From the NCBI GenBank assembly GCA_009780415.1, contig WRAC01000031.1:1-34295 (forward strand): a stretch of 34,295 nucleotides of DNA, given 5' to 3'. Below, in pieces: positions 1 through 34,295 of this stretch. Within the stretch, counting starts at the first letter, position 1; every line of letters starts with the position of its first letter. A model generated the notes under the pieces. That model was given only the letters and a program-made list of their open reading frames with translations, was not told the DNA's origin and did not search any database. The position numbers were made by a program, and so were the translations under genes. This DNA is from Defluviitaleaceae bacterium. Lineage in GTDB: Bacteria; Bacillota; Clostridia; Lachnospirales; WRAX01.

Positions 1-2
1 CA

Positions 3-1598
3 CGGCCGGCTTTGGAAATAGAGTTTCCCCTCGGTGAAGGCACGGAAGATATTTGCACGGCGGAAGAGGCGGGCGGCATCAGGGTCTCCCATACGGATGC
101 CGGGCAGAAATGGACATGCGTTAAAACAATCGGGGATTCAAAGCTCGTGGTTACGCTGTCCCCGGAAGGACCGCCGGAATACCCGATAAACGCCGAATTT
201 GCATTCGGCGGCATTACCACCGGAAATCCGCAGGGTTCGGCTACTGTGAGCTTCTACATCACGAATTTCAGGGAAATCGCAAACACCAGTGCCTTCCGGC
301 TTATGCACAAGAGGTATCCGGTATTGATAAAGGAATTCAAGGCCGACCCGAACCCGATTGTGCTGGGCGGTAAAACAAATCTGTCGTGGGAAGTTGAAAA
401 CGCCCAGCAGGGCATCGATGCGATACATATAATCGGTTTAGGCAGGGTGCTGCCGAAGGAGACAAGGGAAGTGCAAATCGACCACCCTGTGACCTTCACT
501 ATGGCGGCAAAAGATTGCAAGGACGGCACAGTGTTCGGTGACTGCGCGGTAGGGCTGGTGAAGCCGAGCATTATAAGCTTTGAAGCGGAGCCAAAATATT
601 TTTACGGGGACGATAAAATTACGCTGACATGGGGGACGGCATCCGCGTCCAGTGTTAGCTTCTCACCCTCCGTACCGGGTACGCCGGACATAAACGGAAG
701 CGCGGAGGTAAGCCCGGGTGAAAGCACGGCCTACACAATCACGGCGTCCGGTTTCGACGGCGTGAACCTCGCGTCCGCGCAAGACTTAGTTAAGGTATGG
801 AAAACACCGTGGAAAAGCGAGGGGAACGCGGATCTGGCGTCCGACACTTCCACGGCCTTTACCCGGCGGCTGTACGGGTACGGAAACAAGCTTATCCATT
901 ATACCAACGGCAAACTGTATGAAAGCGCGGACGGGGTGAACTTCGCCGCGATTGAGAAATCAGAGCTGCCGAATGGAGTCAGCGGCAAAAATGCTACAAC
1001 TATGTTGTGGGGGGATGATTTTTATGTATTGGGGGGTGAGGCTGCCGATTTCAGCTCCGCCGCACGTTTCAACCTGAAAGAGCTTAAATGGGAGACGGAG
1101 ACATCGTACTTGAAGTCCAGCAGTTTGGGGCAAAGCGCATGGGGTTATTTGACGGACGCGTATCATGCCGCGCTTTTCTCAAACGGGCGCGTTTCCGTCG
1201 CAAGCAGAGACTCCATGGGTGTATGGAGCGCTGAATATTCTTCAAGACTAAACGGCGCCGACGCAATAGAAATAGCTGTGTTCAGGCGTAACCTGTATCT
1301 GGCGGCGCGTATTCCCGGCAGGAATGTTATCAGCATAAGTTACATGTATCAGGACGATTGGGTGGAATGCGGCAACATCCGGCATAATGGAAGCGAATGG
1401 TTTTCATTTATCTGCAATGTTAACGCCATGTATGTCATAAACGGCCAGGGCATATGGGGCGACAACGGCTGGAAGATGATAAACCCCCTCTTCCCCGGCG
1501 ATACTGTGAGCGAACCCCCGCTTACCGGTATCTTTAATAACAGGCTGTATATCATTAAGGACGGAAAGGCCGTATGGTCATACGATTTATTAAGATAA
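3..1598 (+). CDS. Ig-like/propeller repeat protein, 5' end cut by the window
   Basis: The reading frame is open to the left edge, so the true start lies outside; a TTG at 12 is only the first possible start inside the window. Two consecutive Ig-like units are visible, each opening with the pattern F-x-A-x-P followed by a glycine and a strand ending in L-S/T-W (KEFKADPNPIVLGG...LSW at about residues 109-130, then ISFEAEPKYFYG...LTW at about 190-210). The C-terminal half has short repeated strands such as GNKLIHYTNGKLYES and FNNRLYIIKDGKAVWSY, which resemble kelch-like or other beta-propeller blades. I see no catalytic motif. The stop lies 15 bp before the next gene, which has a GGAGAG ribosome site, so the two are probably one operon and may work together on or outside the cell surface. 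The repeat-fold reading is inferred from pattern only. Confidence 0.6.
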   Translation, partial: RPALEIEFPLGEGTEDICTAEEAGGIRVSHTDAGQKWTCVKTIGDSKLVVTLSPEGPPEYPINAEFAFGGITTGNPQGSATVSFYITNFREIANTSAFRLMHKRYPVLIKEFKADPNPIVLGGKTNLSWEVENAQQGIDAIHIIGLGRVLPKETREVQIDHPVTFTMAAKDCKDGTVFGDCAVGLVKPSIISFEAEPKYFYGDDKITLTWGTASASSVSFSPSVPGTPDINGSAEVSPGESTAYTITASGFDGVNLASAQDLVKVWKTPWKSEGNADLASDTSTAFTRRLYGYGNKLIHYTNGKLYESADGVNFAAIEKSELPNGVSGKNATTMLWGDDFYVLGGEAADFSSAARFNLKELKWETETSYLKSSSLGQSAWGYLTDAYHAALFSNGRVSVASRDSMGVWSAEYSSRLNGADAIEIAVFRRNLYLAARIPGRNVISISYMYQDDWVECGNIRHNGSEWFSFICNVNAMYVINGQGIWGDNGWKMINPLFPGDTVSEPPLTGIFNNRLYIIKDGKAVWSYDLLR

Positions 1599-1613
1599 TA
1601 GGAGAGATGAAGT

Positions 1614-4067
1614 ATGGGAAAAATTAACATCGAGATAGGCGAAAGGAACTGGCTGATTGTCTCAGACCCGGAGGATCTTACCGATTACGGCAGGATCACG
1701 CTGTACAGCGGCGGGTTCATTGAGATACGCATACCCTGCGAGTTTAACGTGGACGAACTTGTGTACGAGGACGAGGACGGATTGGGCCGCGACAGCAACA
1801 AATGGAAGCATGACATCGTAATAACCGGAAACAGAGGGGAGAATTCGTCCAAGGGCGAAAACGGCAAGGACGGCGGTAATGCCCCGGACGTAAAGCTGAC
1901 AATCGGTAAATTAAACGATTCCATCAAGATATTGAATACCGGCGGGCGGGGCGGTGACGGCGGCGACGGCGCAGACGGGCAAATGGGCGGCAACGGCGGC
2001 AACGGGGCTTCCGGTATAGGCCCCGGCGACGGCGGCGACGGCGGTGACGGCGGCAGGGGGCAAACGGGCGGCAATGGCGGCGACGGCGGCAATGGCGGTA
2101 AAGTGGCTGTGAATTACAAAGCGGATGAAGGCGTCGGTATAACAGGTACGGTGTCCAGCGCCCCCGGCGGTATTAAAGGTATAGGCGGCAGGGGTGGAAA
2201 AGGCGGAAAAGGCGGCAGGGGCGGAATCGGTGAAACCATACATGGCGCGGACGGGAAAACGGGCAGAAACGGGCCAGCCGGCAGGGACGGACAGAACGGA
2301 ACCGCGGGATCCCCCGGCAGCATTGCAATCTACAAGAATAATGTGCTGGAATCTTCAGCAACGGAAGCCGCGGTCTCACCCCTGGCCGCTTCCATTAAAT
2401 CAGGAATTACACGCGTGGATTATTCCGATCCTGAGGTACGGGAGGCAACGATAGCGGAATTCGGGGGCATTGAAAATTACAGGGAGAATTATCCGGCCCT
2501 GTATGAATCCTTTGCCAACACATGCGAGCTGCATCGGCTCTTGCGGAATGAGGAGCGGTTCGGCGATACCGCGGAAAATGTCCTGATGTTCTGTTCTATG
2601 TCGGATTTGAAGCAGGGAAACAATGCGAATTCGGGGTACATTACTACTAACCTCTCATATGGCCTGGAATACAGCCCGCTCAGACAGGACGGGAGGTCGG
2701 TAACAGGCGCCAGATTGGAAGGTTCGCTGATCCAGGTGAAAACGGGCCGGGAGCTGGACGCCCTTGATATACGCGTTACGGCGGATGAATTGCTTTTACC
2801 GAACACGCACATGTTTGAGGCGTTTTTGGAAGATCTGGCGTCCCATCGTGACCAATACGTCAGGGTAGAAATGAGCATGACGGTATATTACATAGATAAG
2901 GACAAGAAACGTACGCAGGATAAATATAACCTCGACAATAACGACGCGGCAATGTTTTATAAAATAGGTAAATCCGCCAGTAATGTCCAGGAGATCATCG
3001 TCTGCGCGCCGAAGGCCAAGACCGACATGAAGAAGAACCCGATAATTGTGGGATATGCCCGGAATTTTGATACCACCGATATCACTTATCCCAACAATTG
3101 GATATCGGGAAATACGATGAAAATCATGATGCCTATAAGCGGGAAAGTAACGTTTGCCCATGACATTGAGCTGGAGGGATGTTATGCGGAACATTATAAA
3201 GACGCAAAAATCGAGTACAGGCCGCATCTGTACCTATCCAATGACACACAGACCATTGTGGCAAGGCATTGCCGGCGCCAAGCCGATTTCCCCGGGTATT
3301 TTTGCGTAAATCAAGCACAAAAGAATATCGTCGATTTCACATTTAATGATGACTGGAATACGTCAACCGAATACAATAAATACATTTACGATTCTAAGCT
3401 GAAGGTAGGCTTCTACTGCCATCTGGCGTTGGAGGGTGGGTATGTCGATACCCACGCGGACGGGAAGCGGACAGCCACCGGGGAGGTCTTTTTAGCCTCG
3501 TATTCCAGCACAAAGGATACTACGGCTGAATATTACATTTCCAAACAGAAGCGTACTTGCAGCATACCGGAGATCCAGATTATATGGGGCTGCTTCGGGC
3601 GGGATACCCTGCTGCGTATGGAGGATGGAAGCAGGAAATGGATACAGGATGTGAAAACAGGCGACCGCGTCGCTGTAGAGGGCGGCTACGCCGCCATTAC
3701 CGGGACATCAATAGGATTTGAGCAAACGCTGATACGCGTTGAAACGGAGGACGGCAAGGCGCTGTGCCTTACAGCCGGGCATCCCGTGCTTACCGAACGG
3801 GGTTATGTTCGCGCACGTGTCTTGAAACCCGGCGACGCGCTGAAGACGGCATGCGGCGGCAGCACACGCGTACTAAGCGCGGCCGAAGCGGCGTACGAAG
3901 ATAATGTGTACAACGTTGAACTGGACACGGATAAGGCATTGGACGCCAACGGACTGCTTGCCGGCGACATAACCGCCCAGAACGAACGTCTGCCGGACGA
4001 TCCGGCTATTGAGGAAGCCGCCGCAGACATGCAATTGATTGAGGAACTTGAAAAGCTTGCGCGTTAG
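1614..4067 (+). CDS. Glycine-rich collagen-like protein with C-terminal Hint domain
   Basis: This 817-residue protein has three visible parts. Residues 1-75 are a beta-rich head without a signal peptide. Residues about 75-240 are a low-complexity GGxGGxGG / G-x-y region in which Gly alternates with Asp, Asn and Lys. Residues about 245-650 are a globular region I do not recognise. The C-terminus from C660 is a Hint domain: block A (CFGRDTLLRMEDGS, then W-I-Q-D-V-K-T-G-D), a TxxH-type block B (LTAGHPVLT), the following ARVLKPGD, and the late block VYNVELDTDKALDANG. The usual terminal His-Asn is replaced by Ala-Gly-Asp, and about 35 acidic residues follow. Hint domains self-process by an N-S acyl shift at the first Cys; without the Asn, cleavage or ester formation is likelier than splicing. 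Start chosen from GGAGAG at 1601-1606, 7 bp before the ATG. Cargo and export route are unknown. Confidence 0.72.
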   Translation: MGKINIEIGERNWLIVSDPEDLTDYGRITLYSGGFIEIRIPCEFNVDELVYEDEDGLGRDSNKWKHDIVITGNRGENSSKGENGKDGGNAPDVKLTIGKLNDSIKILNTGGRGGDGGDGADGQMGGNGGNGASGIGPGDGGDGGDGGRGQTGGNGGDGGNGGKVAVNYKADEGVGITGTVSSAPGGIKGIGGRGGKGGKGGRGGIGETIHGADGKTGRNGPAGRDGQNGTAGSPGSIAIYKNNVLESSATEAAVSPLAASIKSGITRVDYSDPEVREATIAEFGGIENYRENYPALYESFANTCELHRLLRNEERFGDTAENVLMFCSMSDLKQGNNANSGYITTNLSYGLEYSPLRQDGRSVTGARLEGSLIQVKTGRELDALDIRVTADELLLPNTHMFEAFLEDLASHRDQYVRVEMSMTVYYIDKDKKRTQDKYNLDNNDAAMFYKIGKSASNVQEIIVCAPKAKTDMKKNPIIVGYARNFDTTDITYPNNWISGNTMKIMMPISGKVTFAHDIELEGCYAEHYKDAKIEYRPHLYLSNDTQTIVARHCRRQADFPGYFCVNQAQKNIVDFTFNDDWNTSTEYNKYIYDSKLKVGFYCHLALEGGYVDTHADGKRTATGEVFLASYSSTKDTTAEYYISKQKRTCSIPEIQIIWGCFGRDTLLRMEDGSRKWIQDVKTGDRVAVEGGYAAITGTSIGFEQTLIRVETEDGKALCLTAGHPVLTERGYVRARVLKPGDALKTACGGSTRVLSAAEAAYEDNVYNVELDTDKALDANGLLAGDITAQNERLPDDPAIEEAAADMQLIEELEKLAR
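1938..2330 (+). repeat. Coding low-complexity glycine repeat (GGN-GGC arrays)
   Basis: The DNA consists of repeated glycine codons (mostly GGC) alternating with GAC, AAC, AGG and AAA codons. It encodes the glycine-rich segment of the Hint protein in two blocks, about 1938-2100 and 2163-2330, separated by a non-repetitive beta segment. The repetition produces long spurious proline- and alanine-rich frames on the opposite strand. Such arrays are prone to length change by slippage in units of three. Confidence 0.8.
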
Positions 4068-4077
4068 CGCGTTCATA

Positions 4078-4117
4078 AAACCGGCTGCCTAAAGTATAAT
4101 GGGAGCCGGTTTTTTTA
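4078..4117 (+). terminator. Intrinsic terminator after the Hint protein gene
   Basis: AAACCGGCT (4078-4086) pairs perfectly with AGCCGGTTT (4104-4112). Two further C-G pairs follow after a G-G mismatch, the loop is AT-rich, and a run of T continues to 4116. It starts 11 bp after the stop codon and ends the first operon. Confidence 0.9.
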
Positions 4118-4161
4118 TGCTATTAATTCATTAATGATTTTTCAGTCAGCCTCAAAAACAA

Positions 4162-4190
4162 TTGTCTTTTTTTCGTAAAATCTGTATAAT
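4162..4190 (+). promoter_or_regulatory. Promoter of the hybrid histidine kinase
   Basis: TTGTCT at 4162-4167 and a perfect TATAAT at 4185-4190 are separated by 17 bp, which fits a housekeeping sigma-A type promoter. It lies between the upstream terminator and the kinase start, so the kinase is transcribed on its own. Confidence 0.8.
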
Positions 4191-4246
4191 GTTTAATGAA
4201 CATAAGCTCCGCGGTTTTATATATCAAGGCTTAAGGGGTGCGCGAA

Positions 4247-7200
4247 ATGCGGAAAATCAGCACCAAGCTTTTTTTAGTGTCGCTGGTTAGTATTATTCTT
4301 GCCGGCACTGTTGTTTTGGTTCCCGCACTTTTCAGCATGACACAAATAATCGATGAATTGGCAAGGGTAGATATGCAATCGTCCATGAACACCATCGAAG
4401 CGGTAGTGGACAGCAGGCGGGAAAGCACTTTGGGCGCGTCTGTGAAAGTCGCCCAAACCCGGGATATTATAACCGCATTGCAAGCTGGCGATAATCTGAT
4501 GGTATCAAACCTGATTAACGCGCTTTATGACGATGTGCTCATTTTTTTAGATCCGAGCTTTGTAACAATCACCGACTCGCAAGGTATTGTCGTTGCCAGA
4601 ATGCACAGCAGCGAAACCGGCGACGACATCTCATCCCGCCGCGGCGTTTCCCGTGCCCTGAACAATTTACATACGTCGGATATTGAGCCTGACGGGGAAT
4701 CCGCGCTGGGCATCGTTTCAACGGTACCTATCGTTGCCGGCGAAGCGGTGATCGGCACCGTGGCAGTCGGCTATGACATGGGGCAGCCCGCTTTCGTTGA
4801 TTATTTACAGCATATAACAAACACTGAAGTCACGGTATTCGCCTATAACATCTCCATTATGACCACCATTGTTTCGCAGGTTACCGGCGAGAGGTCATTT
4901 GGTATTCCGATTGCGCCGCATATCGCGGAGGTTGTTTTGGGCAGAAAAGAAATCTTTCATATGGAAACGGAAATCGCGCCGCGCCCCGGCGAGTTGTTCC
5001 TTGCTTATTATAAGCCATTTCTGGATGAAACGGGCGAGGTGCTGGGTTTAATATTTACCGGTCAGAACCTTACTTCCGTACGGAATATCGAAAGACAGGC
5101 TATCAGGACGTCGCTTATCCTTTCCGCGCTGGTAATCCTGCTTGTGTTTTTGGGGAGCAGGTATGTTTATAATAAAATAATAGTAATCCCCGTAAAGCAT
5201 AGTATTCAGGCGGTAACCCAGCTGTCGGAGGGAAACTTGAAAGAAGTGAATTTCACCGGCCATTCAAGGGATGAACTGGGTGAACTGTCGTCCAGCACGC
5301 ATAAATTAGCCTCAGCTATTCTGCGTCAGCAGCAGTTGATGGAAAGGGAGCGTGAATTGGAGCTCAAATTGCGGGAACAGGAAATGGACGAGCGGGTTCG
5401 TCTTATGTTCGATGCCGCGCCTATTTTAATCGAATATTGGGATAAAAATTATGACGCTATAGATTGTAACCAGACCACCCTTGATTATTATGGATTTACC
5501 GGAAAAGAGGAATATAGGGCGGATAACCGCTTTGATTTCTCCGATTTTCATCAGGACGGTGTATACATAGGCGAACTATGGAATAGCCGCCTGGAGAGAA
5601 TTTTTAAAGACGGATACGATAAATTTGAATTTAAAGTTAAAAATTCAAACGGGGATATCGCCTTTCATGAGGTAGAGGGTATACGCTTAAAATATGGCGA
5701 TGACACCGTGGCAATCACCTACAGCAAGGATGCGACCCAGCTTGCCGACGCGAAAAAGCAGCTTGAGGCCGCGCTTGAACAGGCCCTCCTCGCCAGCCAG
5801 ACCAAATCCACTTTCTTAGCCAACATGAGCCATGAGATACGCACGCCGATGAACGCAATCCTCGGAATTACCGATATTTTGATGCATAGCGAAGCAATCC
5901 CCGCCGAGGTTGAGGAAGGCTTGGAAAAAATTTATAACTCGTGCGATATGCTTCTCGGCATCATCAACGACATCTTGGATTTCTCCAAGATTGAAGCGGG
6001 CAAGCTTGACATCATGCCTGCTCCATACAATGTCGCAAGCCTGATAAACGACTCCGCGCAGCTTAACATGATGCGGATCGGTGAAAAACCCATCAGGTTC
6101 GAGCTTCAAGTGGACGAAAACCTCCCGGTAAAACTGATCGGTGATGAACTTCGCATCAAGCAGATATTGAACAATCTGCTATCAAACGCTTTCAAATACA
6201 CGGACACAGGCAAGGTCACTCTGGGGATAAAGCCGGAGGCCAGAGAGCAGAAACCGGAGACCGGAAACAACGAGGTAATCCTTGTACTCAGCGTGCGGGA
6301 TACGGGCTGCGGCATGACGGAAAATCAGTTAAGCCGTTTGTTTATCGAGTATTCCCGCTTTAACGAAGGAGCTTACCACGCCGTAGAGGGCACGGGGCTT
6401 GGTTTGGCAATTACGCGGCGGTTAACCGACCTTATGAACGGCGAAATCAATGTGGAAAGCGAACAAGGCAGGGGCTCATTGTTTACCGTAAGGCTGCCGC
6501 AGGAAAAAACGGCGGATTCCGTGCTGGGCAGCGAGATAGCTCAAAAATTACAGGAGTTCCGCATAAATCATATACACAGCAAGCACGGCAGAATTATGCG
6601 TGAATCCATGCCTTACGGAAGCGTATTGATTGTTGATGATGTGGAGACTAATCTATATGTCGCCGAGGGACTTATGAAACCATATAAGCTGCGAATCGAA
6701 ACCGCGATAAGCGGGCGTGATGCCATCGATAAAATCAGGGACGGCAGCGGGTACGACGTGATCTTTATGGACCATATGATGCCGGAGATGGACGGTATAG
6801 AAACGGCAAAGCACCTGCGCGATTCAGGGTACTCCGGCTCCATAGTCGCGCTGACGGCAAACGCGGTGGTAGGGCAGTCCGAAATGTTTTTAATGAACGG
6901 TTTCAACGATTTTATATCCAAGCCGATAGACATACGGCAGTTAGATTCGCTCTTGAATAAGCTTATACGTGACAAACAGCCGCCCGAGGTCATTGAAGCC
7001 GCACGCCAACAGCTTAAAAACTCAAACGGAGGCGCGGCCATAAACGGAAACGATAAACATCAGATAACCCCGTTGCTGATTGAATCCTTCATAAGGGATT
7101 CCCGTAAAACCTTAGCCACACTTGATGAAATATGCAAAAAAACAGGCTGGGTTAATTCCGAGGAGGATTTACGGATGTATACCATCTTTATCCATGGTAT

Positions 7201-7594
7201 TAAGAGTTCCCTCTGGAATATTGGGGAAACGACACTTTCCGAAACTGCGGAGAGTCTGGAGAAAGCGGGGCGGAGCAAAAATACGGATATGCTGACGGCC
7301 TCTACGCATGAATTTTTAAGCAAATTACGTATGCTGCTTGAAAAAACCGATGCCAAGCGCGAAAACAATGCGAACGGCGCGGACGAAAACATTGAGGAAT
7401 TACGCGAAAAATTGCTGTCCATTGGTGAAATGTGCGCGGAATACGATAGAAAAGGTGTTTTAGACAACATTTTAAAAATCGGGAAATGCTCCGCCAAGAC
7501 AAGGGCGGTATTGGACAGCATCAAGGGTTATATCCTTTACAGCGAATTTGAGGAAGCCGAAAAAACGGCTATTGACGCCGCAAACGCTTTATGA
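4247..7594 (+). CDS. Hybrid sensor histidine kinase (Cache-HAMP-PAS-HisKA-HATPase-REC-HPt)
   Basis: The ATG at 4247 is preferred over the in-frame GTG at 4238, because AAGGGG (4233-4238) is a ribosome site for 4247 and would overlap the GTG. Numbered from that ATG: TM1 about 7-30, an extracellular double-Cache-like domain 31-287, TM2 288-309, HAMP 310-362, a short coiled coil, PAS about 388-500, HisKA with phosphoacceptor H529 in FLANMSHEIRTPMNAI, and HATPase with its N box (NNLLSN, 642-647), DTG at 685 and GTGLGL at 715. The receiver has acidic pair D797/D798, phospho-Asp D842 in FMDHMMPEMDG and K892. A C-terminal HPt follows, with H983 in HGIKSSLWNIG. All three phosphorelay stations sit in one chain, as in BarA/ArcB-type kinases. 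No separate output regulator is adjacent. The extracellular Cache domain presumably binds a small ligand, which cannot be named from sequence. Confidence 0.93.
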   Translation: MRKISTKLFLVSLVSIILAGTVVLVPALFSMTQIIDELARVDMQSSMNTIEAVVDSRRESTLGASVKVAQTRDIITALQAGDNLMVSNLINALYDDVLIFLDPSFVTITDSQGIVVARMHSSETGDDISSRRGVSRALNNLHTSDIEPDGESALGIVSTVPIVAGEAVIGTVAVGYDMGQPAFVDYLQHITNTEVTVFAYNISIMTTIVSQVTGERSFGIPIAPHIAEVVLGRKEIFHMETEIAPRPGELFLAYYKPFLDETGEVLGLIFTGQNLTSVRNIERQAIRTSLILSALVILLVFLGSRYVYNKIIVIPVKHSIQAVTQLSEGNLKEVNFTGHSRDELGELSSSTHKLASAILRQQQLMERERELELKLREQEMDERVRLMFDAAPILIEYWDKNYDAIDCNQTTLDYYGFTGKEEYRADNRFDFSDFHQDGVYIGELWNSRLERIFKDGYDKFEFKVKNSNGDIAFHEVEGIRLKYGDDTVAITYSKDATQLADAKKQLEAALEQALLASQTKSTFLANMSHEIRTPMNAILGITDILMHSEAIPAEVEEGLEKIYNSCDMLLGIINDILDFSKIEAGKLDIMPAPYNVASLINDSAQLNMMRIGEKPIRFELQVDENLPVKLIGDELRIKQILNNLLSNAFKYTDTGKVTLGIKPEAREQKPETGNNEVILVLSVRDTGCGMTENQLSRLFIEYSRFNEGAYHAVEGTGLGLAITRRLTDLMNGEINVESEQGRGSLFTVRLPQEKTADSVLGSEIAQKLQEFRINHIHSKHGRIMRESMPYGSVLIVDDVETNLYVAEGLMKPYKLRIETAISGRDAIDKIRDGSGYDVIFMDHMMPEMDGIETAKHLRDSGYSGSIVALTANAVVGQSEMFLMNGFNDFISKPIDIRQLDSLLNKLIRDKQPPEVIEAARQQLKNSNGGAAINGNDKHQITPLLIESFIRDSRKTLATLDEICKKTGWVNSEEDLRMYTIFIHGIKSSLWNIGETTLSETAESLEKAGRSKNTDMLTASTHEFLSKLRMLLEKTDAKRENNANGADENIEELREKLLSIGEMCAEYDRKGVLDNILKIGKCSAKTRAVLDSIKGYILYSEFEEAEKTAIDAANAL

Positions 7595-7598
7595 ATTT

Positions 7599-8576
7599 TC
7601 AACCCTTCATATTACTATGCAGCTTCCAGCAGGAAACATAATGATCCGGTTTATGTTCTGAGAATACAGGGGTTTCTCGTTTACAAATATCCATAACATA
7701 ATCGCACCGGGCGGCGAAACGGCAGCCGGATCCCGGGTTTATCGGGCTTGTTACCTCACCTTTAATAACCGTTATGGGCATGTTCCGCATTTCGATATCC
7801 GGCTCAGGAATGGCGGAAAGCAGGGCTTTGGTGTAGGGGTGAAAGGGGTTTTCAAACAACTCGTTCGATGATGCCTGCTCCACCACATGTCCCAGGTACA
7901 TAACGACTATTTCATCGGATATATGCTTGACCACGGAAAGGTCATGTGTGATGAACATGTAAGTAAGGCCGAGTTCGTCCTGAAGATCCATCAAAAGGTT
8001 CAATATCTGAGCTTGAATACTCACGTCCAAAGCGGAAACAGGCTCATCGCATACGATAAACTCAGGGCTGAGCGAGAGCGCCCTGGCGATACCTATGCGC
8101 TGGCGCCTGCCGCCATCCAGTTCATGGGGGTAAACGTTCGCGTACCGCCGCGCAAGCCCCACGGTATCCATAAGCTTTACCGTACGCTGCAAAGCCGCTT
8201 TCCTGTTTTCGCAGGTTTTGTTTACAATCATGAATTCGGCTATAATCTCCGAAACGGACATACGCGGGTTAATGCTCGAATACGGGTCTTGAAAAATAAT
8301 CTGCATTTTTTTACGGGCGTCGCGCATCTTTCCCCTGTTGTATTTAAGCACATTTTCGCCTTTAAATAAAACCTCGCCGGATGTCGGCTCCAGAAGCCTG
8401 ATTATAGCCCTGCCCAATGTCGTCTTGCCGCATCCCGACTCCCCGACGACGCCCAGTGTCTTCCGCTCCGGGATGGTGATGTTTACGTCGTCTACGGCAT
8501 GGAGCAGGCCGCCGCGAACCTTGAAATACTTCTTTAACCCTTTGGTTTGAATCAGAGGAACCGCCGGTTGACTCAT
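7599..8576 (-). CDS. oppF: Peptide ABC transporter ATPase, OppF/DppF type
   Basis: This is the second ATPase of the peptide importer: 325 residues from the ATG at 8576. That start is chosen because AAGGAGGAG lies just upstream and its ATGA overlaps the stop of the preceding ATPase gene. Walker A is GESGCGKTT (45-53), the Q loop is at Q96, Walker B is FIVCDEP near 173-179, and the oligopeptide-transporter C-terminal element has clustered Cys (SGCRFAARCDYVMDIC). The ABC signature reads LDGGRRQR (153-160) where the canonical form is LSGGQRQR, a variant in one ATPase of the pair. It forms a heterodimer with the OppD-like subunit and drives import through the two permeases. The 3' end faces the kinase gene with only 4 bp between stops and no terminator. 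Peptide versus oligosaccharide specificity cannot be decided from the ATPase. Confidence 0.92.
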   Translation of the reverse strand: MSQPAVPLIQTKGLKKYFKVRGGLLHAVDDVNITIPERKTLGVVGESGCGKTTLGRAIIRLLEPTSGEVLFKGENVLKYNRGKMRDARKKMQIIFQDPYSSINPRMSVSEIIAEFMIVNKTCENRKAALQRTVKLMDTVGLARRYANVYPHELDGGRRQRIGIARALSLSPEFIVCDEPVSALDVSIQAQILNLLMDLQDELGLTYMFITHDLSVVKHISDEIVVMYLGHVVEQASSNELFENPFHPYTKALLSAIPEPDIEMRNMPITVIKGEVTSPINPGSGCRFAARCDYVMDICKRETPVFSEHKPDHYVSCWKLHSNMKG

Positions 8577-9577
8577 TGCGCCTTCTCCTCCTTTATCCAC
8601 CTGCCGCGTCCGTCAAAGAGGCGGCAGTTGACAGCGTGCGTCCCGTTCCGGTATATAGATGAGCGCGTGGTTTCGCACAGTTCGTTCCTGTTAGGGCATC
8701 TTGGCGAAAAGCTGCATCCCGGCGGCAGGTTTGACATGTCGGGCATAAGGCCGGGTATCGGCGTCAGCCGCCTGCTCCTTGTTTTAAGGTTTGGGATGGA
8801 GCCAAACAACCCGGCGGTATACGGATGATGGTCGCCGGATTTATAAATGTCCGCCGCCGTCCCCACCTCTATCAGCTCTCCAGCGTACATTACGGCCACA
8901 TTGTCGCATGTTTGCGCCACAATGCCCAGATCATGCGTTATCATTATCATAGCCGTACCCAAGCGGTCGCGCAGTTCGCGTATCATGTTAATAACCTGTG
9001 CCTGTATAGTCACATCCAGAGCGGTGGTTGGCTCGTCCGCGATAAGCAAATCCGGCTCGCAGGCCAGCGCCATCGCTATAACAACACGCTGTTTCATGCC
9101 CCCTGAAAACTGATGTGGATAATCATATTTGCGTCCGGGGGGTATACCGACCATATTCAAAACCTCATCCACACGTTTGCCTATCTCTTCTTTATTGCGT
9201 TTTAACTCGTTGTGAAATTCAAGGGCTTCGGATATTTGATCACCCACCGACATAACCGGGTTAAGACTGGTCATCGGGTCCTGGAAGATCATTGCAATCC
9301 TGCCGCCGCGTATCATCCGCATTTCGGCGTCCGAAGCCGTAACTAAATTTTTTTCGTCGAAAATTATCTCGCCATTCGGAATACGGCCCGTGTATTCGGG
9401 CAGCAGGCGCATCAGGGCCAGCGCCGTTGTGGTCTTACCCGCGCCGGTTTCACCCACAAGTCCCAAAGTCTCGCCACGGTTAAGGGTAAAGCTGATATTA
9501 TTGACCGCCTTTACCGTTTCCAAGTCGGTACGGTACTCAACGGAAAGGTTTTTAACCGTTAATAAATTTTCTGACAT
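8573..9577 (-). CDS. oppD: Peptide ABC transporter ATPase, OppD/DppD type
   Basis: The protein has 334 residues from the ATG at 9577, chosen because GGAGGTGG (complement of 9583-9590) lies 5 bp upstream; a longer frame starting at 9592 would overlap that ribosome site. It has Walker A GETGAGKTT (42-50), the canonical signature FSGGMKQR (157-164) and Walker B LLIADEPTTALD (about 177-188). A Cys-containing C-terminal extension typical of OppD/DppD follows (CSFSPRCPNRNELC). It pairs with the OppF-type subunit encoded immediately downstream with a 4-bp ATGA overlap, which implies translational coupling. Together they energise the OppB/OppC channel. Confidence 0.93.
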   Translation of the reverse strand: MSENLLTVKNLSVEYRTDLETVKAVNNISFTLNRGETLGLVGETGAGKTTTALALMRLLPEYTGRIPNGEIIFDEKNLVTASDAEMRMIRGGRIAMIFQDPMTSLNPVMSVGDQISEALEFHNELKRNKEEIGKRVDEVLNMVGIPPGRKYDYPHQFSGGMKQRVVIAMALACEPDLLIADEPTTALDVTIQAQVINMIRELRDRLGTAMIMITHDLGIVAQTCDNVAVMYAGELIEVGTAADIYKSGDHHPYTAGLFGSIPNLKTRSRRLTPIPGLMPDMSNLPPGCSFSPRCPNRNELCETTRSSIYRNGTHAVNCRLFDGRGRWIKEEKAQ

Positions 9578-9595
9578 ACGCGCCACCTCCATGGT

Positions 9596-10495
9596 TTATG
9601 TCCGCAAGCGTGGATCCAGCGCGTCGCGCAGGCCGTCGCCAAAAACGCTTATCGCAAAAGACGCGAGGCAAATCATTAAACCGGGGAACAGTGTTAAATG
9701 CGGGGCTGTGCGCAGGAATTCCCTGCCTTCGCTGACCAGGGAGCCCCATTCCGGCTGGGGAGGATTTATGCCAAGGCCTAAAAAGCTGAGAATCGCGGCA
9801 GTTAATATCATTTGGGACACATTAGCCGTCGTGTTGACGATAAGGGTACCGACGGCATTCGGCAGGACATGCCTGAATAATATACGCGCGGTGGATGTTC
9901 CGCCGGCGCGGCAGGCTTCTATATATTCCTGCTCGGCTATGCCAAGCACGGCGGACCTCACAATACGGACAAAGCCGGGAATGCTTGTTACGGTTATGGC
10001 GACGCATATGTTGAATATTCCGGGGCCCATTGCGGCTACGACCGCCATTGCGAACAATATGGACGGTATGGCTGAGAAAATATCCAATGCGCGCATAACG
10101 ATATCGTCAAGCTTTCCTCCCACATACCCAACGATTGCGCCGATAATGCTGCCAGCTATCGCCGTCGCTATAGCCGTGATAAACCCTATGGACAAAGAAA
10201 CCCTTGCCCCGTGCAGACAACGGGCGAAAAGATCGCGCCCGAACCCGTCCGTGCCGAAAATGAATTCATTAGTCGGCCTCGCAAGCCTGTTGTGTGGATT
10301 TATAGTCACCGCCGCCGCATACGGGACAATCAGCTCGGCAAATATAGCCATTATAATAAAAAAGCAAACGAGAAACAAGCCCGCCAACGCAAGCTTGTCT
10401 TTTTTCAGCCTGCGCCATATCTCTTTCAAACGGTTTTCCTTTTTGAATATCAGAACCTCGGTCTCAGTTGCCGCGGAATTTATTCGCCCACTCAT
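9596..10495 (-). CDS. oppC: Peptide ABC transporter permease, OppC/DppC type
   Basis: This is a 299-residue integral membrane protein. It has the N-terminal cytoplasmic stretch and first TM typical of OppC (RRLKKDKLALAGLFLVCFF), the conserved FGTDGFGRDLFAR segment, about six TM helices, and the EAA loop EYIEACRAGGTSTARILFRH that docks on the ATPases. It ends with the family's usual DPRLR motif. The ATG overlaps the stop of the OppB gene by 4 bp (ATGA), and the next gene follows after 18 bp. With OppB it forms the translocation channel. Confidence 0.93.
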   Translation of the reverse strand: MSGRINSAATETEVLIFKKENRLKEIWRRLKKDKLALAGLFLVCFFIIMAIFAELIVPYAAAVTINPHNRLARPTNEFIFGTDGFGRDLFARCLHGARVSLSIGFITAIATAIAGSIIGAIVGYVGGKLDDIVMRALDIFSAIPSILFAMAVVAAMGPGIFNICVAITVTSIPGFVRIVRSAVLGIAEQEYIEACRAGGTSTARILFRHVLPNAVGTLIVNTTANVSQMILTAAILSFLGLGINPPQPEWGSLVSEGREFLRTAPHLTLFPGLMICLASFAISVFGDGLRDALDPRLRT

Positions 10496-11439
10496 GCCAA
10501 GCCCTTCCTTCTGATGTATTTGGCGCGGATCCTTGGATCGACAAAAGCATATGAAACATCGACAGCCAGCATGACCAGGGCGAATATAATAGCAAATACG
10601 ATAATACCGCCCGTAACCACCGGCACATCTTTAGATCTGATGCCGGTAACGATAAAGGAACCTAGGCCGGGCAGCCCGAAAAGCGTTTCAGTGGCGATAG
10701 CGCCGCCTATAAGAACGCCGAAATTGTTTCCGGCTATTGTTATAACAGGCAGCAAGGCGTTCTTCATCGCGTGCCTCCATATCGCCGTCCTCTCCGTAGC
10801 GCCCTTTGCGCGTGCCGTGCGTACGTAATCCTGCCTGATGGTCTCAAGCATGGACGAACGCGTGAAACGTAACTGCCGCCCGGCGTTCGGCAGACCCAGG
10901 GATACCATCGGCATTATGTAGTTTGTCCAGTTCGCTATACCGTGAGGCGTAATCAGGTTCAGCCTCAACGAAAAAATCAGCATCAGCACAATACCGATAA
11001 GGAAGCCCGGTTGGGACGATAGAAGCAGCGCAAGCCCCGTCGGAATCCTGTCCGCCAATGTATTTTGCTTTACGGCTGACAGCACGCCAATGGGAACGCC
11101 GACAATCAATGAGAAAAAAATGGCGCTGGAGGCCACTATCAGCGAAACGGGGAGCCTGTTTCCAATCTCGTCAAGCACAGGCCGTTTTGTGGCGTACGAC
11201 CTGCCAAGGTCAAACCGGAATATCGCATTTCCCATATAATTGGCGTAACGCCGGAAAAATGGCTGGTTATAGCCAAGTTCCTCGTTCAGCATATCAATAT
11301 CCTCTTGTCTCGCCCCGGCTCCAAGCAGCATTGACCCGGGGTCCCCGGGTATCATGTCGATAATCATGAAAATAAGCAGCGACACGCCTAAAACGATGGG
11401 TATCAGCATAAGCAGACGTCTGATGATAAACCGGTGCAA
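10492..11439 (-). CDS. oppB: Peptide ABC transporter permease, OppB/DppB type
   Basis: The protein has 315 residues and begins with the characteristic OppB opening (RRLLMLIPIVLGVSLLIF, then DMIPGDP). About six TM helices follow, with an EAA loop near DYVRTARAKGATERTAIWRH and a C-terminal YAFVDPRIR. A GGAGGGATAG ribosome site stands before the ATG. The gene lies downstream of the solute-binding protein gene, with a strong hairpin terminator between them, so its transcription should be lower than that of the binding protein. Confidence 0.93.
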   Translation of the reverse strand: MHRFIIRRLLMLIPIVLGVSLLIFMIIDMIPGDPGSMLLGAGARQEDIDMLNEELGYNQPFFRRYANYMGNAIFRFDLGRSYATKRPVLDEIGNRLPVSLIVASSAIFFSLIVGVPIGVLSAVKQNTLADRIPTGLALLLSSQPGFLIGIVLMLIFSLRLNLITPHGIANWTNYIMPMVSLGLPNAGRQLRFTRSSMLETIRQDYVRTARAKGATERTAIWRHAMKNALLPVITIAGNNFGVLIGGAIATETLFGLPGLGSFIVTGIRSKDVPVVTGGIIVFAIIFALVMLAVDVSYAFVDPRIRAKYIRRKGLA

Positions 11440-11459
11440 AACTATCCCTCCTATCTGCT

Positions 11460-11489
11460 AAAAACCCTGGGGCTTGAAGCCCCAAGGTT
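11460..11489 (-). terminator. Intergenic hairpin terminator/attenuator between SBP and oppB
   Basis: On the minus strand an 11-bp stem (complements of 11463-11473 and 11479-11489, with one G-T wobble) encloses a 5-nt loop TTCAA and runs directly into TTTTT. It sits inside the operon, after the binding-protein stop and before the oppB ribosome site. It is therefore best read as a partial terminator that keeps the binding protein in excess over the membrane complex. Confidence 0.82.
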
Positions 11490-11519
11490 ATAAAAAGCAA
11501 TGTTACCGGGTCGCATTAT

Positions 11520-13052
11520 TTATTTCCACGACCACTCGTACACAATGGGATAGTTGGGATAGTTTACGGGTACATTCAATGCCGCCGTCCATACGTAAGC
11601 GCCTGCCCTGTGGAAAATGGGCAGTTGGGTAGCCGTGCCCATGATCCAGTCGTTAAGCTCTCTGTAGATGGCTTCGCGTTCGGCGACATCCGCTACCGAT
11701 ACGCCTTTGGCCCAAAGGTAGTTCATATGCTCCCAGTCAAAGACATCGCCTTCATACTGGTTGTAGAAGGTACCCCTGAAATCCGTGTGGCAGTACATTT
11801 TCCAGCTGTCAAAGTCGCCGTTGGGCGAGAAACCCGTGGTCATAATGTCAAACTGCTGGTTGCGTCCCCTTTCAAGGTTGGAAGCGGAGTCCATCCTGTT
11901 GATATCCGAGGTCAGGCCGATTGCCATCAGATTATCCTGAAGAACCTGCGCCATTCTCTCAAAGTACCCGCCGGCTGAAACGTTGATCGTACCCACATGG
12001 GTTCCGTTGGGGTAAGCGGATTTGGCCAGATATTCCCTTGCTTTATCCAGATCAAGATTATAAGTGACGCCTTCCGAGGGCGCGCCCACATTTTTATCGG
12101 GATGAACCATAAAATTAGCGTTTTCGGCCAAGCCGTCAAAAGCGATAAGGTTCATCGCCTGCTTGTCGATGGCGTGCGCTATGGCTAAACGTACGTTAAT
12201 GTCATCCAGCGGGGGATTTAGGTGATTAAGCACGGCGTAGGAAATATGATTGCCGATAGATAGTTCGGTGTTGAAGGCGGGGTTGGCTACCAAACCGTCC
12301 CAGTTGGCGATGGGCGCTATCAGCCAGTCAAGGGAGCCTGACTCAAAAGCGATCAGCGCGGCGGCAAGGTCAGCGATGGGTACATAGTGTATGTTTTTAA
12401 TATCAGCTTCGCCCTGATGGTAATCCGGGAAGGCCTCCAGCCTCCATTCAATGTCATGTACCAGATATGTAAACCTAAAGGGGCCGGTTCCGGCTAAATT
12501 CAACTTTGTGCCGAATTCCTCACCTTGCTCCGTAACCTCGCGTTTATTTACGATGAATACAAAGGCAAGATTGGACAGAAGCGCCGCGTTGGGCTGATCC
12601 AGAGTGACTATAACGGTACCGTCACCTTCCGCCCTAACATCCGCAACCCCTGCCATATAGCTTCTGACCCTTGGGCTGTTCATCGCCCGCTGTAAGCTGA
12701 ATTCCACGTCCTCGGCGGTCAATTCGTCGCCGTTATGGAATTTAACTCCCTGACGTATAGTGAAGGTGTATACGGTTCCATCACCGCTGATCGCATGGTC
12801 TGTGGCAACAAGCGGCACGAATTCCCCGGTTAGTTCATTCTGTCTGAAAAGGGGTTCGTAAACCTGCCGCATGACCATAAGGTCTTCAATGTTGATAGTG
12901 CCGTGCGGGTCAGAGGTAGTCATAGGAGCTCTTGTGCTCAGCCTGAGTGTCCGGTCTTCGCTTGAGACATCGCCTGTTCCGTCTTGGCCGCAAGCCGCGA
13001 AAAACATTGAGAAAACCAGCAACAGTGCCACGGTAACGTTGATTTTCTTCAT
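11520..13052 (-). CDS. Peptide-binding lipoprotein (SBP_bac_5 family), OppA/DppA type
   Basis: This extracytoplasmic binding protein has 510 residues from the ATG at 13052. A lipoprotein signal runs to the lipobox FAAC with the modified Cys at residue 21. The family 5 hallmark follows (LRLSTRAPMTTSDPHGT, then VYEPLF, and VKFHNGDELTAEDVEFSLQRA), and length fits OppA/DppA. An upstream ATG at 13061 lies only 2 bp from the GGAGG core (13064-13068), so 13052 with an 11-bp spacer is preferred. It is the first gene of the importer operon behind a good promoter. Family 5 members bind peptides, but some bind oligosaccharides or nickel. Given the glycan locus next door a sugar ligand is possible, though nothing in the sequence proves it. 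Confidence 0.9.
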   Translation of the reverse strand: MKKINVTVALLLVFSMFFAACGQDGTGDVSSEDRTLRLSTRAPMTTSDPHGTINIEDLMVMRQVYEPLFRQNELTGEFVPLVATDHAISGDGTVYTFTIRQGVKFHNGDELTAEDVEFSLQRAMNSPRVRSYMAGVADVRAEGDGTVIVTLDQPNAALLSNLAFVFIVNKREVTEQGEEFGTKLNLAGTGPFRFTYLVHDIEWRLEAFPDYHQGEADIKNIHYVPIADLAAALIAFESGSLDWLIAPIANWDGLVANPAFNTELSIGNHISYAVLNHLNPPLDDINVRLAIAHAIDKQAMNLIAFDGLAENANFMVHPDKNVGAPSEGVTYNLDLDKAREYLAKSAYPNGTHVGTINVSAGGYFERMAQVLQDNLMAIGLTSDINRMDSASNLERGRNQQFDIMTTGFSPNGDFDSWKMYCHTDFRGTFYNQYEGDVFDWEHMNYLWAKGVSVADVAEREAIYRELNDWIMGTATQLPIFHRAGAYVWTAALNVPVNYPNYPIVYEWSWK

Positions 13053-13101
13053 TTGATACATTACCTCCCTTTTGTTATTGCTTAGATTCCAAGCAGATTT
13101 T

Positions 13102-13131
13102 ATTATATATTCTTTTCTTTACGCATGTCAA
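13102..13131 (-). promoter_or_regulatory. Promoter of the peptide-type importer operon
   Basis: Read on the minus strand, a perfect TTGACA (complement of 13126-13131) and a perfect TATAAT (13102-13107) are separated by 18 bp. The start of transcription should fall near 13095, giving a short leader before the binding-protein gene. Confidence 0.82.
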
Positions 13132-13150
13132 GGCTATATATAAGAAGCTT

Positions 13151-13190
13151 AAAAAAATCACCCCCATGACGATGCATCGGGGTGATAATT
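13151..13190 (-). terminator. Intrinsic terminator after the LipO-type SBP gene
   Basis: ATCACCCC (13157-13164) pairs with GGGGTGAT (13179-13186). On the minus strand the hairpin is followed by at least seven T. The inner loop contains a further palindrome, CGATGCATCG. AT-rich sequence on the other side makes it potentially bidirectional. It separates the sugar importer transcript from the peptide importer promoter. Confidence 0.88.
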
Positions 13191-13218
13191 TTTACTGTAA
13201 ACGTTTTAACATATCAGA

Positions 13219-14889
13219 TTAATAATTACCCCAAGCCCTAGCCTTATCCCTTACCAGCTCGGTGAACATTTCGTTAAGCCTGTATACCCCGCCGTCGATA
13301 AGAATCTGTATGGCTTCATCCCATGCCGCGTCGAAATCCTCAACGCTGACCATGACGACTCTGGACATCTGCTGCGGCAGCCAGGTATTCTGCACCCACT
13401 GCATAAGGACGTTAATCTCGGAATCTGTCGGGATATTTACCTGCCATGCCGCGCCAAAGGGTGAAAGCTCAAAAGCGGAGGTCGGCGGGAAGAGATCGGC
13501 CCACATTGTGGCGTCGTAAGCAGCCAAGGTCTCCCTGGCGGCCGGCGAATAAGTCCGGATTATGGATTCCGGGGAATTCCTGGTGAGGGTATTACCGGTG
13601 GAATCAAGCCAGCCGTCGCCTATTTCCGGGAAGCCGTGCAACCAGGAAAAGCCTTGCGAGTCTCCATAGTCAGGGTCGCTCTCCAGTGCCAATTCAACCT
13701 CAGGTATCATTGCCCGTACGCCATTCTCAGCTGTGTGATGCAGTCCCTCGACACCCCAGCTGCGTAGGACTAAGCCTTCTTCCGAAGTCATCCAGTCAAG
13801 GAAATCAAAGAGGCGTTGGGGATCGCTGCAGCCCTTGCTGATCATAATGCCGTGTCCGCCGGACCAGCCGGGATCATAGGAACCGATGGGCATTACATCG
13901 CGGTTGAATGTGATGGGCAGATGCGCGAACGTCTGGTCTTCCATTCCGCGCTGGCGCAGGGATTGCTCGCCTTCCTGGAACTGCCACCAGGGCGATACCG
14001 TCGCTAAAATCTGGCCATTCGCTATTTTAGCGGTGTATTCGTCATTTGTTTGGGTAAAGGAATCGGGGTCAAGCAAGCCGTCGTTCCACAGCTTATTAAG
14101 CCAGGCATAGTATTCCTTGATATCAGGGTGTAAGTACTTTATCGTCGCTTCCAGTGTCTCATTGCATACTATCCACTCGCCGTTGTCCGGGAAACCGGCA
14201 AGGAAGCCCGAGGGGTTACCCAGGTCGATGATATAGCGCCAGCCGTCGGCGTTGTTGAGGGTTAAGGCGTAAACCGGGCGGCCTTCGGGGGTTGTCGGGT
14301 ACAACTCTATGTAAGCCCTCAGCAGCTCCTCAAGCTCGTACACGGTACGAACCTCGGGATAACCGAATTCCTTGAGCACCGCGTTTTGAACGGGCATGCT
14401 GGAACGGACGTTCCAAATCGGCTGATTGATAGCGTACGGGCCCAAAGAATAGATTGTATCGGGGTCGCCGTTATGCCACATGCGGGGCAGTAAATCGCCG
14501 TAAAAATCCTTCAGGTACTTACTGTTTTCGATGTAGGGGGCAAGGTTTATTACCGCGCCGGCTTCGATGAGTATAGCGCCGTCACCCTTTGCAAAGATAA
14601 GGTCGGGATAAATGCCCGACGCCGCCATAAGAGGCACGCGTACGCCCAATCCGCCTACCGGGTAATCATATTGCAGGGCTACGCCGGTCAGCTCGGTCAT
14701 CCTCCGCGCAATGGGAGTGTTCCACGGCAGATCCCTGACTCCGTCCTCACTGTAAAATGTGAAGGTTACGATTTCGCCGCCATCAAAGACCAAATCGTCG
14801 GGTATGGCGCTGCCGCCGCCCTGACATGCCGCCGTGAACATCATCACGGCAATAAACACGGCAACTACGCGCACAAGCTTCTTCTTCAT
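13219..14889 (-). CDS. Sugar-binding lipoprotein of the LipO/YtcQ type
   Basis: This 556-residue extracellular binding protein has signal peptide MKKKLVRVVAVFIAVMMFTA and lipobox TAAC with the lipidated Cys at 22. Its size and N-terminal sequence (FYSEDGVRDLPWNTPIARRM, then LTGV) fit the large family 1 binding proteins (LipO, YtcQ, AlgQ-like) that serve LplB/LplC permeases and bind fairly large oligosaccharides. It is the last gene of a three-gene operon, 65 bp after the LplC-type permease, and is followed by a strong terminator. Neighbouring GH3 and GH105 genes suggest a pectic or rhamnogalacturonan fragment as ligand; this is context, not direct evidence. Confidence 0.88.
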   Translation of the reverse strand: MKKKLVRVVAVFIAVMMFTAACQGGGSAIPDDLVFDGGEIVTFTFYSEDGVRDLPWNTPIARRMTELTGVALQYDYPVGGLGVRVPLMAASGIYPDLIFAKGDGAILIEAGAVINLAPYIENSKYLKDFYGDLLPRMWHNGDPDTIYSLGPYAINQPIWNVRSSMPVQNAVLKEFGYPEVRTVYELEELLRAYIELYPTTPEGRPVYALTLNNADGWRYIIDLGNPSGFLAGFPDNGEWIVCNETLEATIKYLHPDIKEYYAWLNKLWNDGLLDPDSFTQTNDEYTAKIANGQILATVSPWWQFQEGEQSLRQRGMEDQTFAHLPITFNRDVMPIGSYDPGWSGGHGIMISKGCSDPQRLFDFLDWMTSEEGLVLRSWGVEGLHHTAENGVRAMIPEVELALESDPDYGDSQGFSWLHGFPEIGDGWLDSTGNTLTRNSPESIIRTYSPAARETLAAYDATMWADLFPPTSAFELSPFGAAWQVNIPTDSEINVLMQWVQNTWLPQQMSRVVMVSVEDFDAAWDEAIQILIDGGVYRLNEMFTELVRDKARAWGNY

Positions 14890-14954
14890 TCATGAATCAT
14901 CCTTTCGATTTAATTAGATAATATCAGCAAGGGAAATCCCTTAATGATTATTAA

Positions 14955-15875
14955 TTACGATTTTACCGCTCCCAGCGTCATGCCGGTGACGAAATACCTT
15001 TGGATAAAGGGGTAAACCATTAAAATCGGGAGGATAACCACAACCGTGATAGCCATGCGCGCCGAAATGGGTGATACCATCCTGGCCGCAAGGGCGGCAT
15101 TGGGGTTCATCAAAGCGCGCCCGGCGGCATTGCCTATATTGGTTGAATCGAGTACCTTCATCAGCTCATATTGCAAAGTTGAAAGATGGGGCGAGAACGC
15201 GTTGAACAGATAGGTGTCAATCCAGGAATTCCAATGACCGACGGCGATCCATAACGAAACCGTTGCGACGACCGGCTTGCACAGCGGAAAAATAATCCGG
15301 CTGAAAATCGTGAAATCATTCGCGCCGTCCAGCATAGCGCTTTCCTGAAGCTCAAAAGGCAGGTTATCCATAAATGAACGCATGATTATAACGTTCCATG
15401 TCGAAATCAGCATGGGTATGATGTAGACCGCAAAGGTATTCATCATGTTCAGGTTTCTAATCAGCAGGAAATAAGGGATTATGCCGCCGCTTACATAAAT
15501 TGGGATAAGGAACAGAAAACCTATAGACCGCCTAAAAACATAATCATTGCGGCTGAGGGTATACGCCACGGTTGCGGTACAAAGAATCCCGGCAACCGTA
15601 CCGCCAACGGTCCTCAGCACAGAGTTAAAAGCCGCCCAGCCCAAATTCTCATACTGGGTTAGCCTCCTGTAATTCTCAAGTGTCCAGCTCCGCGGCCAGA
15701 GCATATTGATACCCGCGGCCGTATCGTTCGAATCATTGAAGGAAAGCGCGACAACGTTTATAAACGGGTACAGCGTAATAATCAAAATAAACACAATGAA
15801 CGCATAAATTAAAATACCGGACACTATTCCGTCCTGCGAGCGTATTTTCTTCCTTTTATGTCCTGTCTTCATCAT
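14955..15875 (-). CDS. Sugar ABC transporter permease, LplC/YtcP type
   Basis: The 306-residue permease of the MalG class has about six TM helices and the EAA loop LPFELQESAMLDGANDFTIF followed by FPLCKPVVATV. It has the family's N-terminal pattern, with TM1 LIITLYPFINVVALSFND and a large extracytoplasmic loop mentioning WPRSWTLENY. Two ATG codons in tandem (15875 and 15872) follow a GGGGGTGG ribosome site, and either may be used. It sits 12 bp downstream of the LplB-type gene and forms the channel with it. No ATPase gene is in this operon. Confidence 0.9.
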   Translation of the reverse strand: MMKTGHKRKKIRSQDGIVSGILIYAFIVFILIITLYPFINVVALSFNDSNDTAAGINMLWPRSWTLENYRRLTQYENLGWAAFNSVLRTVGGTVAGILCTATVAYTLSRNDYVFRRSIGFLFLIPIYVSGGIIPYFLLIRNLNMMNTFAVYIIPMLISTWNVIIMRSFMDNLPFELQESAMLDGANDFTIFSRIIFPLCKPVVATVSLWIAVGHWNSWIDTYLFNAFSPHLSTLQYELMKVLDSTNIGNAAGRALMNPNAALAARMVSPISARMAITVVVILPILMVYPFIQRYFVTGMTLGAVKS

Positions 15876-15887
15876 CCCGCCACCCCC

Positions 15888-16829
15888 TTAAAATACGCCG
15901 GCGTCCAGTTTACGCGCAAAACGGTTAGCGGCTAAAACAAGGATTAGGCTGATAACGGATTTAAACATTCCCACAGCCGTCCCGTAAGAGAACCTGAACA
16001 TTTGGGTGCCGTATTCAAGGGCGTACTGGTCAATTGTCCGGGAATGGGATTGGTTTACGGGGTTGCCCAGAAGAATCTGCCGTTCAAAGCCGATATCGAG
16101 AATCCGTCCGATGTTTAAGACCAGCAGGATAATAATAACCGTTCTGATGCCCGGAAGCGTAATGTGCCACATTTTGCGCCACCGCCCGGCGCCATCGACG
16201 GCTGCGGCTTCGTAGAGGGCTTGGTCGACGCTTGCGATGGCGGCTATGTAAATGATGGCGTTCCAGCCGATATTTTTCCAGGTGTCGGATATAGCCAGCA
16301 GCGGCCAGAACATGTTAGGAACGCCCAGGAACGCTATCGGTCTCTCAATCAGCCCCATGTTCAGCAACAAGGTATTTATGGGCCCGCCCGTATTTAAAAT
16401 TAATCCCAGGATTGATGCCACGATAACCCAGGATACAAAATGGGGCAAGTAAGAGATGGTTTGCGCGATTTTTTTGAAACGCAGATATTTAACCTCGTTC
16501 AGCATCAGGGCAAAAATAACAGGCATGGTGAAGCCTATTGCGAGTAAGAATAATGATTGCCCAATCGTATTGCGGAAAGCTTCGTGAAATTGCTGATCCG
16601 CGAACAGCCGCCGGAAGTGCTCCAATCCGGCCCACGGCGAATTGCGGATGCCAAGGTCGGGCCTGTAATTCTGAAACGCCATAATCCAGCCCCATAAGGG
16701 AACATATGCAAAAATAATAAGCCAGATTAAAAACGGAAAGCTCATCAGCATCAGTATTTTTTGCTTATTCAGAAGTGAAGGGGTTATTCTTTTCTTGCAG
16801 ATATTGACCTGTTTTGCGCTTTTCGTCAT
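15888..16829 (-). CDS. Sugar ABC transporter permease, LplB/YteP type
   Basis: The protein has 313 residues from the ATG at 16829, chosen because GAGGTGG lies 7 bp upstream; a longer frame from 16847 begins within that ribosome site. It shows the MalF-class LplB features: PFLIWLIIFAYVPLWGWIMAF as TM1, a following AFQNYRP motif, about six TM helices, and the EAA loop DQALYEAAAVDGAGRWRKMW. It is the first gene of the operon LplB-LplC-LipO and has a consensus promoter divergent from the GH3 gene. As in this importer class generally, the energising ATPase (MsmX-like) is presumably encoded elsewhere. Confidence 0.9.
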   Translation of the reverse strand: MTKSAKQVNICKKRITPSLLNKQKILMLMSFPFLIWLIIFAYVPLWGWIMAFQNYRPDLGIRNSPWAGLEHFRRLFADQQFHEAFRNTIGQSLFLLAIGFTMPVIFALMLNEVKYLRFKKIAQTISYLPHFVSWVIVASILGLILNTGGPINTLLLNMGLIERPIAFLGVPNMFWPLLAISDTWKNIGWNAIIYIAAIASVDQALYEAAAVDGAGRWRKMWHITLPGIRTVIIILLVLNIGRILDIGFERQILLGNPVNQSHSRTIDQYALEYGTQMFRFSYGTAVGMFKSVISLILVLAANRFARKLDAGVF

Positions 16830-16876
16830 TAAAAGGCCACCTCGCACAGATACGTCAGTAAAGATGCTTATAGTTG

Positions 16877-16905
16877 ATTATATGATTTTTTTTAAATTAA
16901 GTCAA
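16877..16905 (-). promoter_or_regulatory. Promoter of the LplB-LplC-LipO operon
   Basis: On the minus strand TTGACT (complement of 16900-16905) and a perfect TATAAT (16877-16882) are separated by 17 bp in a very AT-rich stretch. Transcription would start near 16870. It diverges from the GH3 promoter, whose -35 lies 40 bp away. Confidence 0.82.
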
Positions 16906-16944
16906 GGTTAAAAATAAATAATGAACAAAAACGGGTGATGAGCA

Positions 16945-16973
16945 TTGCGAATTTATTGCATTTTTGCTATAAT
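16945..16973 (+). promoter_or_regulatory. Promoter of the GH3 gene
   Basis: TTGCGA (16945-16950) and a perfect TATAAT (16968-16973) are 17 bp apart. Because the -10 lies inside the longer open frame that starts at 16935, this promoter also argues that translation starts at 16998. Confidence 0.75.
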
Positions 16974-16997
16974 CAAATTCATGGAGCTGATTTTAAT

Positions 16998-19412
16998 ATG
17001 AAAAATCAAGAATCATTAAACAGCCGTATAAAAGGCTTAATCTCACAAATGAGCTTACAGGAAAAGATAGCTTTTATGCCATCCCGCCACCCGTCCATAG
17101 AACGGTTGAATTTGCCCGGGTTTCATATCGGCGGGGAAGGCGCGCACGGGCTTGTACATAGGGATGGCGGCCTTGCGACGGTGTTCCCCCAACCCTTTGG
17201 GCTAAGCATGACATGGAACAAGGCCTTAATGAAAAAGATCGGCGGGATTATTGGGGACGAAGCAAGGGTCCATTTCGGCAAAAGCGGGCGAAAGGGCTTT
17301 CTGTGCTTGTTTTTCCCCACCATAGACATGGAGCGCGACCCGCGCTGGGGGCGCAACGAGGAAGCATACGGCGAGGATCCGTTTCTGGCGGGAAAGCTGG
17401 CGGTTGAGTTAATCAAAGGGGCGCAGGGCGAACACGAGTATTATTTGAAGATAGCGACGTCGCCGAAGCACTTTTACGCGAATAATTACGAGTTGGAGCG
17501 CACCACAGCCGATTCGGTCATAACGGATGAACGCTTAAAACACGAGTATTATCTGCGCGTGTTCGCATATGCCTTTGAGGAGGGCCGCGCGGCGTCCCTG
17601 ATGGCGGCATACAACAAAATGAACGGCATACCGGGTATGCTTCACCCGGAAATGAACGGCATAGTACGGGACAAATGGTATGCGGACGGCTTTTTCGTCA
17701 GCGACGGCGGCGCGTTCAAATTGGTGCAAACGGAGCATAAGGCGCGCGAAACCTTCGCGGAATCCGCGGCGGCGGCCGTAAAAGCCGGATTAGATTGTTT
17801 TCTTGACGATCCCGAATTAGTCATAAAATCAGTAGGGGAAGCAGTCGAACGCGGTTTGCTGACTGAACCGGAAATAGATGCCGCGTTGTTCAACCAATTT
17901 AAAATTCTGTTCCGGTTGGGCGTGTACGGTGAAAACGAAGGCAATCCGTATGAATGCATTCCCGAAAGCGCATTATGCTCTGATAAAAATTCGGCTATTG
18001 CCGTACAGGCGGCACTGGAATCTGTAACACTGCTCAAAAATGACGGCATTCTGCCGCTTAATCCTGTAAAAACGAAGAAAATCGCCGTAATCGGCCTATT
18101 GGGAAATGAAAATATGCCGGATTGGTATTCAGGCAACCCGCCGTATCAGGTTACGCCGCTGGATGGAATAAAAAAAGCGTTCCCGCACAGTGAAGCCGTT
18201 TACAGCGACGGTTGCGACACCGCCGCGTTTTACAGCGAACCATGCGGGAAATGGCTGCGGGTTTCCGGGGACGGCGCGGTTCATCTCGACGGCGACGAGG
18301 ATACGCGTTCCGCGTTTAAGGTTCTGGATTGGGGTTTTGGCGGCTTCGGCTTCCGGCACATTGAAACGCGGAAATACCTGACGACAACGCCCGCGGGCGA
18401 ATTGCGCTGTGATGCCGGCGATATGTGGGGCTGGTTTGTACGCGAACTTTTCTTCCTTGAAAACAGCAGGTTTATAACAGAGAAAGCGCACGGCACATTG
18501 TCGCAGATCGGCGTGGCTATGCGTAAGGGTACCAGCGTTTACGACAAGCCCTATGAAAACGGCGGAGTTGATAAGATAAATGATATCCTCGGCAAACTGA
18601 CGCTGAAGGTTATTACGGACGGCCTTGCCGAATCGGCTGAAACGGCAAAGGGCGCGGACGCCGCCGTAGTGGTGCTGGGCAACCATACGCTGGTAGGGGC
18701 GCGTGAGTGTATAGACCGTGAGAACCTTGATTTACCGGCGCGATGGGCACAGTTGTTTGATAAAGTAGCGTACGCAAATAAAAACGCCGTGCTGGCGCTG
18801 ATTGCCGGTTATCCCTTCGCAATAGAACAACAGGCCGAAACGGCACGCGCGGTTATTTTCACAACCCATGGCGCGCAAGAAGTGGGAACTGCGGTCGGTG
18901 AGACGCTGTCGGGCGGAAATAACCCCGCGGGCCGGCTTTCCATGACATGGTACAAGGCGGATGAGGTTCTGCCGGATTTGAATGATTATGATATAGTTAA
19001 AAACAAAATGACCTATTTGTACTGCGACAGGCCAGCGCAATACGCGTTTGGTTTTGGGCTGAGTTACACATCATTTAAATATGCGGACTTAGAATTAACA
19101 AAAGCAAAAGACGGCATAAACGTAAGCTTCTCCGTAACGAACACAGGTGAGCTTGACGGCGACGAAGTCGCGCAGGTTTATTTCTCGCACAGTGACGCGC
19201 TCTTCACGCGTCCCATAAAACAGCTCGCCGGTTTTGAGAGGATACATTTTAAAGCCGGGGAAACCAAAAGGCTAAGCATTTATGTGCCGCATAAAGAGCT
19301 GGAATACTACGACATTGAAAAAGGAGCTTTTGGTTTCATACCCGGCGAATACAAATTCATGGCAGGGGCGTCATCTGATGATATTCGGCTGTCGGTTAAT
19401 TCCGTTATTTAA
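16998..19412 (+). CDS. Glycoside hydrolase family 3 enzyme (beta-glucosidase/xylosidase type)
   Basis: The protein has 804 residues from the ATG at 16998, with no signal peptide, so it is intracellular. The (alpha/beta)8 domain carries FPTIDMERDPRWGRNEEAYG, the K157-H158 pair in SPKHFYANNY, and the nucleophile D236 in FFVSDGGAF. The C-terminal alpha/beta domain carries ARECIDRENLDLP (about 568-580; E570 is an acid/base candidate), and a fibronectin-III-like tail ends the chain. An extra segment at about 405-515 (KWLRV..G.VHLDG... GFGFRHIETRKYLTT) interrupts the second domain and looks like a fascin-type beta-trefoil fold. The exact substrate (glucoside, xyloside, arabinoside or other) is not determinable. 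Its stop overlaps that of the convergent GH105 gene by 3 bp. Confidence 0.92.
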   Translation: MKNQESLNSRIKGLISQMSLQEKIAFMPSRHPSIERLNLPGFHIGGEGAHGLVHRDGGLATVFPQPFGLSMTWNKALMKKIGGIIGDEARVHFGKSGRKGFLCLFFPTIDMERDPRWGRNEEAYGEDPFLAGKLAVELIKGAQGEHEYYLKIATSPKHFYANNYELERTTADSVITDERLKHEYYLRVFAYAFEEGRAASLMAAYNKMNGIPGMLHPEMNGIVRDKWYADGFFVSDGGAFKLVQTEHKARETFAESAAAAVKAGLDCFLDDPELVIKSVGEAVERGLLTEPEIDAALFNQFKILFRLGVYGENEGNPYECIPESALCSDKNSAIAVQAALESVTLLKNDGILPLNPVKTKKIAVIGLLGNENMPDWYSGNPPYQVTPLDGIKKAFPHSEAVYSDGCDTAAFYSEPCGKWLRVSGDGAVHLDGDEDTRSAFKVLDWGFGGFGFRHIETRKYLTTTPAGELRCDAGDMWGWFVRELFFLENSRFITEKAHGTLSQIGVAMRKGTSVYDKPYENGGVDKINDILGKLTLKVITDGLAESAETAKGADAAVVVLGNHTLVGARECIDRENLDLPARWAQLFDKVAYANKNAVLALIAGYPFAIEQQAETARAVIFTTHGAQEVGTAVGETLSGGNNPAGRLSMTWYKADEVLPDLNDYDIVKNKMTYLYCDRPAQYAFGFGLSYTSFKYADLELTKAKDGINVSFSVTNTGELDGDEVAQVYFSHSDALFTRPIKQLAGFERIHFKAGETKRLSIYVPHKELEYYDIEKGAFGFIPGEYKFMAGASSDDIRLSVNSVI

Positions 19413-20464
19413 CCGTTATCCTCCATACCCGCTTCTTTACTCAACGCTTCCAGCACGGCACAGAGGAACGCAAGACACAGCCCCTGCCCCCATCCCTGCG
19501 TCCATTCCCGCGATATGCGCCTGTAGCCGTCCAGATTGTTCATAATTGCCGTGCCGCCGGATACATTCAGCACGCGCCCGTCGTCCGAAATATTCTTCAT
19601 AATGCCTTCATAAGCCGCTTGAGCATTCCCGCCGTGCAGCGGATTGGCGTTGATTAACATTGCCGCCGCAATGCCGCTGCATGCCGATATTTCCTCATAA
19701 CTATCGGGATCATCAAGCACCGTGCGCCACAATCCGGCATCTGTTTGCAATTTGCGCAGCCCGGAGAGCTGGTCACGCAGCGAGCAGTCCACATCCATAT
19801 ACTCGGGGTACAGATACGGCCTCGGCAGCCTAACCTTCACTTGGGACATGGTGTACGCCGCCCAGGCATTGGCCCTGGCCCAGAAGAAGCCGGACATATG
19901 ATCTTTGGCTATATTATCGTACCCATGGTACCAAAGCCCGGTTTCTTTGTCCTGTAAATACCGGATATGCCAAAAATACTGTTTTAACGCGTCATTTATC
20001 ATCGCGTCATCTTTCTGTATCACGCCCAGCCGCAGCAGGAAAAACGCCGCCATAAACAAGGTGTCCGCCCACGCCTGCTCGGGAAAATCGTTCTTTACCG
20101 AAACGGTATGCTGCAGCACGCCATCCGCGAAACGCGGCGCTTTGCTCGTTATATAATCCGCTTTGGACAACACAAGCTGCCAGTATTTCTCGTCCCCGGT
20201 CTCCTCATACAATGTGATTAGGCAATGCCCCATCGCGCATGAATTAACCGTCCAAGGCGGCAGCCCGGCCTCTATAAGCTCATCAACCCTTTCCTTCAAA
20301 AGTTTGGCATACTCCTTGTTCCCCGTAACCTTGAATGCCTCCGCAACGCCGTAATACGCAACACCGCAGGGCCAATACCACACCAAATCCATATCCATGG
20401 TTTTCCGGACAACCGCGTCCACGGCCTTTAACACGGCGTTTTTATCAACATCAATCTTAATCAT
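19409..20464 (-). CDS. GH105 unsaturated rhamnogalacturonyl hydrolase (YteR/YesR-like)
   Basis: The 351-residue cytoplasmic enzyme has the alpha6/alpha6 barrel signature of GH88/GH105. D134 in EQAWADTLFMA corresponds to the catalytic Asp of YteR, followed by HMSGFFWARANAW and DSYEEISACSGIAAAML. The family hydrates the double bond of the 4,5-unsaturated galacturonic acid left by rhamnogalacturonan lyases, releasing rhamnose from the unsaturated disaccharide. GGAGG (complement of 20471-20475) is 6 bp before the ATG. The gene has its own promoter and diverges from the YesO-like transporter operon, as expected for a rhamnogalacturonan regulon. Some GH105 enzymes act on other unsaturated uronides, so the exact linkage is uncertain. 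Confidence 0.9.
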   Translation of the reverse strand: MIKIDVDKNAVLKAVDAVVRKTMDMDLVWYWPCGVAYYGVAEAFKVTGNKEYAKLLKERVDELIEAGLPPWTVNSCAMGHCLITLYEETGDEKYWQLVLSKADYITSKAPRFADGVLQHTVSVKNDFPEQAWADTLFMAAFFLLRLGVIQKDDAMINDALKQYFWHIRYLQDKETGLWYHGYDNIAKDHMSGFFWARANAWAAYTMSQVKVRLPRPYLYPEYMDVDCSLRDQLSGLRKLQTDAGLWRTVLDDPDSYEEISACSGIAAAMLINANPLHGGNAQAAYEGIMKNISDDGRVLNVSGGTAIMNNLDGYRRISREWTQGWGQGLCLAFLCAVLEALSKEAGMEDNG

Positions 20465-20493
20465 ATACGTCCTCCGACATAGTATTTACGTTA

Positions 20494-20522
20494 ATTATAT
20501 CTGTTTTTGCTATTATATTCAA
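20494..20522 (-). promoter_or_regulatory. Promoter of the GH105 gene
   Basis: On the minus strand TTGAAT (complement of 20517-20522) and a perfect TATAAT (20494-20499) are separated by 17 bp. It starts 17 bp from the tandem direct repeats, so one regulator could act on both divergent promoters. Confidence 0.78.
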
Positions 20523-20539
20523 TATCCGCACAGGTAAAT

Positions 20540-20579
20540 ATTACCTAATTTCGGACATGAATTACCTGATTTCGTACAT
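20540..20579 (+). repeat. Tandem 19-bp direct repeats, 21-bp period (putative operator)
   Basis: ATTACCTAATTTCGGACAT (20540-20558) and ATTACCTGATTTCGTACAT (20561-20579) differ at two of 19 positions and start exactly 21 bp apart, i.e. two helical turns. They end 15 bp before the -35 hexamer of the YesO-like operon. A much weaker third copy may overlap the -35 (20582-20601). Direct half-sites on one face of the helix beside a -35 are typical for AraC/XylS-type regulators, which control pectin genes in Bacillota; no such regulator gene lies in the window. Confidence 0.72.
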
Positions 20580-20594
20580 ATATTCTATAACATC

Positions 20595-20622
20595 TTGACA
20601 TCCGGAACATCTATGCTATAAT
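20595..20622 (+). promoter_or_regulatory. Promoter of the YesO-YesP-YesQ-like/GH112 operon
   Basis: A perfect TTGACA (20595-20600) and a perfect TATAAT (20617-20622) are separated by 16 bp. The decamer ATGCTATAAT at 20613-20622 is repeated exactly at 20634-20643, again with a 21-bp period, giving a second -10-like box close to the ribosome site. Transcription would start near 20629. Confidence 0.85.
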
Positions 20623-20663
20623 CAACTTGCACAATGCTATAATTACGAGAGGAGCATGTTTTA

Positions 20664-21956
20664 ATGAGGAAACTGACAGCTATTTTTTTAACGCTGATTC
20701 TGGCACTGTCAATGGCGAGCTTTGCTGCTTGCGGCTCTGATTATGACGGTGAGGCGGACTTGATGTTGGGATGGTGGGGCAACCCCGTGCGTAACGAGCG
20801 CACCACCGCCGTAGTGGATTTGTTCCATGCCGATTTCCCCAATATCTATATTGAGGAATGGACAGTTGGCTGGGGCGACTATTGGGGCGCACTGGCAACC
20901 ATGGCTATCGGCGGCGATATGCCGGATATAATCCAGCAGGACTGGGCTTATCTTGAGGAATATGTAGCCAACGGCCATCTTTTAGACTTACGCCCGTTTA
21001 TTGAAAGCAATGTGCTGGACCTGCGCAACGTACCCGAAAGCGTTCTTGAGCTGGGCCGTATAGGCGAAGGCATCTATGCCGTTTCCATCGGTATGAACGC
21101 AATCTGTATGCTGTACGACAAAAACCTCCTTGACAGCCTGGGCATAACAGTCAGCCACAACATGAGCATTCAGGATTTTATCGACATCAGCCGCGATGTT
21201 TATGAAGGCTCCGGAATCCGTACCAACATGGCCTTTGGCGACGCCTCAAACTTCATGGAGATCCTGCTCCGCCAGAAAGGCATCATCATGCTTTCACCCG
21301 AAGGCATGGGCGGCGAACCCGCAGATTATCAACAGTTCTTCGATATCCTTGTCCAAGGTATAGAAGAAGGCTGGCATATCCGTTATGAGGATATGGTCGG
21401 ACGCGAAGGCAACGAACAGAACCCCGTGGTTTGGGGCGGCGACCCGATGCAGCCGCATTTGCGCGCCTGGAACACGTTTGTGTTCTCCAACATGCTGACA
21501 GGCTTACAAAACGCTGCCGAAGAGGGCGTTACGCTTGGCATGACCACCATGCCGTCGGATAACCCCGCCGCATCGAACTACTTCCGCGCGTCAATGTATT
21601 TCGCCATCACCTCTCAAACCCAGAACGCCGAAGCTGCCGCCGCTTTTATCAGCTTCTGGACAAACTCGTTCGCAGCAAACCAGATTCTTTTAACCGAGCG
21701 CGGCGTACCGATTTCTACTGTCGTGGCCGACGCTATTTATGAATATTTCACCGAATCCGACCGGACCGCTTCCGAATTCCTTGAATTTGTTACAAGCCCC
21801 GGAAACTCCACTCCGGTTAACCCGGCACGTCCTCCGAGATCGGGCGATATTGTGGCGCATTTGAACTATTTGGCCGAATCCGTGGCTTTAGGCAACTACA
21901 CCGCCGAGGAAGCCGCCCAGAATTTCTATGATTTCGGCAACGGCGTCCTTAGATAA
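20664..21956 (+). CDS. Sugar-binding lipoprotein, YesO-like (family 1)
   Basis: This 430-residue lipoprotein has lipobox FAAC (lipidated Cys 23) and the opening LGWWGNPVRNERTTAVVDLF, then FHADFPNI, typical of family 1 sugar-binding proteins. Length and operon position match YesO, which feeds rhamnogalacturonan oligosaccharides to the YesP/YesQ permeases. GGAG (20651-20654) is 9 bp before the ATG. It is the first gene of SBP-permease-permease-GH112, and an intrinsic terminator follows it, so the binding protein should be made in excess. Ligand identity is inferred from the adjacent GH105 and GH112 genes. Confidence 0.85.
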   Translation: MRKLTAIFLTLILALSMASFAACGSDYDGEADLMLGWWGNPVRNERTTAVVDLFHADFPNIYIEEWTVGWGDYWGALATMAIGGDMPDIIQQDWAYLEEYVANGHLLDLRPFIESNVLDLRNVPESVLELGRIGEGIYAVSIGMNAICMLYDKNLLDSLGITVSHNMSIQDFIDISRDVYEGSGIRTNMAFGDASNFMEILLRQKGIIMLSPEGMGGEPADYQQFFDILVQGIEEGWHIRYEDMVGREGNEQNPVVWGGDPMQPHLRAWNTFVFSNMLTGLQNAAEEGVTLGMTTMPSDNPAASNYFRASMYFAITSQTQNAEAAAAFISFWTNSFAANQILLTERGVPISTVVADAIYEYFTESDRTASEFLEFVTSPGNSTPVNPARPPRSGDIVAHLNYLAESVALGNYTAEEAAQNFYDFGNGVLR

Positions 21957-21980
21957 CATCATAAGCTGTAATTAACCTTC

Positions 21981-22022
21981 CCCTGACAGAAGACTAATAA
22001 ACGGCTTTCTGTCAGGGTTTTT
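21981..22022 (+). terminator. Intergenic terminator/attenuator between SBP and permease genes
   Basis: CCCTGACAGAA (21981-21991) pairs perfectly with TTCTGTCAGGG (22007-22017), an 11-bp stem with a 15-nt loop, followed by TTTTT. It lies 25 bp after the SBP stop and inside an apparent operon, which implies partial termination. No separate promoter is obvious before the next gene. Confidence 0.88.
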
Positions 22023-22062
22023 CATTATAACAAACACAGACCTCTATGTAAGGAGGCTTTGC

Positions 22063-22962
22063 ATGAAAGCTATAAAACAGTTTATCTTTAAAGACAATGT
22101 GGCGGCGGTTATCTGCGCGCTGCCGTTTATTATAGGTTTTATCGTTTTTCTGGTTGTGCCGATGCTTATTTCGCTGTACTATTCATTTACCGATTTTACA
22201 CTTTTGAACAACCCAAGCTTTGTAGGCTTGCGAAACTATACGCGGATGCTGGACGACGCCCGGTTGTGGCGGTCTTTCAAAGCGACGTTCTATTTCGCGT
22301 TTACCTCCGTGCCGCTCAGGCTGATCTTCGCTTTGGCCGTAGCGATGCTTTTATTGAAAGCCTCCCGGATGGTCGGCATCTACCGCGCTATGTATTATTT
22401 ACCGTCGCTGCTTGGCGGTTCCGTAGCCGTTTCCATCCTTTGGAGGCGGATGTTTTTCGTTGACGGTACTATCAACAGCCTTTTAGGCCTGGTCGGCCTT
22501 AACCGCAACTTTAACTGGCTTGGAAATACCAGCACGGCAATCTGGACATTGATACTGCTGGCGGTATGGCAATTCGGCTCGTCCATGCTGATTTTTTTAG
22601 CGTCTTTGAAACAGATACCGGAAACGCTGTACGAAGCCGCAAGTATCGACGGTTCAAGCAAATCCAGGACGTTTTTCCGCATAACGCTGCCGCTTCTGAC
22701 CCCGACGATTTTCTTCAATCTGGTTATGCAGATGATAAACGGCTTCCTAACCTTTACCCCTGCTTTCATCATTACAAGGACGGGAGCGCCCGCGGACACC
22801 ACTTTGGTCTATACATTATATATGTACCGGATGAACTTCGAGTTTTCAAGCGCCGGATACGCCGCCGCTATGGCATGGGTAATGCTTGCCATTATCGCGT
22901 TTTTTACGTTTATTCTCTTCATTACCAAACGTTTCTGGGTATATGAGGGGGGGTATTCATGA
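22063..22962 (+). CDS. Sugar ABC transporter permease, YesP-like
   Basis: The 299-residue MalF-class permease has TM1 (VICALPFIIGFIVFLVVPML), an SLYYSFTDFTLL motif, about six TM helices and the EAA loop PETLYEAASIDGSSKSRTFF followed by ITLPLLTPT. AAGGAGG precedes the ATG. The stop overlaps the start of the next permease (ATGA), so the two channel subunits are translationally coupled. Together with the YesO-like lipoprotein they form an importer whose ATPase is missing from the operon. Confidence 0.9.
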   Translation: MKAIKQFIFKDNVAAVICALPFIIGFIVFLVVPMLISLYYSFTDFTLLNNPSFVGLRNYTRMLDDARLWRSFKATFYFAFTSVPLRLIFALAVAMLLLKASRMVGIYRAMYYLPSLLGGSVAVSILWRRMFFVDGTINSLLGLVGLNRNFNWLGNTSTAIWTLILLAVWQFGSSMLIFLASLKQIPETLYEAASIDGSSKSRTFFRITLPLLTPTIFFNLVMQMINGFLTFTPAFIITRTGAPADTTLVYTLYMYRMNFEFSSAGYAAAMAWVMLAIIAFFTFILFITKRFWVYEGGYS

Positions 22963-23837
22963 TGCGTAAACGTCCAATGCGTAAATATATAAAGCCGCTT
23001 ATCGGGCATATATTGAAATTATCAATCGGGATTATAATGATTTATCCCCTTATTTGGATGGTTATGAGCTCATTCAAGGAAACCTCAACCATTTTCCATT
23101 CCGCGGGCCGCCTAATACCTGAGAGCTGGGATTTCAGCAACTGGACAAGGGGCTGGACTTTGGGTACCGGGGCGCGTGTCCGCGGGGTGCCGATAACCTT
23201 CGGCACATACTTTTGGAATTCCTTCTGGTATGCCGGCGTAGCCACACTGGGTACTTTAATGTCATCCGCGCTGGTTGCCTACAGTTTTTCCAGAGGCCGT
23301 TTTTTCGGTAAAAGGGTTTTATTTATACTGATGCTGGGAACCCTGATGCTGCCGGCTCAGATACTGATGATTCCGCAGTTCCTCTGGTTCCACACATTGG
23401 GCTGGGTAGGGTCTTACAGGCCGATGATCGTCCCCGCGTTCTTTGCCATTTCAGGATTCTTCATTTACCTAATCACCAATTTTATGAACGGCATACCGCG
23501 CGAACTAGACGAAGCGGCTAAAATAGACGGCTGCTCGTTTTACGGCATCTTCGCCCGTATCATTTTACCGCTGTCCGTGCCGGCTCTTATTACAACCGGC
23601 TTATTTTCATTCATTTGGCGCTGGGACGACTTCCTTGGCCCTCTCCTGTACGTCCGGCAGGCGCGTCAATTCCCCGCCAGCCTGGCCCTGCGCATGTTTG
23701 CCGACCCAACCGTAGGCACTGACTGGGGGGCATTGTTTGCCATGAGCACCCTTTCCCTGGTGCCGATGGTGGTAATATTCATTTTTACGCAGAAATACTT
23801 GGTTGAAGGTATCAGTACATCAGGATTAAAAGGATAA
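22959..23837 (+). CDS. Sugar ABC transporter permease, YesQ-like
   Basis: The 292-residue MalG-class permease has TM1 (IIMIYPLIWMVMSSFKE), about six TM helices, and the EAA loop PRELDEAAKIDGCSFYGIFA followed by ILPLSVPAL. It ends with the usual QKYLVEGISTSGLKG. Two ATG codons in tandem (22959 and 22962) follow a GAGGGGGGG stretch; the first gives a 4-bp overlap with the upstream gene. It partners the YesP-like subunit. Confidence 0.9.
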   Translation: MMRKRPMRKYIKPLIGHILKLSIGIIMIYPLIWMVMSSFKETSTIFHSAGRLIPESWDFSNWTRGWTLGTGARVRGVPITFGTYFWNSFWYAGVATLGTLMSSALVAYSFSRGRFFGKRVLFILMLGTLMLPAQILMIPQFLWFHTLGWVGSYRPMIVPAFFAISGFFIYLITNFMNGIPRELDEAAKIDGCSFYGIFARIILPLSVPALITTGLFSFIWRWDDFLGPLLYVRQARQFPASLALRMFADPTVGTDWGALFAMSTLSLVPMVVIFIFTQKYLVEGISTSGLKG

Positions 23838-23849
23838 TTATACGCAGGG

Positions 23850-23864
23850 GCGAACTGTGTTCGC
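23850..23864. other. Small perfect hairpin before the GH112 gene
   Basis: GCGAAC and GTTCGC (stem 6 bp) flank a TGT loop in the 52-bp gap between the YesQ-like and GH112 genes. No T run follows, so it is not a terminator. It could be an mRNA processing or stabilising element. Confidence 0.4.
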
Positions 23865-23889
23865 ACGCCGAAATAGGTGATGTTTGTAG

Positions 23890-26019
23890 ATGAAACGTAA
23901 ATTTACGCTGCCGGGTGAGGCGGGATATGAAAAATTGACATTGGAACTGGCTAAGCGCTGGGGCGCTGACGCTATCCGTGACAGCGACGGGACGGCCTTG
24001 TCTGAGGAGATATTATCCGCAGGATATGAGGTTTATTCCACTATTTGCCCGATACGGGAGCATAATCCATGGATACGGGAAAATATGCACGCGCGCCAGC
24101 AGACGTTTTTGATTACCGCTCCGGTGACTGCGGTTGGGAAGAGCTTGACGGTCCGGCTGATGGAAGGTTTTTTTGACGGGCAGTTCAGTGTTAACGACAG
24201 TCCGGGCGGCTTGCGTTATTGGCAGGTTTATGACCGCACGGAGGATGTTCTTATCCCGGAAACAGACTGGTTTTATGCGGACGGGGCAGTAACCGTCACC
24301 ACCCTGCCCTTCCGGCAGTATACGGTAAGCTTTTTAGCTTGGCGCGACTGGGAAGAGATTTCCATGTACAACCACACCACGAATAACTGGGATAAGGAAC
24401 ATTTGATGCAATTGAATCCCTGCGCGGCGGGCGCTATGCCGTACCTGAAAAACTGGTTCGGGGATTGGTGCGGGGCGCATCCGCACACAACCGTGGTGCG
24501 CTTTACGTCGCTTTTCTACAATTTTGCGTGGATTTGGGGCTCAAGCCCGCGCAACAGGCATCTTTTCACCGATTGGGCCAGTTATGACTTCACTGTCTGC
24601 CCCGAGGCGCTGGACGATTTTTACGTTTCATACGGATATCGCCTGACAGCGGAGGATTTTGTACGGCAGGGGAAATATAACGCCACCCATCGCGTACCGG
24701 ACCGTAAAAAGCGGGACTGGATGGATTTTATCGGCGGCTATGTACGCCGCTCAACCCGTGAGCTGGTGGATATAATACACGCAGCCGGAAAAAAGGCCTA
24801 TGTATTTTATGACGACAGTTGGGTGGGAATGGAGCCGTACAGCGGGCATTTCCATGAAATGGCTTTTGACGGGATCATAAAATGTGTATTTTCCGGTTAC
24901 GAAGCGCGGCTTTGCGCCGATGTACCGTGCGACGCGCACGAGATACGTTTTCATCCCTATCTATTCCCAGTGGGGTTGGGCGGCGCGCCAACTTTCTCAC
25001 CCGGCGGGCGGCCCGGCGAGGATGCGCTTAATTACTGGGTAAGCGTACGGCGGGCTTTGCTGCGCAAGAAAATCGGACGCTGCGGTTTGGGCGGTTATCT
25101 GCATCTTGTTGAGGGTTACCCCGATTTTGTGGATGCAATGGACCGTATATTAACGGAGTTTGACGCCATTTCCAAGCTGCATGATTCCGGAGCGCCTGCC
25201 GTGCTTACGCCCCGTATAGGAATTTTACATACTTGGGGGGCTTTACGTTCCTGGACGCTTTCCGGGCATTTCCACGAAACCGACGGGCATATGCTGATAC
25301 ATGTGCTGGAAGCTCTCTCCGGTTTGCCCTTTGAAGTACGGTTCCTGTCCTTTGACGACATAAGAAACGGCGTACCGGAAGGTTTGGACATCATCATCAA
25401 CGCCGGGGAAGCGGGCAGCGCCTGGAGCGGCGGAACCTGCTGGAAAGACGCGCAAGTCATAGATGCCTTAACCCAATGGGCGTATACGGGCGGAATATTT
25501 ATGGGTATTGGGGAGCCAAGCGCGTTGCCGGGTTACGCAACATATCTGCGAATGGCGCATGTACTTGGAATTGACATTGATAACGGGGAAAAAGCCTGTC
25601 ATGGGCGCTGGGCTTTCAACACAGAGGAAATCTCAGGTCTGTTGCCCGGGGGATACGCGTTACCGGAACGTCCCGCCGTTTATTTGACGGACGGCACGGC
25701 CCGTGTGCTGGCAGCGGCAAACAATGCCCCGACCATATCCATTCACGCCTTCGGAGCGGGAGCGGGCGTATATATGTCCGGCTTTATTTTTGAGCCGGGA
25801 GCGGCTCAGGCATTGCAAAATTTGCTATTACTCGCCGCAACAGGCAGTTATCGGGCGGAGGGAGTCTCCGACAACCCCCATGTCGAATGCGCTGTGTTCC
25901 CGGATAAAATCGTTTTCATAAATAACTCGGCCTCCCCGCAAAAGGCTGCCTGCCAATGGAAGGGATGTGGGTACGAAGCACATCTAGCACCGTATGCATC
26001 GGAAATAAAAAACTTCTGA
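23890..26019 (+). CDS. GH112 beta-galactoside phosphorylase (lacto-N-biose / galactosyl-rhamnose type)
   Basis: The 709-residue cytoplasmic protein matches the lacto-N-biose phosphorylase fold over its whole length: N-terminal FTLPGE, WGADAIRDSDGT (24-35), YTVSFLAWRDWEEISMYNH, ALDDFYVSYGYRL and RKKRDWMDFIGGYVR, then the catalytic acid D309 in YDDSWVGMEPY (equivalent to D313 of the bifidobacterial enzyme). A glutamine-amidotransferase-like middle part (IIINAGEAGSAWSGG, GGIFMGIGEPSA) and a C-terminal beta domain follow. GH112 enzymes phosphorolyse a beta-galactosyl disaccharide to galactose 1-phosphate. Known acceptors are GlcNAc/GalNAc or L-rhamnose. Beside GH105 and a YesO-like importer, the D-galactosyl-1,4-L-rhamnose phosphorylase activity is the best guess, but specificity is inferred. 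It is the last gene of its operon. Confidence 0.92.
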   Translation: MKRKFTLPGEAGYEKLTLELAKRWGADAIRDSDGTALSEEILSAGYEVYSTICPIREHNPWIRENMHARQQTFLITAPVTAVGKSLTVRLMEGFFDGQFSVNDSPGGLRYWQVYDRTEDVLIPETDWFYADGAVTVTTLPFRQYTVSFLAWRDWEEISMYNHTTNNWDKEHLMQLNPCAAGAMPYLKNWFGDWCGAHPHTTVVRFTSLFYNFAWIWGSSPRNRHLFTDWASYDFTVCPEALDDFYVSYGYRLTAEDFVRQGKYNATHRVPDRKKRDWMDFIGGYVRRSTRELVDIIHAAGKKAYVFYDDSWVGMEPYSGHFHEMAFDGIIKCVFSGYEARLCADVPCDAHEIRFHPYLFPVGLGGAPTFSPGGRPGEDALNYWVSVRRALLRKKIGRCGLGGYLHLVEGYPDFVDAMDRILTEFDAISKLHDSGAPAVLTPRIGILHTWGALRSWTLSGHFHETDGHMLIHVLEALSGLPFEVRFLSFDDIRNGVPEGLDIIINAGEAGSAWSGGTCWKDAQVIDALTQWAYTGGIFMGIGEPSALPGYATYLRMAHVLGIDIDNGEKACHGRWAFNTEEISGLLPGGYALPERPAVYLTDGTARVLAAANNAPTISIHAFGAGAGVYMSGFIFEPGAAQALQNLLLLAATGSYRAEGVSDNPHVECAVFPDKIVFINNSASPQKAACQWKGCGYEAHLAPYASEIKNF

Positions 26020-26025
26020 TAGTAT

Positions 26026-26832
26026 TTATTCGGTGCGCTCTGCCGCATCTAAAAGTTCTTTGCAAAGCGCAGACCATATCTCATAAGACTTTGATAATGT
26101 TTCAGCTCTTGCGCCTAATTCAATGACTTCTAATAATCTTGCTGAGCAATTCGTTGGTTTATATTTGAAATCCTCAATTAAACTCAACGTGCGCTTCCTG
26201 CTCGGAAAAAAGCATTTATTCAAAGCAAACAATGCCTGAAAATAATGGTCTGCCGCTCTTTCTAAAGTAGCGTGATAGAAAAGAACATCGCCCCTCCGTA
26301 CGGCTCTTTCAAAATCTTCATTATCGTTTACTTTGAGGATATGATGATTATATAGTTTTTTAGATAACAACTGCGGATATACAGATAACTTTTCTTTCAT
26401 ATCTGAAATATAGCCGTTTTTATCATAAAGAATATACATTGACAAAAAAGTTGCGCAACGTCCCGTCGGATAGAAGTATTCGTTTTCCCTGTCTAAACGC
26501 GAGCCATTCAACACGGATTCAATCTCGCCGTTCATATCTGAAACAGTAAAATACATAAGGCAAATTTCAACGGTGTCAACAGTTATAAAGTCGCAAACGC
26601 CCCAAAACCTACCGCCAGTTTCACTTATTTTCATTTCTGAAACAGCGGATTCTGATCTGAGAGCGGCTTGCCTTGCTTCCGCATTTGGTATTTGATTGCA
26701 AAAAACAAAAATATCGATATCGCTTTCGTTCTGTACCGGCAGCTTTTCACCACCACTTTTTCCGATTGACAATACCCCGTCAATGCTTGAAACAGCGTTA
26801 ATCAGTGAATAGAAACATTCATGTAAAGACAT
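26026..26832 (-). CDS. Nucleotidyltransferase-fold protein
   Basis: The protein has 268 residues from the ATG at 26832, chosen for the GAGGG ribosome site 7-8 bp upstream rather than an earlier frame start at 26877. The nucleotidyltransferase core is seen as GKSGG at 24-28 and the metal-binding pair SDIDIFVF with D38 and D40, followed by a helical C-terminal half. Proteins of this shape include drug-modifying nucleotidyltransferases and antitoxin-like enzymes; the substrate is not recognisable. It lies 56 bp after a small membrane protein gene on the same strand. Its 3' end faces GH112 with 6 bp between stops and no terminator. Confidence 0.72.
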   Translation of the reverse strand: MSLHECFYSLINAVSSIDGVLSIGKSGGEKLPVQNESDIDIFVFCNQIPNAEARQAALRSESAVSEMKISETGGRFWGVCDFITVDTVEICLMYFTVSDMNGEIESVLNGSRLDRENEYFYPTGRCATFLSMYILYDKNGYISDMKEKLSVYPQLLSKKLYNHHILKVNDNEDFERAVRRGDVLFYHATLERAADHYFQALFALNKCFFPSRKRTLSLIEDFKYKPTNCSARLLEVIELGARAETLSKSYEIWSALCKELLDAAERTE

Positions 26833-26888
26833 AATTATTCCCTCGCTTAATATAAATTTCCGTACTCCCTGCCGCACCTAACCAACCG

Positions 26889-27302
26889 TTAAAACTTTGA
26901 CATTTTTATAATAACCTTCCAAAATTGTGTGATGTAAAACGCGGCGAGAGATAGGCCGTATACATAAACTACGATTTCAAATAATGCGTTAAATGTCATC
27001 GTTTGTAAATAACCCGTATAGAAGCCAAACATTAAACCGATTAATGCGTGGAAAACCAAACCCCCTGCATTTAACAGCCCCGCTAACACCGCTAATGTGT
27101 CACGTTTTTTCAACAATGAATATACCAAAAACCATGATAATAAGGTAAAGATAATATTGGGCAATGCGAATGACATAAACCACGGCACATATCCATAAAC
27201 AACTTCTTCAGGCGGAAGCACCCCAAAAAACCTGGCTAAGTACAATGTGTTCACCGTTGCGTTGAATATGCTTAGTAAAATAAGTAATTTACGGTGTGAC
27301 AT
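26889..27302 (-). CDS. Small four-helix membrane protein of unknown function
   Basis: The 137-residue hydrophobic protein has four probable TM helices (about 5-25, 40-65, 70-95 and 105-130) and a short basic tail. GGAGG stands 5 bp before the ATG, and a good promoter lies 31-59 bp upstream. I do not recognise the family. It may share a transcript with the nucleotidyltransferase gene that follows. Confidence 0.65.
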   Translation of the reverse strand: MSHRKLLILLSIFNATVNTLYLARFFGVLPPEEVVYGYVPWFMSFALPNIIFTLLSWFLVYSLLKKRDTLAVLAGLLNAGGLVFHALIGLMFGFYTGYLQTMTFNALFEIVVYVYGLSLAAFYITQFWKVIIKMSKF

Positions 27303-27332
27303 CTAAACCTCCTCATAAAATCGTCATTTCCA

Positions 27333-27361
27333 ATAATACCAAAAAACGCCATGAAAAGCAA
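27333..27361 (-). promoter_or_regulatory. Promoter of the small membrane protein gene
   Basis: On the minus strand TTGCTT (complement of 27356-27361) and TATTAT (27333-27338) are separated by 17 bp, giving a leader of about 25 nt. Confidence 0.62.
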
Positions 27362-27463
27362 TCCTTTGTTATGTATCCGTTCCCGGCAACAGAACGCTCC
27401 CGTAGTCAGATGCATCCCCATAGATAAAACAATAGTATGCTCATTTGGTACGCAACTCGCTGT

Positions 27464-29395
27464 CTACAAAAGCACAAAGAAATTCCAATTATGCAAGAGC
27501 GCAATAAACAGCATTGTAAATACAGCTGTTATCACAAACAGCGCTTTGCGTTTACCTCCCGCTTCTCCCGCCGTGCGCCATGACCAGATTGAACCGGCTA
27601 AAAGTAATGCCGTGAGGCCTGCCAGCACATAATTAATCCAAATGAAGGGTGCCACTTCAGCGGCCGTACGGTAAGGATTTATTCCAAAAAGCATGAATAA
27701 TAATAGATTGTTGAATACAAGCAACGTACCCGAAAGTAAAAATCCTATGCTGAAGTAATCAAAACGCGTGCGAACGCTTTGCTTTTTCCGTCGAATGAGA
27801 AACAGTATAAGCAAAACAATCGGCGTGATGAAGAAGAACACTGCGTTAAGCGCTGCAATTACAAGGCTCACAATTAAGAATGCCATTGTGCGTCCTTCTG
27901 GTAAATACGTAAAGTCACCGCCGTCACCTATTTGTATCCGAGGTACGCCATCTTCCACCCGAAAGCGCAGTTGGGGTAAAAGGGACGCAAAAAGCAGATT
28001 ATCTGATGAATCGTATATATGAAATACATAAGGTTCTGTTTGTAGATAGACTGCCGTTCCAAGACCGCCAGCCGAAAGTTGGATGTTATTTTCATCCAAT
28101 GCGCGAATGTTAATCATTTGAGCCGATGCCAATCCAGTATAGCTTAAAAATTCTAAAAAGTTTCCGTGATAGCGGCGCGCGGAAATGTATCGGCCCTCTA
28201 TCGCCTCGGCGCCAGGTAAATTACTTCCGGCAACCGGCGCCGGTGTTTGCGGAACTCCTAAGAGCAGCTCCCGGATGGAGGGTATGAGATTCATTTGCCC
28301 GGAATTAGTAAGCAGAACAAAACCAAAGCGTGTTTCAGGCACTAAGGCAAAATCAGCGCGAAACGCTATAGTGCCACCGCTATGCCCAAAGGCAGGCAAA
28401 ACACCGGAATACATCACAAAGCCGTGATGTGTTCCCGGATAGTTCACAGGGTCCGGGGAACTGGGTGTGAATAAGGTTTCAAGCGTATCGGTATTCGCAA
28501 ACAATGGGCCGGATTCACCCGCGGGCGGTGTGAGCGCGATGATAAATGCCGCTAAATCTTCCGCTGTCCCATTCATTGCGCCGGAGGGATACAACGGTAT
28601 GTATGACCATAAATCCTCCTGAAAGCCGCCAGATCCATTTGTTTTATATCCCTTTGACTTATGTGTTAGAAAGCCATCATTCCCCAGCCAATCCGGCTGA
28701 TTCAGCGTGTTCAGCATGTTTGCCGGGAACAGGATGTTTTCACGCTCAAAGGCGGCATAATCTTGCCCGCTAATATGTTCAACAATAAATGCCGCGAGTG
28801 CTGTGCCCCAGTTGGAATAAGCGCTCATCGTACCCGGCATGAAAATTTGCGGCGGTTGCAAATCAAGCAGTATCTCTTCCAAAGAGCCGAATTGCTCTAT
28901 TATCCGTTCGTTCACAAACAATCCCAACAGAAAGTCCGCAAAGCCCGCTGAGTGGTTTAACAAATCCCGCATGGTAAATGGTTTTTCAAATATAAAGGTA
29001 TCGGGCAGATAGGCGCGGACATCGGCATCTAAATCCAACAGCCCTTGTTCCGCCAATTGCATGACGGCGACCCATATAAAGGTTTTGTTGATTGAGCCAT
29101 ACTCAAACACCGTAGCTGCCGGGTCAACCGGGACCTGTTTTTCAATATCCGCCCAGCCGTAGCCGCGGGAAAAAATAATTTCCCCTTCATGCACAACAAC
29201 AATTGCGGTTCCCGGCGTAGATGCGCCGGCGTGTTCATTCATCAATGCATCTATTCGGCTTTCCAACTCAGAAAAAGATATTCCTGATGGAGTTTGCCCT
29301 GTGATGGGTTGAACCGCATAAACAGTTAATGCTGGTAAGAAAAAACAAGTTGACAGCAATAACACCGTAAGTATTTTTACCATGCTTAATTTCAT
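27464..29395 (-). CDS. Beta-lactamase-fold serine hydrolase with C-terminal membrane domain
   Basis: The protein has 643 residues from the ATG at 29395, chosen for the GGAGGG ribosome site 6 bp upstream. A signal peptide (about 1-27) precedes a class C beta-lactamase/PBP4*-type domain with catalytic S101-x-x-K104 (GSINKTF), Y193-S-N195 and H338-S-G-G. A beta-rich segment (about 395-500) follows, then four or five TM helices to the C-terminus. The family covers esterases, D-amino acid peptidases and cell-wall-modifying enzymes; true beta-lactamase activity is not implied. The membrane tail would hold the catalytic domain outside the cell. It is probably monocistronic. Confidence 0.88.
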   Translation of the reverse strand: MKLSMVKILTVLLLSTCFFLPALTVYAVQPITGQTPSGISFSELESRIDALMNEHAGASTPGTAIVVVHEGEIIFSRGYGWADIEKQVPVDPAATVFEYGSINKTFIWVAVMQLAEQGLLDLDADVRAYLPDTFIFEKPFTMRDLLNHSAGFADFLLGLFVNERIIEQFGSLEEILLDLQPPQIFMPGTMSAYSNWGTALAAFIVEHISGQDYAAFERENILFPANMLNTLNQPDWLGNDGFLTHKSKGYKTNGSGGFQEDLWSYIPLYPSGAMNGTAEDLAAFIIALTPPAGESGPLFANTDTLETLFTPSSPDPVNYPGTHHGFVMYSGVLPAFGHSGGTIAFRADFALVPETRFGFVLLTNSGQMNLIPSIRELLLGVPQTPAPVAGSNLPGAEAIEGRYISARRYHGNFLEFLSYTGLASAQMINIRALDENNIQLSAGGLGTAVYLQTEPYVFHIYDSSDNLLFASLLPQLRFRVEDGVPRIQIGDGGDFTYLPEGRTMAFLIVSLVIAALNAVFFFITPIVLLILFLIRRKKQSVRTRFDYFSIGFLLSGTLLVFNNLLLFMLFGINPYRTAAEVAPFIWINYVLAGLTALLLAGSIWSWRTAGEAGGKRKALFVITAVFTMLFIALLHNWNFFVLL

Positions 29396-29732
29396 TTCTA
29401 ACCCTCCGATTTTATATGTTTGCACAATAACGTTTCTTTATATAACATACGAAATTTTTATAAAAAGTCTTTTTAACATACTAGACATGTCATGCTTTCG
29501 GATACGCCCCTGTAAACGATGATTTCGACCCATTCGCATCTTTCGCTGAATCAATCAAGTCAATTAAAATTGCAAGTAAAAAGTCTTTGCCTGTATGAGG
29601 ACTTATTTACTATGAGTCTTGACTATGTGAACCAATTGTCATATAATGATTATAATGCGTCGCTTTATTTTTCTTAACAGCAAAGGCATCTTCAGTTTGA
29701 TTTAATAATTTATGGGTAGCGGAGGGATATTA
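29396..29732. other. AT-rich intergenic region between divergent genes
   Basis: This 337-bp gap separates the serine hydrolase and the metallopeptidase-like gene. It holds the clear rightward promoter at 29619-29647 and an 8-bp palindrome GACATGTC near 29483. It also has two copies of AAAAAGTCTTT, near 29463 and 29579. I see no gene in it and no convincing leftward promoter. Confidence 0.6.
29619..29647 (+). promoter_or_regulatory. Promoter of the HEMAH peptidase two-gene module
   Basis: TTGACT (29619-29624) and a perfect TATAAT (29642-29647) are separated by 17 bp. The leader before the start codon at 29733 is about 80 nt. Confidence 0.82.
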
Positions 29733-30794
29733 ATGCGGAATCATGAATGTACTATAGACGAAATCAACAAAGTGAAAGAGCGTATACAATTAGAAGGCTA
29801 TTTTGCCAGCCATATAACTAATGATTTTAATAAACCTGCCCAATTGCTTTTGGATATATTTGCAAAGATTTTTGTCGAGTTGGGGGAATATAAACCCGAA
29901 AAATATGACCCAAGGTACTTGCCGATAGAAAATCATTTGGATAAGATTATGTTTATGATAGGGTTTGAGCCAAAGGTTGAAGCGCAGTTTGATTTCTCCA
30001 GTAAAACGGTAAAAATAAGCCTGTTTATACTCTCCATATTTACGTCGTTAAGCGTATTCGAGGGTTTAATAGATATTTTGGTAAATAATAACTCAATGCA
30101 GCTTGATGCGGTGCTGGATTTATTCACTCAAAAACACGTGACAGAGCAAAGCGCCGCGGAAATTGACAAAATGTTTGAAAAATGGAAACAATACTCCATT
30201 CAACTGAAAGAAGAAAATAAGCTTACGATGACATGGGATTTATCAATAGTCAACGATACGGAGCATTCTTCTATTGTGTTTACCGCTATAAGATTAATAT
30301 TCCATCACGAAATGGCCCATTGGCATTTATCGAGGTTTAACGAAAAAACAAGAATGTTTTACTTCAGGTTGGCTAAAAACGCGTTGCTTAATTATATCCA
30401 ATCAGAAGAAATGCCGATTAGAAACGATATGAAAGGGTTTTTAACGGAAGAGGTAATTGCATGTTGGGTTGAGGAAATAGCCGCCGATACAATGTCGCTG
30501 GCTTCGTTGACTAACCGGCACAAGCATTCGGCGGCATGGAGAAGGGATGTTTATATTGCCATAGGCTTGTATTATGCTTTACTTAGAACACAAGAGGCTT
30601 ACGTGGGTAAAGGAGGGATTTTATTATCAAAAACGCATCCCCCCGTTTCAATAAGGGAAGAAATCGTATTGCGGTTATTGGCGCAGTCGGTTAATATGAG
30701 TGTGAGTGAATTTATCGCAACCCAGGCGGGCGCGTGGTTTGTATACAGCAAATGCGTCGGCATCGCGCTCGATAATCACCGCAGGAGAGGATAG
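29733..30794 (+). CDS. Putative zinc metallopeptidase (HEMAH motif)
   Basis: The protein has 353 residues from the ATG at 29733, chosen because GGAGGG lies 6 bp upstream. The core is IFHHEMAHWHLSRF with H192-E193-x-x-H196, then EEIAADTMSLASL (247-259), where E248 and D252 fit the third zinc ligand region of gluzincins. A later KTHPPVSIREE (300-310) resembles the conserved histidine-proline segment of M48-like peptidases. There is no signal peptide. A hydrophobic stretch at about 94-117 is short and may be buried rather than a TM helix. Overall sequence is not one I recognise; distant relation to phage-exclusion or other host-targeting peptidases is possible but unproven. It is followed after 2 bp by a small gene, so the two act as a unit. 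Confidence 0.7.
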   Translation: MRNHECTIDEINKVKERIQLEGYFASHITNDFNKPAQLLLDIFAKIFVELGEYKPEKYDPRYLPIENHLDKIMFMIGFEPKVEAQFDFSSKTVKISLFILSIFTSLSVFEGLIDILVNNNSMQLDAVLDLFTQKHVTEQSAAEIDKMFEKWKQYSIQLKEENKLTMTWDLSIVNDTEHSSIVFTAIRLIFHHEMAHWHLSRFNEKTRMFYFRLAKNALLNYIQSEEMPIRNDMKGFLTEEVIACWVEEIAADTMSLASLTNRHKHSAAWRRDVYIAIGLYYALLRTQEAYVGKGGILLSKTHPPVSIREEIVLRLLAQSVNMSVSEFIATQAGAWFVYSKCVGIALDNHRRRG

Positions 30795-30796
30795 TC

Positions 30797-31369
30797 ATGG
30801 ATAAATATGTAAAAACTGATTACGCGCCAAGGATTCTGAAAGATATATCGGATACGTTGGGGATTCAACAACTGGACGCGGTTGAAATATTCCATTACAT
30901 ACTAAACAACCGTGATTTATTAGCGGAGGATGAGCGAATTTCCGAAATCGGTTCAGGTAATGAAGAAAGTAAAGGCTTGCTGGTCGCTAACGGTCTTTAC
31001 CATATCAATATAAAGATTGTGACTTTGCAAATTATCGCTAAAATATTGGATAGTTCTTTTGCGCGGGGGTTTGCGTCAAAAGCCATGGATATCGCTGGGT
31101 TTAATACACAAATCATAACAAAAGTATCCTCTGAAAACGGGGAGTTATGTATATTAAAGGAACTAATGCGTAATAAAGAAAAAATAGGGAATAAAACCAT
31201 GCTGGAAAGAAATAAAAAGGAATGTGTAAATAATGATATTGAATGTAAATTCCGAAAGGAATATAAATGTCTGAGTACGCCGAATGATGTGCATGATATA
31301 TTGCAAAAATTGCAAAATATGGGTTTATGCAAAGAGCTTACGAATGGTCAATATAAATATACTTTATAA
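30797..31369 (+). CDS. Small partner protein of the HEMAH peptidase, possible winged helix
   Basis: The 190-residue, Lys-rich cytoplasmic protein belongs to no family I recognise. The N-terminal 45 residues are predicted helical. The C-terminus (NDVHDILQKLQNMGLCKEL, then a NGQYKYTL end) has the look of a recognition helix plus wing of a winged-helix domain. GGAGAGG is 6 bp before the ATG, and the gene begins 2 bp after the peptidase stop. Plausible roles are inhibitor, substrate or DNA-binding regulator of the peptidase; none is shown by the sequence. Confidence 0.6.
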   Translation: MDKYVKTDYAPRILKDISDTLGIQQLDAVEIFHYILNNRDLLAEDERISEIGSGNEESKGLLVANGLYHINIKIVTLQIIAKILDSSFARGFASKAMDIAGFNTQIITKVSSENGELCILKELMRNKEKIGNKTMLERNKKECVNNDIECKFRKEYKCLSTPNDVHDILQKLQNMGLCKELTNGQYKYTL

Positions 31370-31449
31370 ATTAAGAAATATCTCAATTCATGCCGTGTTC
31401 CGTGCGCCTACGCGCCGCGAAAAGTCCGTATCTCTGCTACCCCCCAAAC

Positions 31450-31469
31450 CTTCGCCAGCGAAGCTTTTT
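31450..31469 (+). terminator. Weak intrinsic terminator after the two-gene module
   Basis: CTTCG and CGAAG form a 5-bp stem around CCAG (extendable by a C-G pair), followed by CTTTTT. It lies about 80 bp after the stop of the small partner gene. Confidence 0.5.
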
Positions 31470-31568
31470 ACTCCCTTCCAAAACACATATCCAACCTTAA
31501 AAACGCTGCTGTAGATATAAAAGGTGCCTGTATCTGCAGAGTCGAGCCGAACGCATATAGCGTCCTTT

Positions 31569-32696
31569 TCACAACAAGTTCTCTATTCTTTTGATTACTT
31601 CGTTTAGCGAAGTTTCCCTTTTAAGAGATTCTTGAATTGCCGTACATTTATTACGCATATTTACATCTTCATACACAGCCTTAACTGTTCTGTAAAGCTG
31701 CTTTCCGCTGCCGGGAAATGAGCGCACCCTTTTTCCAATACCAAGTTCTACGATTTTCTTTGCGTTAGATACTTGGTCGTTGATAAACGGCATTGCCACC
31801 ATCGGAACTCCATAAAACATCGCCTCATTAACGCTATTCATTCCGCAATGCGTAAGAAAAACATCAGCGCGACTCAATACCTCCATTTGCGGCACATAAG
31901 AGTAAGCGTAGATGTTCCCCGGTATCTTACCGAGTGTTTCAGGTCGAACCTTCCCCGTATTTAATATAATCGACATATCTTTACCGCCAAAAGCACGTAT
32001 GCATTCCTTGCAAAACCCTCTGTTGCTTATAATGCTTCCCAACGAAATATAAATAATAGGTGAATTCATAATTTCATACGGGATTGACTGCGATTGCGGA
32101 ATAAAAGATACCTCGTTCAAAGGAACCGTAAAAATATAATCATCTCCGTATGTATTTCGTTCCGTTTGAAATATCTGAGGAACATATATCACGTTAAGTG
32201 CCGGTCTATCGTTAATTATTGCCTTTGCAAGAGTCTTGTTCTTCAACCCCATGTAATCAGCGTTTTTCTTTCCCATTACTTGATGATTAATTAAAACACA
32301 AGAAATTTTGAAAAACAATGCAGCGTTTGTAAGTGTATTCTCGTTCCACGCCGGTTGCGAAAATTGACGAACACTCGGAATCCCTAGCTTTTCCGCAATC
32401 CTTATGCCCGGGAAGAAAAACATTTCATATATTAACAAGTCAAATTTTTGATTTAGATTTATCGCAGTATCATACGCCGCTCGAAAACACATAGTTTTCT
32501 TTTGTTGCTCGGTTGGAGACGTCGGATAGTTCTCATACGGAATAAAACTCGCACCCGTACTTTCAATCTTTCCGTGAAACTCCTCCGAATTTATATAAGA
32601 CACGTTATGCCCGTTGCATACCAAAGCCGCCGCCAAAGGCAGCGTCGGGTTTGTATGCCCCGCAAAGGGTACATTTATCATTAAAATATCAGCCAT
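31569..32696 (-). CDS. GT1 glycosyltransferase, macrolide (MGT) type
   Basis: The 375-residue cytoplasmic enzyme has the GT-B fold. The N-terminal acceptor half begins MINVPFAGHTNPTLPLAAAL; the C-terminal nucleotide-sugar half carries ISLGSIISN and the UGT signature region YVPQMEVLSRADVFLTHCGM (T-H-C-G), with the following GVPMVAMPFINDQVSNA. The family moves a sugar from a UDP- or dTDP-sugar to a small hydrophobic acceptor, often a macrolide, and several members inactivate antibiotics. The acceptor cannot be told from sequence. AAGGA is 8 bp before the ATG. The gene stands alone in the accessory stretch. Confidence 0.88.
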   Translation of the reverse strand: MADILMINVPFAGHTNPTLPLAAALVCNGHNVSYINSEEFHGKIESTGASFIPYENYPTSPTEQQKKTMCFRAAYDTAINLNQKFDLLIYEMFFFPGIRIAEKLGIPSVRQFSQPAWNENTLTNAALFFKISCVLINHQVMGKKNADYMGLKNKTLAKAIINDRPALNVIYVPQIFQTERNTYGDDYIFTVPLNEVSFIPQSQSIPYEIMNSPIIYISLGSIISNRGFCKECIRAFGGKDMSIILNTGKVRPETLGKIPGNIYAYSYVPQMEVLSRADVFLTHCGMNSVNEAMFYGVPMVAMPFINDQVSNAKKIVELGIGKRVRSFPGSGKQLYRTVKAVYEDVNMRNKCTAIQESLKRETSLNEVIKRIENLL

Positions 32697-33081
32697 TACT
32701 ATTGTCCTTCTAATGAATTATTAGATGCTGCACAGCACAGAAAAGCAATCCGTTAAGGACGTTATATTCAATGCCAACGAAAAAGAGCGCACCCTATACG
32801 GTACACCCCGCGAAGATAAAACTGCCTTATGTGTATACCGCCGCAAACCCGCTCCCAGCATAGCCTGCCGTCCAAATTCGTGACCTGTATCCTTTTTAAA
32901 TATTGCGCTTCACATATGGCCGCAACGCCATACCTTACGCTGTCCGTTTCTGTATTCACCTGTTAAAACGCCTCCAACCAACCACATCGTCACCTACATT
33001 CACCTGCATAATTAATATTACTGCATAGGCACACACCGCCCCCCCCCCACAAACCCACATGATTGCCATTTGACAAAAAAG
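32697..33081. other. Intergenic region between glycosyltransferase gene and IS remnant
   Basis: No convincing gene is present in this stretch of nearly 400 bp. It holds a run of ten C at 33039-33048 and a short 52-codon frame (listed separately). The composition looks like decayed or non-coding DNA. Confidence 0.55.
32725..32883 (+). CDS. Doubtful 52-codon frame, possible gene remnant
   Basis: The frame runs from an ATG at 32725 to a TGA at 32881. The first 30 residues (MLHSTEKQSVKDVIFNANEK...) look protein-like, while the end does not. There is no ribosome site, and the spacing to neighbours suggests a fragment left by rearrangement rather than an active gene. Confidence 0.2.
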   Translation: MLHSTEKQSVKDVIFNANEKERTLYGTPREDKTALCVYRRKPAPSIACRPNS

Positions 33082-33105
33082 GAGAGTGTTGACTATTATA
33101 TAGAT
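33082..33105 (+). repeat. Left imperfect inverted repeat of the IS1-like element
   Basis: This 24-bp stretch matches the reverse complement of 33839-33862 at 18 of 24 positions, including blocks AGAGTG and ATATAGAT. The outward-most boundary is uncertain, and no target duplication is seen. The transposase promoter (TTGACT at 33089, TATAAA at 33112, 17-bp spacer) starts inside it, as is usual for IS1-type elements. Confidence 0.55.
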
Positions 33106-33144
33106 TAATGGTATAAAAACCTACGAATGAAAGCGAGGGCTATT

Positions 33145-33854
33145 ATGCCTACATGTAAAAAGTGTAACTCGGAACGAACCAAAAAGAATGGTATTGTATC
33201 AAATAAACAACGCTTTAAGTGTAAATATTGTGGTTGCAATTTCCGTCTTGGTGATAATCGAACTAATGATAAAGTAGCGGCAAAGAAAGCATTGTGTATA
33301 TTGCTTTATGTTATGGCAAAAGGCTCATACCGTATGCTGGGGCGCATCTTGAAAATTGACCACACACTAGTATATCGTTGGATTCGAGCGTTTGGCGAAA
33401 GCTTACCCGAACCCGAAGTATCAGGCGAAATCAAAGAGATAGAATTTGACGAAATGTGGCATTTTTTAATTTCAAAAAAACTTTGGGTTATCAAAGCCAT
33501 TGACCGTAGTACAGAGAGAACCGTGGCCTGGGTGCTCGGCGGTCGTGATTCTACAACATTCCAACGACTTTACGACAAAGTAAAGCATCCTGAAAACTGT
33601 ACCTTCTACACAACTGGGACGCCTCTGCGGATGTATTGCCACGCGAACGGCATAAAATCGGCAAAAAGCATACAGTTGACATTAAACACGATAACAGTAA
33701 CACTCGTCATCATTAAGGACGTTTTAAACGAAAAACGAAGGTCGTTTCGAAGAAGGATTTTATGATTGATTTATCATTACGTATTTGGCATTACGTTACT
33801 ACCACCAACCTTTTTGTCCGGCTTCAAGAGATAGCATTATCTATATTTGAGTAA
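33145..33854 (+). pseudogene. IS1-family transposase, frameshifted and stopped
   Basis: An intact front part encodes a zinc ribbon (C-x2-C near CKKCNSERTKKNG, then C-x2-C in CKYCGCNF), a helix-turn-helix (YRMLGRILKIDHTLVYRWIR) and the DDE region EIEFDEMWHFL, then WVIKAIDRSTERTVAWVLGG. The frame is lost at about 33610-33612, where the expected FYTD-W reads FYTT-G. In the next frame the sequence continues as WDASADVLPRERHKIGKKHT and then DIKHDNSNTRHH, meets a TAA at 33714-33716 in place of a Leu, and resumes GRFKRKTKVVSKKDFMIDLS to a natural stop at 33852-33854. Start chosen at 33145 after GAGGG. Confidence 0.85.
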
Positions 33855-33862
33855 GCACTCTT
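33839..33862 (-). repeat. Right imperfect inverted repeat of the IS1-like element
   Basis: Partner of the repeat at 33082-33105. It overlaps the last codons and the stop of the transposase gene, as is common for compact insertion sequences. Confidence 0.55.
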
Positions 33863-33904
33863 ATCACCTCATTAGTAATATATGAGGGTTGTTCCATAAT
33901 AGCA

Positions 33905-33943
33905 CAAAAATGGACAAACCTTTTATTTACAAGGTTTTGTCCA
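33905..33943 (-). terminator. Terminator of the rRNA/tRNA-Asn transcript
   Basis: On the minus strand TGGACAAAACCTT pairs with AAGGTTTGTCCA (one bulged base), giving a 12-bp stem with an 8-nt loop, followed by TTTTT (complement of 33906-33910). It starts about 29 bp after tRNA-Asn and ends the rRNA operon. Confidence 0.88.
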
Positions 33944-33972
33944 CTCTGATAATATATTTTGATGTTTCTTAG

Positions 33973-34044
33973 CTCCCCAAGTAGGATTTGAACCTACGAC
34001 CCACCGGTTAACAGCCGGTTGCTCTGCCGCTGAGCTATTGAGGA
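33973..34044 (-). tRNA. tRNA-Asn (anticodon GTT)
   Basis: The full cloverleaf is visible on the minus strand: acceptor TCCTCAA/TTGGGGA (one G-T pair), D arm GCTC...GAGC, anticodon stem ACCGG/CCGGT with loop CTGTTAA, and T arm GTAGG TTCAAAT CCTAC. It is 72 nt long with discriminator G. The 3' CCA is not encoded (CT follows). It lies about 50 bp after the 23S 3' end. Confidence 0.97.
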
Positions 34045-34096
34045 AAAACAATATACCACACCCTAAGAACTGAACACGGGGGGAGGAAGGGGGTGA

Positions 34097-34295
34097 GGAC
34101 AAGCCCTCGATCAATTAGTATGAGTCAGCTTAACACGTTACCGTGCTTACACCTCTCACCTATCAACCTTGTGGTCTACAAGGGATCTTACTCTTTACAG
34201 ATGGGAAATCTAGTCTTGAGGACGGTTTCACACTTAGATGCCTTCAGCGTTTATCCGTTCCGAATGCGGCTACCCTGCGGTGCGTATGGAACGCA
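34097..34295 (-). rRNA. 23S rRNA, 3' end only
   Basis: The reverse complement reads as the conserved 3' terminal region of bacterial 23S rRNA: GGCATCTAAGTGTGAAAC, AGGTTGATAGGTG, and AGCTGACTCATACTAATTGA followed by TCGAGGGCTT. The rest lies beyond the right edge. The exact 3' end is placed from the pairing-end convention and may be off by a few bases. Confidence 0.95.

Follow-up and report, generated by a model that had tools for sequence, protein, structure and literature searches.

What is the glycine-rich protein encoded near the start of this contig made of, and what might the intein-like domain at its C terminus do to it? The window, by which we mean the whole stretch of DNA analyzed (34,295 nucleotides), carries an 817-amino-acid open reading frame at 1614-4067 on the plus strand, as do all parts of the protein located below. 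The reading frame has no internal stops and was confirmed as real, its start being fixed by a good-quality AGGAG Shine-Dalgarno sequence at 1600-1604. It consists of a Gly-rich N-terminal part, a family body, and a C-terminal Hint domain, and it represents gene G of the operon described below, here fused with gene F. The C-terminal domain is a probable self-cutting domain related to that of animal Hedgehog proteins.

The body and Hint domain as the conserved unit

The body (residues ~263-655, 2400-3578), which the first-pass annotation had listed as unrecognized, belongs to a family present in several phyla, and all 14 aligned members have P466 and R483. A tblastn search of plasmids returned 10 records, among which two from Azospirillum matched part of the body too. 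Proteins from Azospirillum, Tistrella, Pseudoalteromonas, and Embleya align with the window protein over body and Hint domain. From a genome scan, 80 loci were kept, with high-scoring matches over both parts in L037, in L038 (Lachnospiraceae), L039 (Reinekea), L040 (Flavobacteriales), L041, L043, and L044 (Azospirillum), and L042 (Methylocystaceae); the remainder were far weaker, and most matched in the Hint part alone. Among 348 genomes of the family to which L038 belongs, 14 matched at an E value of 1e-8, and nine, including L038's own, scored at least 98 bits; the eight new genomes at that score were examined with their flanks. A profile search at class level matched 23 of 391 genomes, and beyond the own genome the matches began only at approximately profile position 361, essentially the Hint part. 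Full body plus Hint was found in one of 321 genomes of the class of Reinekea, that being the Reinekea genome at the center of the search, and a single-protein scan matched one of 96 genomes, the own genome. No close relatives were found in genome contigs or viral contigs by single-protein scans, nor any relatives by viral scans with two alignments. The distribution of the family is patchy. The member set used here comprises 22 distinct proteins, five of which are closely similar Azospirillum proteins, and its 14- and 11-member alignments share three sequences. On sequence comparison, the conserved unit is the ~400-amino-acid body with its Hint domain, not the shaft.

The Hint domain spans residues 660-789 (3591-3980), as delimited by profile and alignments. 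When the window protein was searched as a single sequence, its Pfam matches (Hint_2, Hint, Vint, and PT-HINT) all fell below the curated cutoffs; the best was to Hint_2 (E value of 5e-5, 24.1 bits against a cutoff of 28.4), while Vint (PF14623) gave 18 bits against a cutoff of 27, with the L037 relative reaching 29. A profile of eight relatives compared with solved structures matched 8w20 (1.8e-9), the bacterial intein-like (BIL) domain 2lwy (8e-7), and mini-inteins (~3e-6), bearing out the Hint assignment made in the first-pass annotation.

The putative cleavage site is W658-G659-C660 (3585-3593). All 11 Bacillota sequences have WGC, and in them a conserved hydrophobic strand and the W-G pair precede the Cys; across the whole family, the residue before the nucleophile Cys is G, S, or H (14-member alignment), so cleavage may vary. 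Block B, with its TxxH motif, was located from alignments at T720-A-G-H723 (3771-3782). Lack of conservation of C660 and this block among homologues had been set beforehand as the refuting outcome, and it did not occur: C660, H723, and P724 proved invariant in all 14 aligned members and all 11 Bacillota sequences (22 distinct in all), with T or S at position 720 in every aligned member (by eye). Where an intein has its C-terminal His-Asn, the window protein has A778-N-G-LLA-G784-D785-ITA-Q789 (3945-3980), a replacement that had been described correctly and that extends to the whole family, as A-x-G-xxx-G-[DE]-xxx-Q is present in 22 of 22 members (C-x-G in one). In a control set of 117 other Hint proteins, drawn from 105 loci, one has this motif and 88 have an HN/HD-like motif. 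The only nonmember with GDxxxQ (L015, 1228-3081) is of a different architecture, with the Hint domain in its N-terminal half and a long stretch after it. The C-terminal tail (residues 790-817, 3981-4064) is helical in a poor model; the approximately 35 acidic residues once claimed for this end amount to 9 D/E (by eye) among the 28 residues that follow Gln789.

The subfamily has probably been glimpsed before. Buerglin reported in 2008 an unnamed set of bacterial proteins whose C-terminal Hint-like domain differs from that of inteins, Hog, and BIL; they have a weakly conserved upstream region with two conserved Cys and, in some cases, signal peptides, the members including Reinekea sp. MED297, Myxococcus MXAN_6253, Photorhabdus plu1731, and others (PMC2362128). 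Compared by description, the body-plus-Hint family is probably this group and its relatives, the two having the genus Reinekea in common. The Reinekea relative (L039) resembles the group in its signal-like N terminus and the two Cys in a body motif, whereas the window protein has neither, and its fused Gly-rich shaft and operon context have no counterpart in the description of that group. By eye, the two body Cys are present in the Reinekea, Pseudoalteromonas, and Flavobacteriales members and absent from the window, L037, and L038 proteins; the Azospirillum, Methylocystaceae, and Embleya members lack both the signal and the pair of Cys, and the Tistrella member has one Cys.

An optional glycine-rich shaft

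Residues 1-70 (1614-1823) form an N-terminal part with predicted beta strands in a low-confidence model, and the Gly-rich shaft follows at residues 71-240 (1824-2333). With 64 Gly and 5 Pro in 170 residues, the shaft is of the GGx type: GGxGG occurs 12 times, a count attained in 4 of 5000 shuffles, and the longest Gly-X-Y run is 27 residues, attained in 21 of 5000. No Pfam Collagen match was found in the window protein. The protein had been termed collagen-like, and a collagen shaft was rejected given the GGx rather than Gly-X-Y repeat, the short Gly-X-Y run, the scarcity of proline, and the lack of a Pfam Collagen match. Scl-type bacterial collagen-like proteins have a Gly-rich extended region in common with the window protein but differ from it in these same features and in their signal peptide. 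An AlphaFold model of residues 1-259, made with one relative, has a pLDDT of 57 and shows strands alternating with extended Gly stretches. Its best PDB match is 7jjv, a springtail antifreeze polyproline-II bundle, at an E value of 0.025 for this low-confidence model, while 2pne and 3bog, snow flea antifreeze protein among them, gave E values above 1; the modeled shaft weakly resembles an antifreeze polyglycine-II-type bundle. A viral fold search with the same model returned no match at E < 0.001.

Residues 1-259 share 37% identity with a separate Gly-rich gene, F, of L037, where F is a gene of its own, with a 17-base overlap between it and the Hint gene, G. In the window protein, F and G form one frame, fused at a junction homologous to the L037 F/G boundary. 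A second F-G fusion was identified in L154, which has an extra, separate F gene as well, and in L155 and L159 F adjoins G as a separate gene. Of the 22 relatives, 2 carry the Gly-rich part as a fusion and 3 as a neighboring gene; in the stretches fetched for the remaining 17, a search with a profile built from two shaft sequences did not detect it. As the shaft may be fused, separate, or undetected, it is therefore an optional accessory. The first-pass annotation had cast it as the thing being attached, a role that finds no support here: the constant part before the Hint domain is the ~400-amino-acid body. In L154 (11739-19160), a 2473-amino-acid protein with an RHS_repeat match adjoins the Gly-rich/Hint fusion and the extra Gly-rich gene.

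The operon around gene G

Gene G is the last gene of a DUF6603-B-C-D-Ig/Kelch-(Gly-rich)-Hint operon, that is, A-B-C-D-E-(F)-G. This order was found in five genomes, namely, the own genome, L037/L151, L038/L152 (no F), L155, and L159, the stretches of the last two ending inside gene A. In the window, gene E (3-1598, plus strand), truncated at its 5' end where the contig begins, encodes Ig-like and Kelch-like parts and lies 15 bases before gene G. The operon is closed by a terminator-like hairpin at 4079-4116 (AACCGGCT / AGCCGGTT, 17-base loop, then T7), which was spotted by eye and is absent from the list of the terminator scanner, which permits loops of ≤8. Gene D of the own genome was identified at the end of contig C27 (E value of 1.2e-149), preceded by C, B, and the DUF6603 gene A (Pfam E value of 1.1e-137; 1.4e-120 for the DUF6603 protein of L038), with A-B-C-D spacings of -4, -17, and -26. 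The operon is split between C27 and C31, the window's contig, a join that is inferred, with no sequence overlap, from the gene order of relatives and the truncation of D and E at the contig ends. GC content is 53 to 54% in the operon pieces versus 47 to 48% in the surroundings, in line with acquisition by transfer. A gene for a metallo-beta-lactamase-fold protein with HxHxDH adjoins A in three of the three genomes with that side in hand, divergently in the own genome; because Pfam made no call in the own genome, the fold was assigned from the motif and from the homology of the three proteins.

Gene E has no significant Pfam family, and its proteins are divergent, the window's matching those of L155, L159, L038, and L037 at E values of 1e-10, 3e-8, 6e-5, and 0.02, respectively. 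Its Ig-like part matched PHROG virion structural proteins (1e-13), with weak cyanophage matches by tblastn; these were read as a shared domain, and a phage link was set aside. No phage match was found for gene D, and a phage tail fiber was rejected, since neither the body nor gene D turned up a phage relative. PADLOC gave nothing at an E value of 0.01 for six operon proteins, NCBIfam had no match for eight proteins, and profiles of B, D, E, and F gave nothing at E < 0.1 against solved structures.

The Pfam entry for DUF6603 (PF20248) gives no described function. Other DUF6603 loci, on Paenibacillus and Streptomyces plasmids and in a Flavobacteriales genome, resemble the operon in carrying A-(BC)-D; unlike it, they have no adjoining Hint gene in the stretches examined, and the Flavobacteriales Hint gene is on a different contig. 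DUF6603 was found in 2 of 391 genomes of the class and in none of 14 controls. Gene D was found in 2 of 196 related genomes, and the G1224 copy shares its contig number and coordinates with the G796 copy, these being probably the same genome. On a Paenibacillus polymyxa plasmid (L125, 1-24276), genes for phage baseplate V and DUF4280 proteins precede the DUF6603 locus by ~9 kb.

The first-pass annotation had stressed a missing export signal and suggested a nonclassical route. The absence is real in gene G: there is no N-terminal hydrophobic segment, and the best 13-residue Kyte-Doolittle mean within residues 1-45 is 1.00, compared with 1.9 to 2.65 for the three of 14 aligned members that have signal-like N termini by this measure (Reinekea, Flavobacteriales, and Pseudoalteromonas). 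The operon partners A to D have no signal-like N terminus either (by eye), so the absence seems to be a feature of the whole system, and no gene for secretion was recognized beside gene G. Toward the other end of the window, a short transposase-like ORF is present at 33127-33765, which resembles an IS1-type element, with a tRNA-Asn nearby at 33972-34044.

Proposed processing of the gene G product and other settings of Hint genes

Because all 22 members have another motif in place of the terminal His-Asn, intein-type splicing is unlikely, and with Gly659-Cys660, T720, and H723 present and the Asn step missing, N-terminal cleavage or transfer would be the economical reading. The expectation that a Cys-type Hint domain of this kind would act by N-terminal cleavage or acyl transfer instead of splicing is thus supported, as far as sequence can support it. 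We lean, with some reserve, toward gene G encoding a structural or adaptor subunit with a nonsplicing C-terminal Hint autoprocessing domain. G659-C660 would undergo an N-to-S acyl shift, helped by T720 and H723, and the thioester would be resolved by water or another nucleophile because Gly-Asp-xxx-Gln replaces His-Asn and there is no C-extein. Shaft and body (residues 1-659) would be released with a new or modified C-terminal Gly, a 158-residue Hint piece would be set free, and the product would work with the DUF6603 protein, B, C, D, and the Ig/Kelch protein in a large cytoplasm-made assembly. Cleavage by the domain, the destination of the product, and the formation of one assembly by the operon products are the inferred parts of this proposal.

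It is also conceivable, if unlikely, that transfer proper takes place as in Hedgehog, where the thioester formed at the Gly-Cys junction is resolved by a sterol (PMC5874633). The thioester would then be passed to a specific nucleophile (a lipid, a cell-wall amine, or a partner protein), and body and shaft would become covalently anchored. Like the Hedgehog Hog/Hint domain, the window's domain is C-terminal, with a Gly-Cys junction, a TxxH block, and no splicing Asn; moreover, the tail after the Hint domain has a shared pattern in many members (by eye), and the metallo-beta-lactamase-fold gene adjoins the operon wherever that side is in hand. However, the N-terminal partner is a different one, Pfam Hint (PF01079) stays below its cutoff here, and no sterol- or adduct-recognition region of Hedgehog's size was recognized in the 28-residue tail and poor model; the hydrolase-fold gene, for its part, is tied to the Hint domain by position alone. 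Equally doubtful is that the Hint fold has been kept as a noncatalytic assembly or interaction domain. The terminal motif is altered in all members, the residue before the Cys differs across phyla, and the AlphaFold model of body plus Hint from eight sequences, with a pLDDT of 39, lends no support to a competent active site, but scaffold use alone does not demand an invariant Cys and His, with T or S at position 720, across several phyla.

Two further arrangements were rejected. That a pretoxin Hint domain frees a C-terminal toxin, as in polymorphic toxins, is very improbable: a weak PT-HINT match (E value of 0.019, below the cutoff) and the occurrence of RHS proteins among other Hint matches point that way, yet only 28 residues come after the family motif in the window protein and 37 in its relatives from Azospirillum and Methylocystaceae, and no toxin domain or immunity gene was recognized after it. 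A true intein or BIL domain that splices is scarcely credible, since the fold likeness by profile to inteins and to the BIL structure is accompanied in 22 of 22 members by the loss of the C-terminal His-Asn and there is no C-extein downstream.

Body-plus-Hint genes were also found in other settings. A second Hint operon is present in Tistrella (L117, 7389-29721) and in L157 (816-12000), which is from L038's family; after the Hint gene come genes for an Fn3-like protein, a ~1200-residue protein, a metallo-beta-lactamase-like protein, and a LysM-type protein. Between the two genomes, the E values are 4e-23 (Fn3-like, a label read from the sequence, the L157 protein having no Pfam match), 4e-125 (~1200-residue protein), 2e-36 (LysM-type), and, for the metallo-beta-lactamase-like protein, 2e-4 by BLAST and 2e-6 by phmmer. 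In L156, L158, and L160, a long protein follows the Hint gene; the two of these proteins that were scanned both contain Laminin_G_3 domains. Thus, the Hint module accompanies several kinds of large proteins. A bolder reading, which we regard as quite improbable, is that of an undescribed machine or fiber with a DUF6603 plus B/C/D core and interchangeable Ig/Kelch, lectin-like, Fn3-like, and polyglycine parts, in which the thioester made by a Hedgehog-type Hint domain would anchor the structural subunit covalently or be resolved by the metallo-beta-lactamase-fold enzyme.

If true, Hedgehog-type autoprocessing would extend to a bacterial multiprotein locus in scattered genomes of several phyla, and DUF6603 gains a conserved genomic context. 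The invariant WGC site, the nearly family-unique terminal motif, and the natural variants with the shaft fused, separate, or absent offer handles for tests. Literature searches found no paper on DUF6603, on two members by locus tag, or on LodA with a Hint domain, and in the literature on Hint with collagen-like proteins or BIL none apparently describes the architecture of the window protein; within the reach of these searches, neither the operon nor the terminal motif has been described.

A body-plus-Hint gene was observed close to genes for a LodA/GoxA-type oxidase and a ferritin-like protein in Azospirillum (L002, 7449-13550), where a tryptophan-halogenase-like protein is encoded as well, and in Methylocystaceae (L042, 3942-9950, labels by eye), a linkage that might reflect maturation of a quinone enzyme. 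In a Rhodospirillaceae locus (L077, 153-5901), two signal-peptide-like Hint proteins alternate with TadE/TadG-like genes (labels by eye).
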